A stretch of 59,636 bases of DNA from a virus: positions 1 to 59,636 of IMG/VR virus record IMGVR_UViG_3300031578_000030; one strand, written 5' to 3'. The notes below the pieces were generated by a model. It had not been told where the DNA came from and did not search any database. It was given only the letters and a program-made list of their open reading frames with translations. A program made the position numbers and the translations under genes. Shown in pieces: positions 1 to 59,636 of this stretch. Each line of letters begins with the position of its first letter. Within the stretch, counting starts at the first letter, position 1.

Positions 1-34
1 CTACCAGTGTGGGGACGCCAGAAAGAACCTAGCC

Positions 35-60
35 ATTCTAGGGGGATGCCCCCTATAGTA
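35..60. terminator. Possible terminator hairpin at left end
   Basis: A 7-bp perfect inverted repeat (TAGGGGG / CCCCCTA, 3-nt loop) lies at 39-55, just after the stop of the last minus-strand gene of the left arm. There is no clear U-run, so it could equally be a cos-proximal or processing structure. If the genome is circular, this hairpin separates the early arm from the HNH/terminase late operon. Confidence 0.35.
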
Positions 61-78
61 TAGGGCCGTCAGTTTCGG

Positions 79-306
79 TCAAAGGCCGCGGTGGCTGTTG
101 GACGGTTGGGCAAACAGCGGCATCTCTGCCCGCCGCTCCCTTGGGTCAAACATAAAACCTTCTGACAACCAATCAGCCTCCAACTTCAGCCGAATCGCTC
201 GGTCTTGTGCGTCGTTAAGGTAAACATCGCCAGGTTGCGGTTTCGAGGCAGCAGCACACAACGCCACCCAACAACCCTCCTTATCCTGCCTTAATCTCAT
301 AGCCAT
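79..306 (-). CDS. Hypothetical phage protein (75 aa)
   Basis: Small soluble protein of 75 residues with no domain I recognise. The middle part (GDVYLND, then a helical LKLEADWL stretch) has a normal protein-like composition. The ATG at 306 has a GAGGTG ribosome-binding site 9 nt upstream. That site lies inside the end of a short methylase-like remnant, whose stop overlaps this gene's start. It is the last gene of the leftward early arm before the window edge. Confidence 0.6.
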   Translation of the reverse strand: MAMRLRQDKEGCWVALCAAASKPQPGDVYLNDAQDRAIRLKLEADWLSEGFMFDPRERRAEMPLFAQPSNSHRGL

Positions 307-380
307 AGTTCGGACACCTCGCGGCAGTCGCCGTGGTAGAGGCGTATCGTTCCGTCAGGGCTTTGCCAGGTCGCTTCCAT
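297..380 (-). pseudogene. N-terminal remnant of a DNA methyltransferase (27 aa)
   Basis: A 27-codon frame starting at ATG 380 after an AGGTGG site encodes SPDGTIRLYHGDCREV followed by SELWL and a stop. The string LYHGDCREV is the typical opening of phage DNA methyltransferases of the D12/N4-N6 class, where it forms the AdoMet-side motif. All downstream catalytic parts, including the DPPY motif, are missing. The reading frame ends inside the start of the next gene (ATGA overlap). I read it as the leftover head of a methylase truncated by deletion or gene replacement; the ribosome still has a good site here, so it may serve as a leader peptide. Confidence 0.5.
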
Positions 381-468
381 CACCACCTACCAAAAAAGGC
401 ACAGCCGCCTCAGGTGTCCAGCCCTGGACGGCAACCGATAGCCGACAGTCGGGGGCTCCCCCGCCATG

Positions 469-768
469 TCAGATCCCAACCGCCTCTGGATCAACCAGGG
501 ACATCCTGTCGAGCGGCAAGCCGACCGGCCGCAACACCCCGCCCATAATCCATACCCGCCGGCACTCCAACGGCTTCAGGCGGAGGCCGAACAGGAGCAG
601 CACGGACTCCTCGCACAGGTGCCGGTAGCCTAGCCCGTCGCCCGGCACTACGTACAAATCACGTTTACCAGTGCATCCGACGAACTCGCGGATCGGGCAA
701 ATCTCCGTTATCATGTGGCGGCCGTCACGTTGACGGCCCACCCACACAGGGATTTTCCGTTCTCTCAT
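469..768 (-). CDS. Conserved hypothetical protein (99 aa)
   Basis: The central part reads LYVVPGDGLGYRHLCEES followed by LFGLRLKPLECRR, which looks like a folded small protein seen around phage and planctomycete mobile DNA, but I know no function. The ATG at 768 overlaps the end of the sigma-factor-like gene by 44 nt. A second ATG at about 714 would give a shorter product and avoid most of that overlap, so the start is uncertain. Confidence 0.55.
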   Translation of the reverse strand: MRERKIPVWVGRQRDGRHMITEICPIREFVGCTGKRDLYVVPGDGLGYRHLCEESVLLLFGLRLKPLECRRVWIMGGVLRPVGLPLDRMSLVDPEAVGI

Positions 769-1171
769 CCTTCAGTTCTCCATATTGGTTCCGGCTCAGC
801 CACGCACGGCGAAGCTGGCCGTAACGCCAAAGGGGTAGTTGCTTCAGGCCAAGCAGCCGCTTGACCTCCACGATGTCGGGGAAGTGCTTGCAAGTCCGCC
901 TCATCAACTGAACCTGCCGGAGCGTCCCGGCCGGCAGGCGGATACCCCGGTTTAGCTGCCGTTCGATCTCGTGGCCCACCCGTTGCTTGATAAGCCGGGT
1001 GGCCCACGACGCGAACGGCACGCCGTTCTGGACGTACCGCTCGGCGGCTTCCACCAGACCGACCATGGCTGCCCCGATCAGGTCGTCAACGTCCACGTCG
1101 CGGCCGTAGGGGCCGGCGAGACGGTTGGCCCAATAATGGGCCAGCCCTACATGATCGGAAGCTAGACACAC
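725..1171 (-). CDS. Sigma-70 family region 2 protein
   Basis: This 148-residue protein carries a clear sigma-70 region 2. Around residues 25-46 it has DVDVDDLIGAAMVGLVEAA, then FASWATRLIKQRV at about 53-65, matching the core-RNA-polymerase-binding and -10-recognition helices. I see no convincing region 4 helix-turn-helix in the remaining 80 residues. It may therefore redirect host RNA polymerase to extended -10 or special phage promoters, or act as a modulator. The GTG start at 1171 has a strong AAGGAGG site. Its position at the end of the early arm, next to the late operon if the genome is circular, would suit a late-gene activator (inference). Confidence 0.75.
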   Translation of the reverse strand: MCLASDHVGLAHYWANRLAGPYGRDVDVDDLIGAAMVGLVEAAERYVQNGVPFASWATRLIKQRVGHEIERQLNRGIRLPAGTLRQVQLMRRTCKHFPDIVEVKRLLGLKQLPLWRYGQLRRAWLSRNQYGELKDERTENPCVGGPST

Positions 1172-1235
1172 GGCACGGCCTCCTTCCCTGCACCCTGGTC
1201 GACTTCCACGTCAACCCCCTAGATCTCCAGCCAAA

Positions 1236-1832
1236 TTATACCCCTGGGGTGTTACTCCGTGCAAGTCGGGTCCGCTGGTCGCGGCTCTTCGCCCCACCGT
1301 GACGCACTTCCCCGTCCCATTCCTTTACTGATAGCGGGCGGCCGAACAGTTGCTTGTTGTTCCGGGCGTCGATCATGGTCGCGGCCTGGGCCGCCACCAC
1401 GACACCCCGGTACTGCCGCCACTGTTCGTCGAGGGCCGCTGTAATCTCCTCCGGCGAGTTCCCATGACAGAGTTGCTGCTGTACGACGGTTGGCAGGTTC
1501 AGCAACCACGCGGGGAGTGCCGCACAGTAGTGGCACGTCGGGGCGTAGGCGGCGTCCAGGGCAGCAGCGGCCTCGTCGACCGAGTGGACGACGGCCGCGT
1601 AGGCTCCGACGTGCTGCCATGCGGTCAGCTCATGGGCCTGGAGTCGCGTCGGCTCCTCGCCGGGCATCTTGGCCTCCAGCACGAGAAGCCGCCCTGCCCG
1701 GCAGACGAACAGGTCCGGTGTGCCGGCACGCTGGAAGCGGCTGCCGTGGATCTTGAGCCACTTCACGCGCTGCTTGCGCAGCACCTTCTGCACGATGTTG
1801 TTGATCAGCGTGGTCTCTGGTTTCTGGGCCAT
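1236..1832 (-). CDS. VRR-NUC domain nuclease
   Basis: A 198-residue protein with a PD-(D/E)XK nuclease core of the VRR-NUC type at the N-terminus: RAGTPDLFV with Asp40, then LLVLEAK with Glu53 and Lys55, followed by the helix that begins LQAHELTAW. Known phage members cut branched DNA or process replication intermediates. The C-terminal half contains CHYCAALP and a GNSPEEI segment and has no recognised fold. ATG at 1832 is preceded by GGAG. It sits in the string of early genes with other nuclease-like proteins. Confidence 0.8.
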   Translation of the reverse strand: MAQKPETTLINNIVQKVLRKQRVKWLKIHGSRFQRAGTPDLFVCRAGRLLVLEAKMPGEEPTRLQAHELTAWQHVGAYAAVVHSVDEAAAALDAAYAPTCHYCAALPAWLLNLPTVVQQQLCHGNSPEEITAALDEQWRQYRGVVVAAQAATMIDARNNKQLFGRPLSVKEWDGEVRHGGAKSRDQRTRLARSNTPGV

Positions 1833-1864
1833 CCGTGCTTCTCCGTGCCCCCGCTAGGCCTGTC

Positions 1865-2461
1865 CTAAATGCTCTCGGCAATCGCGATGAAATCTATTGC
1901 ATCCATGGCGAGGGCAGTGCGGGCGGCGTAGACGGCGCAGTGGGCAGCGGCGGCGGCGTCCGTGTTGGCCGCGGCGCAGGCGGCGCTGGCGGTGGCGTAG
2001 GCGGCGGCACGGGCGTCGGCGTAAACGGCGGCGGCGACAGCGGCGCGGGCGCTTTCGCGACTCCGATCTACACCACTAAGCCATTTCTCCGCCCAGTCAC
2101 ACCATTGCTTGGACGGCCACAAAGACGCGACAGCCAGCCCGCACTGAATCGCAAACGCAATGTACTGCTCTCGTGTAAATGTTGGCACGGCAATCTCTCG
2201 CACCAGCCGCACACGGCTAAAACCAGCCTTGAACGTGCCATCCCGCAGTTCCTTGCCCTCCACCTCGCACTCGAACAGCCGTGTCGGCTCGTACGATACG
2301 AGCCCGCGACAGACCAAGGCGGCCAATCGCGCCGAGCCGAAAACATGAATCCAGCCGGCTGCGCACAGGCCGCCCTTACCATCCGTTACGACCCACTTGC
2401 CAAGCTCCCACTGGAAGCCCCCGTAGGTCCGCATCTCGCTATCGGTCATCTTGTACCACAT
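1865..2461 (-). CDS. Hypothetical protein with Ala-rich C-terminal repeats
   Basis: 198 residues. The N-terminal 130 residues look globular (FGSARLAALVCRGLV, ECEVEGKELRDG, RLVREIAVPTFTREQYIAFAI). The last 60 are very rich in alanine with a loose A-A-x-Y-A period, resembling helical repeats in proteins of unknown function. The start ATG at 2461 has a very strong GAGGAGGAG site and is preceded by a short hairpin (2476-2487) located exactly between the neighbouring stop codon and this site. I do not recognise a function. Confidence 0.6.
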   Translation of the reverse strand: MWYKMTDSEMRTYGGFQWELGKWVVTDGKGGLCAAGWIHVFGSARLAALVCRGLVSYEPTRLFECEVEGKELRDGTFKAGFSRVRLVREIAVPTFTREQYIAFAIQCGLAVASLWPSKQWCDWAEKWLSGVDRSRESARAAVAAAVYADARAAAYATASAACAAANTDAAAAAHCAVYAARTALAMDAIDFIAIAESI

Positions 2462-2487
2462 GGTTTCTCCTCCTCGCCCTACCGGGC

Positions 2488-2922
2488 TCAGATCGCTTGC
2501 AACGCCTGCTTGTACTTCCAATCCTTCGCCAAGCTGAGCTTCACGAGATACCACAACTCGGCCTGATAGTCCCACCACCCAAGCGGCACTTGCCGGGCCC
2601 GTCGAATCACTCGCACCTGTCGACTATGGACTTCAATCAGGCCCCAGCACGCCGGTAGCTTGCAGTTCCGCAACAGCCCAGGTGGTGTCATGTACCATCG
2701 GAAGAGCCCCAGCCCTCGTCGCCACCGCCACGGCTTTCGCAAGTCTTCATGGAAATCGCTCTGCGACACCTTGCACTCGACCAGGTGCGAGCCCTCCCGA
2801 TGCCGCCAGCCGATCGCATCGGGCTGCTCTCCGTACGCACCAGAGTACGTGGTCACCAGCTTGCAGTGACACGAGCGTCGAAGCCATCGTACTGCCCGTT
2901 CAATGAGTTCGTCGTGAGTCAT
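2488..2922 (-). CDS. PD-(D/E)XK nuclease-like protein (MmcB-type)
   Basis: 144 residues starting at an ATG that overlaps the upstream stop (ATGA). The sequence QPDAIGWR, then SHLVECKVSQSDFHEDLRK, fits a PD-(D/E)XK core with Asp, Glu and Lys in order and the ADxRKP-like helix. It is followed by a YMTPPGLL strand as in MmcB-like and RusA-independent phage nucleases, sometimes misannotated as adenylosuccinate synthase. It probably acts in DNA repair or recombination; the substrate is unknown. Confidence 0.65.
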   Translation of the reverse strand: MTHDELIERAVRWLRRSCHCKLVTTYSGAYGEQPDAIGWRHREGSHLVECKVSQSDFHEDLRKPWRWRRGLGLFRWYMTPPGLLRNCKLPACWGLIEVHSRQVRVIRRARQVPLGWWDYQAELWYLVKLSLAKDWKYKQALQAI

Positions 2923-3158
2923 CCTGTCATCGGGGGCAACCGCAGCCCCGTCTTCTGGGAAAAACCCTGCGCATGTTTCGCGCATAGCCACCACCCGGCC
3001 CAGAAGCCGCCCTGTATCTTGCCGCCCGCGATATAGTGGGCAAGTTCATTATCGTCGGACTTGTGCCCCTTGTGCTCGCACATCGGCTCGTCCGTCCAGT
3101 CAAGGTCGTTCGCCTCCAGCGGGCGCAGGAACGGTTCGCGCAGGTCTTTCAGTCGCAT
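2919..3158 (-). CDS. Small zinc-finger-like protein (79 aa)
   Basis: 79 residues containing MCEHKGH followed about 35 residues later by CAKHAQG, which could bind zinc with Cys/His ligands. Start ATG 3158 follows a GAGG site. It is translationally coupled to the downstream nuclease-like gene by an ATGA overlap. No function is recognised. Confidence 0.6.
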   Translation of the reverse strand: MRLKDLREPFLRPLEANDLDWTDEPMCEHKGHKSDDNELAHYIAGGKIQGGFWAGWWLCAKHAQGFSQKTGLRLPPMTG

Positions 3159-3168
3159 CAGAACAACC

Positions 3169-4038
3169 TCATCTGGCCCGGAGCGGTTCGTAGTTCATCC
3201 ACAGCGACTCGACCATCTGCGGCTTCGTCTTCTTGCTGGACGCCTTGTTGTCGATCTTGAAGTCGACGCGGTGCCAACCGAAAGCTTTAGCCATTCGGGT
3301 ATACATGGGATTGTCGTAGCCACTCAACTGGAAGGTGCCCTGGATTCCGTTGAGCATTAACAGCAAATCCTCGTGCTGCGTAGGCGTCATCTCATGCCGA
3401 TAAGCGTTCTTCGCCGTCCGCGTCTCCTGTAAGTACGGCGGGTCACAGTAGAAGTGCGTGCGAGAACCGTCCTGCTGGTGAATTACATCCAAGGCTTCCT
3501 TGTTTAGAATGACAACTTGCTTCAACCGCTCATGGGCTTCAGGCAATCCCTCGACAGCCGACAGCCAAGACGCTACCTGCTCATTCATCCCGCGGCGCGT
3601 ACGGTTGCGTGAGAGGGTGGCGAAGTCCGTGCCGAGCCCCTGGCGGGATTGGCGGTAGCGGACGAAGAATCTTGCCGCCCGCTCTGCGGGTCTTTCGCCG
3701 AGTGATGCTTGAGCCAGATCCCACTCACTCTGCGAAAACGGTGTGAGAGCGACCTGCTGCTGGAAAAAATGAAAGAGACACTTGTCCTGCAACACTCGCC
3801 AGAACTCTGTAAGCTCGCGGTCGATATCGTTCACCACCTCCGAGCATCCCCGCATCGCCGCCGAGCCATCGTAGTCAGGCGCATCCTCACACCAGTTGCG
3901 GTTCGGATCATGGGCAAACAGCACGGCACCGCCGCCGAAGTACGGCTCGACGTAGTGCAAATGCGGAGGCATCAGCTCGACGATGCGCTTCGCTAAGTAG
4001 CGCTTGCCGCCGTGCCATTTCAGGGGTTGGCTTTTCAT
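3169..4038 (-). CDS. dam: DNA adenine methyltransferase (Dam family)
   Basis: A 289-residue alpha-class N6-adenine methyltransferase (D12 family). It has PLKWHGGK near the N-terminus, the AdoMet motif EPYFGGGAVLF (residues 31-41) and the catalytic DPPY (199-202). Family members methylate adenine, often in GATC, which here could protect phage DNA from host restriction. I chose the ATG at 4038 because GAGGAG sits just upstream; the longer GTG/ATG option adds only five residues. The target sequence cannot be told from this. Confidence 0.9.
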   Translation of the reverse strand: MKSQPLKWHGGKRYLAKRIVELMPPHLHYVEPYFGGGAVLFAHDPNRNWCEDAPDYDGSAAMRGCSEVVNDIDRELTEFWRVLQDKCLFHFFQQQVALTPFSQSEWDLAQASLGERPAERAARFFVRYRQSRQGLGTDFATLSRNRTRRGMNEQVASWLSAVEGLPEAHERLKQVVILNKEALDVIHQQDGSRTHFYCDPPYLQETRTAKNAYRHEMTPTQHEDLLLMLNGIQGTFQLSGYDNPMYTRMAKAFGWHRVDFKIDNKASSKKTKPQMVESLWMNYEPLRAR

Positions 4039-4090
4039 CAATTCTCCTCGCACTCGCAGGGCTGCTTCCGGCAGCGGTGGCAGGGGGCGC

Positions 4091-4543
4091 TTATTCCGGC
4101 TCCAAAAACGTTACAGGCTTGCCCAGTGACCGAGCGTAGTTCAGTTCCTTCCGCGTGCTCTCACCGATGTAGCCGCCGACGTTGAGAATGTGCGTCCGGT
4201 CAGCCAGCTCTATCTTGCGGAAGTGTAGCTCATCGAGTCGATCCGCGACCTCTTGTCCCAAGGCTTCTCCCCCATGATCTTCAGCGTGCTTGCAGACGCC
4301 GACAGACAGGACGATCTTGCCTTGCAGCGTCAGTTGCCAGCCTGCGGCGTGGAACGCGTCCATGAAGCGGGTCGAACCACACAGGCAGACGATCTCGGGA
4401 AAGTCGGCCGGTCGCTCGAACTTCCGCAGCCGCTCGGCCTCCGCGGCCAGAACACAGCGATCTTCCTGTGCCAGGGTCGCCACACCAGCGGTACGACGGA
4501 CCTGACCCCGTTCTAAAGCCCCTTCCACCGTCGACTTAGCCAT
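4091..4543 (-). CDS. DUF4406-like / nucleoside 2-deoxyribosyltransferase-fold protein
   Basis: 150 residues. After a short basic N-terminus it shows IVCLCGSTRF, a LSVGV strand, the helix DRLDELHFRKIELAD, then ILNVGGYIGESTRKELNYA and a final GKPVTFLE strand. This is the layout of the nucleoside 2-deoxyribosyltransferase-like (MazG-adjacent, DUF4406) fold found in many phages. A role in nucleotide salvage or hydrolysis is inferred from the fold only. ATG 4543 has GAGGAGGAAAG upstream; the gene overlaps the stop of the preceding gene by 8 nt. Confidence 0.65.
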   Translation of the reverse strand: MAKSTVEGALERGQVRRTAGVATLAQEDRCVLAAEAERLRKFERPADFPEIVCLCGSTRFMDAFHAAGWQLTLQGKIVLSVGVCKHAEDHGGEALGQEVADRLDELHFRKIELADRTHILNVGGYIGESTRKELNYARSLGKPVTFLEPE

Positions 4544-4931
4544 CGCTTTCCTCCTCGCCCGCGAGGGCGTCGTGGGCTTCTGCTGTCGAGTGAGCCGCCG
4601 TGACCCAATCAGGCGGCGGAATACCATCAGCCACCAACTCTGGGTTCTCCCGTCGATACACTCCATCAAGCATCGCACAGATCAGCCTCAAGTCTTCCCG
4701 CAGCCGCTCGACCTCAGCGGCATCAACCATCAGTCGCTCGCAGTACACCGTCGCATCCATCTCAGCCCGCTGCCGATGCTTGGCTATCACCGTTGCGACA
4801 TTGGGATCTGTGTCGACTTCGTCGGGCGATTTGGCAAACGTCAGAGCAAAACACTTCGGACAAACGACTGGTAGATCGCTGTGATCGTCATTCAATCGCC
4901 GAAAATACTGGTCACACATTGAACAAATCAT
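4536..4931 (-). CDS. Zinc-ribbon small protein (131 aa)
   Basis: 131 residues with an N-terminal CSMC...CPKC zinc ribbon (about residues 3-29), an acidic middle and a helical segment (VERLREDLRLICAMLD). The C-terminus AGEEESDG is encoded by DNA that also forms the hairpin and ribosome-binding site of the next gene. Function unknown. Confidence 0.65.
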   Translation of the reverse strand: MICSMCDQYFRRLNDDHSDLPVVCPKCFALTFAKSPDEVDTDPNVATVIAKHRQRAEMDATVYCERLMVDAAEVERLREDLRLICAMLDGVYRRENPELVADGIPPPDWVTAAHSTAEAHDALAGEEESDG

Positions 4932-5176
4932 CACTTGTTCTCCTCGCCCGCGAGGGCAGCCCGGTATCGGCAATCCTCTGCATGCCGCGCAGTGTCCGTC
5001 TCGTGCCGCAGGCCGCACGAACAGAGCTGGGATGCCAGGATGCGCCACAGCCGCTCGACCTCGCCGCATAAATCGTAAATAAGTCTGTGCGGCTTATCGA
5101 TCCACTGGGCAGCCAGTGGGCCGCTGTTACTTGGGGCATTCCGATAATCCGTTGTTGTTGTTCCCTTTGACAACAT
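4931..5176 (-). CDS. Hypothetical protein (81 aa)
   Basis: 81 residues with a helical centre (IYDLCGEVERLWRIL) and a Cys/His-rich end (CSCGLRHETDTARHAEDC) that may bind zinc. It starts at ATG 5176 with GGAGGAGAAG, the start overlapping the upstream stop as TGATG, and ends in AGEENK. It is one of a run of coupled tiny genes. Confidence 0.6.
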   Translation of the reverse strand: MLSKGTTTTDYRNAPSNSGPLAAQWIDKPHRLIYDLCGEVERLWRILASQLCSCGLRHETDTARHAEDCRYRAALAGEENK

Positions 5177-5415
5177 CACTTCTCCTCCTCGCCCGCGTGC
5201 TTATACCCCACCAGTAGGCACCGGTCACAGCATTGCGGTTTCAATCCGCCGTACTCATTGTCGCAATCACACGGCTGGTCTCGTACGTAGACCAGCAGCC
5301 GATCTCGCTGGCATGCCAATCGACGAGCAATGAGTTGAAGACTGGGTACGACGACAGTCGCAGATACCAGCTCAGCAACCTCCGCTTCTGTCGGCGGTAT
5401 TTGTAGTTCATTCAT
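5176..5415 (-). CDS. Cys-rich small protein (79 aa)
   Basis: 79 residues. The first half is helical (TEAEVAELVSATVV, LQLIARRLACQRD); the second half has CDCDNEYGG then CCDRC, a likely metal site. The C-terminus AGEEEK overlaps the ribosome-binding site of the following gene. Start ATG 5415 overlaps the upstream gene by 8 nt. No function recognised. Confidence 0.6.
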   Translation of the reverse strand: MNELQIPPTEAEVAELVSATVVVPSLQLIARRLACQRDRLLVYVRDQPCDCDNEYGGLKPQCCDRCLLVGYKHAGEEEK

Positions 5416-5698
5416 CGCTCTTCTCCTCCTCGCCCGCGATTGCGGCGGCTTCGAGTTCTTGATTCAGCCTATCACACTCTGTGCAGTGCTCACGCGCCCA
5501 GTCGCCAGTAGTAATCTCGCAAATAGCACAGTCTGCCTGATGTTCCAGCAACGCGACTTTAGCCAGTAGCTGGTCGACCTTGGCAGCCAGCACGCGGCCG
5601 GCAGTGCGAAGACGTTCAACCGTACGCCAAGCGGCTTCGCGCCAGCCAGTCGTGGCGACGACCTCTCGGGCCCTGTCAATCGTCATTTCCTCAGTCAT
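5408..5698 (-). CDS. Coiled-coil small protein with CxxC pair (96 aa)
   Basis: 96 residues. A basic helical stretch (TVERLRTAGRVLAAKVDQLLAKVALLEHQ) looks like a short coiled coil, followed by CAIC and CTEC pairs that could hold zinc. ATG 5698 follows AAGGAGAAACC. It ends in AGEEEKSDE, sharing the repeated junction sequence with its neighbours. Confidence 0.6.
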   Translation of the reverse strand: MTEEMTIDRAREVVATTGWREAAWRTVERLRTAGRVLAAKVDQLLAKVALLEHQADCAICEITTGDWAREHCTECDRLNQELEAAAIAGEEEKSDE

Positions 5699-5722
5699 CG
5701 GTTTCTCCTTCGGGGTTCTCGG

Positions 5723-6853
5723 TTACGAGTCACCTCCCGGTAGTGCGTTGTGCTCCTCCCCGTCGAGCAGGCGGCCGGCGAGCTTGCGGCCGACGCGGGT
5801 CATCACCACGACGGGATATCGAGCCTCCCCAAAATCTTTTCCCACGCGACATACTTTGCTGTTTAGGTCCAGGCAGACATCACCTTTCGCAACGTGCGTC
5901 GACGCCTTGTTTACCCAGTGCTGAAACGTATCAAAGCGATATGTCTCGGCATACTCGCCAAGATGTTTCAGAAAGAACGGCACGCCCGCCGCCGCACACT
6001 GGTCGCGCAGACTACGGAAGTGGTCGGGATGCGACGGCCGAGCGCCCGGGCCCGTCTCACCGCCGGCGATGACGAGGTCGATATCGCTACGTTTATCAGC
6101 ATTGACACGATAGTGCAGAAGCCCTAGCCCCACTTCCCCCAGCAACGGCTCGCACGATACGAACCGCACGGCCGCAGGGATGTCCAGCAAGATCGGGATT
6201 CGCTCGTCTGCCCGCTCCTGGTCTTCGGCAGTCACGCCAAGCCAGACGTTTGACAGCGGCCATCGACGCCAATGGTAATTACCACGTTTGTTCGCTCGTC
6301 GAGGCCTATCTTCGATGCGAGCATGCGGGTCGATCCCATCCGCCGAATCGTAAATAAACCGCAATTCGGGAGTTGGGGGCGTGGGCACTTGGTGCGGCCT
6401 GGCGAGATCGACGTTATGCCGCTGGTAGAAGTCAATCAGTCCAGATGTGTAGAGATTCTGGTGAACGGGCCCTCGCTCAGCAACCCGACGAAACCAGGCT
6501 GCCATTCGGTCAACGCGCTTAGTGAGCACTTGAAAAACATGCTGCGAAGCGGATGCCATCACCGCGAAAACCTTGTCGATAAACTCGAAAGGCACGTCCT
6601 TATGGAACAGATCGCCCATACTGCACGGGAAGACCATTCGTGGCTTCCGCCAGTGCAACGGCTCCTCCAGCCGCTCCGGCCAGCACGAAACCTTGAAGCC
6701 CTTGTATCGCTTCCGATGCTTGACGCTCGGCATCGCCGCCAGCCGCTGGGCCATTCGGCGAGCGTAGCAGTTCGCACAGCCTGGCGAGACCGGCGTACAA
6801 CCCGTGACCGGGTTCCAGGTCGATTCGGTCCATTCAATTGATGATCTACCCAT
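5723..6853 (-). CDS. DUF5131 family protein (phage Gp37/Gp68-like)
   Basis: 376 residues. The N-terminus IEWTESTWNPVTGC followed by PGCANCYARRMA is the signature of DUF5131, with a three-cysteine cluster resembling a radical-SAM-type iron-sulphur site. Further family landmarks are SCWPERLEEPLHWRKPR, CSMGDLFH, VFQVLTKR, NVWLGVTAEDQ and SCEPLLGEV. The biochemical role is not settled; a nucleotide or base modification function has been suggested for such folds (inference). ATG 6853 has GGGAG upstream; the preceding MPNWRE extension is less likely. Confidence 0.85.
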   Translation of the reverse strand: MGRSSIEWTESTWNPVTGCTPVSPGCANCYARRMAQRLAAMPSVKHRKRYKGFKVSCWPERLEEPLHWRKPRMVFPCSMGDLFHKDVPFEFIDKVFAVMASASQHVFQVLTKRVDRMAAWFRRVAERGPVHQNLYTSGLIDFYQRHNVDLARPHQVPTPPTPELRFIYDSADGIDPHARIEDRPRRANKRGNYHWRRWPLSNVWLGVTAEDQERADERIPILLDIPAAVRFVSCEPLLGEVGLGLLHYRVNADKRSDIDLVIAGGETGPGARPSHPDHFRSLRDQCAAAGVPFFLKHLGEYAETYRFDTFQHWVNKASTHVAKGDVCLDLNSKVCRVGKDFGEARYPVVVMTRVGRKLAGRLLDGEEHNALPGGDS

Positions 6854-7079
6854 CGCTCGCTCCCGCCAATTCGGCAATAGCTTTCAATCGTTCTGGTTGA
6901 ATCCGCGCATCACTGCACGCTCTGGTCCACTTGCCGACGTACCGTTTCAGTCGCCGACATCGTCCACGAGTCGTGCACGAACAGCAGTCACAACACAGCC
7001 AGCCCGCGATTATCATGCCCGGTACGGGCTCGCGGAGTGGCTTTCGCTGTCCGTCACTGGAGAGATACCAATTACTCAT
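6846..7079 (-). CDS. Cys-rich small protein (77 aa)
   Basis: 77 residues with CCDCCSC followed by RGRCRR and a basic region KRYVGKW. The cysteine cluster suggests metal binding. ATG 7079 has AGGAGGGACG upstream and directly before that a GCCGC-N4-GCGGC hairpin. The gene overlaps the DUF5131 gene by 8 nt. Confidence 0.6.
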   Translation of the reverse strand: MSNWYLSSDGQRKPLREPVPGMIIAGWLCCDCCSCTTRGRCRRLKRYVGKWTRACSDARIQPERLKAIAELAGASDG

Positions 7080-7335
7080 CCGTCCCTCCTGCCGCGACTG
7101 CGGCTTTCCAGTTTCTAGCCAAACGACAGTCGTCCAGGTCCAGCATCGAATAGCCCTGTAAGTGGCAGCAGCTCAGGACACGCACGGGCGACTGCCTGTA
7201 CGGAGGTGGTTCCCAGGTGCCGACTTGCACTCGTTGCACAATTTTGGCATTCTCGAAACTCCAGCAACCTCTGGGCCGATTCTGATTATAGAAATCATCT
7301 CGGCACCCTCTGCACATACTTCTCGTTTTTGCCAT
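7072..7335 (-). CDS. Cys-rich small protein (87 aa)
   Basis: 87 residues, beginning MAKTRSMCRGCRDDFYN and containing another CC pair (LSCCHLQGY). A zinc-dependent fold is likely. ATG 7335 follows a CAGGAGAGGAG site with a GCCGC-N4-GCGGC hairpin at 7350-7363 just upstream. Function unknown. Confidence 0.6.
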   Translation of the reverse strand: MAKTRSMCRGCRDDFYNQNRPRGCWSFENAKIVQRVQVGTWEPPPYRQSPVRVLSCCHLQGYSMLDLDDCRLARNWKAAVAAGGTDE

Positions 7336-7336
7336 C

Positions 7337-7666
7337 TCACTCCTCTCCTGCCGCTGTTGCGGCTGCCTTTGCTTCGTATTCCTGCGAGTAGATACAGTTA
7401 TCGCAAAAATGGCAGGGCGCCTCGCCGTAGTCGAGACACGTACCTTCGCTTTCCGTGTCGAACAGCGTCCCGCACACTTCGCACCGCTCGATATGATCGG
7501 GCACCTGCCAGTGAAGTTCGCCGAGATACCAAATCACGGTCCACGCTTGCTCGGCCGTCAACATCGGCATACTTGCCGGCTCAATGCAGTATCCGTCGGG
7601 GAGGGTGCCTTGCAGAAACGCAAACAACTCCTCCGTGCGTTCCAGGTCGTTTTTGGGATCACTCAT
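7337..7666 (-). CDS. Zinc-finger hypothetical protein (109 aa)
   Basis: 109 residues. Starts with a charged helix (NDLERTEELFAFLQG) and has a Trp-rich centre (TVIWYLGELHWQVPDH). It then has CEVC...CLDYGEAPCHFCDNC, a good double zinc knuckle. ATG 7666 follows GGAGGG, with a hairpin at 7679-7692. The C-terminus ends TAAGEE within the next junction element. Confidence 0.65.
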   Translation of the reverse strand: MSDPKNDLERTEELFAFLQGTLPDGYCIEPASMPMLTAEQAWTVIWYLGELHWQVPDHIERCEVCGTLFDTESEGTCLDYGEAPCHFCDNCIYSQEYEAKAAATAAGEE

Positions 7667-7694
7667 GTCTTCCCTCCTGCCGCTGCTGCGGCTC

Positions 7695-7898
7695 TTAGAC
7701 ATTTCCGGGCCCAGCATCGGTTGAATCGTCGTAAGGATCTGGTGCCAGTGGCAGTATCCGCGGGTGCTTTGCAACACCACGGCAGTCCTGCTCTAGAGCG
7801 CGCACTTCTCTACGGTACTCTGCTGGGCGAATACGCCCTTCGTTCAATTGACGATCTAGCTCGTCCATCGCGCGGTCAAATTCATCCTGGATTCCCAT
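7695..7898 (-). CDS. Hypothetical helical protein (67 aa)
   Basis: 67 residues: an N-terminal charged helix (DEFDRAMDELDRQLNEG) followed by RPAEYRREVRALEQDCR, then an acidic proline-containing tail. The pattern resembles the short SHOCT-like or linker helices in phage proteins, but no function can be given. ATG 7898 follows GGAGGGAG. A longer frame starting at 7982 exists but seems to be a read-through of the spacer. Confidence 0.55.
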   Translation of the reverse strand: MGIQDEFDRAMDELDRQLNEGRIRPAEYRREVRALEQDCRGVAKHPRILPLAPDPYDDSTDAGPGNV

Positions 7899-7968
7899 CG
7901 CTCGCTCCCTCCACCGTCGCGGCTTCTGTTGCTTGCTTGTCGAGCCAATTGCCCGCCGGCAGTGGCAC
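7882..7968 (-). CDS. Possible mini-protein (28 aa)
   Basis: A 28-codon frame from GTG 7968 (weak GAAGAAGAG site) fills the gap between two genes. It encodes PLPAGNWLDKQATEAATVEGASDG and its stop overlaps the start of the 67-aa gene. Its end EGASDG resembles the ends of neighbouring tiny genes, which is the main support. It may be only the translated junction element. Confidence 0.3.
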   Translation of the reverse strand: MPLPAGNWLDKQATEAATVEGASDGNPG

Positions 7969-7978
7969 CAGCTCTTCT

Positions 7979-8392
7979 TCATGGTACAGCCGCAGACTGG
8001 CTGACGTGACGTGCGCAGATAAACACCGGTTCGCCGTTTGGCGCAGTTGCCCCGAAATCTGCAACATCACCACAGTAGACCGGACCCGACTGCACATCGT
8101 AGCCGATCAGGCGACCACAGCGCTCCACTTCATTATCGCCGATCATACGCCAATGGGTACATTCGTCGGTAGCCACTGGGGTGCCACCGGGGGCGTAATC
8201 ACCCTGTAACGATTTGGCAAACGCTTTGTTTATGGTTGACCTCTCGCCGCTACTGCGGCTTGCTATTCCAGTTTCCACCTGTACCGCGGCCGATCCTTGT
8301 CCAGGATGATCAGCCGCCCGTTCGGCCGCCTCTGCGGCCTCGCGGGTCTTGCCGGTGCCGGCCCCGCCGATCAGCTTAACTACCTGAACCAT
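7979..8392 (-). CDS. P-loop N-terminus joined to zinc-binding domain (137 aa)
   Basis: From ATG 8392 (AAAGGTGG site) the frame opens with a Walker A loop (LIGGAGTGKT, residues 7-16). It continues through low-quality sequence, then a second part with TDECTHWRM, CGRLIGYD, VYCGDVADF and FICARHV, a plausible zinc domain. The junction hairpin and GAGAGG site typical of gene starts here lie inside the frame at 8237-8259, and a different frame just before it ends naturally at about 8262. So this may be two genes, with the first frameshifted and the second lacking a normal start codon (AUA at 8233). Confidence 0.5.
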   Translation of the reverse strand: MVQVVKLIGGAGTGKTREAAEAAERAADHPGQGSAAVQVETGIASRSSGERSTINKAFAKSLQGDYAPGGTPVATDECTHWRMIGDNEVERCGRLIGYDVQSGPVYCGDVADFGATAPNGEPVFICARHVSQSAAVP

Positions 8393-8579
8393 TGTGCCAC
8401 CTTTCTGCCATAATCTCGAACGGCCCCCGCCCACCGGATTCAACGCAGAGTGGGCTTACCGCAACCTCCTCCATTTCCTCATAGCCCAACGGGCCAAAGG
8501 TAAAGGCATAGTCCCTGGGATGCTTGCAAACTGGCACGAAATACCGGGCCGGGCCAATGGTCATTTGGGTTGTTCGCAT
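8376..8579 (-). CDS. Hypothetical protein (67 aa)
   Basis: 67 residues with RYFVPVCKHPRDYAFTFG and a glutamate-rich centre; no domain recognised. ATG 8579 follows GGAGCG. It is the first gene downstream of the TIGR-like array on the minus strand, so it would be co-transcribed with the array unless there is processing or termination between them. Confidence 0.55.
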   Translation of the reverse strand: MRTTQMTIGPARYFVPVCKHPRDYAFTFGPLGYEEMEEVAVSPLCVESGGRGPFEIMAERWHNGSGS

Positions 8580-8658
8580 TCGTCGCTCCTCGAAACGTCC
8601 CGCTCCGCCGCCCAGCTTCGCCCAGGTTGCGATGGACGAGGCTGGGGGGGGTTGAGGT

Positions 8659-9134
8659 CGGCTCGCTCATCGCTAACGCACATCCCGATTCGCGGCTCGC
8701 TCACACACCTCGCACATCGCGATAGTCGACTCGCTCTTAGCCAGCGCACATCATCACTCCCGACTCGCTCTACGGCTTCGCACATCCCCATACACGACTC
8801 GCTCCAGAGGTTCGCACATCTTCGGCCGCGGCTCGCTCATTGGCTTCGCACATCCGCTCTTTCGGCTCGCTCATCCCTCACGCACATCCGAACTAGCGGC
8901 TCGCTCATCGCTAACGCACATCGTAGCTTGCGGCTCGCTCGACGGCACCGCACATCTCAACCATCGGCTCGCTCCACTCTTTCGCACATCAAAAAGGGCG
9001 GCTCGCTCCCGCTACTCGCACATCGCCGACCCCGGCTCGCTCCGCATCAACGCACATCTTGCACAGCGGCTCGCTCGGGCTTTACGCACATCACGCCATA
9101 CGGCTCGCTCCCCTATCGCGCACATCGTACACAA
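8659..9134 (-). repeat. TIGR-like array: 14 units of 34 bp with paired 8-bp spacers
   Basis: Written on the plus strand each unit is CG(G/A)CTCGCTC-N8-CGCACATC-N8. The 10-bp core starts at 8659, 8693, 8727 and so on every 34 bp to 9101; the 8-bp core starts at 8677 and every 34 bp to 9119. Core centres are exactly 17 bp apart. The 8-bp core is invariant in all 14 units; the 10-bp core varies only at its third base (A in units at 8727, 8761 and 8795). Of 28 spacers 27 are different; ATCGCTAA occurs twice (8669 and 8907). A degenerate core (CGGCTATTCT) at 9135 overlaps the tas stop codon. Because 34 is not a multiple of three the array is not coding. Transcription is expected on the minus strand, continuing from tas, giving GATGTGCG-N8-GAGCGAGCCG-N8 RNA units, comparable in size to the 36-nt tigRNAs described for TIGR-Tas. 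Confidence 0.88.
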
Positions 9135-9137
9135 CGG

Positions 9138-10049
9138 CTATTCTTCTCCTAGCAATCGCCCCAATGAATGCCCTTCGTACTTGCCCGGCCACAGTGGCGG
9201 CGTGATCAGGTGCGTATGCTGCCGTCCGTCGTGCTCGAACACGTACGGCTTCGGGGCTGCCGTGCCGTGGAAATCCTCGTACATCACCTGATGAAGATGA
9301 GAGAGAAACAGCTTGACCGCCACCCGCCGCGCCCACTCGTGCAAGTGTTGTGGGCACAATCGGCCAGCCTCCCAATCCTTCCATCGCGGCTTGACCTTCA
9401 TCTTCCTCAGCAAGGCCGGGCTGGCTTCGCATCGTTCGATTTCTCGCCGTGCGTGCTCGACAAAGCCGCTCGCCTCGTTACGACGGATCAAGGCAGCCTT
9501 CGTCTCGGCGTAGAACCGGCCATACACGCTGCTCTCCCGGCTGGACGTGCGGACAAAACATTCACCCATTCGATACGCGACAATGCTTTTGAGCGGCGCG
9601 TTCCAGGGGCGTTTCTGGCCCTTCTCCCACTTCGCATCGGGATTCAACCCTGCAAACGACCAGAAGTGACCAGCAGTCAACGCCCGGCGGATGTCAAAAT
9701 GAGCGAGCATCGCGGCCGACAGGACGGGGCCGATCCCACATTGTGCTTGGCACCACTGACCAACTCGATAGGAGCCGGCAAACCGTCCGAGACTCGCCTT
9801 CAAGACATTCTCGAAAACGCGCATGGTATTGAATGCCCACGCAATGAGCCGATTCGGTTCAGCGTCCTCTTGGCTACTGCGGACTTGGGCCTGCGCTCGA
9901 ATCCGTTCATCCTGGACGATGTAGTAGAGATCGATCAGGAATCGGCCGTCCCGCTGTGTGAGGTCTTGTGATGCCTCCCGAATGTCCCGAGACAATTCGC
10001 GGAACGGAGCTGCCAATTCAAGCGGCAAAGTGTCGAGAACGGTACTCAT
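9138..10049 (-). CDS. tasA: Tas protein with IS110/Nop-like domain, no nuclease domain (TasA-like)
   Basis: 303 residues. The N-terminal ~90 residues are helical and charged (FRELSRDIREASQDL, DERIRAQAQVRSSQEDAE). This is followed by the signature of the IS110/IS116/IS902 C-terminal domain: GIGPVLSAAMLAHFDI (105-120), GHFWSFAGLNP (127-137), a Lys/Trp-rich KWEKGQKRPWN and LKSIVAYRMGE (153-163). That domain is related to the Nop domain that binds box C/D guide RNA. There is no DEDD RuvC-like transposase domain before it, so it is not an IS110 transposase. There is no HNH or RuvC after it. Published TIGR-associated (Tas) proteins have exactly this Nop core alone (TasA) or fused to nucleases. The start ATG 10049 has CAGGAG upstream. 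The stop codon touches the first unit of the 14-unit array, so gene and guide array form one transcription unit. Likely role: RNA-guided DNA binding. Confidence 0.85.
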   Translation of the reverse strand: MSTVLDTLPLELAAPFRELSRDIREASQDLTQRDGRFLIDLYYIVQDERIRAQAQVRSSQEDAEPNRLIAWAFNTMRVFENVLKASLGRFAGSYRVGQWCQAQCGIGPVLSAAMLAHFDIRRALTAGHFWSFAGLNPDAKWEKGQKRPWNAPLKSIVAYRMGECFVRTSSRESSVYGRFYAETKAALIRRNEASGFVEHARREIERCEASPALLRKMKVKPRWKDWEAGRLCPQHLHEWARRVAVKLFLSHLHQVMYEDFHGTAAPKPYVFEHDGRQHTHLITPPLWPGKYEGHSLGRLLGEE

Positions 10050-10333
10050 TCGAGTCTCCTGTAAAAAGGGTATCACTTGGTTTCCGTTTGTTCTTTCATG
10101 GCCAACGCTGCCGATCGACCTCAGCCATGAACCGCTCGCAGGCCCCCTGTGTCCTCGATCCCCGACATCATCCGCCTGGCCCTTCGCCTTCGCCTTCCGC
10201 CCGGGCCGGCAGCCGAATCGGCTCGCCGCGTATGGCCTCGCCCGTCTAACAAACTGGAAGCGAGGGGAAAACCTTTTCGGTTCGGTTCTGTTCCCACCTA
10301 ACAAATCGGACTCGTCGGCAGAATCTTTCGGGT

Positions 10334-10789
10334 TCACTCCGATTCAACAAACGCCCTCCGCTCCTCATCCGTCAGCCGTGCGGATTCAGTCGGCAGCCGC
10401 CTCAGCCCCCGTCCCGGCGATCTCGCGTGTACTTCCACTCGCGATACCACCAACGCCGCCAACCGCGGCCCCATCCGGTCGAACCAGTCGAAACCCGACT
10501 TCACCCGTCGCCGCTCAACCAAACTGAGACCCTCCGCCCAATGGATCGTGCCCGGGCGACCGTCGGCCTGCGGCGGATCCTGAACCGCCAGGATCAGACA
10601 GCGGGTGTTGCCGACACGGAAGCCGGCGGCCTGCGGTAGCGCGGCCCCACGACCGCCCCCACCCTCGCCCTCACCTTCGCCGCCAGGCAACGCGCAGCCA
10701 GGGGAAGGTTGTAGCCCCGCGATCTGCGGTGTCGCGACCAACTGCGAATCCGGTCGACTTTCGATTAGTGCAAATAGGGGGTGTGACAT
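10334..10789 (-). CDS. Hypothetical protein upstream of tas (151 aa)
   Basis: 151 residues with a Gly/Glu-rich low-complexity part, then a more regular second half (GFDWFDRMGPRLAALVVSRVEV) and an end of LTDEERRAFVESE. I recognise no domain. The ribosome-binding site is weak (AGGA about 10 nt upstream). It lies between the putative origin and the tas gene. The 284 bp that separate it from tas hold no well-supported gene; a 25-codon frame (MMSGIEDTQG..., about 10180-10100) is the only hint. Confidence 0.45.
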   Translation of the reverse strand: MSHPLFALIESRPDSQLVATPQIAGLQPSPGCALPGGEGEGEGGGGRGAALPQAAGFRVGNTRCLILAVQDPPQADGRPGTIHWAEGLSLVERRRVKSGFDWFDRMGPRLAALVVSRVEVHARSPGRGLRRLPTESARLTDEERRAFVESE

Positions 10790-11076
10790 AAGGTGTTGTC
10801 CTGCAACTGGTTATGGCTACGTCCTATAGGCGTCCTATGAGCGTTCCATGAAGCAGTTTTCGTAAGTCCTTACTATGTAAGGCCGTGTCCTATGCGTCCT
10901 ATACGTCCCATGACTTCCACAACTTCTCTAATGCGCGTGTGTGTGCGTGTGTGCGCGCGCCTAAGGATTAAATGGAAACACTAGGACGCATGGGACATCT
11001 GGACGTTATCTGGACGCCACCTGGAGGTTCGTATACGGTTAGGCAATGTAAGACACCCTGGTAAATTAAGATATAT
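10790..11076. other. Putative replication origin / iteron region
   Basis: Gene-free stretch directly downstream of the primase-helicase gene. Copies of GTCCYAT-like heptamers occur on the plus strand at 10821, 10832, 10843 (GTTCCAT), 10887, 10896 and 10905, in two clusters with 11-bp and 9-bp steps. Inverted copies (TAGGAC, ATGGGAC, ATCTGGAC twice) occur at 10982-11015. Between them is a 26-bp alternating purine-pyrimidine run of GT/GC steps (about 10933-10960), and next to the primase stop is an AT-rich segment (about 11060-11090). Iterons plus an AT-rich unwinding element beside the replication gene suggest an origin; an operator region is the alternative. Confidence 0.5.
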
Positions 11077-13533
11077 TCAAAAATTAAGCGCGTTTTGGTT
11101 ATCTGGGGTATTTTGCTCCACCTCACCTAACTCCACCAAAACGATCCCGGCGTACGCATACATGCGGTTGCCATCTGATCCGAGCCGCCTTCTTTTCACA
11201 CCGTTGAACACCCGCACGACCTCCCGGCCGAACAGTCTCTCCCCCAGTGAGTGGTATCCGTGAGACCTGCACCAGCGGCAGTACGTGTCGTAAAGCGTGG
11301 AGCAAAACACGCTCGCGTTGGGCTCCTTGCTAGCCTCGCAACACTCGGTCAGAAACGCGCGGGCAGGGTTGATCTCCTCTCGGTACTCCTCGACCGCCGT
11401 CCGTGACTGAGTGCTTTCAGTGAACCCACCTTGCCGCCGCAGCCGGTGGAGGCCGAGCACGGCCCACCAGAAGATGCCCGGTAATTCGCTTGAGCGTTCC
11501 CACCACTCCGGCTTGTCCATGCCGAGAATCCGCTCTTCTGGCGGGATTGTGATGTTGAACTGGATGACCATCATGCGGCGCCACAGGCCACCTGACCGAT
11601 CAGAGAAACGGGGCCGGTTGTTCGCACTGAGGACAAAACGGGCTGTGGGCATGGCGAAGAATGACCGCTTGTGTTTCGCCTCAAAAAGCATCCGGTCTCC
11701 GGAGGTAAACGACTTGAGAACACCTTCGGCAGCCCGGTCCATCTCAGAGCACTCAGTGGCGATGTTGGCCAGCTTGCCGAGGGTAGTCTCCAGGTCGAAG
11801 CGACCGCCGAATCGTTCCAGCGAGACGTGGGAGACATTCTGACGCCCCAGTAAGGCGATCAGCGCGGCACAAAAGACACTCTTGCCGTTATTCCCGTCAC
11901 CCTCCAGGAAGAGAAACCGCTGGAGGTTGGTGTCGTGTGTCAGGCAATAGCCGCACCACTCTTGGAGTGTGGCAATATCTTCCCGCCGGCTCTCCAAGAC
12001 ACGATCCAGAAAGGCGTCCCATTTCGGACTTTGGCAGTTTTTGCACGTTGTATCGACCGGATAGGGCAAAAACACTTGGCTGAACCAGTTGGGGGAATGT
12101 GGCAGGTTCCAATCGTCGCGCTGTTCAATGAACGCATCTACGTCCAGAAGGCAGTTTTGCACCGCCACGCAGTTGGGCCGCTGGGTGCCGTCGGTCCATG
12201 TTTGCCACTCGATGTACGACGGGAGTTTGATCATTGAGTGTACGGCCTGAATCACGTCGCTTATGAGCCGCGTGGTTACTTTCTGAACCTTAGCTGTTTC
12301 CTCTTCTTCGTCTTTCGCCTGACCACCTTTCCGTCTCGCCAAGGCCCGTAGCTGCTTGTCCACATTGATCCGATCGAATTCCGTCTTGACGCCCCTGGTT
12401 AAGTCCGCTCGCAAGTCTTCCGTGAACAGTGGCCGATAGTACGGATCTCTCGGATCCCACGACCAGTAGAAGCCTCGCCAGAACACGACTCGTTCATACG
12501 GGCAATGCTCGTCCAGAAAGACATGGGCAAGCCGGTGGGGGTCATCGTCGGCCGCCTCGGCGTCCATCTCTATGGGGATGTACGTCGGCGTGGCTGCCAC
12601 GATTTCTAGAAAACGGTTGCGCGTGCCGCCGGCCGCAATCCACTCGACGATATCTCCCTTCAGCGGCAGATTGGGGAGTTTTAGAATCCGGACGTCGGCC
12701 CCGGGCTTCAGTCGCCGGAGCTTGGCGACCATGATCTGGCCAAATGCCTCGCCCGCCGGATCGTTGTCGACCACTGCGACCACGGTGGCAAAGCGGAGTA
12801 CCGGGGACCAGTCGGCGTAATTCATGGATTTTTCGCCGCCGGCGTTGGTTGTGGCCACCAGGCCGAGCGCGGCCGCCGCGTCGACAGCCTTCTCGCCAGC
12901 GTGAATCGTCACGAGGTCGGCAGGCGCCGCTGCCTCGATCTCCTGGCGGCGGTATAGCGGCCGTGGTCCGGGCGGGTAGCCTGCCTGCCAGCCCATACCG
13001 CCCTCCAGGCCGAGCGGCACTTGATGGACCGGCCGATATTCTTTTCGCTGCTTCTCGCCGGCTGGAGTCGGCAAGTCGAAGCGTAGCACCCAGAAGGTGT
13101 CATACTGCCACTTGCCGGCCAACCGCACGCCGCGGCCGTGCTGCCTCTCCAGCAACTCCACGTAATACCGCACGATGCCGCGGGGCGTGGCGAACAGCCT
13201 GGGCTCGGCCGGCTTGCTGTTGCTCTTGTGGAGCGGCTTGGCCCCCAGGTATTCGCAGAGTGTGCTGACCACTTCCTTGAATGGTCGCCCGGTCAGCCAA
13301 CCGAGGGCCGCGATGCCATCGCCGTTCTTGGTGGAGAAACACTGGTTGCAGAACAGAGCACCGTTATCGAGGTCGATTGCACGAAACCGATCCACGCCGC
13401 CGCACTTCGGGCACGGCCCGTGTCTCTTCTGGCAACCCGGGTCAAGCTGAACGCCCGCAATCGTGGCAAAGATGTCTTGCCATCGACCGCGTGCGAGGGC
13501 CTTGAGTTCGGTGATGTTGACTTTCCGTGCCAT
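11077..13533 (-). CDS. Primase-helicase (TOPRIM + D5/SF3 helicase)
   Basis: 818 residues. N-terminal DnaG/gp4-type zinc finger (CPKCGGVDRFR ... CNQC, about residues 35-65). Then a TOPRIM-like region with IHAGEKAVDAAAALG and VVAVVDNDPAGEAFG. Then a D5-type N-domain and an SF3 helicase with Walker A GDGNNGKS near residue 540, Walker B-like IATECSE and the VLSANNRPRF sensor motif. It makes primers and unwinds DNA at the phage fork. ATG 13533 was chosen because it lies just after the ERCC4 gene stop; the upstream extension overlaps that gene. The adjacent downstream iteron region suits a self-encoded initiator. Confidence 0.9.
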   Translation of the reverse strand: MARKVNITELKALARGRWQDIFATIAGVQLDPGCQKRHGPCPKCGGVDRFRAIDLDNGALFCNQCFSTKNGDGIAALGWLTGRPFKEVVSTLCEYLGAKPLHKSNSKPAEPRLFATPRGIVRYYVELLERQHGRGVRLAGKWQYDTFWVLRFDLPTPAGEKQRKEYRPVHQVPLGLEGGMGWQAGYPPGPRPLYRRQEIEAAAPADLVTIHAGEKAVDAAAALGLVATTNAGGEKSMNYADWSPVLRFATVVAVVDNDPAGEAFGQIMVAKLRRLKPGADVRILKLPNLPLKGDIVEWIAAGGTRNRFLEIVAATPTYIPIEMDAEAADDDPHRLAHVFLDEHCPYERVVFWRGFYWSWDPRDPYYRPLFTEDLRADLTRGVKTEFDRINVDKQLRALARRKGGQAKDEEEETAKVQKVTTRLISDVIQAVHSMIKLPSYIEWQTWTDGTQRPNCVAVQNCLLDVDAFIEQRDDWNLPHSPNWFSQVFLPYPVDTTCKNCQSPKWDAFLDRVLESRREDIATLQEWCGYCLTHDTNLQRFLFLEGDGNNGKSVFCAALIALLGRQNVSHVSLERFGGRFDLETTLGKLANIATECSEMDRAAEGVLKSFTSGDRMLFEAKHKRSFFAMPTARFVLSANNRPRFSDRSGGLWRRMMVIQFNITIPPEERILGMDKPEWWERSSELPGIFWWAVLGLHRLRRQGGFTESTQSRTAVEEYREEINPARAFLTECCEASKEPNASVFCSTLYDTYCRWCRSHGYHSLGERLFGREVVRVFNGVKRRRLGSDGNRMYAYAGIVLVELGEVEQNTPDNQNALNF

Positions 13534-13549
13534 GCTGGCTACCGTGCCG

Positions 13550-14140
13550 TTATCGTTTTTCTTTTTGTTGCGCCGTCCAGGCTGCTTTGAGAATTGAAAA
13601 CGTCCGTAATTCCGCTCCACGTCGATCGCCGGCTGCCCACCAATGGACTCGTCTGTACCGCACCGACCACGCGGCGATCGTGCCCTCCACGCTCCGCGGA
13701 TCGGTGCGGTTTTCCCACCCTGGCCGATGTTCTGCCGGAGCTGCGATCTCCGCCCACGTCGCCTCGATCACCACGGCCGCGAAGCCGGGTAGGTTATCAA
13801 GTCGCTCGATCTCCCGTTCGAACCGTTCTCGGCCCCACGTGATTGAGCCGTACAAATCCTCCAGGCTCTTGCGCTCCACGGCCAGGGAATCATTGAGCCC
13901 TTTGACGCTGTAATCTCCGGTGGTCAAGCCGACGATTGACATCGGTACTATCAAAGCCTCACCGGCCGGGCCAATTATGCCAGAGAACTCGTAGGGAAGC
14001 TGTTCGCGTGAATCGACCAACACCGTGAAGGGGCAAAGGGTGATTGCTTGACGGAGATTCGCACCGCCGGAAGCCCGCGGTTGCCGGCAGGTGCGGATAC
14101 CGCCAAGATCAAAGGTGTCGGGGACGCGTTGCACCGTCAC
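13550..14140 (-). CDS. ERCC4-type nuclease
   Basis: 196 residues with the ERCC4/XPF nuclease signature: VLVDSREQLPYEF at about 40-52, GDYSVKG, then LAVERKSLEDLYGSI with the catalytic ERK. Phage relatives act on branched DNA during recombination or replication restart. It overlaps the metallopeptidase gene by 4 nt and lies directly upstream of the primase-helicase, so it belongs to the replication operon. Confidence 0.85.
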   Translation of the reverse strand: MTVQRVPDTFDLGGIRTCRQPRASGGANLRQAITLCPFTVLVDSREQLPYEFSGIIGPAGEALIVPMSIVGLTTGDYSVKGLNDSLAVERKSLEDLYGSITWGRERFEREIERLDNLPGFAAVVIEATWAEIAAPAEHRPGWENRTDPRSVEGTIAAWSVRYRRVHWWAAGDRRGAELRTFSILKAAWTAQQKEKR

Positions 14141-15000
14141 GCTTCCTGAAATTCCGGCTTGGCTTTGCGAAGCGCGACCATCGCGTCAACCAGATTGTCG
14201 TAGCCGCTTTCGCCGAAACCTTTAATCTCTTTCCACCAGTACTCCTCGTCTCCGGCTTTGTTCATGCGATCGATGAGCTTGCCCATCGTAGTGAGGTTGG
14301 CGTTGGTAAGCAGTTTCAGCTTGCCGGCGGCAAGCCCGTGTTCCACCAAACATGATGTCGGCCATCGTCGCCACGCCTTGGAGGTTTTGGCGGATGGTTC
14401 ACCGGCAGGTGGTTCACTTTCGCCATTGTCGCCGGGCTCCGCGGTTTCGGCCTTCTGGGCCTCGGCCAGCAGGGGCCTCTTGGCATCGTTGATGATCGCC
14501 TGAGCGAGGGCCGCCAGATCGCTTGTCCACACCCCGTGCCGTTCAACCACGATCTTGAACTCTTCGCAATCGTGTTTGCGGATGCGGCACACCAGCCGGT
14601 CGCGGTCGTCCAGTTTGGGGTTGCCGTCACTGTCGATCACGATCTGAGCATGGCAAAGCTCATGGTCGATCAAGGCCCGTTTCTCCTTGATGTTTAACCC
14701 CTGCCATGCCTCCTGGTTAAGCATGATCACAAAATCGAACGAGTCCAACTCGCGGTCAAGGTCGCCGCGCTTGCGGCATTTGCCGAGGCAGAGGATGCCG
14801 TTGGCATCGGCCCGCCATCCTAGCCGCCACGCTAGGGTGATTCTCGCATCGGCCAGATGACTGTGGTGCGCGAGCTTGATTTCTTCCATCAGAGCCCACG
14901 GTTCCGTGACTTCGCCCGCGTGTACGCGCGGGATCAACTTCACCGTTACCCGTTTCCGCCGTTTCTCTTTCACGCCACCGCTTCCTTTACATCGTCCCAT
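14137..15000 (-). CDS. Putative phage metallopeptidase
   Basis: 287 residues. The centre has LDSFDFVIMLNQEAW, then LIDHELCHAQ with the zincin motif HExxH (HELCH), followed by DRLVCRIRKHDCEEF and the RHGVWTSDL segment typical of the putative phage metallopeptidase family (SprT-like). The C-terminal 80 residues carry a helical domain ending GFGESGYDNLVDAMVALRK, similar to an RNA-polymerase-alpha C-terminal or HhH fold. ATG 15000 follows AAAGGAAAC. SprT-like enzymes cut DNA-bound proteins, which would fit the replication context (inference). Confidence 0.75.
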   Translation of the reverse strand: MGRCKGSGGVKEKRRKRVTVKLIPRVHAGEVTEPWALMEEIKLAHHSHLADARITLAWRLGWRADANGILCLGKCRKRGDLDRELDSFDFVIMLNQEAWQGLNIKEKRALIDHELCHAQIVIDSDGNPKLDDRDRLVCRIRKHDCEEFKIVVERHGVWTSDLAALAQAIINDAKRPLLAEAQKAETAEPGDNGESEPPAGEPSAKTSKAWRRWPTSCLVEHGLAAGKLKLLTNANLTTMGKLIDRMNKAGDEEYWWKEIKGFGESGYDNLVDAMVALRKAKPEFQEA

Positions 15001-15022
15001 GATCCGTTTCCTTTATTGCTGG

Positions 15023-15271
15023 TCAGTCAAGAAACCATCGCCGAAGTCCGTCCAGCATGTTCTCCAGCGCGGTAAGTTGTTTTTTCGTTACCTGGTCGTG
15101 CTCATCGATGTAGTTGGCGATGTCGCCGGCGGTCTCGATTACGGACGGGCCGAAATCCTCAGCCTCCTCCGGCAAGTCATCCGCCAGCGTCTCGATTTTT
15201 TCGATCAGTTCGCGTGCAGTCTCTATGTCGTCCTTGTCCGGTACGTCGCCAAGATCGAACGTGTTGTTCAT
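15023..15271 (-). CDS. Acidic helical protein (82 aa)
   Basis: 82 residues, strongly acidic and helical (DDIETARELIEKIETLADDLPEEAEDF, in parts) with a C-terminal QLTALENMLDGLRRWFLD helix. ATG 15271 overlaps the helicase stop (ATGA), so it is translationally coupled to the RecD-like helicase. Function unknown; perhaps a partner or inhibitor in recombination. Confidence 0.65.
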   Translation of the reverse strand: MNNTFDLGDVPDKDDIETARELIEKIETLADDLPEEAEDFGPSVIETAGDIANYIDEHDQVTKKQLTALENMLDGLRRWFLD

Positions 15272-16692
15272 GTCAGTGCCGTCTCCCAGGCGGACTCTAT
15301 GCCGGCCTGTTGAAGCCCCTTGATTGATTCCACGAGGAATGTCTTGCGATTCCAGATGTGCGACTTTGCACACATCCCGTCCAACACGTCCCGCTGGCCG
15401 ACCGTAACGGCGAGTGTCTCCGCCCGGCTCAATGCAGTGTAGAGCCAACACCGATCGCAGAGCATCCGGGCGCCCGGGTAGGCATCGGCTACAATAATCG
15501 TCACCGGCCACTGGCTACCCTGACTCTTGTGGCATGAGATCGCATAGGCCAATTCCCAGTTGCAACCCGTGCTTTGTGCCTGACCGTCGCTTTCATCGTC
15601 GCCGTTTCCGCTGTCGCCACGGGGAATTCGCACCAACCGATCCGGCAACCAGAGGCGGGCTACGGTGTAGCGGGGGAACACCGCCAGCACGGCAGCTTGC
15701 TCGCCGTTGGCCGTATACACCTTGTTCTCTTTGCGCCCTTCATTCCACGGGCCGCCCGCGAGGCCGCGTGGCAGAATCGTTTCGACGGGCATCCAACCGT
15801 TTTTGCCGTTGACGATCTTGTCGCCGACGCGGAAAGGATTGCCTTGCACCTGATCACCGCCGGGATTGAGGAATCCTTGGAGGATTCGATTTAGTTTGAC
15901 TCGGGCCAACGGCGATTTCTCGTTGACTGGTACAAGCACCTGACAATCCCATACCGGATCAATTTGTCGGCCGGCAATCGCCGCTCCGCGGCGGAACTTG
16001 TCAAGTACCGTTTTGATGGTTTCGATTTGCCCTTCAGGTTCCGCCTTCTCGACGTGCAGGAGGTTCTCCGGCGATTCGGCCTCCAGGTCCAGTCTGAGTG
16101 ATGACGCAAATCGATGACGGTCCACGATCCCGTGGCAAGAACGTACGATCCGGCCTGCGTTGCGGCGAATCTCCGTAAGTTCGCCATACGGCAGACCGGC
16201 AGCCACGAGGTCGCGGAGCGGCGCGCCGTAGCCAACCGGCGAAAGCTGGTTCACGTCGCCGATCAGCATCACGCGGCAGCCTGGCTGCCGGGCTGCCAGA
16301 AGCGAGGCGGTCAGCGACGTGTCGCACATACTGGCCTCGTCTACGAAAATCCAATCGAGCGGCAGCGGGTTGTCTTCGTCATGCTGAAAGGACCATTCGC
16401 CGCTATCTTCGTCCCGGCTGGGTCCGAGCAGCGAATGGATCGTGGTGGCCCGGACGCCCTGCACGCCGGCTTGCTTGAGTGATTCGGTGATCCGTACGGC
16501 GGCCTTGCCTGTGGGGGCCGCTACGGCAGACCTGCCGGCGGGGACGCGGGAGAGAATGCGAGCGAGCGAAAACGTTTTTCCACTTCCTGGCCTGCCCCCC
16601 AGGATGCCAAGGCATCCGCGAGCTGCGGCGGCGTACCGCTCTCGCTGATGGTCTGAGAGGTCTGGCAGGGATGAGGGATCAGGCCATTCCAT
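15268..16692 (-). CDS. RecD-like DNA helicase (helicase half of a split RecD2)
   Basis: 474 residues, SF1B helicase. Walker A GGRPGSGKT (32-40), APTGKAA, ATTIHSLLG, the DEAS box (FVDEASM), GDVNQLSPVG, and near the end AYAISCHKSQGSQWP and LYTALSRAE, the last being motif VI with its arginine. It lacks the N-terminal OB/HhH part of RecD2, which is encoded by the gene at 16951-17871. The start is uncertain: ATG 16692 or GTG 16698, both inside the end of the small intervening gene. Confidence 0.88.
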   Translation of the reverse strand: MEWPDPSSLPDLSDHQRERYAAAARGCLGILGGRPGSGKTFSLARILSRVPAGRSAVAAPTGKAAVRITESLKQAGVQGVRATTIHSLLGPSRDEDSGEWSFQHDEDNPLPLDWIFVDEASMCDTSLTASLLAARQPGCRVMLIGDVNQLSPVGYGAPLRDLVAAGLPYGELTEIRRNAGRIVRSCHGIVDRHRFASSLRLDLEAESPENLLHVEKAEPEGQIETIKTVLDKFRRGAAIAGRQIDPVWDCQVLVPVNEKSPLARVKLNRILQGFLNPGGDQVQGNPFRVGDKIVNGKNGWMPVETILPRGLAGGPWNEGRKENKVYTANGEQAAVLAVFPRYTVARLWLPDRLVRIPRGDSGNGDDESDGQAQSTGCNWELAYAISCHKSQGSQWPVTIIVADAYPGARMLCDRCWLYTALSRAETLAVTVGQRDVLDGMCAKSHIWNRKTFLVESIKGLQQAGIESAWETALT

Positions 16693-16954
16693 CTTCACTT
16701 GCTTTCATTTTCTCACACTCTTCTTTGGCGCGGCCAACCATTTCGTCACTCGCGTAGCTGAGTTCTGAAAATCCACAGACGGAATAACCTATCAATTGCG
16801 CAAACTGTTCTCGATCCTCTTTTGCAAAAGGAATTATCGCCAAATGGTTCATGTCAGACGGTCCACAGTCCAAGAGGTAGCGAACAATCTCGTTTTTCCG
16901 GAAACGAAATGTTCCGTCAGAGTCTCGTACAATCTCTTGTGCGGGGTGTTTCAT
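16679..16954 (-). CDS. Conserved small phage protein (91 aa)
   Basis: 91 residues: HPAQEIVRDSDGTFRFRKNEIV, then a LLDCGPSDMNHLA segment and a helical FAKEDREQFAQLIGYSVCGFSEL. I have seen this composition in phage proteins of unknown function. ATG 16954 has GGGAGGTG. It is inserted between the two halves of the RecD2-like helicase and overlaps both neighbours by a few bases. Confidence 0.65.
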   Translation of the reverse strand: MKHPAQEIVRDSDGTFRFRKNEIVRYLLDCGPSDMNHLAIIPFAKEDREQFAQLIGYSVCGFSELSYASDEMVGRAKEECEKMKASEDGMA

Positions 16955-17871
16955 TCTGCACCTCCCTCCACTATTGCCTTGTGAACCTGGCTGGCCAACC
17001 GCTTCTCGGAGACCGCCCGCTCTTGCTCCGCAATCCACACGCGCCCCCTCTCGTCTCGCCGTATGGCGATATGGTGCCTTTCTACAGCCCAATCAATCCC
17101 GGCCTGCGGTACCACGTCCACGCCCGCCACGCCTTTTGTGATCGCTTGCCGGCCAAACTCCAGCGGCCGCCAGGTGTGGCCGTCCCGGTCCTTGTGCAGG
17201 GCGTTCCACGCACACCAGCCGAGTCGTTCCGGCGTGTCCGGCTGGCCGCCAAGCTGCAAGAAAAGCCGATCGGCTTTGCCAAACCCCACGCCAGAGAATC
17301 GCATCAAGATGTAGGCGTTCGCCCGGATCCTCTCCGCGGCTTTCGCCCCCCATTTCTCAATCAGCCTATCAATCAGCCTCTTGGGAAAATGTCCACCGGC
17401 CAACAGTTCCTCTAGATCGCGGGTGACAATCTCCCGGTCCTTGTGTGCTTGAAAATACGTGGCAGCCTCCGTGGCTTTTTCCTCCGTCAATCCTTTCACT
17501 TTGGCTGCCACTTCCTTCGGGCGATCCCTGATTGCGTCCAAGCTGCCTTGCCCGTACAGTTCCCAGATTGTCTGGGCCCGCTTGCGGCCGATCCCCGGGC
17601 CGCGCGTAAGGTAGGCGATCGTGCCCCGCTGGCCGACAGGCTGCGCCACACCGAAACTGTAGAAAGCGAACTGCTTGCCATACTTGGGATGCTCGCTCCA
17701 ATAGCCACGAAAGAGGTAGGTCAGACCGGATTCCAGTTCATCCTCCCGGGCGCGGCCCTTGACGGTAGTGCCGTCGACCAGCAGGGCAATCACGGTACGA
17801 TCATCGTCTTTACCGAAGATGTTGCGCTCGTAATCGAGAACGCCGGTAAGTTCTTCGTGGGTGCGTACCAT
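16951..17871 (-). CDS. RecD2 N-terminal-like protein (OB + helix-hairpin-helix)
   Basis: 306 residues. An OB-like start (TGVLDYERNIFGKDDDRTVIALLVDGTTVKG, in parts; LFRGYWSEHPKYGKQFAF), then helix-hairpin-helix units: YLTRGPGIGRKRAQTIWELYG, GLTEEKATEAATYF and ILMRFSGVGFGKADRL. These are the domains that precede the helicase core in RecD2/RecD-like proteins. The helicase core itself is on a separate gene 250 bp downstream. Together they probably form a two-subunit helicase. Confidence 0.75.
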   Translation of the reverse strand: MVRTHEELTGVLDYERNIFGKDDDRTVIALLVDGTTVKGRAREDELESGLTYLFRGYWSEHPKYGKQFAFYSFGVAQPVGQRGTIAYLTRGPGIGRKRAQTIWELYGQGSLDAIRDRPKEVAAKVKGLTEEKATEAATYFQAHKDREIVTRDLEELLAGGHFPKRLIDRLIEKWGAKAAERIRANAYILMRFSGVGFGKADRLFLQLGGQPDTPERLGWCAWNALHKDRDGHTWRPLEFGRQAITKGVAGVDVVPQAGIDWAVERHHIAIRRDERGRVWIAEQERAVSEKRLASQVHKAIVEGGAE

Positions 17872-17910
17872 TCCGTCAGTCTCATGGCCTCGCAGAGAAA
17901 AGATGATAGC

Positions 17911-18129
17911 ACGACCCCGACCACGACCGCGACCACGACCCCGACCGCGACCCCGACCACGACCCCGACCCCGACCGCGACCCCGACCACGACCCCGACC
18001 CCGACCGCGACCACGACCGCGACCACGACCCCGACCGCGACCGCGACCACGACCACGACTCCGCCCCCGCCCCCGACCACGACTCCGACCCCGACCCCGA
18101 CCCCGACCACGACTCCGACCCCGACCCCA
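17911..18129. repeat. Hexanucleotide repeat tract (GACCNC)n
   Basis: About 36 tandem copies of a six-base unit (plus strand GACC followed by C, A or G and then C) fill 17911-18129, between a small gene and the RecD2 N-terminal gene. Every forward or reverse frame is open but gives only Arg-Pro, Gly-Val or Ser-Gly dipeptides, so I do not call a protein. The tract is strongly strand-biased (C-rich plus strand, G-rich minus strand) and sits in the 5' leader of the RecD2-like gene. Copy number is probably variable by slippage. Confidence 0.85.
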
Positions 18130-18171
18130 GCCGCGAGGATCCCCAATCGGCTCGCAAGATTGTTTGATTCA

Positions 18172-18486
18172 TCATTTCACCGTTTTTGGCAGAGGATGCC
18201 GCCAGAGCGTGGCATCAATAATTCCACCGCGAGGCACAATTACTGGATTGCTGTACGGCTCGACTTCGGATGGATTTCCTGTTTTGAGGCATTCGGAAAA
18301 TCGCCCCGTGTCCGGAATCCATGCGGCATCTTCAAGCACCAAGTCGCTGTCGGTGATCGAAACGATGCGGCCCGTGTAGTAGAAAGTGACGGCCCTGATG
18401 AGATAGGATTTTCCAACCTCAAAGGAATGGCTTGCTCCAGTGTCATTTCCGAACAATTCTTTCGCTTCCGCAATTGTCAAAGGCAT
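18172..18486 (-). CDS. Hypothetical protein (104 aa)
   Basis: 104 residues with a mixed alpha/beta look: KSYLIRAVTFYYTGRIVSI, SDLVLEDAAWIPDTGRF, then VEPYSNPVIVPRGGIIDATLW. The composition resembles phage proteins of unknown function with a small beta barrel. ATG 18486 follows CAGGAGACC. It lies between the ssDNA-binding protein gene and the hexanucleotide repeat. Confidence 0.65.
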   Translation of the reverse strand: MPLTIAEAKELFGNDTGASHSFEVGKSYLIRAVTFYYTGRIVSITDSDLVLEDAAWIPDTGRFSECLKTGNPSEVEPYSNPVIVPRGGIIDATLWRHPLPKTVK

Positions 18487-18590
18487 CAAAAGGTCTCCTG
18501 ATAAAGTTAAGGTAAACACGGCGGCGGGGAGAAGGATGAAATCGGGAAAGAACCCCGCCGCCGCATGGGCTATCCGGTCGATTGACGTAA

Positions 18591-19232
18591 TCACACCAAA
18601 CCAGCAAAGGGATCGGCGGCCGGTGTCGCGGGCGCTGCGGTCTGTTGCGGTGCCGCGGCTGCTGCCCCCACATCGCCGCCTGGCGAGGTCGTCCCGGGCG
18701 CACTTTCCCACCCCGGGATTCCTTTGCCTTTGGGATTGTCGACGCTCCACACGCGACCTTCGGCTTTCGCTGATGTTTTGGCGTTGCCCGCGGCATCCGT
18801 GTAGCTATCTTCCTTGATGACAATCAATACTTCGTGACCGACCATCGCCACCAGCCAGCCGGCATCGAATCCCTGGCGGGCCTTCTGCCTGGCCCGGATC
18901 TCTTCAGCACTTGTGGTTTTGGCCGCATAACACCACGCGAGCAACTGTTCCTTGGCAATTCGATTGCCCGTCTCGGTGTATTCGGATTTGGGCCACTTCA
19001 GGTATTCGGTGTGCTGCCGGCCAACAAGGCTTTCGTCCTTTGCCGCCATTACTTCACACTTGACTTCCGCACTGCCCCGCTCATTGCGGACGATCACCTG
19101 GGTAATCATGACCCGATAGCCGCCCACCGGAAGCTGGCCACCACCGCCGCTGCCCGGCTTGTCCGGGTCCACGTCGTTAAAATCGAAAGGGTCAAAGGAA
19201 GCCGCATTGGGGTCGAAACTATCAGCACTCAT
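18591..19232 (-). CDS. DUF669-type single-stranded DNA-binding protein
   Basis: 213 residues. Begins with FDPFDFNDVDPDKPG, then LPVGGYRVMI, GSAEVKCEVMA, LKWPKSEY and RIAKEQLLAWCYA, the landmarks of the DUF669 phage ssDNA-binding family that is found next to Sak4/RecA-like ATPases. The tail is Ala/Pro-rich and ends DPFAGLV, like the partner-binding tip of SSB. ATG 19232 follows AAGGAG, which lies inside the preceding -1 frame. Confidence 0.75.
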   Translation of the reverse strand: MSADSFDPNAASFDPFDFNDVDPDKPGSGGGGQLPVGGYRVMITQVIVRNERGSAEVKCEVMAAKDESLVGRQHTEYLKWPKSEYTETGNRIAKEQLLAWCYAAKTTSAEEIRARQKARQGFDAGWLVAMVGHEVLIVIKEDSYTDAAGNAKTSAKAEGRVWSVDNPKGKGIPGWESAPGTTSPGGDVGAAAAAPQQTAAPATPAADPFAGLV

Positions 19233-19452
19233 TTTTCACTCCTTCTTTTTCCGCGGCCTCCAGGGCCGCTTGAATCTGGTTGAACTCGTCGATTTTGATC
19301 CACACCCGACCAGCCGCAACGTCGATCGTCGGCGGCCAGCCAATCGTTTTCTCGCCGATCTCGAATACCCGCCGGCTGCCATAGCGTTCGACCAACGGGA
19401 GAAAGCGCGGCGACCAGTGAGAAATCGGCGGCCACTGGTCAGCCGGCGTCAG
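19222..19452 (-). CDS. -1 frame extension of the RecA-like ATPase (76 aa)
   Basis: A 76-codon open frame with normal protein character (SHWSPRFLPLVERYGSRRVF, IGWPPTIDVA, WIKIDEFNQIQAALEAAEKE) runs from the end of the ATPase gene to 19222. It lacks an ATG, GTG or TTG near its beginning. It is in the -1 frame, and the codons GCA AAA AAC just before the ATPase stop make a perfect A AAA AAC slippery heptamer (19452-19458). A perfect 8-bp stem (GACCAGTG / CACTGGTC, 19412-19440) follows 11 nt later. Programmed -1 frameshifting would give a fusion of about 536 residues. A CTG start is the alternative. The domain itself is not recognised. Confidence 0.65.
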   Translation of the reverse strand: MTPADQWPPISHWSPRFLPLVERYGSRRVFEIGEKTIGWPPTIDVAAGRVWIKIDEFNQIQAALEAAEKEGVKNEC

Positions 19453-20834
19453 TTTTTTGCTTGTTCCGGTTGCTTCTCTTGCGATAGTTGGGCATCGACT
19501 GCCTTTTGTAGTGTCGCCAGTAACGCCATCTGATGTGCTTCTGACAACTCGGTAAACCGACTGGCTCCTCGCTCAGCCATGGCCGCCTTCAGCTTTTCCG
19601 GATCGACGCCGCTCGAGGGTAGGAGTGCCTTGAACCGTTTGACGCGATCGTTTTTGCTCGCGGTTGCCGACGATGTTGTTGCCGGCGTGGTTGCCACTAC
19701 CGGTGGTTTCGTCCCGGCCTTGGCGTGCTCCGGTTCGGTCGCGGCCGCCAACCGCTTCCCTTCTTTTTCGAGGGCCAGTTCCCGTTTGATTGCCGCCGTG
19801 TCCGGTTGTGGCGGTGTGCTTTGCGCGGTTCGGCGAATGGTCGCCAGTTCCTTCTGCCGCTCCACGAGCGAAGCCTGCGCCGTGGCCGCCGTCGCCTGTG
19901 CCTCCGCTGTTGCCAGTCGAACCCGTTGTAGATCCATCTCGGTGACCGGCTTTTCGATCACCCGTTCGCCGGTGGCCGGCTTCTCAATGTTCGGCGGGTT
20001 GGCGATGTACTGGCGGATCGCCTGCACCGTGGCAACCGGTATCCGGCGCGGCATCAGTTCCACGATTTCAAGCTGGCCATCCTCATTCACGCGGGTATCT
20101 GACAGTCGGTGCTTCAACACGATTGCCGATGGAACGGCGGAGGTGTTGCCCTTTTCATCGGGCAACCGCTCCAGCCAGAGATAGAGCGATGCCAATTCCG
20201 CCAGCGTTTCCTTGCCGCGTGGCTCGCGACGGGTCGTCGGCTTGCCGGCTTTGAACTCGTCGCGCAAGTGGGTGGTGAAGTACAGACACCTGAACGCACC
20301 AGCAAAACCCATCAAGAGCTTTTTGTAGTGCGCTTTCATCGCGGCCATCAGAAGCGGGACGGAGTTGTCGATTTGGTTTTTGGTGTAGCCGTAAGCTGTC
20401 GGGTTTGCCTTTACGATGTCGACTTGACCGGACTCAATATCGTTGATCGGGTCGACGACGCACACCTCATATTGACCGGGCTTTACGTGGGTTGGGACCG
20501 AATTGAACCATTCAGCTGCCTGCCGCGCCGTCCAATGGGGGCCGTAGGCTTCGGTCAGGGTTTTTGGGACATCGATTCGCCTCCAGCCGGTACCCGCGTA
20601 ACTGGTGCCCGACTTCTCCAGATCGAGATAGAGAGTGCGAGGCTGACCGGCAAACGGGTGGCCTTCGGGATGAGCGCCCGGGGCGATGGAGGCCCCGAGA
20701 ATCGTCTTGCCCGTTGAAAATTCACCGGTCGCTCCGAACACCTCGATTTCCATGGGGGACCCCCAGGGCGTATCTGGCCAGAGCCGGCCCGGGGGCACGA
20801 CGACTTCCCTCTTCGCTTTCGTTTTTGGTGCCAT
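19449..20834 (-). CDS. RecA-fold AAA ATPase (Sak4-like recombination protein)
   Basis: 461 residues. P-loop FGATGEFSTGKT at 33-44, a LYLDLEKSG strand, and Walker B VCVVDPINDI (124-132). The C-terminal half is a coiled-coil, Ala/Gln-rich linker (about 300-380) and a small helical domain (FKALLPSSGVDPEKLKAAMAERG). Such ATPases pair with DUF669 ssDNA-binding proteins and exonucleases in phage recombination. ATG 20834 follows AAAGGAG; the upstream extension is poor. The gene ends ...AKN with a slippery heptamer directly before TGA (see the -1 extension). Confidence 0.8.
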   Translation of the reverse strand: MAPKTKAKREVVVPPGRLWPDTPWGSPMEIEVFGATGEFSTGKTILGASIAPGAHPEGHPFAGQPRTLYLDLEKSGTSYAGTGWRRIDVPKTLTEAYGPHWTARQAAEWFNSVPTHVKPGQYEVCVVDPINDIESGQVDIVKANPTAYGYTKNQIDNSVPLLMAAMKAHYKKLLMGFAGAFRCLYFTTHLRDEFKAGKPTTRREPRGKETLAELASLYLWLERLPDEKGNTSAVPSAIVLKHRLSDTRVNEDGQLEIVELMPRRIPVATVQAIRQYIANPPNIEKPATGERVIEKPVTEMDLQRVRLATAEAQATAATAQASLVERQKELATIRRTAQSTPPQPDTAAIKRELALEKEGKRLAAATEPEHAKAGTKPPVVATTPATTSSATASKNDRVKRFKALLPSSGVDPEKLKAAMAERGASRFTELSEAHQMALLATLQKAVDAQLSQEKQPEQAKN

Positions 20835-20866
20835 CCTTCTTTTCTCCTTTGCTGATGTTAGAGCGG

Positions 20867-21727
20867 TTATACCATCCCCATCTTGGCCGCAATCGCAGCC
20901 GTCAGCCGCAGGTCCTGGGCGTTGTACTCCAATGCCTTGGTCCGGTCCTCGGGCGTCCCAAACCACAGCTTGGCGAAATCCGCACCTTTGACGCCTTCCG
21001 TTTTCTGCCCGACACCGAAGAAGGCCGCCAAGGCGTTGAGCGAGATCGTGTCACGCGACCCGCAGCTCCAGTGCTCCGTGGTGTCGCGGAAGAGCGGATG
21101 CCAGTATCTTCCATGCCGGATCTCCGGCGGTACGGCGACACCGAGCAACCACGAGCGCCGCACGAGAAATGGTAAATCGAATCCGTTGGAGTTGTGGCCG
21201 ATCAAGGGTATCTTGTCGCCTAGGGCTGCCTCGCTAATCTCCCAGAACATTGCGAGGTTGGCTGCTTCGTTAGAATCGGCCAACAGATAAAATTCGTCGC
21301 GCTCCATGGTGCCCAGAAGAAGTACGCGGCCAGTGATCGGCGAGAATGCCGCCTTGACTACGAATTCATCCCACGCCCTGGCCTTGTACTCTTCGTGCTT
21401 GACAACAACGGTTTCCGGCTTCCACCGTTTGTCGCAGTCGGCCGCGAACTCCTCCAGCGTCTTCTCGTGATAGAGGGTTCGGAGTTCATCATCCGGCCGC
21501 GGGCCGGTTTCGATGTCGAAAAAGACTGCCGGAAGTCTGGTTGTCGAGCGGTCGATTGTCTCTTTCGTCCAGGTTTCTAATTCCCCGAATAGTTCACTTA
21601 CCTCTGGCCGCTCGGCGTCTAGCGCAGCTTCGCCGGCTCCATTTTCCTCGCCTATTCCCGATAGATCGAATCCGTACGATTCACGCCGCGCTTGTTCAAC
21701 GATCTCCGACATGATGTCTGGTGGCAT
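20867..21727 (-). CDS. DnaQ-like 3'-5' exonuclease (DEDDy)
   Basis: 286 residues. Exo I VFFDIETG (Asp71, Glu73), Exo II IGHNSNGFDLPFL, and Exo III YNAQDLRLTAAI with the Tyr-x-x-x-Asp spacing of the DEDDy class, as in family B polymerase proofreading domains. It probably trims 3' ends during replication or recombination. ATG 21727 overlaps the stop of the small upstream gene (TGATG). Confidence 0.85.
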   Translation of the reverse strand: MPPDIMSEIVEQARRESYGFDLSGIGEENGAGEAALDAERPEVSELFGELETWTKETIDRSTTRLPAVFFDIETGPRPDDELRTLYHEKTLEEFAADCDKRWKPETVVVKHEEYKARAWDEFVVKAAFSPITGRVLLLGTMERDEFYLLADSNEAANLAMFWEISEAALGDKIPLIGHNSNGFDLPFLVRRSWLLGVAVPPEIRHGRYWHPLFRDTTEHWSCGSRDTISLNALAAFFGVGQKTEGVKGADFAKLWFGTPEDRTKALEYNAQDLRLTAAIAAKMGMV

Positions 21728-21906
21728 CACGTTCTCCTTGTTTGGTTGTCGCGTCGGTCCAATTCTTCCTCGATCTCATAGAGCGGTACGCCCTTGGCTA
21801 TCAAGCCACGGATAGCCGCGTCGGTGTCGTCGTCCGACAGCTTGGGGGCCAGCGCCCGCTCGGCGGCGTCAAGACCAGCGAGTAGGGCTTGTTCAAGTGC
21901 GGTCAT
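21727..21906 (-). CDS. Small acidic protein (59 aa)
   Basis: A 59-residue frame: MTALEQALLAGLDAAERA, then LSDDDTDAAIRGLIAKGVPLYEIEEELDRR. Its start overlaps the upstream SbcC-like gene (ATGA) and its stop overlaps the exonuclease start (TGATG). That perfect coupling on both sides is the main support. Helical; function unknown. Confidence 0.7.
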   Translation of the reverse strand: MTALEQALLAGLDAAERALAPKLSDDDTDAAIRGLIAKGVPLYEIEEELDRRDNQTRRT

Positions 21907-23414
21907 GGTGTCTTCTCCGTTTCTCGCTCAATCGCCGCAACGGGGTCCACGGCGGCGGGGAAGTCGACGGGCCTTCGTTGACCTGCTGCTTTGCCGTCAC
22001 GCAGGAGCAAGTGGCACTCGCCGCCTTCGCCGACTCGCTCCAAAAAAATGTGGCCCTCATGCTTTTCAGCCAACCCCACAACCCGAGCCAAGGAATCCTG
22101 GTCCAGGAGGCTTCCGTCGCGGATCACGAGGATCTTCAGCTTGGGATTCATGGCGAATCCCATGGCAACGGACACCTCTAACTCTTCACCCGAGGATGCT
22201 TGCTCGAAGGGGAGGCCGCCAAACGTGACACCTTCCTCATTGAAGCCCAACCCTTCAACGGGCCACTTGGCCTCTTGATACCACTTGGCTTTCGTGGCGT
22301 CGTATTCGGCAAGTTGCTCCGTCAGTTTTATGGCCGCTACCTTTCGCACCAACAATTCTTCCACCAAAGCGGCTTTAGCGGCATTGGCCCGAACCTGCTG
22401 GTTCGTGTCTTCGGCCTGGCTGATTTGGAGGCGAATCTCCTCGGCATCGGCACGCTCCGCTTGAACGGCTCTGGCGCTTTCACGCTCGGCCACCTCGGTA
22501 GCTGTCGTGAGATCCTGCCGCGCTGAGTCACAGGCCCGTCTCATATGTTCAAACTGTGCCTCCAGTTCGATGGCTCGGGAGTTGAGTTTCTCGACATTCT
22601 GACGGAGGATCTCCGCTTTCTGGACCTGCGCATCACAGTCCCGGTTCACGACCTGCCGGCGCTCTAACTCCGCCACAAGATCCTTGATGATAACTTCCGC
22701 GACCGGGGCCTCGGGGTGTTCGGGCATCGCCGACAATCGCTCAGAAAGATTCCGGACCTCGGCGTTGACTGCCGTTCGGGTCGCGTAGGTTTTCGCGCGG
22801 TTGGCTTCCAGGTCGTCAAGCACCGCTGGGTCTAGCCCGATGAGTTCCCGCAATGCTTCGGCTTGCTCTTTCGGCTTCAGACGTGTAAAGGCTAAGGGAT
22901 CAAACGTCGCCGTCGAAAGTAGACTATTCAAGATTCCTTGGGGAGTGGGGGCCAAATAGCCATCGTCCGACTTGATTTCCAACTCGGAAATGATGGCGTC
23001 ACCGTTGCGAGAAAATCGGCGGGTCACCACACAAGCGGGTAGCAGCGTATCGGCGTCTCCGTCCAGATGAATAGAGACCAACGCCTTCTCTTGACCTGTG
23101 CGAATCGGCTTGGATGGGCAAAGCTTCTTGCCACCCAAGCAGTAGGCGATTGCATCAAGGAATGACGATTTGCCGGCAGCATTCTTGCCGCCCACGATTG
23201 TCACCGCCCCGTTTGGTGCAAATCGAACGTACTCAACACGCTTGATGTCCCGAACTTCCACACTCGTGATCTTGGTCATGGTTTCCTCCCATGCAAAGGG
23301 TTCTTCCTTCAGCCGCCGCTCGGCGTCTTCGATGGCCCACTGCTCGACTTGCTCAGGCGTCGGGCGGGCGGTTCGCGGCGGGTCGATCGGCGGATCGTAG
23401 CGATCATCTTTCAT
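21903..23414 (-). CDS. SbcC/Rad50-like ATPase
   Basis: 503 residues. ABC-type P-loop IVGGKNAAGKSSFLDAI, followed by a TFDPLAFTRLKPKEQ region, a coiled coil (about residues 210-370), then LPFEQASSGEELEVSVAM (signature motif) and LKILVIRDGSLLD (Walker B-like). It is shorter than SbcC and typical of phage SMC-like ATPases beside exonucleases. Two starts are possible: ATG 23414 with a weak site, or the internal ATG 23279 (TKITSVEVRDIK) with a very strong GGGAGG site, where the family usually begins. The region before 23279 may be an in-frame fused small protein. Confidence 0.82.
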   Translation of the reverse strand: MKDDRYDPPIDPPRTARPTPEQVEQWAIEDAERRLKEEPFAWEETMTKITSVEVRDIKRVEYVRFAPNGAVTIVGGKNAAGKSSFLDAIAYCLGGKKLCPSKPIRTGQEKALVSIHLDGDADTLLPACVVTRRFSRNGDAIISELEIKSDDGYLAPTPQGILNSLLSTATFDPLAFTRLKPKEQAEALRELIGLDPAVLDDLEANRAKTYATRTAVNAEVRNLSERLSAMPEHPEAPVAEVIIKDLVAELERRQVVNRDCDAQVQKAEILRQNVEKLNSRAIELEAQFEHMRRACDSARQDLTTATEVAERESARAVQAERADAEEIRLQISQAEDTNQQVRANAAKAALVEELLVRKVAAIKLTEQLAEYDATKAKWYQEAKWPVEGLGFNEEGVTFGGLPFEQASSGEELEVSVAMGFAMNPKLKILVIRDGSLLDQDSLARVVGLAEKHEGHIFLERVGEGGECHLLLRDGKAAGQRRPVDFPAAVDPVAAIERETEKTP

Positions 23415-23492
23415 AGCTCGAATCCATGCCCCGCCTCACCTCCGTGGCTCAGCGGGGCATCGCATCCATACACGCCGTATCCGGCGGCTCCG

Positions 23493-24089
23493 TTATGCAA
23501 ATGTCACGTATAAGGTGCATCGCCCCAGTGGCTCGATTCGAGCGGCTGGATCGGGCGTAACGACGTGGAGAGTATCTCGCATTCTCAGCAGACCTGAGCG
23601 AAGAATGGCCATTTTGTCGGTGTACTGGACGACCAGAACAATATCGCCCGTGTTGAGCTGATAGGCACCGACAGGCGAGACTACGCGCGCCGGGCCGAGC
23701 GGGGCTTGACGCCACGGAACACCCGGTTCCTGTGGCTCTTGGTCTACGAGTTCGATTTTGATCTTCATTTCGATCTCCTTTTCCTGTTGGGCCTCCCATT
23801 CCGCGCGCCGGGCACGGATGTAGTCGAGCACGGCCTGGGCGTTGGCGCGGGTGGGCGAGATCCGCCATTGGTCCCATAGTCCGTTGCAGCACCCCTTTTC
23901 TCCGTCCAGAGGACAGGCTTGCCCTGCCGGAGTGCAATTACCGGGACTTAATGCGCAGAACGGACACGAGTCACAAGGCTTGCCGTCCCTGATCGCTTCC
24001 CACCTGGCTACAGTCTGGTCCCACGTTTTCTCGGTGATTTGTGGCTTTGGACCAGCCTTTGAATTTTCCTTCGATAACCAAGCCATCAT
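23493..24089 (-). CDS. Cys-rich zinc protein, possibly two genes in one frame
   Basis: 198 residues. First half has CDSCPFCALSPGNCTPAG, then CPLDGEKGCC and NGLWDQWR, a recurring phage zinc protein. The second half (from MKIKIELVDQE at about residue 108) is a beta-rich segment and has its own AAAAGGAGATC site just before that ATG. So the frame may express a full-length and a short product, or be two genes joined in frame. A 9-bp perfect GC hairpin at 24113-24138 precedes the ribosome-binding site. Confidence 0.65.
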   Translation of the reverse strand: MMAWLSKENSKAGPKPQITEKTWDQTVARWEAIRDGKPCDSCPFCALSPGNCTPAGQACPLDGEKGCCNGLWDQWRISPTRANAQAVLDYIRARRAEWEAQQEKEIEMKIKIELVDQEPQEPGVPWRQAPLGPARVVSPVGAYQLNTGDIVLVVQYTDKMAILRSGLLRMRDTLHVVTPDPAARIEPLGRCTLYVTFA

Positions 24090-24202
24090 GTCCTCCCATC
24101 ATGACCCGACCGGCGCGCCCCGGCGTCTCGGGGCGCGCACCGCGACCATGCGTCGGCCGGGTCGATTCCGTTTGTGCGTTATGCGTCCGTGCCATCGATC
24201 CG

Positions 24203-24643
24203 TTACTCCTCGTCAGAAAGCACGGCGACGACGCCTTGCAGCGCGCCGCTGGTAAACTTCACCACATCGCGTGTCCTACTTTTCGCGGCATAGTGTACAT
24301 CGCCGAGTGCTTCAATGAGCCGGCATGATTCACCCCTGATCCGATATCTGCTGACAATCAGGGGAGCCAATGATGCGATGCCCCTCGGCGAAGCTGGCAC
24401 GTCATACTCAACCGTGCCATCGTGATGCGGCCACGCATGCGTGCAAGTCGGAAAGTTGTGGAAGAGCTGATAGGTCGTTCTGGGGCGCTTGCGACCATCG
24501 TCGGTGTCCGGTTTCGTCGTCGGTTCGCGCACGGCGATTCTGCCATTGGTCGCGTACCGCCAACCATGGAAGACCCAAGGTTTGTCAAGGTCATATCGCT
24601 CAGCTTTTGAGCCGCAGAATGCGAGCAATCGATCCGTTGGCAT
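24203..24643 (-). CDS. Conserved hypothetical protein (146 aa)
   Basis: 146 residues: AERYDLDKPWVFHGWRYATNGRIAVREP near the start resembles a phage family that looks like a sliding-clamp-type domain. Later parts are YDVPASPRGIASLAPL, RIRGESCRLIEALGDVHYAA and a VKFTSGALQGVVAVL strand. ATG 24643 has CGGAGGACG. The frame extends upstream to 24778 with helical sequence, so a longer product is possible. Confidence 0.6.
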   Translation of the reverse strand: MPTDRLLAFCGSKAERYDLDKPWVFHGWRYATNGRIAVREPTTKPDTDDGRKRPRTTYQLFHNFPTCTHAWPHHDGTVEYDVPASPRGIASLAPLIVSRYRIRGESCRLIEALGDVHYAAKSRTRDVVKFTSGALQGVVAVLSDEE

Positions 24644-24796
24644 GTCGTCCTCCGTGTTAAAGAGCCCCCGGGACCGACAGGACGTTCTTTGGTACTCCGC
24701 TACTTGCATAGCCAAGCGTCTCACCGCGTACTGCGCCTTGAGAAGTTGCTTTGCAGATTCGCTGCGTGACGCGAACACGCCGCTGCCGCACGCCTG

Positions 24797-24967
24797 TTAC
24801 ACACCAAATAGGGGTGCAAACCAACCACCCCAGTACAGTAAGCCGTTGGCAATCACGAAACCTATCATGGATGTACCGAAGTTGTGTTTGTACTCTTCGC
24901 CGTGCTTTGCCAACGTTATGCCCAGCCCAAGCATTTGCAGTGCCAGCAAGACCAGAATCGGGAACAT
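24797..24967 (-). CDS. Small membrane protein (56 aa)
   Basis: 56 residues with two predicted membrane helices: FPILVLLALQMLGLGITLA and a second after GTSMIGFVIANGLLYWGG. ATG 24967 follows AAGGAGG. It could be an early membrane protein or an exclusion factor; no sequence motif decides this. Confidence 0.65.
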   Translation of the reverse strand: MFPILVLLALQMLGLGITLAKHGEEYKHNFGTSMIGFVIANGLLYWGGWFAPLFGV

Positions 24968-25377
24968 CTCTATCCTCCTTGGATACAAGAAAAAGGCGTG
25001 CGACGGGCCGGTTCGAGGCATCGCTTCCCGATCCACCCGCGGAATGCTCGGACAATGCCGGCCTAGTCCGCCGCACGTCCAGGTGCCGTATTTCTACGAC
25101 CACTTCATGGTGCACCTCTCTTTCTGGACAGGTACCGCCATTTGGCGGCGATTCCAAACCCAAAAACAGATTTGACAGTGCACGTTGCCATAAAACAGGG
25201 ATTAGTCCAAGGCGTGCGATGACTCCAGTCGGGACTCGAACCCAATCCTCGGCTGCCACGCCGCGTGCTACGGGCCAAACAACACTCCTGGGGCCGTGCA
25301 ATCTTGGGTTGGCTCCCTCATGCAAAGCCACGCCTGTTCGACGCCGCCGCCGCACGCCTGTTGGATTCGTTACCATC
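24968..25377. other. Intergenic region without a supported gene
   Basis: About 410 bp. I see no gene with normal codon character. A tRNA T-arm-like stretch (minus strand, about 25216-25245) has no matching acceptor, D or anticodon arms. The decamer CACGCCTGTT occurs in repeated contexts near 24788, 25328 and 25350. Regulatory function is possible but not shown. Confidence 0.4.
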
Positions 25378-25662
25378 TCAAGTCCGAATTTTGCTGGTGA
25401 CCACATAGGGGCGATTGACCAGCCGGCAGCCGAGATCGGGGCCGGCCGTCAGCCGCAAAACACATCGGGCGCCGTCACGGTCCAATGCTTCGATCCACTC
25501 GCCATCACCGTTCCAGCAGAATCGCTTGAAGGTAAACGGCCCCTTGGCCGTCATGGCAATGCGGCGAGAGCCCTCGTAGTACGGCCCGCCACTGGTACGG
25601 AACCGGTCGCCGGGTCGGAGAATCGACCGCGGGCCGAAGCGGTACTCTAGTTCGACTTGCAT
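25378..25662 (-). CDS. Hypothetical protein (94 aa)
   Basis: 94 residues of mixed beta character: LEYRFGPRSILRPGDRFRTSGG, then AKGPFTFKRFCWNGDGEWIEALDRDG and VLRLTAGPDLGCRLVN. It looks like a small SH3-like or OB-like barrel. ATG at 25662 follows the tRNA terminator region, so a promoter may lie between the terminator and this gene. Confidence 0.65.
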   Translation of the reverse strand: MQVELEYRFGPRSILRPGDRFRTSGGPYYEGSRRIAMTAKGPFTFKRFCWNGDGEWIEALDRDGARCVLRLTAGPDLGCRLVNRPYVVTSKIRT

Positions 25663-25670
25663 ACGTCGCT

Positions 25671-25708
25671 TTCAAAAGAACCGTCCCCCGATGTTGAGCG
25701 GGGGACGG
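25671..25708 (-). terminator. Rho-independent terminator after tRNA
   Basis: Minus-strand stem CCGTCCCCCG / CGGGGGACGG (10 bp) with a short loop, followed by TTCTTTT. It lies just 3' of the tRNA gene and would end tRNA transcription. Confidence 0.8.
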
Positions 25709-25738
25709 TCTCGCGGGGAGGAGCCACCAGGAGAGAAA

Positions 25739-25813
25739 TGGGGGAGGCGGGAATCGAACCCGCAACCTCGGGCTTATGAAGCCCGCGAGCTAACCGTGTT
25801 GCTCCACTCCCCG
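25739..25813 (-). tRNA. tRNA-Met (CAT), initiator-like
   Basis: 75-nt cloverleaf on the minus strand: acceptor CGGGGAG / CTCCCCC, D stem GAGC/GCTC, anticodon arm CGGGC-TTCATAA-GCCCG with anticodon CAT, T arm GCGGG-TTCGATT-CCCGC, discriminator A, no encoded CCA. The first pair is C1 x C72 (mismatch), and the anticodon stem has three consecutive G-C pairs; both are hallmarks of bacterial initiator tRNA. So it is more likely tRNA-fMet than elongator Met or Ile2. It stands alone between two terminators. Confidence 0.88.
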
Positions 25814-25816
25814 TTG

Positions 25817-25855
25817 AAAAAACGGCGGCCCGATCGCTGACTACGATGGACCGCC
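25817..25855 (-). terminator. Rho-independent terminator upstream of tRNA
   Basis: Minus-strand stem of 8 bp (GGCGGTCC with GGGCCGCC, one G-U) with a 16-nt loop followed by six T. It insulates the tRNA from minus-strand transcription arriving from the control region. Confidence 0.75.
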
Positions 25856-25976
25856 GCCCGCCGAATTCGGTTGCTTGACTGGGGGTAGGGGCAGTCCCGC
25901 AACCGATTGTTGGCTTCTGTAGATACCCCAACAGTAACCCTCGCCATAGCATAGCCCTACCCTCCGAGTTGTGTTG

Positions 25977-26186
25977 TCAACTTCCCATGACCAGCTTCCG
26001 CATTGCGGTATCACGATTGATGCGGGCTGGTTTCGCTCGTCTGGCAGCTTCGAGTTTCTTCCAGGTCGTCTTGTTCTCGCGTACCAGTCGGGCGGCTGCC
26101 CGGTAATCTCGTTTGCACAGGCCGCGGCAGTACAGCTCTTTCGCTGGGCAGACAAGACAGTGCTCTTGTTTCCGCTGTTTCCGCAT
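25977..26186 (-). CDS. Small Cys-containing protein (69 aa)
   Basis: 69 residues, basic. CLVCPAKELYCRGLCKRDYRAA forms a short zinc-knuckle, followed by a helix KKLEAARRAKPARI. Similar small proteins accompany planctomycete mobile elements. It is the next gene downstream of the DUF1580-like gene. Confidence 0.6.
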   Translation of the reverse strand: MRKQRKQEHCLVCPAKELYCRGLCKRDYRAAARLVRENKTTWKKLEAARRAKPARINRDTAMRKLVMGS

Positions 26187-26198
26187 CGGTCGTCCGTG

Positions 26199-26495
26199 TC
26201 AGATTCCGTGCCTCGCCGCCAACTGCCGGCGAGCATCCGTGTGATTCCGTTGTGGGGTGATCGCCTCTGCCGCGTTGTTTGCCTCAGTCAACGCCGCGAT
26301 GAAACGATGAATGGCCGCCATACTGGTGAGTCGTCGCCTGCCGAGCCGAACGGTTTCGAGTGTCACGGTCTGGTTGCCGACCAGCACGCCGGAAGTCACC
26401 CAGACGTAGATGGTCTGGTAGCTGACTTTCTTGCCCGGCATCTTGTCGGCAGCGGCTTGTAGGGTCATCAGCGGTTCGGTTCGCGGGTCGATCAT
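26199..26495 (-). CDS. DUF1580-like DNA-binding protein (possible excisionase)
   Basis: 98 residues. LQAAADKMPGKKVSYQTIYVWVTSG followed by VRLGRRRLTSMAAIHRFIAAL matches the DUF1580 pattern, a winged-helix/MerR-like family that I associate almost only with planctomycetes. Such small proteins next to attachment sites often act as excisionase or directionality factor, which fits the attP-like region 430 bp away. Expressed divergently from the gene at 26658 across a repeat-rich control region. Confidence 0.72.
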   Translation of the reverse strand: MIDPRTEPLMTLQAAADKMPGKKVSYQTIYVWVTSGVLVGNQTVTLETVRLGRRRLTSMAAIHRFIAALTEANNAAEAITPQRNHTDARRQLAARHGI

Positions 26496-26645
26496 GCCCT
26501 CATTGTCTCTATTTAGGCTTACTTGTCAATAGATATTTCTAAATAGACATAAGTTGTTGCGACGAAAGAAGTTAGGCAGTTGACGGCAGGCGCCAACGGT
26601 TGACAACGAGCGACAACGGTTGACAATATATATAGGGGCTTGATT
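26496..26645. promoter_or_regulatory. Divergent control region with 20-bp spaced repeats
   Basis: GTTGAC occurs at 26579, 26599 and 26619, an exact 20-bp period; the last two lie in a longer repeat AACGGTTGACAA. TTGACA boxes followed by TATATATA (26626-26634) give a plausible plus-strand promoter. On the other side an imperfect inverted repeat TGTCTCTATTTAG / CTAAATAGACA lies at about 26504-26549, close to the start of the DUF1580-like gene. The layout suggests a repressor-controlled lysis/lysogeny or excision switch. Confidence 0.55.
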
Positions 26646-26657
26646 CCAGGTGCGACC

Positions 26658-26924
26658 ATGGGCCGCCGAGACACAGCCGAAGACCACGATGCAGTGTCAC
26701 TCCGCCGCGTGGCGCGGCGGGTCCGGACCCTCTGCGCTACCGTGGACGAGATCGCTGACACCATGGCCGAAGAAAAAATCGCGAGGGTGACCGTGCGGCA
26801 TCAAGAAGCGGTGAATCGGGCGTTGCGAGACCTCTCTCTCTGGACGCATGCGGCCGAGATGGCCTTGACCCGGGCGCTCCAAGATGCCGGTGCCTTCCGT
26901 GCAGCCAACGATGGGCAGGAGTAG
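26658..26924 (+). CDS. Helical protein of the switch region (88 aa)
   Basis: 88 residues, nearly all helical: DAVSLRRVARRVRTLCATVDEIADTMAEE, VRHQEAVNRALRDLSLWTHAAEMAL. No helix-turn-helix is obvious. ATG 26658 follows AGGTG and a repeat-type promoter. Opposite orientation to the DUF1580-like gene suggests a role in the lysogeny control region, for example as antagonist or repressor; this is inference. Confidence 0.55.
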   Translation: MGRRDTAEDHDAVSLRRVARRVRTLCATVDEIADTMAEEKIARVTVRHQEAVNRALRDLSLWTHAAEMALTRALQDAGAFRAANDGQE

Positions 26925-27217
26925 CGGTACCGATTTTCGCCCGGCGGTACCGATTGGGCCGAAACAGGTGTGGAAAATAAGGACTTGCGCTGAATAACCT
27001 ACCATGACCGCGACCTCTGAAAACGCCGTAACCTCTCGCTCTCAAACGTCTTGGGGCGAACCACTCTGCGATGACCCCAATTTCGACAAGCTAGGGGTCC
27101 CGAGTTCGAGTCTCGGATCGCCCACTTGCAAGTGGCTAAGGGGCAACGACTTAGGGTAAACAGGACAAGCATCATCGGGGCTGTACGGTACCGATTCCAA
27201 AGTGTCCGGTACCGATT
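26925..27217. other. attP: Candidate phage attachment site attP with arm sites
   Basis: Four identical CGGTACCGATT sequences at 26925, 26945, 27186 and 27207 form two pairs (20- and 21-bp spacing) flanking a tRNA-like core. The core (about 27074-27124) contains a T-arm, CCGAG-TTCGAGT-CTCGG, then ATCGCCCA as acceptor 3' strand. A GGGCGA lies at 27054, while the D and anticodon arms are not those of a real tRNA. A core copied from the 3' end of a host tRNA with arm-type direct repeats on both sides is the textbook tyrosine-integrase attP. Confidence 0.68.
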
Positions 27218-27347
27218 CCGCTGTTTGACAATCTAAGATTTGCCACCCGAGGCCACGGCAATGGGCCTCGATTCCCTCGCGGGTCTCGGCCGCGAGGGCG
27301 GGATCGTCAGGGACATCGACGGCGATGCAGAAGAGTATAGTTGTCAC
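27042..27347 (-). CDS. Hypothetical protein overlapping attP core (101 aa)
   Basis: From GTG 27347 (AGGAGG site) the first 60 residues look genuine (TTILFCIAVDVPDDPALAAETREGIEAHC, in parts; LGWQILDCQTAESV). The last 35 residues (VGDPRLELGTPSLSK and on) are the antisense translation of the tRNA-like att core. Integration would therefore change the C-terminus, if the gene is expressed at all in the integrated state. Confidence 0.55.
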   Translation of the reverse strand: MTTILFCIAVDVPDDPALAAETREGIEAHCRGLGWQILDCQTAESVPDTLESVPYSPDDACPVYPKSLPLSHLQVGDPRLELGTPSLSKLGSSQSGSPQDV

Positions 27348-27461
27348 GGCTTGAACCTCCTCAACAGGTTCGGGCCAGCGCCCCGGGGCGTCCGGGCTCC
27401 GGGGCGTGCTTCGTCTCCTCCTCCCGCATCACTGCGGGTGCCGCCGACGTGGCGTTTCGAG

Positions 27462-27653
27462 TTAGTTGTTGTGGAAGTCTTGCCGGAGATCGGCAGGGAC
27501 CATAACCGTAACGACTTGCATCCGAACGCAGACGTAGTGACGATCTCCGTCCTGCTCGGCCCACGCAGATCGGCCGCGATGCCGCAGCTTGAGGACGTAA
27601 CGGTCAGCCTCGTTCGCTGAACAGGTGGCCAGTCGCTTCACTTTGGTTCTCAT
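27462..27653 (-). CDS. Hypothetical basic protein (63 aa)
   Basis: 63 residues: RTKVKRLATCSANEADRYVLKL, then GDRHYVCVRMQVVTVMVPADL. ATG 27653 follows AGGGAG. A stem-loop CCCGCA-TCAC-TGCGGG at 27423-27438 lies in the 100-bp gap downstream, ahead of the next gene. Function unknown. Confidence 0.5.
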   Translation of the reverse strand: MRTKVKRLATCSANEADRYVLKLRHRGRSAWAEQDGDRHYVCVRMQVVTVMVPADLRQDFHNN

Positions 27654-27717
27654 CTCTCGTACTCCCTTGCTTTGCCCCCTGCCGCCGACAGCCCGGTGGC
27701 CCGGCTCACTTCCCGCC

Positions 27718-28071
27718 TCAGCCGGCGGGGTGGGCTAATCCAACCCCATCTTTTTGCCCCATGCAGTGTCGGTTGTGATTTTCCCCGCGGATCTTCAAAC
27801 CACACTTCGGGCACCTTGGCCTTACAGGTGGCGGTTGGCTTCGCTGCTGATCTCTGTACTTCTTTGCCCTCTTCTGTAGATCCTGTCTTTGCCCTTCTGT
27901 GTGAAACTTCTTGTAAGCCTCACACTTACCATCATGAAACGCTGGGCATCCAGTTGTGCACGGGTCGAGGTGTGTTGCTGTCATTAAAGCGTGAAACATT
28001 GGGCGCAGTTGCTCCGTTTCGCATTGGATGCAACTCATGTCTTGCAATCCCTCGAATGTGCCTTTGAGCAT
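27718..28071 (-). CDS. Zinc-finger protein (117 aa)
   Basis: 117 residues. Several Cys pairs: CIQCETEQ, DPCTTGCPAFHDGKCEAYKK, and CPKCGLKIRGENHNRHC, the last a C2HC zinc finger. Between them is a basic QKRAKKYRDQQR helix. It might bind nucleic acid. Start near 28071 after AAAGAGAG; hairpins flank the gene on both sides. Confidence 0.6.
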   Translation of the reverse strand: MLKGTFEGLQDMSCIQCETEQLRPMFHALMTATHLDPCTTGCPAFHDGKCEAYKKFHTEGQRQDLQKRAKKYRDQQRSQPPPVRPRCPKCGLKIRGENHNRHCMGQKDGVGLAHPAG

Positions 28072-28145
28072 CACTTGCTCTCTTTGTGTTTCTGGTTTCC
28101 CGCTTCAGCCCGGCGGAGTGGGTGCCGCCGGAGCGGCTGGGTCAG

Positions 28146-28349
28146 TCATTCTTCCAACGTCCCCACAGCGATCGCCTCTTCGAGGCTCGCCAGTTCCTTT
28201 GCTGCCTCTTCCGCGTCTGTACTCATCTGGCGAATATAATGGATCAGATCCTCTACGCGATCGGCGTTCCATGCTTCAAACGCCCGTATCGAGTTTTCCC
28301 GAATACGCTTGCCCCGTTCGGCCATTCGTCGAAACACCAAGATGTCCAT
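28146..28349 (-). CDS. Helical protein (67 aa)
   Basis: 67 residues, completely helical (RRMAERGKRIRENSIRAFEAW, RQMSTDAEEAAKELASLEEAI). ATG 28349 follows GGGAGAG. Preceded by a repeated junction element containing GGTGGCCCGGCTCACTT, also found at 27694. Function unknown. Confidence 0.55.
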   Translation of the reverse strand: MDILVFRRMAERGKRIRENSIRAFEAWNADRVEDLIHYIRQMSTDAEEAAKELASLEEAIAVGTLEE

Positions 28350-28399
28350 CGTTCTCTCCCTCTGCCCCACTTCGCCACCAGCCCGCCCGGTGGCCCGGC

Positions 28400-28585
28400 T
28401 CACTTGTCCTTTGTCCGTGCGAACAGTTCCTCGATAAAGTCAGCCCACGTCAGGCCGGCCTTGCATCGAGCCGCGTCCATCGCGGCGTAGACCGCCGGCT
28501 TGAACTTCGCGGTCACGACCTCGCTCTTTTTCGACGCGGGCGGGTAGGCTGGCCGGCCGCGACCGCGTTTGGCTTTCTTCGCCAT
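28400..28585 (-). CDS. Basic small DNA-binding-like protein (61 aa)
   Basis: 61 residues. Begins with an AT-hook-like KKAKRGRGRPAYPP, followed by SEVVTAKFKPAVYAAMDAARCKAGLTWADFIEEL, which resembles a ribbon-helix-helix domain. A transcription regulator or nucleoid-like protein is plausible. ATG 28585 follows AGGAGG. Confidence 0.6.
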   Translation of the reverse strand: MAKKAKRGRGRPAYPPASKKSEVVTAKFKPAVYAAMDAARCKAGLTWADFIEELFARTKDK

Positions 28586-28623
28586 ATCATCCTCCTTATT
28601 CAGTGCCAACCAACGCCATAGCC

Positions 28624-29034
28624 TCAGGGCGTGCCCCCAAGCCAAATCACGGCCTCGTCCTGCGAACAGTTCCGTTCTCGGCGAACACGGATCACGTCGG
28701 CTACGGCCGGCACGTGCGAGGGCGCCCGTTCAACCGTGATGCCCCACCCATCCTGGTTGCCCCAGAGCGTCAATAGAAACCGCGAGCCATCGGAAAAATA
28801 CACGTCGTAGGTTTCCTCGCTGCCGAGACTAAACATCGGGTCTGCCCGATGGGCTTCGGTACGATGGGCAGACAGCACGCCGGCCGCAAAATGTTCGATC
28901 ACCTCCTCGGGGACGTGCGCTCCCGTGAATCGCTCGCCGATTGTCCTGAGCATCGAGTCAGCGAGCCTCTGAAATTCAGCAAGATCGTTCTCTTTCCTGC
29001 CCGCCGCCTCGCCTTGCTCTGCTGGGGTCAACAT
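28624..29034 (-). CDS. Hypothetical protein (136 aa)
   Basis: 136 residues: a helical N-terminal half (LAEFQRLADSMLRTIGERF, EEVIEHFAAGVLSAH) and a beta-rich half (TYDVYFSDGSRFLLTLWGNQDGW). ATG 29034 follows CAGGAGAACG. Two GC hairpins (29068-29089 and 29091-29106) stand between the upstream stop and this ribosome-binding site. Confidence 0.6.
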   Translation of the reverse strand: MLTPAEQGEAAGRKENDLAEFQRLADSMLRTIGERFTGAHVPEEVIEHFAAGVLSAHRTEAHRADPMFSLGSEETYDVYFSDGSRFLLTLWGNQDGWGITVERAPSHVPAVADVIRVRRERNCSQDEAVIWLGGTP

Positions 29035-29112
29035 GATTCGTTCTCCTGTTTTCGGTTCCCTCATCAGGCCGCCGGCACCACCCGGCGGCGACGCCCCGAA
29101 GGGCGTTTCGGG

Positions 29113-29625
29113 TTAACCGTCTGCTACCGGTGCCATCGCCGCCTCAACCATCCGGGCTGCCCGCAACTGGCCGGATACTCCCCCGTTGGCAAACAGCCAT
29201 ACGGCGTAGTCTGCCCTGGTTTTCCCCTGCTCTGCATGATACGGGGTCGGGTGCGGCGTGTTTTGTAACCGGTGAGCATCGGCTAGAGCAGCTTTCGCCG
29301 CCGCAATTCGGGCTAGGGCCCTTTCTGTTTTCGCTTTCTTTTGGTCAGCCTTGCACGCCTCGACAAGCCCCGAGTCGTTCACCTTCCGGATGCAGTCGCA
29401 ACCAACATGGAATCGACGGCCCTCCGCGGACTCGACCATAAACATATTGACGATGTAATGTCCGCAGTAGGCACAGGTCCCGCCCGGTTGGGTCGTGACC
29501 TGGCAACCACCCACGCTGCCGATGACACGTTCGCCATGGCTGATTTCCTGGGCTTCGATCCCTACATACCGAAACGGGGCCTTACCCAGGCCGGCCCGTT
29601 CAAACGGGTGCATTGCAGTCGTCAT
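29113..29625 (-). CDS. Zinc-binding hypothetical protein (170 aa)
   Basis: 170 residues. GGTCAYCGHYIVNMFMVES then FHVGCDCIRKV is a zinc site as in other phage proteins of this length; the C-terminal half is a charged coiled coil (KKAKTERALARIAAAKAALADA) followed by YAVWLFANGG. ATG 29625 follows GAGGAG. It is divergent from the integrase, 228 bp apart. Confidence 0.65.
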   Translation of the reverse strand: MTTAMHPFERAGLGKAPFRYVGIEAQEISHGERVIGSVGGCQVTTQPGGTCAYCGHYIVNMFMVESAEGRRFHVGCDCIRKVNDSGLVEACKADQKKAKTERALARIAAAKAALADAHRLQNTPHPTPYHAEQGKTRADYAVWLFANGGVSGQLRAARMVEAAMAPVADG

Positions 29626-29853
29626 CGTCTTGCTCCTCGTAGTTTCAGTTTGCTCTTTCATCTCTCACCTCTGCCCTCATTATACGGTTGCCAACCGGCC
29701 TTGCAATAGGCTAACCCGATAATTCCCCGATTTTCCCCAAAGTTTTTCGCCCCGTCGCCCTAATCCCTTACTGGCTTTGGAGTTACGTCACGAAAAAACT
29801 TTCCCGAAAATCCGAGATTGTCGGGCTGAAACCTCGTGGAAGGAGGCCAGACT

Positions 29854-30930
29854 GTGCGAATCCCCAAGTACCGCCGCCGCAGCTCGGTCGGCGCGGCGGC
29901 CTTCATTGAATACCAGGGCCGCCGGATCAGCCTGCCCGGCCGGGCCGATTCCCCCGAGAGCCTGCGGGCCTACCATGAGTTTTGCCAAGACCTGCTGACC
30001 AAAAAGCCTGCCGACATCCCGCCACCCGGCCGGGTGACTATCGCGGACCTGGCCCTCGCGTACCTGGATCATGCGAGCCGGTACTACCTGCGGGACGGCC
30101 GACCGAGCGATGAATACCATTGCCTCCGGTCGGCCCTCCGGCCAGCGATCCAGCTATACGGCGACCTGCCGGCCGAGCGGTACGGCCCGGCTGAGCTCCG
30201 GGCCACCAGGGACGCGGGGGTCGCATCGGGCTGGTCTCGCGGGTACGCCAACCATCAGGCCCAACGCCTCCGCCGCGTCTGGCGGTGGGGCGTGGCCCAC
30301 GAGCTGGTCCCGCCAGCGTGCCTCCAGGCCCTTGAGGCCGTCGCCCCGTTGCGTCGGGGACGAACAGGGGCTAGGGAACCGGTGCCGGTTGCTCCCGTGC
30401 CAGAATTACACGTGGGGGCCGCGGTAGCCTGTCTGGCCCCTGCCCTGGCCGCGATGGTCCAGATCCAAGCCCTCACCGGTATGCGGTCAGACAACCTCTG
30501 CCGCCTCCGGCTCTGCGACGTCGACCGCTCGGGCCCGGTCTGGCTGTATCGGCCGGCCAGCCACAAGGGGGCCTGGCGGGGGCGAGGTCTGGCCATCCCG
30601 CTCGGACCCCGCGCACAAGAGATACTGTCACCCTGGCTCGACCGCCCGGCCGACGTGTTCTGCTTTTCCCCCCGCGAGGGGGCAGGCAAGGGCCGGGGGC
30701 GGTATGACAGCCGCACCTACCGGCGGGCAGTGGTCCGGGCGTGCCGGCGCGCAGGTATCCCGCCGTGGACGCCGCACAGACTGCGGCATACGGTGGCCAC
30801 GACCGTCCGGGCCAGGTACGGGCTCGAGGCCGCTCAAGTCTACCTGGGGCATGCCCGCGCCGACGTGACGCAGGTGTATGCCGAGCGTGACTTGGCGGCG
30901 GCTTTGCGGATCGCGGCCGAGATGGGATGA
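29854..30930 (+). CDS. int: Tyrosine recombinase / phage integrase
   Basis: 358 residues, starting at GTG 29854 with AAGGAGG upstream. The N-terminal VRIPKYRRRSSVGAAAFIEY is a start I associate with planctomycete integrases. There is a core-binding helical domain and a catalytic domain with TGMRSDNLCRLRL (Arg I), HRLRH (His308, Arg311), LGHARADVTQVYAE (His333, nucleophile Tyr342). All catalytic residues are present. It should act on the candidate attP 2.7 kb to the left. Confidence 0.92.
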   Translation: MRIPKYRRRSSVGAAAFIEYQGRRISLPGRADSPESLRAYHEFCQDLLTKKPADIPPPGRVTIADLALAYLDHASRYYLRDGRPSDEYHCLRSALRPAIQLYGDLPAERYGPAELRATRDAGVASGWSRGYANHQAQRLRRVWRWGVAHELVPPACLQALEAVAPLRRGRTGAREPVPVAPVPELHVGAAVACLAPALAAMVQIQALTGMRSDNLCRLRLCDVDRSGPVWLYRPASHKGAWRGRGLAIPLGPRAQEILSPWLDRPADVFCFSPREGAGKGRGRYDSRTYRRAVVRACRRAGIPPWTPHRLRHTVATTVRARYGLEAAQVYLGHARADVTQVYAERDLAAALRIAAEMG

Positions 30931-31153
30931 CGCAAAATTACAGCCGTTTGGGTGGGGTGGAGATGATTGAAGGCAATCTGGCGGGCGAGGGCTTCCGTGA
31001 CGGTTAGACGCGTGGCCCGGAGGGTGATACGCAATCCGTCCAGGATGCCCACGGCGTAACGGCGTGGGCTCATTAAGCTGTCCCTTTTCGAGCTGTCCCT
31101 TTCCCCGCAGAATCGAATAGACCATAGGGCGGTACTGAGGTCAAGCAAACTGG
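30931..31153. other. Intergenic region after integrase
   Basis: Contains an open minus-strand frame from about 31072 (SPRRYAVGILDGLRITLRA, then EALARQIAFNHLHP) that runs into the integrase coding region and ends at 30840. Its first 45 codons look protein-like, but the large antisense overlap with the integrase makes it doubtful. No other gene is visible. Confidence 0.4.
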
Positions 31154-31182
31154 TTGACTTTTCTCACCCCCTCAATTAGACT
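31154..31182 (+). promoter_or_regulatory. Sigma-70-type promoter for prepilin-like gene
   Basis: TTGACT at 31154-31159 and TAGACT at 31177-31182 with an ideal 17-bp spacer, 113 bp upstream of the prepilin-like start. It would drive the plus-strand gene group independently of the phage late genes, as in a lysogenic-conversion cassette. Confidence 0.55.
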
Positions 31183-31295
31183 AATTGGCAGAATTGAGTT
31201 ACTCCGCAATCCGAGGTACACGATGCGCCACTCTTGGGAATACTATCGTGTCCGTCTTCGACCGATCGCTGTCAATCTGAAAGGAGGGCTGTCCG

Positions 31296-32282
31296 ATGCA
31301 CCGCCGCCATGCGTTTACCCTAGCCGAATTGCTCGTCACCATGACGATCATTGGCATGCTGGCCGCCGCGACCTTGGGAGGTCTGATGGCCAGCCGTCGC
31401 CAAGCGAGGATTCAGCAGACTCGCGCGACGATCGTCAAACTTGACCGGATCATCTCTCAGAAGTGGGACGCCTACCGCACTCGCCAACTGCCAATCAGCA
31501 TGGGTACGTTGCGGCACTCCTGCGAGGAAGAGGTCGAACTGCCTCCGCCGCCCTGGTGGTCCGATCCAAGCAAGCCCTACACGGTAAAGCGCATAAACGC
31601 CAGCGAAGTTCGGCGGTTTCTGACCAATACGCGGCGCGACCTGATCCGTATGGAACTGCCCGACCGTTGGTCAGACGTGACTAATCCACCGTTGGTCTTG
31701 GAGAAGACGCCGGCAGTCACACTCCGTTTCCGCCGTCTCCGAGATCAGGCGATCGCCCGTGGCGTACCGGAGGCCACGGTCAACGGGTACGCTTCGCCGG
31801 AACTACTCTACATGATCGTCTCGCAAACCTCCGAAGACTTGGCATTATTCCACGATCGGGAGTTTGGCGATGTGGACGGCGACGGGCTTAGAGAGTTCCA
31901 TGACTCGTGGGGCCGGCCGATCGCTTTCGTCCGTTGGCCCGCCGGGTTCATGGCTACGTACGATGCTGTTGATAGCGTGATCGACCCAAGCCTCCAGGAC
32001 CCATACGATCCCGACAACCTCACTGGTTGCTACGCCCTACATCCGCTTGTCTACAGCCCGGGGCCCGACGGACAGTATGACATCAATCGCGGGACGCAGC
32101 CGAGTGGGACTTACGCCTACCGGCTCGACGGGCGAGGGAATATCGATACCTGCACGCCGGATGAAAACGAGGGTGGCTACCTGATCGGGCAACCGCTTGA
32201 CGCCACGATGCCCGACGGCTCACCAGCAGATGAACACTTGGGGCATCACGACAACATCCACAATCACGGGCTACGTCCGTAA
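31296..32282 (+). CDS. Prepilin / type II pseudopilin-like protein
   Basis: 328 residues. N-terminus MHRRHAFTLAELLVTM with a type IV prepilin site (cleavage before Phe, Glu at +5) and a 20-residue hydrophobic helix, followed by a helical stalk (SRRQARIQQTRATIVKLDRI). The large C-terminal domain contains DVDGDGLREF, DSWGRPIAFVRWPAG, PYDPDN and SPGPDGQYD, features typical of planctomycete pseudopilin-like proteins. Strong AAAGGAGG site. It needs a host prepilin peptidase to be processed. A prepilin in a phage is unusual; it may decorate the host surface, block other phages, or be a captured host gene. Confidence 0.8.
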   Translation: MHRRHAFTLAELLVTMTIIGMLAAATLGGLMASRRQARIQQTRATIVKLDRIISQKWDAYRTRQLPISMGTLRHSCEEEVELPPPPWWSDPSKPYTVKRINASEVRRFLTNTRRDLIRMELPDRWSDVTNPPLVLEKTPAVTLRFRRLRDQAIARGVPEATVNGYASPELLYMIVSQTSEDLALFHDREFGDVDGDGLREFHDSWGRPIAFVRWPAGFMATYDAVDSVIDPSLQDPYDPDNLTGCYALHPLVYSPGPDGQYDINRGTQPSGTYAYRLDGRGNIDTCTPDENEGGYLIGQPLDATMPDGSPADEHLGHHDNIHNHGLRP

Positions 32283-32295
32283 GGAGATTCACGCA

Positions 32296-32511
32296 ATGAG
32301 CGATACGCCAGGCGTCTCCAGGACCATGGGTGTAAAGATCGACTTTGACTGTCCTATCTGCGGTGAGAAAATCAAAGGCTGGCTAGTACAAACTTCTGAC
32401 TCCGTGGCTATACCCGAAGGGCTGGTACGGGTGCAGATGGGGGTCGATGCTCATGGGATGATCAACCTGGATTGCCCTCGTTGCAACGGAATCATCGTCA
32501 TTGAGCCATAG
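32296..32511 (+). CDS. Zinc-ribbon protein (71 aa)
   Basis: 71 residues with FDCPICGEKIKG and LDCPRCNGIIVIE, a two-CxxC zinc ribbon. ATG 32296 follows AAGGAG, 14 bp after the prepilin-like stop, so the genes form an operon. Function unknown. Confidence 0.7.
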   Translation: MSDTPGVSRTMGVKIDFDCPICGEKIKGWLVQTSDSVAIPEGLVRVQMGVDAHGMINLDCPRCNGIIVIEP

Positions 32512-32522
32512 GAAGAGGACTG

Positions 32523-32813
32523 ATGGGAACCGCCTACAGTTCGATGTTCTGTCCACGGTGCCGGGTGTGCCGCCAGGCAGTTCGGCAGACGCCCAGCCAC
32601 GGGCTGCACTTACTGATCACTGTCTTGACTTTCGGCTTCTGGCTCTGGGTGTGGCTGGCAGTCATTTTGCTCCCCAAGCCCTGGCGGTGTTCGCACTGCG
32701 GCAGTATGACCCGGGTCGCCCGGTCCGTCCGGTTCGCCGGCTGGATCGTCTTCCTCGTCGCCGCAATCCTCATCGGCTGCTTGTTGCTGGCCATGGTCCA
32801 CTTCGGCAGTTGA
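32523..32813 (+). CDS. Membrane protein with zinc ribbon (96 aa)
   Basis: 96 residues: N-terminal CPRCRVC, a hydrophobic helix (LLITVLTFGFWLWVWLAVILL), a CSHCG loop, and a second hydrophobic helix (FAGWIVFLVAAILIGCLLLAM). Two membrane spans with a cytosolic zinc site. It follows the zinc-ribbon gene by 11 bp in the same operon. Confidence 0.68.
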   Translation: MGTAYSSMFCPRCRVCRQAVRQTPSHGLHLLITVLTFGFWLWVWLAVILLPKPWRCSHCGSMTRVARSVRFAGWIVFLVAAILIGCLLLAMVHFGS

Positions 32814-32880
32814 CGGAGCGATCTTGGCCACAAGCACTACTGTCTTAGCCAATAGAGATATAATACGAAAGGATCGTACA

Positions 32881-33171
32881 GTGCAAAAGCTGTGGGTTTG
32901 TCGAGAGCCTGTTTCAACTTACATCCCCAAGGATGAATGCAATTACATGCTATTTTTCGATAGCAAGCCTGGGCGGTCCAAGATAACCGGCGTGTGGTTT
33001 GAAACTGAAGACACACTAACCCTATGTCCAGATGTGTTCCATCGGATTTTTCAACTACGCCTGATGCCTGGCGACGGACCAATTGAAATCCGAACCCCGA
33101 TCACGGTAAGTATAGTTGAAGATTCTACAGGAAAGCCTACCGATAATTCGGTACTGTTAGCCTCGTCATGA
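32881..33171 (+). CDS. Hypothetical protein (96 aa)
   Basis: 96 residues beginning VQKLWVCREPVSTYI from GTG 32881 with an AAAGGAT site; later ITGVWFETEDTLTLCPDVF and GPIEIRTPITVSIVED, a beta-rich small protein. It converges with and overlaps the end of the minus-strand glycosyltransferase by 35 bp, marking the boundary between plus island and late operon. Confidence 0.6.
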   Translation: MQKLWVCREPVSTYIPKDECNYMLFFDSKPGRSKITGVWFETEDTLTLCPDVFHRIFQLRLMPGDGPIEIRTPITVSIVEDSTGKPTDNSVLLASS

Positions 33172-33859
33172 GCCCCGCTGTCTCAGCGTCCAGTTGCGGG
33201 TGGATCATACCGCCGGGCTGCCGGACCACAACCCGCCCGGCCCTCTCGTACCAGTCCGACTTGCCCATAAAATGCTGAGCGTGGTATGAGTGCGTGCTGC
33301 CCCAGCGAAAGACGTAGCTTGGGGCCATCACCCTGCACGGATCTCCCGGCGGGCCGAACTGCCGGGCCAGGCTGCCGAGTAGCTGCTGATCAAACGTGGC
33401 GTCCCGCGTATCGGGCCAGCCGCCGACTTGCTCCAGCGCCTCACGTCGTACCGCCAGACTGCCGTGAAAGCGCCCCGCAGCCCCCTCTTGATGCAACTTG
33501 CCATAGAGGCTCCAGACTGTCGACGGGTGGCTCCATGGGCCCTCGGCCAGGGCCGCCGCGTGGGCCTCCAGGTGCCAGGGCAGATAGACGTCGTCATCGT
33601 CCCAGACGACGAAGGCGTCGGCGTCCGGTGACATCGTGACCATCGCATTGTACTTCGCCGAGATCGTCGGGTAGCGGTCGGGAGTCGAGAGAACCTGCCA
33701 ACCCGGGCCGGACTGCTCCGGCCATTGGCCGGCATCGTCCAGGACCAGGAGCCGCCGCTGATCCGCCGGGTAGGTCTGGGCCTCGAAGCAGGCGACTGTA
33801 TTCCGTAGCAGCGCCGACGGCCGGCGAAACGTCGGGCAGAGACAGACGATCAAGGACAT
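33137..33859 (-). CDS. Glycosyltransferase family 2-like (GT-A)
   Basis: 240 residues. LIVCLCPTFRRPSALLRNTV at the N-terminus and the nucleotide-sugar/metal motif VVWDDDDVYLPWHL (DxD) define a GT-A fold; FHGSLAVRREALEQVGGWP is the typical acceptor-side segment. ATG 33859 follows GGAGGG and overlaps the upstream glycosyltransferase by 10 nt. It may glycosylate virion proteins or alter host surface sugars. Confidence 0.82.
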   Translation of the reverse strand: MSLIVCLCPTFRRPSALLRNTVACFEAQTYPADQRRLLVLDDAGQWPEQSGPGWQVLSTPDRYPTISAKYNAMVTMSPDADAFVVWDDDDVYLPWHLEAHAAALAEGPWSHPSTVWSLYGKLHQEGAAGRFHGSLAVRREALEQVGGWPDTRDATFDQQLLGSLARQFGPPGDPCRVMAPSYVFRWGSTHSYHAQHFMGKSDWYERAGRVVVRQPGGMIHPQLDAETAGLMTRLTVPNYR

Positions 33860-34800
33860 GCGCTTTCCCTCCATCGTTTGAAGCCCGGCCAGGTAGCGTG
33901 TCCGACCGGATCGGCAAGCAGGTAATCCCACTGTTCCGGTGTCATCAGGAAATTTGGCCCTGCCCCCTCGCTCCCGTCTAGCGGTATCTCGATCACGCCC
34001 TCAACGAAGTGGCCGTATAGCCGGTCTAACGACAAACCAAGTTCCTGAAGTTCCAACATGTAATTGCGGACCTTGTGCCACTGCGTTACCGGGTAACGCA
34101 TGCCAGTTGGGCGACTATACCGATGGAGCCAGCGTAAACCCGGCAGGCAGAGACAGCGGCGGCTGAGCTGCCGGAATTTCTCGTGGATGTACCACTCTTC
34201 ACCGCCGAACCCGCAGGCATACGGGTGGAAGCCCGGCCACGCGGCCTTGCGGCACGAGAACAGCCCGAGGCCCATCGCACCGATCTCGAACGGCTCGCCG
34301 TCCGGGTCCTCGCCGCGGGCATCATGGCCCCAGATACCCCACATTTCGGCCCGCCACACATCCTGGAAGTGCGTCGCCACCCCGCCCGACAGCAGGTCAT
34401 CGTAGAGCATCGGACCGGACAACAGGTCGTCACAGCCCGGGTTCGCATCGTAGTAATCCAACAGCCGCCGAATCGCGCCCGGCTGGAGCATCACGTGTGA
34501 GTCGAGACACAGGACGGTATCGCCGACAGCTTCGGTGAAGACACGATCCCGCGGCGGCGACGTGCCAACGGGCTCTTCCATCGGGACATAGCGGGCCCGC
34601 GCGTGGGGGCCGATCCAGCCTTCGATCAGATTCTTGAGCCGCGGTGCGCTGCGGGTCTTGGGGCCGTTGTCCACGACGATCAACTCACAGCGGGGCATCA
34701 CCTCGGCATGGTGGAGCCGGAGCGACTGGAGGGTCATCCACGCACCGGCGAAGTCGTCGTAGCATGCCATCCCGATCGTCAACGCCGGTTTACTGCCCAC
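33850..34800 (-). CDS. Glycosyltransferase (GT-A, polypeptide-GalNAc-transferase-like)
   Basis: 316 residues from GTG 34800 (AAGGGG site). PALTIGMACYDDFAGAWMTLQSLR, CELIVVDNGP, VLCLDSHVMLQPGAIRRLLDYY (DSH in place of DxD) and FGGEEWYIHEKFRQL with a GxGGEE motif, as in GT2/GT27-type enzymes. It sits directly after tail-fibre genes in the late operon, so its target may be the virion. An ATG at 34821 would add 7 residues. Confidence 0.8.
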   Translation of the reverse strand: MGSKPALTIGMACYDDFAGAWMTLQSLRLHHAEVMPRCELIVVDNGPKTRSAPRLKNLIEGWIGPHARARYVPMEEPVGTSPPRDRVFTEAVGDTVLCLDSHVMLQPGAIRRLLDYYDANPGCDDLLSGPMLYDDLLSGGVATHFQDVWRAEMWGIWGHDARGEDPDGEPFEIGAMGLGLFSCRKAAWPGFHPYACGFGGEEWYIHEKFRQLSRRCLCLPGLRWLHRYSRPTGMRYPVTQWHKVRNYMLELQELGLSLDRLYGHFVEGVIEIPLDGSEGAGPNFLMTPEQWDYLLADPVGHATWPGFKRWRESACP

Positions 34801-34802
34801 GG

Positions 34803-35435
34803 TTAACCCCTTGTGTCGCATAGGAGCTTGACCGCGCCGACGATTCCCAGGACCGCCACCTCGCCGGCAGCATCGTTAATCGCCAGCGCGAGTCTCACAT
34901 CGAGCACGTCGCCGGGCGATAGGCCGCTCGCCGTGATGGTAAAATCCTTGTCGGCCAGCGTCAATGAGTTGATCGACTGGGCCGCCGTAGCGCACAGATC
35001 AGCGCCGGCACCCGCCTCTTCGTCTGACAGGTAAACTTCCAGGTCGGCCGTCGCGGTCGTGTCAGCCACGGTGGTCAACATGCCGGCATGGAGCCGGATC
35101 ACGACTGTCTGGCCGGCCACGTATTCAGGCGGCAGAATGAAACGATCCGCGTTTCTGGCATACAGGCTCGTCGCCCCGACGGTTTTCACGTCGTAAGTCT
35201 GAATGCTCGGCGAGGCTGAGCCGAACGTCCCGCCGATCAAACCCAGGTCGTCAGTAGCCGAGGTGCCGGGCAAGAGGGTATGAAGTGCATCATGGACTCG
35301 CCATGAAGTCATGGGGATCGTGTAGGACTCCAGATTGTTTTGCTCCAGGTTCGTCCGTGGGATTGGGGGCGATACCTTGCTCCAGTCCACGCCCAGGGTA
35401 TTAGTGAACCGCCAGGGATCGGAAATCACTGTCAT
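34803..35435 (-). CDS. Virion-associated structural protein (210 aa)
   Basis: 210 residues, beta-rich: a C-terminal domain with YVAGQTVVIRLHAGMLTTVADTTATADLEVYLSDEE (in parts) and ITASGLSPGDVLDVRLALAIND, resembling jelly-roll phage appendage proteins. ATG 35435 follows AAGGAG. Late operon, between small Cys-rich genes and the glycosyltransferases. Assigned to the tail tip by context only. Confidence 0.6.
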   Translation of the reverse strand: MTVISDPWRFTNTLGVDWSKVSPPIPRTNLEQNNLESYTIPMTSWRVHDALHTLLPGTSATDDLGLIGGTFGSASPSIQTYDVKTVGATSLYARNADRFILPPEYVAGQTVVIRLHAGMLTTVADTTATADLEVYLSDEEAGAGADLCATAAQSINSLTLADKDFTITASGLSPGDVLDVRLALAINDAAGEVAVLGIVGAVKLLCDTRG

Positions 35436-35815
35436 GGGTTACTCCTTATTTCACAAGATAGCCACTGGCCGATAGGGCAGCGGTGGCTTGTAAATGACAA
35501 TACAACTTTCAGGTGGTCGTCTGCCTGAACACATCTCAATCTTTCTCGTCGTTCGCACCCGTCGCACTTCTCGGCCCGCTGGCGGAACACCTGAACGGAA
35601 ACTTTCCGCCCCTTGCAGTCGGGGGCGTGCTTGCACGCAAGCTCCTCGAGCTCGGGGTCGCTGAGTGGTACAGGCGGCATACGGCAATTGCGGCGGGCCT
35701 TCGGACAGTTGCGATGACTCATTACATCAGACACGCCACCGCAGACTTCACAGCGAAATATGTTTTGCTGCGCGTCAAAATCCCATTGGCAATCTAAAGC
35801 ACGCTGACCGTGCAT
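35432..35815 (-). CDS. Cys-rich hypothetical protein (127 aa)
   Basis: 127 residues with many cysteines: FRCEVCGGVSDVMSHRNCPKARRNC, ACKHAPDCKG, KCDGCERRERLRC, HRCPIG. It probably binds several zinc ions. ATG 35815 overlaps the upstream gene by 22 nt; the stop overlaps the next start. Function unknown. Confidence 0.6.
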   Translation of the reverse strand: MHGQRALDCQWDFDAQQNIFRCEVCGGVSDVMSHRNCPKARRNCRMPPVPLSDPELEELACKHAPDCKGRKVSVQVFRQRAEKCDGCERRERLRCVQADDHLKVVLSFTSHRCPIGQWLSCEIRSNP

Positions 35816-36315
35816 GTCACTCCACTCGCGTCACAATAATCAGCAAGCCATGTATCCCGCTGCCAAAAGAAAGGCACGTCTTGGTCTGATAATGTTCCGC
35901 ACGGAACATTCCCGGACCCGTACCATTGAATCCACGAAACATAAGGATAAAAATCAGCCCTTTGCCATTGGATAACTAATTCGCCGGGGTCGTCGTTTGT
36001 TCCCAAGGCTACAACGCCAATGTCGCAAACACCGGGAATCCCATCATAACGCCGCGTACAAACATAAGGCTGCAAAGTTAGGTCATAGATGCCAAGCAAA
36101 TCGGCACAGCTTCCGCATCCTTTGTCCGCTATTTCTCCGCCGAACACCACCCGAAATGCCGCTGGCATCTTATTGTCATTGCAATGAGTGCAGTCAGTCT
36201 CACCGCCGGCTCCGCACCACGGATACCACCTCCCGCTGACGCCCAGTTCGGATCGTATCCCTAACGCCCGGGGAACCCATAGCCACGGCTTTGAGGGCAG
36301 CCAGAGCTTTCCCAC
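35794..36315 (-). CDS. Cys-rich tail-region protein (173 aa)
   Basis: 173 residues from GTG 36315, whose start overlaps the upstream stop (TAGTG) with GGAG 9 nt before. It has WYPWCGAGGETDCTHCND, GCGSCADLLGIYDLTLQ, GIPGVCDIGVVALG and WYGSGNVPCGTL. The Trp/Cys content suggests a small extracellular disulphide or metal-bound adhesin at the tail tip. Confidence 0.6.
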   Translation of the reverse strand: MGKLWLPSKPWLWVPRALGIRSELGVSGRWYPWCGAGGETDCTHCNDNKMPAAFRVVFGGEIADKGCGSCADLLGIYDLTLQPYVCTRRYDGIPGVCDIGVVALGTNDDPGELVIQWQRADFYPYVSWIQWYGSGNVPCGTLSDQDVPFFWQRDTWLADYCDASGVTCTVSVL

Positions 36316-37304
36316 TATGGACACTCCATCTGCCAGATGTAATACGTATCGTCGTCCAGATCGTAGTGGGCAATGCCCACGTCATTCTCTGCCCAGCCGG
36401 CGAAGATACCGCTCGTGTTGTCAACTGACGAAACCGGCGTGGTGGGCTCGTAGCCGTCATGGTACGTCACGCCGTCGACTGTCAGAGCAGGGGCGTCGTC
36501 CGTCATCACGAACTCGATCCAGCGAGCCTGGTGCTCCAATTCCTGGATCTCAAGCCGCCCTGAATCCGGGCCGTATTTGGCATAACCACGGACCCCGTCC
36601 CTTTCTGCCGGAGGCGAGCTTTGCCGGAATCGAGTGAAGGGATCGTAGAAAGTCAGGTCAATACTGCTGTCGGCCTCATAATCAGCTCCCGTCCAGGTCA
36701 AGGGATGGCCAAGGACGCTCCCGCCAGGGGTAAGCGTCTGGCCGCTTTTTATCTCAAAGCGAAGCGTCTGTTCGACATCGGCCAAGCGGACGATGCACCA
36801 CTTGACGCCGGTTCCCGATTCCTTCCACAAGATGCGGCAAGAGCCTATCAGGTTGCTTTCGAGATAGCCGGTCTCTGCGTTCTTGATCTCGGCGTGGATG
36901 TGGTCATCGTTGCGAACATCTACCTTGGCCACGCACACGCCGGCGAGGATTGCCGTCCCGATCTTTCCCGCCGCCAACGGCTCCAGCAGGATGGCAAAGT
37001 TGCCCTCGTGCGTTCCTGCTACCGGGGCCACGCCGTAGAAGAGCGGGAATGACTCGAAGGCCGACAAGTTCACGTCTGGCGTGGGCCAGACGTTGCTGAT
37101 CCCCAGCACGCCGTGGCGGTCGACTACGCTCTCGGTCGTATTCTCGACCGAAACGATGCCACTGGACCGCATGGCGTAGCCGCTGCCCGCACCGCCGGAC
37201 CGCTGGAGGTGCTCCACATAGCGGATTGCGTCGACCGTCGCCCCTATCAATTTGGCCGACGGCTTGAATCGCTCGCCTTGCTTTGGTTTTCGCAGCTCGG
37301 CCAT
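36315..37304 (-). CDS. Tail tip / fibre protein (329 aa)
   Basis: 329 residues. LIGATVDAIRYVEHLQRSGGAG near the start, then VENTTESVVDRHGVLGIS, PLAAGKIGTAILAGVCVAKVDV and a C-terminal WAENDVGIAHYDLDDDTYYIWQME. The middle GKIGxAxxxG..xV.V pattern is common in phage fibre proteins of environmental siphoviruses. ATG 37304 follows GGAG. It lies downstream of the tape measure and distal tail gene, as expected for tip or fibre. Confidence 0.65.
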   Translation of the reverse strand: MAELRKPKQGERFKPSAKLIGATVDAIRYVEHLQRSGGAGSGYAMRSSGIVSVENTTESVVDRHGVLGISNVWPTPDVNLSAFESFPLFYGVAPVAGTHEGNFAILLEPLAAGKIGTAILAGVCVAKVDVRNDDHIHAEIKNAETGYLESNLIGSCRILWKESGTGVKWCIVRLADVEQTLRFEIKSGQTLTPGGSVLGHPLTWTGADYEADSSIDLTFYDPFTRFRQSSPPAERDGVRGYAKYGPDSGRLEIQELEHQARWIEFVMTDDAPALTVDGVTYHDGYEPTTPVSSVDNTSGIFAGWAENDVGIAHYDLDDDTYYIWQMECP

Positions 37305-37307
37305 GCG

Positions 37308-38132
37308 TCAACTCCAGGGATCGGGCAGGCAGAGGTTGGCAAGATTGGTGTAATCATAGACACGCTCGACGTGGACAGCGACCGGCCGCTTGGTCAGCCG
37401 GTTGACCCCTTCGTCCTTGATCTCCTCGTACTCGATCCACAAGTAGTGGTTGCCCTCCTTGTCGACGTCCGAGATTGCAGCCTCCCCGCTGCCGATCGTC
37501 ATTCCAGTCTTCGTGCGGCTGGAAGCGAACTTGTATGTCACCGGGCAATTCTTTTCAAGTAACGATGCGTGGCTGCCGGAGATCCCGAGCAGCAGAAGCT
37601 CGCCTTTCTCCCAGATCCGAAACGGTAGGCCGTTGATGTGGGCAACGGCCGCTTCCATCGCGGTTATCCACGCATGGGTGGCAACCGTTGCGGCCGGCAG
37701 GTTGTGCGTCTCCTCCCAACTGAATACGGGTACGACGATGTCGCAGCCCTCGACCTTGCGTGTGTTGCCGTCCTGGTGGACGCCGATAGCGCCGCCGTGG
37801 GCCGCCGTGAACGTGCCCCCTGTCTTGTACGACTGGACGTGCTCCAGGGCTTGGGTGATGTGGAGATTAGAGGTGCCGATGTCGAACGTCCACGAGACGT
37901 TGCTCTCCTCTTCCCGCGAGCCGAGGCGGGAATACTCCACGGTCGCGTCCCACTCCCCGCCGCCCAGCTCCTGCAATCTCAGGTCACACTTGAGGCAACC
38001 GCCGAACACCGGCGGTGCCACGTTCCAGGCGACGGCCCGTGCGATCGACGCAATGCTTTCACCCGACACACGCCACAGTTGCCGTGCGGTTTCCTCTGTC
38101 AACTCCTGGCCAACCAGCTCGTATGCAGGCAT
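37308..38132 (-). CDS. Distal tail / tail tip protein (274 aa)
   Basis: 274 residues, starting at ATG 38132 which overlaps the tape-measure stop (TAATG). N-terminal helix (TEETARQLWRVSGESIASIARAVAW), then beta-rich CDLRLQELGGGEWDATVEY, DIGTSNLHITQALEHVQSY, and WIEYEEIKDEGVNRLTKRPV. Position right after the tape measure suggests the distal tail protein or tail tip hub. Confidence 0.65.
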   Translation of the reverse strand: MPAYELVGQELTEETARQLWRVSGESIASIARAVAWNVAPPVFGGCLKCDLRLQELGGGEWDATVEYSRLGSREEESNVSWTFDIGTSNLHITQALEHVQSYKTGGTFTAAHGGAIGVHQDGNTRKVEGCDIVVPVFSWEETHNLPAATVATHAWITAMEAAVAHINGLPFRIWEKGELLLLGISGSHASLLEKNCPVTYKFASSRTKTGMTIGSGEAAISDVDKEGNHYLWIEYEEIKDEGVNRLTKRPVAVHVERVYDYTNLANLCLPDPWS

Positions 38133-40060
38133 TAGGGTCCAACCTCCAAAGCCAGGTCGTCCTTGATCTCGTCCAACGTCTCTGCCATCGCTTCCGTGTT
38201 CTCGGCCGTCTGCTCGGCCGCCTCGGCAATCCGATCTTCGGCCGACCGCTCTCGCCCCATCCGCATCGCCACGGCGGCAGAGAACGAGCCCGCCACGCCA
38301 CGCAGAACCGCCTCGGGCATACGGTTGAGAACGCCGATAGGGCCTCCCTCCCCTGCCGCAGCCGCTCCCACTCCCGCCTCTTCTTTCTTGCGTTTGGCAT
38401 CGGCGACCAGTGCGTCCAGCTCGGCCCTTGCTCTCGCCAATTCCTCGTGGAGCCCGGCCATCGCCGCCTTCCGCGCCGCCTCCTGCGATTCCAGTATAGC
38501 GGCCCCCTCTTCGCCAATCGCCTTGATCCTCGCATCGTGCTCGTGCTGAATCTCCGCCATTCGGGCAGCGTGGCGGGTCTCCCACGCCTTATCAAGTCGA
38601 TCATACTGCCGATCCACGTCTGCCATCACCGCCGCCGGGTCGAGCCCCTCGACCTTGGCGATTACCCAGGCGAATCCCTTGGCGATTCCCTGTTGCGCCC
38701 CCGTCCAGGCATTGCGGAAGAACGTAATGAACTCCTCCCAATAGGTCTTCAGCGCCGCGGTCATCTTGTAAAACATCAGCTCTATGCCCAACGGAAAGAG
38801 CAAAAACGCCTCAAGCATTTTGTTCTTAGCGTCAATCCACCAGCCCGCGATTTCCAGCGTCCCTTCCCGCCAGACGACTTTGACGCCGGCCCACAGGATC
38901 TTGGCCGCCAGTGTGATGTCGCCGGCCGTCAGGGCGTCCTTGATCCCGCCCACGGTCTTTAGTGCGGTATCCTTCAACGTCTTCCATTTTTCGCCCAGAC
39001 TGGCGATCGCTCGCTTGCCACTCGACGTGTACTTGAAAAACACGTAGCCCATAACTGCGGCTGCCGCGACCACGAGGCCAATCGGCGACAGTAGGGCCAG
39101 GACCGCCGCCTTGAGAACAGCGAACACCGTCAGGACAGCCCCGACCATTGAACCGAGAGCAGTCAATGCAGCCCCAGCAAGAATGCAGCCCATGCCAAAC
39201 GCGGTAACAGCGGCGCCCACGAGCACGATGGTCGCGCCGATCTTGAACAGCGCGACCACCAGGGGCTTGTTCTCCTTCAGCCACTGAGAAACCCTGGCTG
39301 TGGCCTCCCTGATCTTGTCGCCCAGCTTGGTAAACATCGGAGCCAATGCCGCGCCGATGCGGGCCTTGACCAGCTCCATTACTTCCTTCATGCGGTACAT
39401 TGCATCGGTATATTCCGCCGCCGCCGTAACCTCCTCTCGGGTCAGCGGAGCGAACTTCTTGTATTCTTCCATCATGCCGATCAGTCCCGCCTTGCCATCC
39501 CGTAACATCGGTAGCAGCTTTGTCCCGCCTCGGCCAAACAATACCGAGGCAAGCGCCGCTTTCTTCGTTTCGTTTTCCATTGTGGAGAGCGCGGCCGCGC
39601 AGTCCATGAAAAGCACTTCCGTTGGCTTGAGCTGCTTGTTGTCATCCAACACTTCTACGCGCAGCTCCTTGAAAGCATCAACCGCCGTTGTCAAACCTTG
39701 CTCGGCATCATAGGCGGCATGCTGTACCCGCCGGATGCTGACTTCCATCGTGGCCAGATCAGTACCGCCAAGCTGCGCCGCGTGCCCCAAGCCCTGAAGA
39801 AACTCGACCGACGCACCAGTCCGTGCGGACATCTTGTCCAGCGTGTCGCCCATCGTGGCAAACACCTTGGTACACTTCAGCAACGGGACGGTGATTGCCA
39901 GGCCCATCGCGGTGATGCCGGCACCGATCAGTGAGACCTTTGTCCCAAACGCCCGTAGCTTCGCACCCGCTGCGCTCAAGCCACGGACCAGGGGATGGTC
40001 GATAGCGAACAGCTCGACAAAAGCCCGGCCGGCTCGAATTGCACCTGCGCCTGCTACCAT
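38132..40060 (-). CDS. Tape measure protein
   Basis: 642 residues. N-terminal FVELFAIDHPLVRGLSAAGAKLRAFGTKVS and MGDTLDKMSARTGASVEFLQGLGHAA are typical of tape measure proteins. There are long hydrophobic stretches (about 260-340: VVALFKIGATIVLVGAAV, VLAVLKAAVLALL-type), and a C-terminal coiled coil (IAEAAEQTAENTEAMAETLDEI). It sets tail length; 642 residues would predict a tail of about 95 nm with the usual 0.15 nm per residue. Confidence 0.88.
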   Translation of the reverse strand: MVAGAGAIRAGRAFVELFAIDHPLVRGLSAAGAKLRAFGTKVSLIGAGITAMGLAITVPLLKCTKVFATMGDTLDKMSARTGASVEFLQGLGHAAQLGGTDLATMEVSIRRVQHAAYDAEQGLTTAVDAFKELRVEVLDDNKQLKPTEVLFMDCAAALSTMENETKKAALASVLFGRGGTKLLPMLRDGKAGLIGMMEEYKKFAPLTREEVTAAAEYTDAMYRMKEVMELVKARIGAALAPMFTKLGDKIREATARVSQWLKENKPLVVALFKIGATIVLVGAAVTAFGMGCILAGAALTALGSMVGAVLTVFAVLKAAVLALLSPIGLVVAAAAVMGYVFFKYTSSGKRAIASLGEKWKTLKDTALKTVGGIKDALTAGDITLAAKILWAGVKVVWREGTLEIAGWWIDAKNKMLEAFLLFPLGIELMFYKMTAALKTYWEEFITFFRNAWTGAQQGIAKGFAWVIAKVEGLDPAAVMADVDRQYDRLDKAWETRHAARMAEIQHEHDARIKAIGEEGAAILESQEAARKAAMAGLHEELARARAELDALVADAKRKKEEAGVGAAAAGEGGPIGVLNRMPEAVLRGVAGSFSAAVAMRMGRERSAEDRIAEAAEQTAENTEAMAETLDEIKDDLALEVGP

Positions 40061-40064
40061 CGTG

Positions 40065-40403
40065 CTAGTCTCCCTCGATCACAATCTCGAACTCTTGCTG
40101 GCCGACAGGGAACGTGTCCCGGTTGCCGTCCGCATCGGTCACGACGAAATAGGCGTAGTAGGTTCCCGCCGTGTCCACGTCGGCTGCCTGCGGGTTGTAA
40201 CGGCACTCCCCGTCGTCCTCATTCGTGACCTCAACGTTGCTTGTCGTCTCGGCCACTACGTCCTCGCCGTCGGCGTCGACCATATAGAAGCTGACAGTCT
40301 TGTCGGCAAGACTGACTGCATTACCGTCCGGCCGCTCCAGCGTTGCCGCAATCGGGATTTCGGTATCGCCTACGTGGCGCTTCTGGCGTCGCTTGACTAC
40401 CAT
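40065..40403 (-). CDS. BppU-N-like Ig domain baseplate protein (112 aa)
   Basis: 112 residues: IPIAATLERPDGNAVSLADKTVSFYMVD, GECRYNPQAADVDTAGTYYAYFVVTDADG. This is the pattern of the N-terminal Ig-like domain of receptor-binding/baseplate upper proteins. It lies next to the tape measure, so probably part of the tail. Confidence 0.68.
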   Translation of the reverse strand: MVVKRRQKRHVGDTEIPIAATLERPDGNAVSLADKTVSFYMVDADGEDVVAETTSNVEVTNEDDGECRYNPQAADVDTAGTYYAYFVVTDADGNRDTFPVGQQEFEIVIEGD

Positions 40404-40418
40404 GACAGGGCCCCTCTG

Positions 40419-40817
40419 TTATTTCTCGCCTACAGCGGCGACCGTGGCACCCTGCTTTTCCGGCCATTGACCCGTCTTGATGAAGTGATCCGCCGCCCGC
40501 TTGCCAAAGTGCTCCATCGAGACGTAGATCGTTTTGGAGCGGACGAAAATCTGGCGAACAACCTTGCCGTCTTTCAAGATGACAGGCTGATATACGTACG
40601 GCGGCTGAACGTCAAGCCGTTTGTAGACTCGCACCTCGAAGCCTCGATGATCCTGCGTCTCGGCAAGCTCGATCTGGGCTGCCGGGATGTCCTCGGCGGT
40701 TTTGAACGACCGGCGAAGCGCTTTCATTTCGGTTTGCGAGCTATGGTGTCTCAGAGTCTTCGTTTCCGCGAGGATCTTTTTGAGACCCACGATGTCAGTA
40801 ACGAGTTGCTGAAGCAT
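40419..40817 (-). CDS. Hypothetical tail-region protein (132 aa)
   Basis: 132 residues: helical N-terminus (LVTDIVGLKKILAETKTLRHH), then RGFEVRVYKRLDVQPPYVYQPV and IFVRSKTIYVSMEHFGKRAA. ATG 40817 follows AAGGAG. No domain recognised; virion or chaperone role by context. Confidence 0.58.
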   Translation of the reverse strand: MLQQLVTDIVGLKKILAETKTLRHHSSQTEMKALRRSFKTAEDIPAAQIELAETQDHRGFEVRVYKRLDVQPPYVYQPVILKDGKVVRQIFVRSKTIYVSMEHFGKRAADHFIKTGQWPEKQGATVAAVGEK

Positions 40818-40830
40818 GCTTCTCTCCTTA

Positions 40831-41277
40831 TCAGGCTGGTTGCCCGATGTTCAAGAATCCCTCGGCCGGTGCCGGGGCAGTCACTTGAGTGGCCAACGCG
40901 GTTACGTCCGAGGTGTAGTCAACGAACAACAGCGGGATGTCCCCCGTGCCGCCATCGACGTACTTGACCACGAGGGCTCCCTGATAGTCCCGGGTAGCGT
41001 CGCCGGACAGGCCACTCCATACCCAGTTGTCGGACGACCAGACCATTTCGTTGTCCGTGTCGTCCGCGGATACTGCCGGCGTCGTGATGTCTTCGTGCGC
41101 GTACCCCGTCGCGTCACCCTCGTCAAGCGTCGTGATACCGTCAACCGTGGCGGCGTCGGGCTCGGTGTCCGCAGTGGTATTGGTCATCAACAGGAGTGCG
41201 TCCAGATTGTCCGTCTCCCAGTCAATGGTGTTCTCGAACGTGCCCACAAGGCCGTTTTGATAAAGTACACTTGCCAT
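40831..41277 (-). CDS. Tail/fibre-associated protein (148 aa)
   Basis: 148 residues, acidic, beta-type. NGLVGTFENTIDWETDNLDALLLMTNTTADTEPDA (in parts), then the HEDITTPAVSADD segment and GALVVKYVDGGTGDIPLLFVDYT. This is the recurring small structural protein that follows LamG fibres in environmental phages. ATG 41277 follows AAGGAG. Confidence 0.62.
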   Translation of the reverse strand: MASVLYQNGLVGTFENTIDWETDNLDALLLMTNTTADTEPDAATVDGITTLDEGDATGYAHEDITTPAVSADDTDNEMVWSSDNWVWSGLSGDATRDYQGALVVKYVDGGTGDIPLLFVDYTSDVTALATQVTAPAPAEGFLNIGQPA

Positions 41278-41293
41278 GTCTATTGGCTCCTTG

Positions 41294-42733
41294 TTACTGT
41301 AATCCCACCAGTGTTTTCCGTTCGGTCGACGTCCCCACGAGCACCATACGCTCAGTGGTAGTTCCCTGAAGCTCCACGCGAGTAGCGGAAGTCCCCACGA
41401 GTCGCATGCGTTGCCTGACTACCGCTATGGTGCTCGTCGCCGTTACAGCCGGCTGGCTGACTGCGGCCACGACCACAGCCGTTGCCGCCTCGACTATGGC
41501 CTCCCACGCCGCGGTAAGTAACGGCTGCGATACCGAGGCCACAAGCGGCGACAACTCTGCGGATACCGCGAGTTGCCAGGTGGCGGTCACGGCAGGTTGG
41601 CTGGCAATCGCAACAACCGCCGCCGTACCGGCGATCGCGCCGGTCACACCTTCCGCCGTTACCTCCGGGGTCGAGACGGAGGCAGCCACTTCGCCGAGGC
41701 TGGCCGAGACTTCCAGGACGTGCGTAGCCGTAACGGCGGGTTGAGAAACAGCGGCCGCCACTTCAGCGAGATTCGCCGAAACTTCAAGCACGTGGCTGGC
41801 AGTCACCTCGGGCTGGGCCACGGTTGCGGTTGTTTCGGCAAGCTCAGCCGAGACTTCCAGCACATAGGTCGCGGTAACTGTCGGCTGCTCGATGACCAGG
41901 GCAGTTTCAGCTAGGGTGGCCGATACCTCCAAAACGTGCGTAGCCGCAACGGCGGACTGGGATAAGACAGCCACGACGACCGCTGTGCCGGCGGTTTCGC
42001 CCGCCGCTGCCGCTGCCGGGAAGATCAACTGCGGCCGGGACGGATAAATCAGGCCCGGCGAATGATCAGCCCACGACGGCGTGTTGACCGGCGTCATGTT
42101 ATAGCCGCCAACCACATCGTTGTCGTGCCGACCCTGCAATCCGCCCAGCGGCCAATACCCGACGAGACCCAGCGGGAACTGCAACGGCGTCCAGCCAAGG
42201 GCCAGTCCGGGTACGGCCACCCGCTCAAACTCATTGGCCTTGTCGCTTGCCGTTGCCCCGGGCCAGTTTGAAATATCCCATATCGCAGCCTCGGCAATTC
42301 GGCCCGACATGTACCCGAATGGCGTGGAATCCGCAGATATGCCGATTGATACCGCATCAGGAGTTACTGCCCCTTGGACATTGGCAGTCGTGCCTTTATT
42401 GGCTCCGTTCAACAATATCCGCATGTCAGTCGAGTTGACCCACAGCCCGCAAGCATGCTGCCATATATTGATCGAATAGTTGATCGACGAATCCGCCTGT
42501 CTCAGGGCTTGGCCAGCCCCGTAGCCTATTGCGCATAGATCGTCGACATCCTCCCGTAACTGCAAAGCGTAATACCACGCCGCGGCGCCCTCGCCAAGCG
42601 AGACCAGTGTTTGATCGGTGTTTAACGCATCCGTAAAGTACCAGCACGCCATCACAAACGGATACGACGATAGCGGAACACTCGTCGTGCGCTTTAGATA
42701 TTCCTGTTGTGCATCATCAAACAGCCGGGCCAT
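41294..42733 (-). CDS. LamG-like fibre protein with Ala/Val repeats (479 aa)
   Basis: 479 residues. Residues 1-240 are a concanavalin-like (LamG/pentraxin type) domain: FVMACWYFTDALNTDQTLVSLG, YALQLREDVDDLCAIGYG, WQHACGLWVNSTDMRILLNG, GRIAEAAIWD, LVGYWPLGG. Residues 250-430 contain about eight imperfect repeats of roughly 20-24 residues built on SQPAVTATHVLEVSASLAE. It is probably a carbohydrate-binding side fibre with a repetitive stalk. ATG 42733 overlaps the upstream stop (TAATG). Confidence 0.75.
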   Translation of the reverse strand: MARLFDDAQQEYLKRTTSVPLSSYPFVMACWYFTDALNTDQTLVSLGEGAAAWYYALQLREDVDDLCAIGYGAGQALRQADSSINYSINIWQHACGLWVNSTDMRILLNGANKGTTANVQGAVTPDAVSIGISADSTPFGYMSGRIAEAAIWDISNWPGATASDKANEFERVAVPGLALGWTPLQFPLGLVGYWPLGGLQGRHDNDVVGGYNMTPVNTPSWADHSPGLIYPSRPQLIFPAAAAAGETAGTAVVVAVLSQSAVAATHVLEVSATLAETALVIEQPTVTATYVLEVSAELAETTATVAQPEVTASHVLEVSANLAEVAAAVSQPAVTATHVLEVSASLGEVAASVSTPEVTAEGVTGAIAGTAAVVAIASQPAVTATWQLAVSAELSPLVASVSQPLLTAAWEAIVEAATAVVVAAVSQPAVTATSTIAVVRQRMRLVGTSATRVELQGTTTERMVLVGTSTERKTLVGLQ

Positions 42734-43275
42734 TACGCCACCACCTCGTACAGGTCAACGTGGGTGATCCAGATTGAATCAGCGTAGTCATCGGCCCCGT
42801 CGGCACTGTCCCGCCGAATGCAGATCCGACACGCATCTCCCGCTGCAATCGCGTCGGCCTGGGCCTGGTTGAAAGTAATCGTCGCCACGTTCAACTCGCC
42901 AGCGTTGGCATCCACCGCATCGGTCACCGACTGGTGGGCGGCGAAAGCATCGGCGGTCGCGTGCATGTCGTGGGCATCCGATTCGGTGATGCACTCAAAT
43001 GCCCCATCCAAGACGACGGAACCGCCCCCACCAGCAGCGTCGCCGAAATAGTAGATCAGCAATTTCGCCCCGCTGCCGTCCGTCCAGATATTCGCATCGG
43101 GGACTGAGAACGATTGTGACACCATCGCCGACTCGTTCGCTCCGTCGATGAACTTCATCGAACTGCGTCCGCTCGGGGCAGCGGCCAAGGCGGGGATATC
43201 GCCAGCCTCAATGATTGTGTTCTGGTCGCCGGTGAAGAACGATGCCGGCAGGCTCATGCGAAATTCGTCAGCCAT
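42733..43275 (-). CDS. Structural protein, beta-rich (180 aa)
   Basis: 180 residues: SMKFIDGANESAMVSQSFSVP, GSGAKLLIYYFGDAAGGGGSVVLDG, NVATITFNQAQADAIAAGDACRICIRRDSADGADDY (in parts). Resembles jelly-roll type tail appendage proteins. In the late operon ahead of the LamG fibre. Role by context. Confidence 0.6.
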   Translation of the reverse strand: MADEFRMSLPASFFTGDQNTIIEAGDIPALAAAPSGRSSMKFIDGANESAMVSQSFSVPDANIWTDGSGAKLLIYYFGDAAGGGGSVVLDGAFECITESDAHDMHATADAFAAHQSVTDAVDANAGELNVATITFNQAQADAIAAGDACRICIRRDSADGADDYADSIWITHVDLYEVVA

Positions 43276-43276
43276 G

Positions 43277-43558
43277 CTATATCTCCAGTCCTACTGAATC
43301 CTGTTCGGTGGCGTGATTCGGTCGGTACTTGCTCTCGGCCGCCGTCACGCCAGGTAACGCCGCCAGAGCTTGCAAATCCGTCTCAACGGCTTGCATTGCC
43401 GTCAGTTCACCCGCCGTGAATTCATTCTGGAGATCGTTGCCGACGATTGCTGCGCGGATTGCCGCAACCACGGCATTGGCGTTTTCGATCGGCTTCGCTA
43501 CCCGCACATACCACAAATTGCGAACAGTCTGCGCTCGTTTCGTTTCTGCAAGGGTCAT
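43277..43558 (-). CDS. Hypothetical protein (93 aa)
   Basis: 93 residues, helical: AQTVRNLWYVRVAKPIENANAVVAAIRAAIV, then GELTAMQAVETDLQALAAL. ATG 43558 follows AAAGGAG. Late region; function unknown. Confidence 0.58.
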   Translation of the reverse strand: MTLAETKRAQTVRNLWYVRVAKPIENANAVVAAIRAAIVGNDLQNEFTAGELTAMQAVETDLQALAALPGVTAAESKYRPNHATEQDSVGLEI

Positions 43559-43599
43559 GTACGCTCCTTTCGTTACTCCCGCACCAGCGGTGCGATCAG

Positions 43600-43824
43600 T
43601 CAAAGCACTTTCATCAAAAACGCTCCGATCCCGCCGCCAAGCACGCCGCTCCCAACCACGACGCCGCAGAAGAAGATCATGCGGCCCGCGACACGTCGGG
43701 CCAGGCAGGTCTTTTCATGTTCTCGGAGCAAGATGAGTGCCATTTCGCGGGCCGCTTCTCTGGCAAGCTCCCGAACGAACTCGTTGAGCGGCACCTTGAT
43801 CGTCTGGAGATCCCGTTCAGTCAT
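43600..43824 (-). CDS. Small membrane protein, holin candidate (74 aa)
   Basis: 74 residues: charged N-terminal amphipathic helix (NEFVRELAREAAREMALIL), then one hydrophobic segment IFFCGVVVGSGVLGGGIGAFL at the C-terminus. Adjacent to two papain-fold hydrolases, so it may be a holin or spanin-like anchor; one membrane span makes this tentative. Confidence 0.55.
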   Translation of the reverse strand: MTERDLQTIKVPLNEFVRELAREAAREMALILLREHEKTCLARRVAGRMIFFCGVVVGSGVLGGGIGAFLMKVL

Positions 43825-43831
43825 CGTTGCC

Positions 43832-44431
43832 TCATCTTCCTACAGGTACGGTGTTGAAACCGGGCAACTCACGCGGATCATTGCCCTGGACGTAGTGATA
43901 ATCCGCCCCCCATAAACCCCATTTGCAAATCTCAACCGGGTCGGTGTTCGACGGGTTGATCTTGTGGCTGAGCAAGCCGCCCGCCTCGTAGATGAATCCC
44001 GCCAGCTCTGAACAGAAGTACGCTTCCTCGCATTCCGTGTTAGGCAAATGCAGCCCGACCCGAGCTGCTTGCCATACGTCGTACCGCCGGCCGATGCTGC
44101 CGAGCATGTAGGCGGTCATCCGGCGGTAGTCGCACCGCTTCTGCTGATCCGGCCCCAGCGGCAGCCACCACACGTCGCCGTCGTACGCCGCCAGCCGATG
44201 CCGCAAGGGGACGGCCCGCACCTCGGGGATCACGGCCTCGATGATCCAAACAACGAATAGCTCGTCTTGGGCCCGGGTTCGGAGCACGGGTGCTACATGA
44301 TCCACGGGCCCGCCGCAGAGCCCCTGAACCACGGAAGCTACAGCGCTTTTGCCGCCAAAAGCGAACAGGTCACCGGTCGCCACGGTTGGCTCGACACTAC
44401 GGGTTCGGTAGTCGGTCCAGGGAATGTTCAC
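43832..44431 (-). CDS. Permuted NlpC/P60-like (YiiX/YebB type) hydrolase
   Basis: 199 residues. ATGDLFAFGGKSAVASVVQGLCGGPVDHVAPV (in parts) with His45, and EAYFCSELAGFIYEAGG with Cys140, in the permuted papain-like order of YiiX/YebB proteins. Likely cleaves peptide or ester bonds in the cell wall or envelope. GTG 44431 overlaps the preceding stop (GTGA); a TTG at 44452 is the alternative start. Confidence 0.72.
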   Translation of the reverse strand: MNIPWTDYRTRSVEPTVATGDLFAFGGKSAVASVVQGLCGGPVDHVAPVLRTRAQDELFVVWIIEAVIPEVRAVPLRHRLAAYDGDVWWLPLGPDQQKRCDYRRMTAYMLGSIGRRYDVWQAARVGLHLPNTECEEAYFCSELAGFIYEAGGLLSHKINPSNTDPVEICKWGLWGADYHYVQGNDPRELPGFNTVPVGR

Positions 44432-44595
44432 AATCCAGCTTTCTTCAGGCAAGCCTTCGCTTGTTCAACGATGGTCGTGTAGCCATGTCTCTCAGCTATC
44501 TCAATCAACACCCCAAGGTCATTTCGTTTAGCCTCCCGCAAGTCTGCAACCTCACGCTCCAGCTTAGCAACTTGTTCCGACAGAGTTCCAGACAT
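44428..44595 (-). CDS. Small coiled-coil protein (55 aa)
   Basis: 55 residues: SGTLSEQVAKLEREVADLREA is a clear heptad coiled coil, followed by VLIEIAERHGYTTIVEQAKAC. ATG 44595 follows AGGAG, and the stop overlaps the start of the hydrolase gene. Real gene by coupling and composition; function unknown. Confidence 0.68.
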   Translation of the reverse strand: MSGTLSEQVAKLEREVADLREAKRNDLGVLIEIAERHGYTTIVEQAKACLKKAGL

Positions 44596-44628
44596 TTCGA
44601 TTCTCCTGTTTGGGAATGAGATTCATGT

Positions 44629-45450
44629 TCACCCCGTTGCAGTCACGAGGCCGATGGCAAACAAATCGATGTCCGGTGTGCCCCGGCCTTCCTCAAGATC
44701 CACGAAACCAGCGTCGCCGTAATCCATGCCCCAACTGTTGCGGTGGCGCACGGCAAAGCGGTCTTTGCCTCGGCTCTGACCTAAATAGAGAACTCGATAG
44801 CCAGCGTGGAGCGCGTGCCCCCACCATTGATAACCGACGGGGCAGGGGATGTTGAGGAAAGAAAATGTCACGAGAGCATCAAACGCCTTGCCGCCTGACA
44901 GCAAACCGTCCGTCCATTCATCGACCTGGTACTTGGCACACTCCTCTTCCCAGCCCTTCTGCCATTTGCTCGGGCTGAACGAATAGCGAGAATCCTGCAT
45001 GGACGCCGGGCAAGTGCCGAACTTCACGGCTTGCATCAAGTCGTCTTCGGGATACGCGCCACGATTCCGCCAGCCCGTGATGGGCCCACCGATTGCCATG
45101 GCTGATAGTTCGACGTAGGGATGCCCCTGCACGCACCGTTGGACTTCCATCGGGTCCTTGATGCTATGGGCATGGCAGAAATTGGTGCTGGCCTGATCCG
45201 AGGCTCGAATGCCGGCTCGGCGCACAAGGTCCTCAAGCCAGGATTGCTCTTGGTCCTTCTGCTTGATTCGGTCGATCCATTCTGATCGTGGAATGAGCAA
45301 AGCCGGGTCCATCGGCTTGGCCACGGCACACTCGCCGAAGTTGGTCTTGCGCGGCCAGGCCCCGCCGAGCATTCGGTCGTGGTCATCGTGCCGCGTCGGG
45401 TCGATGTGGAGCTTCCAGGTCTGGTCGTTGATCAGGGGAACTTGCGGCAT
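44629..45450 (-). CDS. Papain-like (C1) cysteine peptidase
   Basis: 273 residues. DQASTNFCHAHS (Gln86, Cys92), GHALHAGYRVLYL (His212) and HRNSWGMDYGDAGFVDLEEG (Asn238) reproduce the Gln-Cys-His-Asn order of C1 papain-like peptidases, including NSWG. It has no signal peptide, so it would act in the virion (tail peptidase) or after release by a holin. TGATG overlap with the upstream gene. Confidence 0.8.
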   Translation of the reverse strand: MPQVPLINDQTWKLHIDPTRHDDHDRMLGGAWPRKTNFGECAVAKPMDPALLIPRSEWIDRIKQKDQEQSWLEDLVRRAGIRASDQASTNFCHAHSIKDPMEVQRCVQGHPYVELSAMAIGGPITGWRNRGAYPEDDLMQAVKFGTCPASMQDSRYSFSPSKWQKGWEEECAKYQVDEWTDGLLSGGKAFDALVTFSFLNIPCPVGYQWWGHALHAGYRVLYLGQSRGKDRFAVRHRNSWGMDYGDAGFVDLEEGRGTPDIDLFAIGLVTATG

Positions 45451-46250
45451 CACTCACCTCCATACTTCTTGAGCAATTCAAGCATCGCCGCCGCGTCCGC
45501 CGGCCACGGGCCCTCGAACCGCTGACTACCGTTGTCGATAATCAGCCAGGGCATCTTACCGGAAGAGACCCCAGCGTCGAACGCCTGGCGCAGGGCAGGT
45601 GCCATCTGGACAAGATCCGCGTCCTTGTCCAGCATCCGATACGCCGGCTGGCCCTCGATCATCTGACTGTGCTTGTCCAGGTAATCCCGAATCGGCTTGC
45701 TCGTCAGGATCGCCCGCTGCTGGAGTATCAGGTTGCTTGTCTTCGGGTCCTGCTCGTAAATGAGCATTGTCAGCAGCGGGCCGGGCTGAGGGTTTGGATC
45801 TGGATCCGGTTGTGGATCAGGCTGCGGATCGGGTTGCGGATCTGGCTGCACGTCCCCATACTCAAAATCGGCCCGGATGATCGGGTCAAGCCCGGGTGCC
45901 TCGACCTGGAGCAAGAACGTCCGAGGCCCCGGCACCGTGCCCACGAAGAGCTGCGTCCGGCCGGCATCGAATCCGAGCACGAGGTCCGTGTCCAGAAGCG
46001 GGATGCGATGCCAGGTAATTCGCTGGCCTTCCTCGACGCCCTGGGCCTGGAGGATCATCGTCGCCCCCGGCTGCGCTTCCTGCGTCGGAGGAAACGGCGA
46101 AACGACCACGGTCACCTCGGCCTGTGCGACCTCGTTTGCGGGAATAAACGTGAATATCCCCAATGCAATAAATCCTGCGAGGATCGCGCCAATCACAATA
46201 CCCCCAAAATCAGGTCCCACACGTTGCAACCACCTATCAACGTAGCGCAT
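45450..46250 (-). CDS. Membrane-anchored protein with Pro-Asp linker (266 aa)
   Basis: 266 residues: one N-terminal membrane helix (IVIGAILAGFIALGIFTFI), a beta domain (VTVVVSPFPPTQEAQPG, ILQAQGVEEGQRITWHRI), a repetitive DPQP linker, and a C-terminal domain ending KMPWLIIDNGSQRFEGPWP and MLELLKKYGGE that resembles a thioredoxin-like fold without the CxxC. Probably exposed to the periplasm. Upstream of the C1 peptidase, perhaps a partner in lysis. Confidence 0.62.
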   Translation of the reverse strand: MRYVDRWLQRVGPDFGGIVIGAILAGFIALGIFTFIPANEVAQAEVTVVVSPFPPTQEAQPGATMILQAQGVEEGQRITWHRIPLLDTDLVLGFDAGRTQLFVGTVPGPRTFLLQVEAPGLDPIIRADFEYGDVQPDPQPDPQPDPQPDPDPNPQPGPLLTMLIYEQDPKTSNLILQQRAILTSKPIRDYLDKHSQMIEGQPAYRMLDKDADLVQMAPALRQAFDAGVSSGKMPWLIIDNGSQRFEGPWPADAAAMLELLKKYGGE

Positions 46251-46262
46251 GGTAAGCCTCCT

Positions 46263-46505
46263 TTACAGGCCGAAAATCAGCAACAGCAATGGCAGCAGCT
46301 TTTCGATGAACGCAAGGAATGCGTCCCAATCGAAACCCGGCTTGCCGCATACGGTTGGATTTTCCCTGACAACCGATTCGGCCAGCAAAGCGACCATGCC
46401 GATCCGGTCTTCCGGATCCCATTGGCCTGCATCCTTGATCGCCTTTGCGTGCCTGATCAGGTTGACCAACGTCAGGCCAAGGTCTCGACGTTCTCGAATG
46501 TTCAT
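46263..46505 (-). CDS. Small protein with C-terminal membrane helix (80 aa)
   Basis: 80 residues: RERRDLGLTLVNLIRHAKAIKDAG and MVALLAESVVREN helices, then a hydrophobic C-terminal FIEKLLPLLLLIFGL. ATG 46505 follows AGGAGGTG. Could be a tail-anchored lysis protein; not recognised. Confidence 0.6.
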   Translation of the reverse strand: MNIRERRDLGLTLVNLIRHAKAIKDAGQWDPEDRIGMVALLAESVVRENPTVCGKPGFDWDAFLAFIEKLLPLLLLIFGL

Positions 46506-46532
46506 CACATCACCTCCTGAAAAAGTGTTGGG

Positions 46533-46856
46533 TTATCCCGGTTTTTTTTGACGCTGCCGCTTGGCTGCGTCGAACATCTTCTTTAGTGACTCGCTCATTT
46601 CCTTCGTCATCGGCTCGCCGTGGGTACGGGTAACTTGTTTGGCCCACGGGTAAAACTGAAGCGGATCAATCGCCTTATCCCGCTTCCCTCGAAACATGTT
46701 GTATATCGTCGCCTGTAGGGCGAAGAGGCGATTCCATCGGGACTGGTCCACCGCCTCTGCCATCCACATCAACTCCCGGAGGGTGTATCGCTCGATGTCC
46801 TGGACTCCCGCGAGGGCAGCGAACTCAAGACAGATTCGCCAAACTCCTCCCTCCCG
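46533..46856 (-). CDS. Second frame of tail assembly chaperone (GT-type -1 product)
   Basis: Open frame without a suitable start codon whose first conserved part, VWRICLEFAALAGVQDIERYTLRELMWMAEAV, precedes any ATG, followed by NRLFALQATIYNMFRG and FYPWAKQ. This looks like the downstream partner of siphovirus tail assembly chaperones, normally made by -1 frameshifting. The frame is indeed -1 relative to the upstream gene, which overlaps it by 88 nt. I find no classic slippery heptamer; a purine run GGGAGGGAGGAG (46844-46855) is the nearest candidate. Confidence 0.6.
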   Translation of the reverse strand, partial: REGGVWRICLEFAALAGVQDIERYTLRELMWMAEAVDQSRWNRLFALQATIYNMFRGKRDKAIDPLQFYPWAKQVTRTHGEPMTKEMSESLKKMFDAAKRQRQKKPG

Positions 46857-47287
46857 GCGTCGAACTGTTTCTGCATCGCCTCGCTCTGGATGATCGCCGC
46901 CCCTTTCTCCCACAGGCGGACGACCTCTTCGGCCTCCTTTTCGATCGCCGCCGCCTCGTGGAGCCGGCGGCGGGAGCGGAAAAAATCCGCCCACACCTGC
47001 CGGAATACTTCACTCAGGTCGAACAGCGCCTGACCATTTAGCCGGTTGGCAAAGTCCTCATCCGACAACTGCTTTTCATCAATCTGCGGCTTCAGAACCG
47101 CATAATAGATGTCTACCTGAAGCGCAATGTCGAGATCCATCCTGGTCAGTAGCGGCGGTTCGCCCTCCAAGGGCTCGAACAAATCCACCTTGCCGTACTG
47201 CGGTTCGAGCAGCTTGAGCACGCGATGCCGCGTCCCGACCGTGAACTCAACGGTCCAGTTGTCGCCTTTGGCGTCCTTGAACAACAT
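46769..47287 (-). CDS. Tail assembly chaperone (172 aa)
   Basis: 172 residues: WTVEFTVGTRHRVLKLLEPQYGKVDLF, LLTRMDLDIALQVDIYYAVLKPQIDE, a coiled-coil AIEKEAEEVVRLWEKGAAI, and a non-conserved tail after the probable shift point. It lies between the tail tube gene and membrane genes; chaperones normally precede the tape measure, which here is displaced downstream by the fibre block. Confidence 0.7.
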   Translation of the reverse strand: MLFKDAKGDNWTVEFTVGTRHRVLKLLEPQYGKVDLFEPLEGEPPLLTRMDLDIALQVDIYYAVLKPQIDEKQLSDEDFANRLNGQALFDLSEVFRQVWADFFRSRRRLHEAAAIEKEAEEVVRLWEKGAAIIQSEAMQKQFDAGREEFGESVLSSLPSRESRTSSDTPSGS

Positions 47288-47298
47288 GGCTCACCTGT

Positions 47299-47754
47299 TT
47301 ACGCCCCAGTGGTTGTCGTGGTTGTCGTGGTCGTGACTGACTGCCACGACGGATCTCGCACCTCGTCGGTCGGCTCGGCTTTGGTCATATAGAAGGCAAA
47401 GCCCTCGTTGTCCTCATCACGGCTAAATTCCGTAATGTAAAAGTCAGCATCGAGCCCCTCGCCGCCGAGTTCGGTTGTCGCAAACAACGCTATCGGCGTG
47501 TTAGCGTTGAACGCCACAATCATCGCAGCCAGAAACGCGTCGTCCACGATGTCCCAAACCTTGAAATCAAGAGAGACTTCCGTCGCGATCGGCTTCTTGG
47601 TCTTGTACTTCGCTGACCGTCGAAGCGCCTCGGCCACGATCTTCGTCTGCCCGAGCGTCACTTCAGACACGTTGGTTGTCAGCGTGTCGGCCGTTGCTTC
47701 AGCGTCCCCGTAGTAGAATTCGCCGTTGAGCGATACACGTAATACGCCAGCCAT
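47299..47754 (-). CDS. Major tail (tube) protein
   Basis: 151 residues: GVLRVSLNGEFYYGDAEATADTL, VSEVTLGQTKIVAEALRRSAKYKTKKP, LDFKVWDIVDDAFLAAMIVAFNANTPIALFA (in parts), then YITEFSRDEDNEGFAFYMTKAEP. The pattern fits phage tail tube proteins. The C-terminus is a run of nine threonines (VTTTTTTTTTGA), unusual and perhaps surface exposed. Confidence 0.72.
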   Translation of the reverse strand: MAGVLRVSLNGEFYYGDAEATADTLTTNVSEVTLGQTKIVAEALRRSAKYKTKKPIATEVSLDFKVWDIVDDAFLAAMIVAFNANTPIALFATTELGGEGLDADFYITEFSRDEDNEGFAFYMTKAEPTDEVRDPSWQSVTTTTTTTTTGA

Positions 47755-47763
47755 GATCGCCTC

Positions 47764-48348
47764 CTATCCTGTAGGTTTGATGCTATTTTTGAACAGTTCC
47801 GAAACCTTTGGTTTGTTTGCCTCAAACGCCGGGTGCATGTAGGGCCGAGCGCTGATCGTGGCCGTCCGCTTCCGCCTCGCCCGGATCCGCAACGCCTGGC
47901 CCTTCTTGTGCCACAGACGCTTTTTACCTGCACGAAACCACTGGTCCGGGTCACGGCCCATCTTGTGAACCGCTGCACGCCCGCGGGGCGTGAGGTCCCG
48001 CTGGTACTCTTCCACCCGGATGCCGCCGCCGTACTCCAGCACGGCCGCCCCCGTCGGCTGACCGACAGGTTGCCCGTCCCGTGTCTTTCGCCGAAATATC
48101 GTCGGCCCGATCACCACGTTTTTCCTGGTCGGCTCCACGCGGAAAAAGATGTTGCGCTTGAGCGCCCCTGACCTGTTGGTCGGCGCCTCCCCTACCCGGG
48201 AGACTCGCTTCCGTCTCCGAATACTGAGCCGTGCCGTTCGCATCACGAAAGCACCGAACTTGCTCAAGGCCCGCAGCTCGCCCTTCGCCTTGGCCAGCAT
48301 GACCTTCTGCGCTTTGAACCAGATTTTGCCCGGCCGCATTCCGATCAT
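47764..48348 (-). CDS. HK97 gp10-like head-tail/neck protein (194 aa)
   Basis: 194 residues, very basic. SKFGAFVMRTARLSIRRRK, TNRSGALKRNIFFRVEPTRKNVVIGP, and TISARPYMHPAFEANKPKV at the end match HK97 gp10-type neck proteins (conserved RPYMHPAF). Start ATG 48348 overlaps the upstream stop (ATGA). Confidence 0.75.
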   Translation of the reverse strand: MIGMRPGKIWFKAQKVMLAKAKGELRALSKFGAFVMRTARLSIRRRKRVSRVGEAPTNRSGALKRNIFFRVEPTRKNVVIGPTIFRRKTRDGQPVGQPTGAAVLEYGGGIRVEEYQRDLTPRGRAAVHKMGRDPDQWFRAGKKRLWHKKGQALRIRARRKRTATISARPYMHPAFEANKPKVSELFKNSIKPTG

Positions 48349-48785
48349 TCGACCACGCTCCACGTCACTCGCAGAAGTCCGGTGAATACCCTAAACTCTT
48401 CCAGATGCTCCGCCACGAGCACGCCGCCAGCGCCCAGCGTCTCCGACTTCATCCACATCGCTTCCGTCAACCCGGGCAGCCGCCCCATCGCTAGAAACTT
48501 GTCGATCTCTTCCATCAGGGCGACCATCGCGTCCCCCTCGGCCAGCGTGTCGGGATCAATGGCCTTCTGAACTGCGATATCCACCGCATACTGGTATTCG
48601 CGCAGCGCTCTGTTTTTCGGCGCCGCACTCCAGATGGATGGAATCACTGACACACGAAGAGTTGCCAAATCCTCCAGGAGGTATTGCGGCAGATACTTCT
48701 TGACGGCCGTAAACGGCTGACTGAACTCTTCACCGTTCAGGGCCGTGACTATTGCATCGGCGATGTCAGCGTGCATGCTGCTCAT
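48345..48785 (-). CDS. Tail terminator-like protein (146 aa)
   Basis: 146 residues: ADIADAIVTALNGEEFSQPFTAVKKYLPQYLLEDLATLRVSVIP (in parts), YAVDIAVQKAID, GVLVAEHLEEFRVFTGLLRVTW. Length, position between head-completion and neck genes and the alpha/beta pattern fit the tail terminator family (gpU/Gp37-like). Confidence 0.62.
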   Translation of the reverse strand: MSSMHADIADAIVTALNGEEFSQPFTAVKKYLPQYLLEDLATLRVSVIPSIWSAAPKNRALREYQYAVDIAVQKAIDPDTLAEGDAMVALMEEIDKFLAMGRLPGLTEAMWMKSETLGAGGVLVAEHLEEFRVFTGLLRVTWSVVE

Positions 48786-49165
48786 GTCTCTACGCTCACT
48801 CGCTTGGCGTGTATCCTCAGCATTTTCCGAAACGCATCGTATCGGAACGGCTGCGCGTCGCCTGGTGCCATCACCTCATAGGTCAAAGTCGCTCCGTCCG
48901 CACCGCCCGACTCCTGGATCTGATCGCCCCGCCGCGGCTCGACCACCTGATCGGCGAACACGAGCGAGGCAGCCGGTATGATGAAGTCCCGATCGCTGTA
49001 CTCGATCCTGATCCCGCCCACGTCCTCGATCTGAAACTCTGTCGTCCCGATCGTCGCCTGCAAGATGAGCTGGTCATCGCCGCGGATGTACGTCACCTCC
49101 TGCGCAACATGAGCCTGTAGTTGTCCCGCCAACCACTCGGCAGCATCAGCCAGAACGTTGCCCAT
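48782..49165 (-). CDS. Head-tail joining / head completion protein (127 aa)
   Basis: 127 residues: DAAEWLAGQLQAHVAQEVTYIRGDDQLILQATIG (in parts), IEYSDRDFIIPAASLVFADQVVEPRRGDQI and YDAFRKMLRIHAKRV. Beta-rich, similar in size and position to lambda FII / gp16-type stoppers. ATG 49165 follows GGAGGACG; overlaps the preceding small gene by 20 nt. Confidence 0.62.
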   Translation of the reverse strand: MGNVLADAAEWLAGQLQAHVAQEVTYIRGDDQLILQATIGTTEFQIEDVGGIRIEYSDRDFIIPAASLVFADQVVEPRRGDQIQESGGADGATLTYEVMAPGDAQPFRYDAFRKMLRIHAKRVSVET

Positions 49166-49364
49166 CGGTCTCGTCCTCCGTTTTGTCGGGCTCCGGAGGC
49201 GGGGCGATTGCTGCAACCGTCCAGCCATCGCTCGTCATGGTCACATTGTCCAGCGAAACGGTCCCAGCCTTCAGCGCCCGCAGTAACGCCAGCGACTTGA
49301 GGTAGTCACAGCGCATGGCGGTGGAAGCCTGGATCTCAGCCAGGTCCTGCAAGAGGGAATCCAT
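49146..49364 (-). CDS. Small head-region protein (72 aa)
   Basis: 72 residues: LLQDLAEIQASTAMRCDYLKSLALLRALKAG, then VTMTSDGWTVAAI. ATG 49364 follows AAAGGTG. It lies between decoration protein and head completion genes. Function unknown, perhaps a connector accessory. Confidence 0.6.
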   Translation of the reverse strand: MDSLLQDLAEIQASTAMRCDYLKSLALLRALKAGTVSLDNVTMTSDGWTVAAIAPPPEPDKTEDETDGQRSG

Positions 49365-49374
49365 GTTTGCACCT

Positions 49375-50688
49375 TTACATCGCAAGCCACGTGTTGCCAG
49401 CGCCGCTCAGGCAAACAATCAGGACACCCTTACCAGAGGCGCTGGAAAACGCAACATCGGCCGAGGCCCCGTTGATTACCGCGCCGGAAGGACCGTAGAC
49501 CTTCAGGACCTTGTTGGAAACCCCGTTGCCGATGAACAGCACGCGGCCCGTCACCTTGTCGGCGGCATTGAGTACAACGCCCTTGGTATCGTCTGCCGCT
49601 GAAGTCGGGTAAATCGTGGCAGTACCTGCCGGCAAGGCGCCGGCATCGGCAACAGTGCTTCCGGCCGCTGCCGTCGAGGCTCCGACGCCTGGCGTGATAG
49701 GACCAGGGATCGCCGTCGCAATACTTGTGGCGCCGATCGTGATGGCCGACGTGTTGCTCGTACCGAGGCCAAGCGTGCCGTCGGTCCCCGATCCATGGGC
49801 GTTGCCGGCCAGAAGGGTCACGGCTCCGCCGTCAGCATTACCAGCCGTGCCGGCGCCTCCAGCGATTGCCACAGCGCCGCCTGTCCCTGAACTCGATCCA
49901 CCGGCACCACCTGTGACGGCGATTGCACCGCCGGCACCCGTCGCACCGCCGACACCGCCAATCAAAGATCCGGCTCCACCGGCAAGGTTGCCCTTGCCGA
50001 TGCCGCCTGTAACGGTCGCGGCCCCGCCGATTGCGTTGCTGGCTGCCGAGGCAGCCGCTCCGCCTGTCAAGCTCGCGGCCCCGCCGGTTCCGCTTGTGGT
50101 GCCGGCAGATCCGCCGGTTACGGACGCTGCTCCTCCTGCGCCTGTTGCACCGCCGGCTCCACCAACAAGAGAAGCGGCTCCGCCCGCATTTCCGGTTGTG
50201 CTGCTGGCCCCGCCGGTCACGGAAACCAACCCACCTTGCGCGGCGGCAGCGCCCACGATTGTCAACGTAGAGTCCGAACCGGTGATATCACTCGCCGTCA
50301 CACTGCCGGCGATCGTGGCCGTACGCTTCGCGGCCGTAAGAGCTACTTTGACATAGCTGTCGGTGGCAGCAGTAGTTTCGACGCAGCGGCCCATCAGGTT
50401 GAGGCTTGCCGCTGTCCCGGTGGCTGCCCCTGTCCCGGCAGTGCCGGTAACAGGGTCCCCCGTCGGGTCCCAATACACAGCATCGCCGGCGGTGAAAATC
50501 TCCGCCTTTTGAGGCACCTCCCAAGTGCCGCTGGTTGCCAGGCAGCCCTTGACGCCAGCTTCAATCGCCACTGGGGCAATCATCGGAGTCGTACCGATTT
50601 CGACGACCTGTCCAGCGATTACCGCTGCTACGGGCGTGTAGTCATCGACCTCGCCCGCAGAAACAAACAAAGCAGGTGTTTGAGCCAT
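49375..50688 (-). CDS. DUF2190 capsid decoration protein with glycine-repeat insert (437 aa)
   Basis: 437 residues. Residues 1-125 are DUF2190 (FVSAGEVDDYTPVAAVIAGQVVEIG, AGDAVYWDPTGD, LMGRCVETTAATDSYVKVAL), the capsid cement family. Residues 135-330 are about 12 imperfect repeats of GG-A-[AS]-V-x-GGxGGxTGxGG, as in glycine-rich fibre tips and polyglycine-II sandwiches. Residues 370-437 form a small C-terminal domain (VVLNAADKVTGRVLFIGNGVSN). It would give the capsid surface glycine-rich extensions. Normal DUF2190 proteins are about 110-130 residues. Confidence 0.8.
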   Translation of the reverse strand: MAQTPALFVSAGEVDDYTPVAAVIAGQVVEIGTTPMIAPVAIEAGVKGCLATSGTWEVPQKAEIFTAGDAVYWDPTGDPVTGTAGTGAATGTAASLNLMGRCVETTAATDSYVKVALTAAKRTATIAGSVTASDITGSDSTLTIVGAAAAQGGLVSVTGGASSTTGNAGGAASLVGGAGGATGAGGAASVTGGSAGTTSGTGGAASLTGGAAASAASNAIGGAATVTGGIGKGNLAGGAGSLIGGVGGATGAGGAIAVTGGAGGSSSGTGGAVAIAGGAGTAGNADGGAVTLLAGNAHGSGTDGTLGLGTSNTSAITIGATSIATAIPGPITPGVGASTAAAGSTVADAGALPAGTATIYPTSAADDTKGVVLNAADKVTGRVLFIGNGVSNKVLKVYGPSGAVINGASADVAFSSASGKGVLIVCLSGAGNTWLAM

Positions 50689-50732
50689 TGTATTTTTCTC
50701 CTGATTGAGAGGTTAAGTTCCAGATTTGGGGG

Positions 50733-52928
50733 TTATGCACCAACCGAATGCACGCTGGCGCGGTACTCTGTCATGCTGGCCCCGAAGTCGTGATAGCCGC
50801 GGTACTGGATGCCCAACGTGTTGAAATCGGCGTCGGTGCTTTCCACGGTCGGCGCCTCAACGCCATCCAGGAAGCACATCGCAGCAGAGGCGAGCATTGC
50901 CGGATCGCAGAGCAAAAACCACTGCGTTGCCGAGCTGCCCGTATACGCGCTGTTAGACAGCTCGGGGACCACAACCGGCTTGAACCGGTTGAAGTAGATG
51001 TTGGCGACCATCGACTTGGAACTCGCCGTCATGTCCCGCATTTCCTGCGAGACGTAGAGTTTTCGGGCGGTGGCCTCCAGGTCGCTTGACACCAACAGTT
51101 TGATCGGTTCCATTCCGAGCAGGTTGTCATCCGGTCCCTTTGCATCGCGGAACAGCTTGACCGCCGTGTTCAACCCGGCTTCTGCCAGCACAGTAGTCGC
51201 GCCGGTCTGGTAGTTCCCGCGGGCAGTAGTCCAGAACGCCGCGCCGTTGACCGCCGCAAGCCACGCGGTCCAGAACACCTTGTTCATCTTGATGGCCGCG
51301 CCCATGCCCAGCCGATTGCGAAGATCGTCGAACGCCCCGAGGTCATCGTTGATGATGTCCTGGCGGGTCAGGGTGAGCATGCGGGCGTAGGTTTTCGCTT
51401 GTACGTCGTAGCTCTCTTGCCCCGCGGTGCCGTGATGGATCTCACCGGCCGGGCCGACTTCCTCATACTCAAGCGAAGTCGTCAGACGGAAAGCGGTAAC
51501 GGCCTTGAAGTCAGACACGTTGCGCACGGCAGCGACTTCTCGCCACGACTGCGGGATCGCCTGGAATCCGTCGAGCAGGATCTTGTTGCCCGTCGTGGTC
51601 AGCAGCGTGGTCAACGTATGGGTTGAGAACGCCGCCCGCATGACCTCCCGAAGGTTGCCGCTGTCGACCCAGGGACGCCCGGCATAACCGTTCTGCTGAG
51701 CACACAGCAGCAGCAGCCGACTGATGCCGAGGTTCCGAAATTGATCGGCCGCCTCCATCACCTCCGGCTTGTACTGTGTGTCCACATTTCGCACCCCGAC
51801 TGTGCGGCAGAATGCCGCCTCAATCGCTGAAGCAGAAAAGTCGCGACTGCTCGCGTGAATCGCCGGACCCTTCGGCCGAGACGCTACCTGGAGGTCGGCG
51901 TCGAACAGCTTGCCGGCCACGAGGTACTCGGTTTCCAATCGAGTCGCCGTCCATCGCTCTTTCAACGCGGCGGCCTTCGCCTCGACCGCTGCTTTGCGCG
52001 CGGTCGCGCAGAGGACGGCGTGCTCCGCAACGGGGATCTTATCGACGTACTCCAGAGCCTTGGCCTCGATGTCCGTCTGGTGCTTGACATAGGCGTATTC
52101 GATCGCCGGAAGATCGAACTCGAGCGGCTTCACATCAGCAGCCGCCGCCTTGATGTCCTTGCCGCTAGCAGCAGCCGCGGCCTTCAGCTCCGCGTCGTAC
52201 TGACCGCGGAGATACTGAAGCACGTCATCTCGCAGGCCCTCTTCGGTGATGCCTTGCGCCGCAATCCATTCTGAAAATTCCATGTCTGTTTCTCCTGTAG
52301 GGTGAGAAGCAGCGATGCTGACCGACGCGGATTGGTCGGCGGGGATCGCCACAAAGCTGGTTTCGACAAGGCGCGACTTTCGCGCGACGTAGAGCGGACC
52401 CTTCAGGGTCCGGGAATTCACGTTGGTCGACTGCCCCTTGTCCACGAACTCAACAACGTCCGGCTGAACGCCGACCGAAGCACGCCAGGGGAAGCCGTTG
52501 GCTGCGCTGGCAACGACCTCCTGCGCCGCTGCACCGACACCCGAGATTACCCCCTCGACCTTCAACGACTTGCCATTGTTTTCCGCCGTGTCAGCATGCC
52601 CGATGATCTGCTTGCGGTCATGGTCCAGCAGCACCGGAAAATCCGTTTTCACCTTTAGCCCCGCTAGGTCGATGGCAACCGGCGAGGGGTAATACTCAAT
52701 CTCCATCGTGCCGCCGCCATAGGCGGACATCTTGAACCGCTTTAGTTTCGGCTTGTCGTCCGCTGCCTCACTATCGGCCGCCACGATGAAGTCGAGCGAC
52801 TCCGACTCGAAGGCGATGATTGCAGACGGCATCGTTGGCGGCTGCTTCTTGGCCGCTTTTCGCCGGGGGCTTTTCGCCCGGTCGCCTGCGGCACGAATGA
52901 GCGGCCAGGGGTTATCGAGATAAGACAT
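50733..52928 (-). CDS. Prohead protease / major capsid protein fusion
   Basis: 731 residues. Residues about 75-215 are an HK97-type protease: FPVLLDHDRKQIIGHADT (with the active-site His), GFPWRASVGVQP, and LVETSFVAIPADQSASV. A helical scaffold-like linker follows (about 220-340). Residues 370-731 are a Mu gpT-like HK97-fold major capsid: YDVQAKTYARMLTLTRQDIINDDLGAF, LVSSDLEATARKLYV, FLLCDPAMLASAAMCFLDG. The capsid is presumably released by self-cleavage near residue 360. ATG 52928 overlaps the portal end. Confidence 0.85.
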   Translation of the reverse strand: MSYLDNPWPLIRAAGDRAKSPRRKAAKKQPPTMPSAIIAFESESLDFIVAADSEAADDKPKLKRFKMSAYGGGTMEIEYYPSPVAIDLAGLKVKTDFPVLLDHDRKQIIGHADTAENNGKSLKVEGVISGVGAAAQEVVASAANGFPWRASVGVQPDVVEFVDKGQSTNVNSRTLKGPLYVARKSRLVETSFVAIPADQSASVSIAASHPTGETDMEFSEWIAAQGITEEGLRDDVLQYLRGQYDAELKAAAAASGKDIKAAAADVKPLEFDLPAIEYAYVKHQTDIEAKALEYVDKIPVAEHAVLCATARKAAVEAKAAALKERWTATRLETEYLVAGKLFDADLQVASRPKGPAIHASSRDFSASAIEAAFCRTVGVRNVDTQYKPEVMEAADQFRNLGISRLLLLCAQQNGYAGRPWVDSGNLREVMRAAFSTHTLTTLLTTTGNKILLDGFQAIPQSWREVAAVRNVSDFKAVTAFRLTTSLEYEEVGPAGEIHHGTAGQESYDVQAKTYARMLTLTRQDIINDDLGAFDDLRNRLGMGAAIKMNKVFWTAWLAAVNGAAFWTTARGNYQTGATTVLAEAGLNTAVKLFRDAKGPDDNLLGMEPIKLLVSSDLEATARKLYVSQEMRDMTASSKSMVANIYFNRFKPVVVPELSNSAYTGSSATQWFLLCDPAMLASAAMCFLDGVEAPTVESTDADFNTLGIQYRGYHDFGASMTEYRASVHSVGA

Positions 52929-54744
52929 TGGTCACGTCTCCTTTTCCGTTGCCTGAAGCGTCAGGTTGCGGAGGCTCGCCCGATTCTCCGACAATCGTTT
53001 CGGCCTCCGATTTGCTGACTTGATAGAAGAGAATGACAAGCTGGATGGCTGTTTCGCGGGTGATATCGCCACCAGCCAGGGCCCGGAAAATATCAAGCAT
53101 GCCGGTGATGCCACCTGCCATTTCCAGCAGAGACGACCGCTTGATTGTCGTCGGACTCACCTCGGGGGCCGGCTTGCTGGAAGTCCCGCCCGGCACCTTT
53201 GCAACCGACGTGTCTTCCTCACTTTCAGCTTCACCTGCGTCTTCTGGTGTGACAGCTATAGCCCCGCCCCCGAGGTTGATTGCAAGCAGCCGCGCCCGAA
53301 GCTCGTCCACGGTCACGCCGTAGTCTTCGGCCATCACCGGCAGCTCTTCCTCAAGGTCGTAGCCGTCTTCGGCGTATAGCCGGCGGAGGCTGAGCGCGCC
53401 GGTCGAGAGGTCCGTCTTGCGGGCATCGGCCGTCTTGGTTTCATCGATCACCGGCTTGCGAGGCCAATCCCAGTCGTGGACCGGCGGAGGGTCTGCGGGT
53501 ACAGTCCAGCCGTAGCGGGCAACCGCCTCACGGAACCAGATGGCAAAAAGCGGCTCAAGCACCATGTCCTCGATGTCGGCCTGCTCCACGTCGACCGAAA
53601 CGAAATACGTGACGTGATCGAGCTTGCCGCCAGAGAACGAGTAACCGCTGGAATCAGCCGCCGCGATGTTGTACGGCATGTTCAACGGCCGGGCCTGCTC
53701 ACAGGCGTTCGACCGGACGAACTGGTCGTAGGTCGCGGAAGGCTGCTCCGCCCGCGGCTGGAAGGCGTCAAACCCAAAGGGCAACGCTACCATCATTGAC
53801 TTTTCAAACGGGACCGAGCTGAACGGCCGCACCAGGTCGGGGCCCTCGTTAGGCGACTGCTGCGTCTTCAGGAACAGCGAGAAGTTGGCAATGTTCTCAG
53901 CCGCGCTGACCGTGGCCTCGCGGTAGCGTCGGCCCTGGGCGAAGAGGTTGAGCGAAGGGTGGATCTCCGAGACGCCGCGGTGCTGCCCAGCCCGATCCTC
54001 GCGGAACAAGTGAAAGACGTATTCCGCGGGTATCCGCTCTGACTTGGCATTCAGGCCGCTCCACTGGCCGCCCGGGTGATACTTCAAAACGTGATAAGCG
54101 GTCGGGTTGCCGAACTCATCGAAGTCCACGCCGTCGATTCGATTCAGCTCCTGCCAGTTAAGTCCGGTCGTCGTCATCTGCTCGCACTCGATGGCCCGCA
54201 GCTCCAGCTTCACCCGATGGGCCAAACGTGGATTCTGAACCGCGATCAGAACCGCTTCGCCGTCAGAGACCTTTGCCTTGACTGCCGTGCGAAGCTTACG
54301 GGCCAGCCCCACCTCGGCCGCCCAACGCTTCCAGGCGGTCTCAATCATCCCGTTGAAGCCCGGGTTGCCGGTCTGCATCCGAAGCTTCGGGCCACGGCCA
54401 ACAACGTAGTTGGCTTGCGTAAGCTGGACACCCTTGCCCTGCCCGTTGCTCGCCACCTCGTAGCGGGCGCGCCGGCTGATCCGCCCGCGAACTGCCTTGC
54501 TGTTGGCGCCGTCGGCGTCCAGGGCGTCAGCCATCGTCCAGTGCTGAAGGTTCTGGCCGTCGAGGTTGGCCGCGTCATAGCTCCCGCGCCATCGGGGCGG
54601 GGTGGTATCAGATACGGTAGCGGGCTGTCGCCCGCCGGAGGTGACGTTGCCGCCGACTATTGAGGCTGTAGCCGCCCCGGGGATCTGCTCCTCGATCCCG
54701 CTCTGGATCGTGTCGGACACCGTTATGAAAGATCGAACCCCCAT
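52912..54744 (-). CDS. Portal protein (lambda B-like)
   Basis: 610 residues from ATG 54744 (TAATG overlap). LQHWTMADALDADGANSKAVRGRISRRARYEVASNG (in parts), a GMIETAWKRWAAEVGLARKLRTAVKAKVSDGEAVL segment (in parts), IDGVDFDEFGNPTAYHVLKYHPG, IPAEYVFHLFREDRAGQHRGVSEIHPSL and FVSVDVEQADIEDMVLEPLFAIWF match lambda-type portals. Forms the dodecameric packaging channel. Confidence 0.85.
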   Translation of the reverse strand: MGVRSFITVSDTIQSGIEEQIPGAATASIVGGNVTSGGRQPATVSDTTPPRWRGSYDAANLDGQNLQHWTMADALDADGANSKAVRGRISRRARYEVASNGQGKGVQLTQANYVVGRGPKLRMQTGNPGFNGMIETAWKRWAAEVGLARKLRTAVKAKVSDGEAVLIAVQNPRLAHRVKLELRAIECEQMTTTGLNWQELNRIDGVDFDEFGNPTAYHVLKYHPGGQWSGLNAKSERIPAEYVFHLFREDRAGQHRGVSEIHPSLNLFAQGRRYREATVSAAENIANFSLFLKTQQSPNEGPDLVRPFSSVPFEKSMMVALPFGFDAFQPRAEQPSATYDQFVRSNACEQARPLNMPYNIAAADSSGYSFSGGKLDHVTYFVSVDVEQADIEDMVLEPLFAIWFREAVARYGWTVPADPPPVHDWDWPRKPVIDETKTADARKTDLSTGALSLRRLYAEDGYDLEEELPVMAEDYGVTVDELRARLLAINLGGGAIAVTPEDAGEAESEEDTSVAKVPGGTSSKPAPEVSPTTIKRSSLLEMAGGITGMLDIFRALAGGDITRETAIQLVILFYQVSKSEAETIVGESGEPPQPDASGNGKGDVTNVLSR

Positions 54745-54941
54745 TACCCTGCCCTCGGAGGTTCCAGCTTGAAGAACCGCAGCCCAAGATGGTTCTGCGC
54801 GACGGCCTGCTGACCCGCCAGGTAGCGGTCGGCATCGATCAGTTCGCCCGTGTTCTTGGCGGTAACACTGCTGCCATCCACCGAAACCGTCGCCGGCCCC
54901 AGAACCTGTTGCTCGATCGCTTCCCGGATCGTGTCGGACAT
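54744..54941 (-). CDS. gpW-like head-tail joining protein (65 aa)
   Basis: 65 residues: SDTIREAIEQQVLGPATVSVDGSSVTAKN, ELIDADRYLAGQQAVAQNHLGLRFFKLEPP. The small protein directly before a lambda-type portal, of gpW-like type. ATG 54941 follows GGAGG; stop overlaps the portal start. Confidence 0.7.
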   Translation of the reverse strand: MSDTIREAIEQQVLGPATVSVDGSSVTAKNTGELIDADRYLAGQQAVAQNHLGLRFFKLEPPRAG

Positions 54942-54979
54942 GGTTTCCTCCATAGACCAGGATCGGGGCGAGCGCATAC

Positions 54980-55016
54980 AAAAAGGCCACACGGGGGCAC
55001 GGCCCCGTGCGGCCTT
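54980..55016 (-). terminator. Rho-independent terminator upstream of portal operon
   Basis: Minus-strand stem GGCCGCACGGGG / CCCCGTGTGGCC (one G-U) followed by TTTTTG. The 311-bp gap (54942-55252) between the glycine-rich gene and the joining protein contains this terminator and otherwise no gene; a promoter for the head genes is expected downstream of it but I cannot point to one. Confidence 0.75.
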
Positions 55017-55252
55017 TAATGGCGCTGGCGTCGCGGCCAGGGATCAGCCGGCAGCGTCGCCCCGATCAGGTTGTCTATTGAAGCCTAGACAGGACAGCGA
55101 ATTCCTGCAAGGCAAGATGGGCAGAATTGCCAGAGCTGGCAACTCGGAGGGTATTTCGGGCCAATCCAGAAGCGCCCCGGGGCAGACGCCGCGCCTATTC
55201 GGCATCATCCACCAGGGTAATGAACTAGCACGAATACGAGAACCGCGGCTGG

Positions 55253-55624
55253 TCACGGGCAGATACTTATACTCCCGCCTTTGCCAGCATGTCCGCCTTC
55301 ACCTGTCTGATAGTGCGGCGGATCATTGGTGACACCGTCAACATGTCCGCCTTCACCTGTCTCGTAGTGCGGCGGATCAATGGTGGTATCACCACCTTTG
55401 ATGATCAGATTTCCGCCTCGGCCACCAGAGCCACCCGCGCCTGCCTGGTGGGTTCCCGGGCCGATATTGACATCGCCGCCCGACGCCCCATCTCGCCCAG
55501 TACGACCCTCGATGATCAGATCACCACCAGAGCCGCATGATCCGGAACCTGCCGACAAATCCCCTGATATGTCAAGACTGTCTGTCTTGACAGCATTCTC
55601 ATTCTGTATCTTCTTGTCTACCAT
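55253..55624 (-). CDS. Glycine-rich repeat protein (123 aa)
   Basis: 123 residues. After DKKIQNENAVKTDSLDISGD come GSGGDLIIEGRTGRDGASGGDVNIGPG, GGRGGNLIIKGGD, and two copies of DPPHY(E/Q)TGEGGHxxG. The GGDLII-GG motif resembles the repeat block of the DUF2190 protein in this genome, so the two may share a structural role. ATG 55624 follows AAAGGAATTC. A terminator follows it. Confidence 0.62.
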   Translation of the reverse strand: MVDKKIQNENAVKTDSLDISGDLSAGSGSCGSGGDLIIEGRTGRDGASGGDVNIGPGTHQAGAGGSGGRGGNLIIKGGDTTIDPPHYETGEGGHVDGVTNDPPHYQTGEGGHAGKGGSISICP

Positions 55625-55637
55625 CTGAATTCCTTTC

Positions 55638-55862
55638 TCAGCTAAAGGTCTCACTGGAATCTGCCACGTGGCCGCATGATGAGCATCGGCGAAGCCGCCG
55701 GGTCGTCCCGTCCCGTAGATGCCAAGTGGACACAACGTAGAACAGCCGCTTCCCACACCCCGGGCAGGCGCGGACCTTCCCCGCCGCCGGCTCCCCTGCC
55801 AGCTCGCCGAGCGTGGGCCTGTCTTCCGGTGGCGGCCTGTCTTCCGGTAACACAGTGCTCAT
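55638..55862 (-). CDS. Zinc-ribbon protein (74 aa)
   Basis: 74 residues: duplicated PPPEDRP-like start, then CPGCGKRLFYVVSTWHLRDGTTRRLRRCSSCGHVAD (in parts), a classical two-CxxC zinc ribbon as in transcription factors. Possibly a small regulator in the late operon. Confidence 0.65.
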   Translation of the reverse strand: MSTVLPEDRPPPEDRPTLGELAGEPAAGKVRACPGCGKRLFYVVSTWHLRDGTTRRLRRCSSCGHVADSSETFS

Positions 55863-55871
55863 TGTTCTCCG

Positions 55872-56216
55872 TCATAATAAAACAGGAGGCAAGACGACAT
55901 CCGCGCTACAGATCGATTGAGGTTCTGCGTGAACCGCCGGATCGCTAACTCCCATGTCTGGAGTCTGCTCAGCCGTCGAAGGCGGCGGCACTTTCTGATC
56001 CTTTTTTCTGCCGAACCATTCACGTATCTGCTTTGGTGTAACTTTTGAAGCACCTGGACTCAACTCGATTCGAGCCTGGAGAATGTCTGGATTCCCAGCA
56101 AAACGCGCAAGAGCTTCTTCCGCATGTTCAAGACACAAGAATGGCCCCCACTCTACAGGCATCCTGAGGTCCTTCCGCGTAACGACAATCTTGAGCCAGC
56201 ATAAGTCTTCGTTCAT
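55872..56216 (-). CDS. Hypothetical protein (114 aa)
   Basis: 114 residues from ATG 56216 with a strong AAGGAAGG site: CWLKIVVTRKDLRMPVEWGPFLCLEHAEEAL, RIELSPGASKVTPKQIREWF. Function unknown. The longer frame starting at 56336 overlaps the upstream gene and is unlikely. Confidence 0.62.
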   Translation of the reverse strand: MNEDLCWLKIVVTRKDLRMPVEWGPFLCLEHAEEALARFAGNPDILQARIELSPGASKVTPKQIREWFGRKKDQKVPPPSTAEQTPDMGVSDPAVHAEPQSICSADVVLPPVLL

Positions 56217-56292
56217 AATCAACCTTCCTTTCTTTCGGTTAGCTTTTCCTGCCCCTCTGGCCAGTTTCGCCATCGGTCTTCTGACTCTGTAT

Positions 56293-56496
56293 CTACGGCT
56301 CAGTATCCTTCTCTCGAATCCATTCGTCTGCGACATCCCAGACGACGCATGTCAAAGCCAACAAGGCCATATCTCCTTTTTCCTCAATGAGCTGATACAA
56401 CGACCGCTCGCACTCCTCGAATGCGCGCTTCTGATCTGGACAAAGCAGACCGAGGAGTCGACGATGGTTCCACCGAAAATCTGTAGAGTTTTCCAT
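56293..56496 (-). CDS. Hypothetical helical protein (67 aa)
   Basis: 67 residues: LLCPDQKRAFEECERSLYQLIEE, MALLALTCVVWDVADEWIRE. ATG 56496 directly follows the terminase stop. Helical; no known domain. Confidence 0.6.
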   Translation of the reverse strand: MENSTDFRWNHRRLLGLLCPDQKRAFEECERSLYQLIEEKGDMALLALTCVVWDVADEWIREKDTEP

Positions 56497-56498
56497 TT

Positions 56499-58652
56499 CT
56501 ACCCGCTACGTTTCGCCTTCAGTTCCGCCATCGTCGGCCGCTCCCGAGGCGACGGTCTCGCCCGAACCGGCTCCATTCCCGCCGGCCGGGCCCCGAGCAT
56601 CGAGCACGCAACAGCCGCCCCGATCAAACAGTCCCAGTAGTGATTGTCCGGCCGGCCCGGCTTCCATTCCCAGACCGTCCGCTCCCGCTGCGTCTCCTTG
56701 TGCAACAGCGTCTTCGCCTCCTCAGCCACGCAGTGATCAGCGAACAACGAATGTTCCTTCGGCTGCCGCCCGAATAGCTCCCAGCCGCCAGGCGTCCCGA
56801 GCGGCATCCCCAGCCGCTCGGCCGCCAGCGTCTTCCACCAGTTCACGTCGACCGACACCACGCGGTGCCCGTCCGCCTGCGTTGCCAACCGCCAATTCAG
56901 GCCGATCGTCGCCCCGGCTTCCGGCCGATAATCGGCAAACGTCTTGCGGGTCGGCCCGAGTCCAATCCCCATCGCCGGTAAGACAATCGAACCGCCTTGC
57001 GGGTGCCGCCGGCAGAACTGCTTGATCAGCTCCGACTTCTGCCCCCACTTGGCGTCGATCAGCAGCCGCCCGATCCGCAGCAGCGCTCCATCCTCCCGCT
57101 TGTACTGCGAATTGAGGAGTGAGCCCACGACCTGCCCGAGGCCCGCCAGGATCCACGCATCTTCCGTCAACCCGGGATGGGCGTCTCGCATGCCGATCGG
57201 CGCGGTCCCCTGGGCAAAGTAGGAGACCGGCTGCCGGGGATAGGTACCGTAGTCAACTGGCCCGCCACCGAACTCGTCCGTCCACGCGGCCACCAGATAG
57301 TACAGCAGCCGCTCGTGCACGTCGACGTAAGCCGTCACGTGCTGGCATGTCTTCGGCACGATGCCGCGATCGAGGCCGGTCGTCTTGACCGCGATCTGGT
57401 CGGCCGACAGATAGAGAGGTTTCTTTTCGTCTTTATTCAATGGTGAATTCTGGAATTCAGCAAACCATGCTTCTTCGCCACGTTCGATAAACAGATTCAT
57501 CGCATGTTGAATTGCTGAAATTTCATCAGCACCTCGTCTTGCTTCCCAAGATGCCTCAGCCCCCATATCTAACTCTTCACGATGTTCAAGATAATAAGCG
57601 TTGGCAGGCCGACAATCTGGCACATCACGGCCCATACAATCACAGTAAATCGCGAAATACTTTTCCCACGCTCCCGTGCCTGAAGGCACAGAGCGCAAAA
57701 GACTAGTTCGTATTCCGCGCCAAAGCGGAAACTTTTTGCGATTCAAAACCTGATCAATCATGTCGCCGCGCTGAATCACTGTACAGGGCATCACGGCAGA
57801 GAGCCGTTTGCCTGGTCCGGCCATACCAAGAACGGCACCACGGATCAAAGCAAGACGATCAACATTTTGCTGTCGCGATCTAGCTGACTCATCAGTTTGC
57901 GGATCATCGAGCAAAACGAAATCGGGGCGCACCTGGCGGCCGTCGGAGTGACCGAATAAGCTTCCCCGAATACCCTCTCCAGTCAGTCCAGACACACCGA
58001 TAATTATTCCTGATGTAGGTGCGCACCGACCTTGATGCCATCGCATGTTCTTCGGCTTGCAAACTCGAGGCAAAACAATCCGCGTTTTTTCCCAACGGAT
58101 CAATGTTGGTTCACCATCGCAGAGTTGCCCATTGGCGCGATTTGCAATACCGCCAAGCGCGCGAACGCCGTGAGAAATTTCGGGGAAGTCATTGACAAAC
58201 GGCTGCAGTTCTCGCATCCACAATTTGATCGCATCCAAATTCGCAACAGCCTTTTCCTCATTTGCCCCAATAAGAAATACGTAAGAAACATGACCAAATG
58301 CTACGGCCCAGAGAACTGCCAAGCGGCACAATGTTGTTTTGCCAGAACCGCGAGGCATTGCGATTGCTAACATAGCGCCATGAAAGATGCTCTGTTCAAT
58401 CGCAGATAACACTTGAAGATGATCTGCCGACCACAGCCAATAACATGCTTCAGAACCGTAGGTCTCACAAAATAGACGCAAAGAATTGCGACACTGGTTG
58501 CGACGGCGGACATTCTTAATGTCCGGCGGAGGACCGATATCCCGCCCAGCTTGCGAGGCAGCTTTGTCCCGCTTGGTGACAATCGCCGTGTGTCGCCGAT
58601 GGCGCTCTTTGTCTGACACCCGCTGTTTCGATTCAGCTTTACGATTCGCCAT
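56499..58652 (-). CDS. terL: Terminase large subunit
   Basis: 717 residues. N-terminal basic region, Walker A AIAMPRGSGKTT (97-107), Walker B DFVLLDDPQTDE (245-255), and a C-terminal RNase H-like nuclease region beginning TAYVDVHERLLYYLVAAW and including LLIDAKWGQ. It packages DNA into the prohead. ATG 58652 overlaps the HNH gene end by 14 nt. No small terminase subunit is recognisable in the window. Confidence 0.88.
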   Translation of the reverse strand: MANRKAESKQRVSDKERHRRHTAIVTKRDKAASQAGRDIGPPPDIKNVRRRNQCRNSLRLFCETYGSEACYWLWSADHLQVLSAIEQSIFHGAMLAIAMPRGSGKTTLCRLAVLWAVAFGHVSYVFLIGANEEKAVANLDAIKLWMRELQPFVNDFPEISHGVRALGGIANRANGQLCDGEPTLIRWEKTRIVLPRVCKPKNMRWHQGRCAPTSGIIIGVSGLTGEGIRGSLFGHSDGRQVRPDFVLLDDPQTDESARSRQQNVDRLALIRGAVLGMAGPGKRLSAVMPCTVIQRGDMIDQVLNRKKFPLWRGIRTSLLRSVPSGTGAWEKYFAIYCDCMGRDVPDCRPANAYYLEHREELDMGAEASWEARRGADEISAIQHAMNLFIERGEEAWFAEFQNSPLNKDEKKPLYLSADQIAVKTTGLDRGIVPKTCQHVTAYVDVHERLLYYLVAAWTDEFGGGPVDYGTYPRQPVSYFAQGTAPIGMRDAHPGLTEDAWILAGLGQVVGSLLNSQYKREDGALLRIGRLLIDAKWGQKSELIKQFCRRHPQGGSIVLPAMGIGLGPTRKTFADYRPEAGATIGLNWRLATQADGHRVVSVDVNWWKTLAAERLGMPLGTPGGWELFGRQPKEHSLFADHCVAEEAKTLLHKETQRERTVWEWKPGRPDNHYWDCLIGAAVACSMLGARPAGMEPVRARPSPRERPTMAELKAKRSG

Positions 58653-58941
58653 CGTGCAATCCATAAATCTCGACAACATCTCGACACAGCGCAATAAACT
58701 CTTCCTGAGTCATTTTGCCTTTAGCTCGATTGGCTTCGGATAAGACAATCTGACAATTTCCGATGGTATGCAGTCCGCCAGCATGACGAGGCGCAACATG
58801 ATCCAAGGTTGCGTTAGTTGGAGTCAACACTCGCCCAGTCAAAGCGCATTTGTATTCCTGGTGAGCAAGAAGCTCCAGCAATTCTTGAACAGTTACTTTC
58901 GTCTGCACTCGTCTCTGTTTCTGTTTGCTTGGTTCTGTCAT
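58639..58941 (-). CDS. HNH endonuclease domain protein (100 aa)
   Basis: 100 residues: KCALTGRVLTPTNATLDHVAPRHAGG then NCQIVLSEANRAKGKMT, an HNH nuclease core (His of LDHV, Asn and the usual helix). Adjacent to the terminase, where HNH enzymes often support cos cleavage. ATG 58941 has AAAGGA, but it overlaps the end of the longer upstream frame by 128 nt. Confidence 0.75.
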   Translation of the reverse strand: MTEPSKQKQRRVQTKVTVQELLELLAHQEYKCALTGRVLTPTNATLDHVAPRHAGGLHTIGNCQIVLSEANRAKGKMTQEEFIALCRDVVEIYGLHDGES

Positions 58942-59596
58942 TGCATCCTTTCACCCATCTCGTAACTTTCCTTCTCCAAGATGACCATCCGTGTTCTCGC
59001 CATCTGCAACGACGATTGTATTCGCTTCGTTCTAAACAGTCTTCCCAGGTAATGGATCCCAGCGTTTCGGTAGTAGATGGCACGGGACGATCATCACGAT
59101 AAAACCACTGGCTGACCTTCCGACGGCACCATGTTCGCCATGTATTCGGACGACCAGAAAAAAGCCACATGTTATAGGCTCGATGACGAATAGTTTGCGC
59201 CCACACAAACCACTCCAAACCATGAAGCCGTAAAAGAGCATCAAGAAGTTCTTGTCGTTTGACCGTGGGCTCTCGTCGCTTAGCATAATAAGCAATACCA
59301 GCGGGGGACGCGCGCCAAGCTCTATGCCGTGCTAGATTACGTTCACGATTCTTAGCCCAGTTTTCTCGCCCTCGTTTACGTTGTTTTTCTAGTTCTTCGG
59401 GTATCAGAGACGCATACCGTTTTTGGCTGCGTTCTCGACACGTCGCTTTTACAGATTCGTACCCAACAGGGTCAGTAAATCTCCTAGAATGCCAACGCTC
59501 TTTCTGACGAAGGCAGTAACACGTTTTGCATACGGACTTTGAATGTTTGTAGAAAGCATCGTCCGATTTTGTTTCGCCGCAGGCTTTGCAAATCAT
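58814..59596 (-). CDS. Zinc-ribbon basic protein, likely N-terminal part of HNH endonuclease (260 aa)
   Basis: 260 residues. CKACGETKSDDAFYK then CKTCYCLRQKERW is the zinc-ribbon that precedes HNH cores in phage proteins. A long basic region with W/R repeats follows. The last 45 residues read in another frame than the HNH domain that follows immediately, so an ancestral single gene (ribbon + HNH) may have been split by a frameshift or the two are overlapping genes. Confidence 0.65.
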   Translation of the reverse strand: MICKACGETKSDDAFYKHSKSVCKTCYCLRQKERWHSRRFTDPVGYESVKATCRERSQKRYASLIPEELEKQRKRGRENWAKNRERNLARHRAWRASPAGIAYYAKRREPTVKRQELLDALLRLHGLEWFVWAQTIRHRAYNMWLFSGRPNTWRTWCRRKVSQWFYRDDRPVPSTTETLGSITWEDCLERSEYNRRCRWREHGWSSWRRKVTRWVKGCNDRTKQTETETSADESNCSRIAGASCSPGIQMRFDWASVDSN

Positions 59597-59636
59597 GTCG
59601 ATGAATAAGTAGGTAAGAAGTATCAGGTTTGCCGAC

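What the first reader, a model, noticed from the sequence alone, without database searches (positions are those of the whole stretch)
8659..10049. Phage-encoded TIGR-Tas-like RNA-guided system with a nuclease-less Tas protein
A protein with an isolated IS110-type/Nop-like domain (GIGPVLSAAML, GHFWSFAGLNP, LKSIVAYRMGE) is followed directly by 14 units of two alternating conserved cores with 8-bp variable spacers at a fixed 34-bp period. Published TIGR-Tas systems in phages and parasitic bacteria consist of a Nop-domain Tas protein and a tandem interspaced guide RNA array with two spacers per unit, processed to about 36-nt guides. The combination here fits that description and no other array type I know. 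Without an HNH or RuvC domain it would bind rather than cut DNA.
Basis: partly seen in the sequence, partly recalled or inferred. Interest (0 to 1): 0.96.

Follow-up and report, generated by a model that had tools for sequence, protein, structure and literature searches.

The report
Phage RNA-guided DNA-binding system (TIGR-TasA)
This bacterial virus carries a small RNA-guided DNA-binding system of the recently described TIGR-Tas kind, without a cutting domain, and guide pairs in related viruses match the genome of a different, rival-type virus, which suggests what these systems are for.

Summary
On the minus strand, a 303-aa protein (10049-9138) is followed at its stop codon by 14 units: edge GAGCGAG[C/T]CG, 8-nt spacer A, loop GATGTGCG, 8-nt spacer B, exact 34-nt period. 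The protein folds confidently (pLDDT 92). Its best structural matches are TasH and TasR, then IS110 recombinases; the match starts at residue 29, so there is no nuclease domain. It is a TIGR-TasA system on a temperate tailed phage whose capsid relatives lie mostly in Planctomycetota: a new member of a known kind, with a rare 34-nt unit. At least 141 relatives exist in IMG/VR; their arrays gave 688 guide pairs. What they target was an open question. The window's own pairs match neither its genome nor anything else held. For one related phage group, several pairs match contiguous 16-bp sites (A then rc(B), gap 0) in an unrelated temperate phage lineage: 4 exact sites on one 20.7-kb contig (0.006 expected), 30 exact hits in 77 contigs fetched by protein homology versus 0.6 after shuffling. 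Best reading: RNA-guided binding without cutting, aimed at competing mobile elements. Processing, binding and effect are inferred.

The parts
9138..10049 (-). tasA: 303-aa solo Nop-domain protein (coiled coil plus Nop/RNA-binding C-terminal part, no nuclease domain)
   Evidence: phrog_4285 2e-29, PDB 9mty (TasR) 1.2e-9, AF2 pLDDT 92.1, Foldseek/VIA top hits TasH and TasR
8659..9144 (-). TIGR dual-repeat array, 14 units of 34 nt (edge 10, spacer A 8, loop 8, spacer B 8) plus a closing edge repeat
9135..9140 (-). truncated first edge repeat TAGCCG, overlapping the tas stop codon
   Evidence: [quoted passage not shown]
8727..8804 (-). stretch with the three edge repeats (starting 8804, 8770, 8736) that read GAGCGAGTCG; the change keeps the 3:8 pair as G-U
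   Evidence: edge pairing rule
8907..8914 (-). spacer B of unit 7, TTAGCGAT, identical to spacer B of unit 14 (8669-8676) although the A spacers differ
   Evidence: p about 0.002 among B spacers
8669..8676 (-). spacer B of unit 14, TTAGCGAT

Best explanation
A TIGR-TasA system. The array is transcribed as one RNA (probably with tasA, whose stop codon lies inside the first edge repeat) and cut within the edge repeats into guides of about 34 nt, each with two 8-nt spacers between matching end motifs (GA...CG in both repeats). A TasA dimer binds one guide, opens 16 bp of DNA, pairs spacer A with one strand and spacer B with the other, and stays bound without cutting. Used by a phage this would block transcription or replication of a competing mobile element in the same host. 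Shown here: array, protein fold, missing nuclease, family membership, and that guide pairs of a related group match contiguous 16-bp sites in another temperate phage lineage. Inferred: transcription, processing, binding, its effect, and the target of this particular array.
For: Array grammar. Fold and sequence match to TasH/TasR. 141 relatives in viral contigs, mostly 261-307 aa, many with adjacent dual-repeat arrays of the same grammar. Edge repeats keep pairs 3:8 and 4:7 through both-side changes: 91% and 93% formed versus shuffle maxima of 75% and 88%. The last base of edge and loop covaries (79 A/A, 8 G/G, 6 mixed). Natural targets in relatives: the same 16-mer recurs with A and B swapped (10 pairs at <=3 mismatches, 1.2 expected). 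30 exact A-rc(B) gap-0 hits of 4 distinct pairs in 77 homology-fetched contigs; 1000 shuffles average 0.57 hits and never give 4 pairs; 0 exact hits with gaps 1-3. Four exact sites on G474, 20.7 kb.
Against: The window's own 14 pairs have no exact target in 4.6 Mb held, nor in its own genome; two pairs tried in 392 Planctomycetota genomes hit only at control level. No promoter or terminator was found. One of the 4 exact pairs led to the target family, so 3 are independent there; arrays of related phages share spacers by descent, so they are not fully independent. No RNA or binding data exist for this locus. The function of nuclease-less TasA is described as unclear in PMC12045711.
Confidence: 0.75

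Rival explanations
1. Membership holds, but TasA is a regulator of its own phage or of host genes (lysogeny control, transcription switch) rather than a weapon against other elements.
For: The phage encodes an integrase; TasA has no nuclease; TasR did not restrict phage or conjugation in E. coli (PMC12045711).
Against: No 0- or 1-mismatch target of the 14 pairs in its own genome. Across 688 pairs, hits in 2.9 Mb, mostly from tas-bearing phages, are at chance (3 exact versus 3-8 shuffled). Relatives' pairs hit an unrelated temperate phage.
Confidence: 0.17
2. TasA guides DNA bending for integration or recombination (an aid to the phage integrase), or recruits a separately encoded nuclease.
For: The integrase-aid idea is in PMC12045711, where TasR bends DNA about 180 degrees. 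In the relative L002, a RuvC-like resolvase gene starts 10 nt after tasA (assignment by eye).
Against: Fourteen different guides do not suit one attachment site. Targets found for relatives lie mostly in early genes of another phage, not at attachment sites. No such gene is adjacent in this window.
Confidence: 0.06
3. A degenerate IS110 transposase next to a chance repeat array, with no guide function.
For: Pfam's only match is Transposase_20, just under its cut-off; PHROGs names the family 'transposase'.
Against: No DEDD domain. The loop repeat is identical in 14 units; 141 relatives, many with arrays; phrog_4285 rings in none of the control genomes, four of which ring for the IS110 family; TasH/TasR score above IS110.
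Confidence: 0.02

Closest known systems
TIGR-TasA, dual-repeat arrays (e.g. Flavonifractor plautii FpTIGR; PMC12045711)
   Same: Solo Nop-domain protein, adjacent array of alternating edge and loop repeats with two short spacers per unit, first edge repeat truncated; phage-borne, as many TIGR loci are.
   Different: 34-nt unit (8-nt loop repeat, 8-nt spacers) instead of 36; no terminator seen after the last edge repeat; box motifs GA...CG instead of UG...CCA of the TasR arrays.
TIGR-TasH of Salicola phage CGphi29 (PDB 21kl, 9w04, 9vzx; L068)
   Same: Best structural match (Z 20.2); edge repeat of the same type (AAGCGAGYCA versus GAGCGAGYCG) with the same C/T variant; 8-nt spacers.
   Different: TasH has an N-terminal HNH nuclease; the window protein has only 28 residues before the matched part.
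TIGR-TasR (Thermoproteota archaeon LB_CRA_1, PDB 9mty)
   Same: Nop fold (2.3 A over 194 residues), 25% identity, significant by sequence alone (1.2e-9).
   Different: TasR carries RuvC and cleaves; 9-nt spacers.
IS110 / IS621 bridge-RNA recombinases
   Same: Related RNA-binding fold (Z 13.4).
   Different: DEDD catalytic domain absent; an array of guides instead of one bridge RNA.
Type IV and V-M CRISPR interference
   Same: Functional analogy proposed in PMC12045711: interference without cutting, directed at other mobile elements.
   Different: Unrelated proteins, repeats and guide architecture.

Membership tests
TIGR-Tas | Nop-domain protein of the Tas clade | tested here: met
   phmmer 1.2e-9 to TasR; AF2 model pLDDT 92.1; Foldseek top 11 rows all TasH/TasR; VIA Z 18.6-20.2 against 13.4 for IS110
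TIGR-Tas | Adjacent array of two alternating 8-12-nt repeats with two short spacers per unit | tested here: met
   repeats 10 and 8 nt, spacers 8 and 8 nt, 14 units directly after the gene
TIGR-Tas | Matching box motifs at the ends of edge and loop repeats | tested here: met
   both repeats GA...CG; the last base covaries across arrays
TIGR-Tas | Array processed to guides bound by the protein | not testable with these tools
   needs RNA sequencing of a pull-down
TIGR-Tas | Tandem-spacer DNA targeting (A on one strand, B on the other) | tested here: inconclusive
   no target found for this array; for related arrays natural sites fit A-rc(B) with gap 0
TasA subclass | No nuclease domain | tested here: met
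   alignments start at residue 29; 303 aa; no other Pfam or PHROG domain
TasA with stem-loop array | Palindromic stem-loop units in place of edge repeats | tested here: not met
   near-invariant dual repeats
IS110 transposase | N-terminal DEDD catalytic domain | tested here: not met
   model residue 29 aligns to IS621 residue 125; the upstream in-frame extension shows nothing nuclease-like by eye
CRISPR-Cas | Single repeat with long spacers and cas genes | tested here: not met
   two alternating short repeats; no CRISPR effector or adaptation gene among the PHROG hits

The most novel reading that the evidence does not exclude
TIGR-TasA arrays of this clade are a phage-borne, nuclease-less interference system whose guides are taken as contiguous 16-bp pieces, in either orientation, from rival temperate phages, mostly from early genes just upstream of their recombination and replication genes, and which silences those rivals in shared hosts; the window's array is such a weapon of a Planctomycetota phage.
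Probability: 0.5. Interest if true: 0.88.

Novelty: new member of a known kind. Interest (0 to 1): 0.72.

Why it matters
The discoverers of TIGR-Tas wrote that genuine targets were hard to identify and that the role of TasA was unclear (PMC12045711). This locus led to a large TasA clade, to about 690 guide pairs and, for one phage group, to matching sites in another temperate phage lineage. That gives concrete sequences for a binding or silencing test, supports the A-rc(B), gap-0 target rule from natural sequences, and points to competition between phages as the function. The window adds a rare 34-nt variant and a probable Planctomycetota phage.

Tried and rejected
Self-targets of the 14 pairs: none with 0-1 mismatch. 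Targets in L002's phage and in Planctomycetota prophage pieces: chance level. Targets of all 688 pairs in tas-bearing phages: chance. E. coli rRNA/tRNA as target: no clear excess. The idea that spacer variants follow codon third positions: suggested by one cluster, not general (within-half phase 26%, chance 25%), and matches to that cluster's pattern fell in unrelated genes. Tas genes in 392 sampled Planctomycetota genomes: none with the two-sequence profile; of the weak phrog_4285 hits in Planctomycetota genomes the one read (L041) looks like an IS110 transposase, and none of the loci has an array. Two window pairs in 392 Planctomycetota genomes: control level. First AF2 job with two sequences was poor (pLDDT 44). 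Exact array pattern in viral contigs: no other copy. Spacers as diverged duplicates of each other: only one B spacer repeat stands out.

Full report
Observation. The array is real. On the minus strand it reads edge GAGCGAG[C/T]CG, 8-nt spacer A, loop GATGTGCG, 8-nt spacer B, 14 times at an exact 34-nt period, closed by a last full edge repeat at 8668-8659. It begins with a truncated edge repeat, TAGCCG, that contains the stop codon of a 303-aa gene at 10049-9138. Three edge repeats carry a C to T change, and spacer B of units 7 and 14 is the same (TTAGCGAT) with different A spacers.

The protein. By sequence it matches TasR of PDB 9mty (1.2e-9) and TasH (0.0035), and PHROG 4285 (2e-29). A first AlphaFold2 job with two sequences was poor. 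With 48 relatives fetched from viral contigs it gave pLDDT 92.1 and pTM 0.89. Foldseek's first eleven rows are all TasH or TasR (the first ten with E from 1.5e-6 to 4e-5), followed by the IS110 recombinases ISCro4 and IS621. VIA-align gives Z 20.2 for TasH, 18.6 for TasR (2.3 A over 194 residues) and 13.4 for IS621. The alignment starts at residue 29, against residue 65 in TasH, 111 in TasR and 125 in IS621, so no nuclease domain is present. The in-frame GTG extension upstream shows nothing nuclease-like by eye. This is TasA in the terms of Faure et al. 2025 (PMC12045711).

The carrier. The window is a 59.6-kb virus record with terminase, portal, capsid/protease fusion, tape measure, primase, helicase, methyltransferase and an integrase. 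Relatives of its capsid protein in genome contigs are labelled Planctomycetota in 21 of 27 loci by my count of the record titles, so the host is probably a member of that phylum. A two-sequence-profile search found no tasA in 392 sampled genomes of the phylum.

The family. A profile of the window protein, L002 (52% identical, array upstream of tasA) and the Microcystis phage Mvi-JY20 protein found 141 relatives in IMG/VR, 80 of them kept. Nearly all are 261-307 aa. An array detector that assumes nothing about the repeat letters in its first step found arrays of the same grammar beside many of them, usually 36 nt, with edges GAGCGAGCCA or GAACGAGTCA and loops such as GAGAGAACCA. Phage G426 (L084) also has a 34-nt unit with an 8-nt loop repeat (GAACATCA), so the window's short unit is rare but not unique. 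A chain parser extracted 688 unique spacer pairs. Edges picked by their loops alone form the 3:8 and 4:7 pairs in 91% and 93% of 265 cases, against 71% and 85% after shuffling (maxima 75% and 88%), with GC/AT/GT/TA types. The last base of edge and loop is A/A in 79 arrays, G/G in 8 and mixed in 6. The window fits both rules, and its GAGCGAGTCG variant turns G-C into G-U.

Targets. The target rule used here, 5'-A-rc(B)-3', is my derivation from the published cleavage geometry. The window's 14 pairs have no match with 0 or 1 mismatch in its own genome and no exact match in 4.6 Mb held. All 688 pairs together hit tas-bearing phages at chance level. However, the same 16-mer recurs between different phages with A and B exchanged, as expected if a guide pair stands for one contiguous double-stranded site: 3, 5 and 10 cases at <=1, 2 and 3 mismatches, against 0, 0 and 1.2 with shuffled pairing.

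I scanned viral contigs for one such recurrent site. Eleven of the 32 hits were one related set of short contigs, and these also held sites for other pairs of the same arrays. The best-covered of these contigs (L309) encodes a serine-recombinase-type integrase, a Sak4-like annealing protein, a Cas4-type exonuclease, a helicase and a primase, so the set belongs to a temperate phage or prophage; L309 and L313 have no nucleotide similarity to the tas-bearing phages. For a cleaner test I fetched relatives through the exonuclease protein alone. In 77 new contigs (0.8 Mb) there are 30 exact and 90 one-mismatch A-rc(B) gap-0 hits. Three shuffles gave 0 exact and 4-15 one-mismatch hits. Gaps of 1 to 3 and the A-B and B-A orders gave 0 exact hits; rc(A)-B gave one pair in two contigs. 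Four distinct pairs hit exactly, three of them not used in the discovery. In 1000 shuffles three pairs were reached once and four never. One contig, G474, carries four exact sites, one of them a further pair, where 0.006 are expected. Most sites lie within 900 bp, 2.8 to 1.8 kb upstream of the exonuclease gene: one just before and two within a gene of unknown function, one in the next gene. Guides and target contigs share metagenomes in three cases: 3300032116 (L105/L322), 3300044825 (L119/L334), 3300023179 (L096/L327, L355); no background rate was computed for this.

Reading. The window holds a TIGR-TasA system; I hold that at about 0.97. The likeliest function is guide-directed DNA binding without cutting, against other mobile elements. 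The relatives' targets support this, and the discoverers named it as a possibility. It remains inference for this array, whose target is unknown. Limits: metagenomic contigs, 16-nt matches, arrays that share spacers by descent, one of the exact pairs used for discovery, and no RNA or binding data. A search of the held literature found no report of natural TIGR targets; papers outside that library were not searched.

Noticed in passing
L289-L320, L321-L398, L399-L418 (targets); L095-L119, L129 (arrays): Guide pairs of one TasA phage group match several sites in a temperate phage lineage with a serine integrase, mostly in early genes upstream of its Sak4/Cas4-exonuclease/helicase/primase genes.
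   Followed up: yes
L095, L097, L102, L105, L109, L117: The same 16-bp target occurs in different phages with spacers A and B exchanged, as if guides were taken up in either orientation.
   Followed up: partly
L064 (Gordonia phage Morrissey), L067 (Rhodococcus phage Peregrin), L065 (Mycobacterium phage Rich): Isolated actinophages annotated only as 'hypothetical protein' carry Tas homologues; in Morrissey and Peregrin the gene lies among inverted-repeat units resembling stem-loop TIGR arrays. Their hosts are culturable.
   Followed up: partly
L066 3450-3790 (Microcystis phage Mvi-JY20): TasA-size gene followed by a 36-nt dual-repeat array in an isolated cyanophage, annotated as hypothetical.
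   Followed up: partly
window 29050-29113 (-): Type II hammerhead ribozyme, 57 bits, between ORFs near the integrase.
   Followed up: no
window 17783-18230: Strong short-period repeats (6-nt multiples) in an otherwise coding stretch.
   Followed up: no
L002 3400-3640: This relative has an insertion of about 70 aa in the Nop domain, and a RuvC-like resolvase gene starts 10 nt after tasA; its edge and loop repeats are strongly diverged within one array.
   Followed up: no
G458, G456, G450: tas genes of these viral contigs contain one in-frame stop (TAG, TGA, TAA) within the open frame reported; broken genes or stop-codon reassignment.
   Followed up: no
arrays of L109, L113, L115, L118, L122: Related phages share the order of many units while others are replaced, inserted or point-mutated in the middle of the array, without one growing end.
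   Followed up: partly
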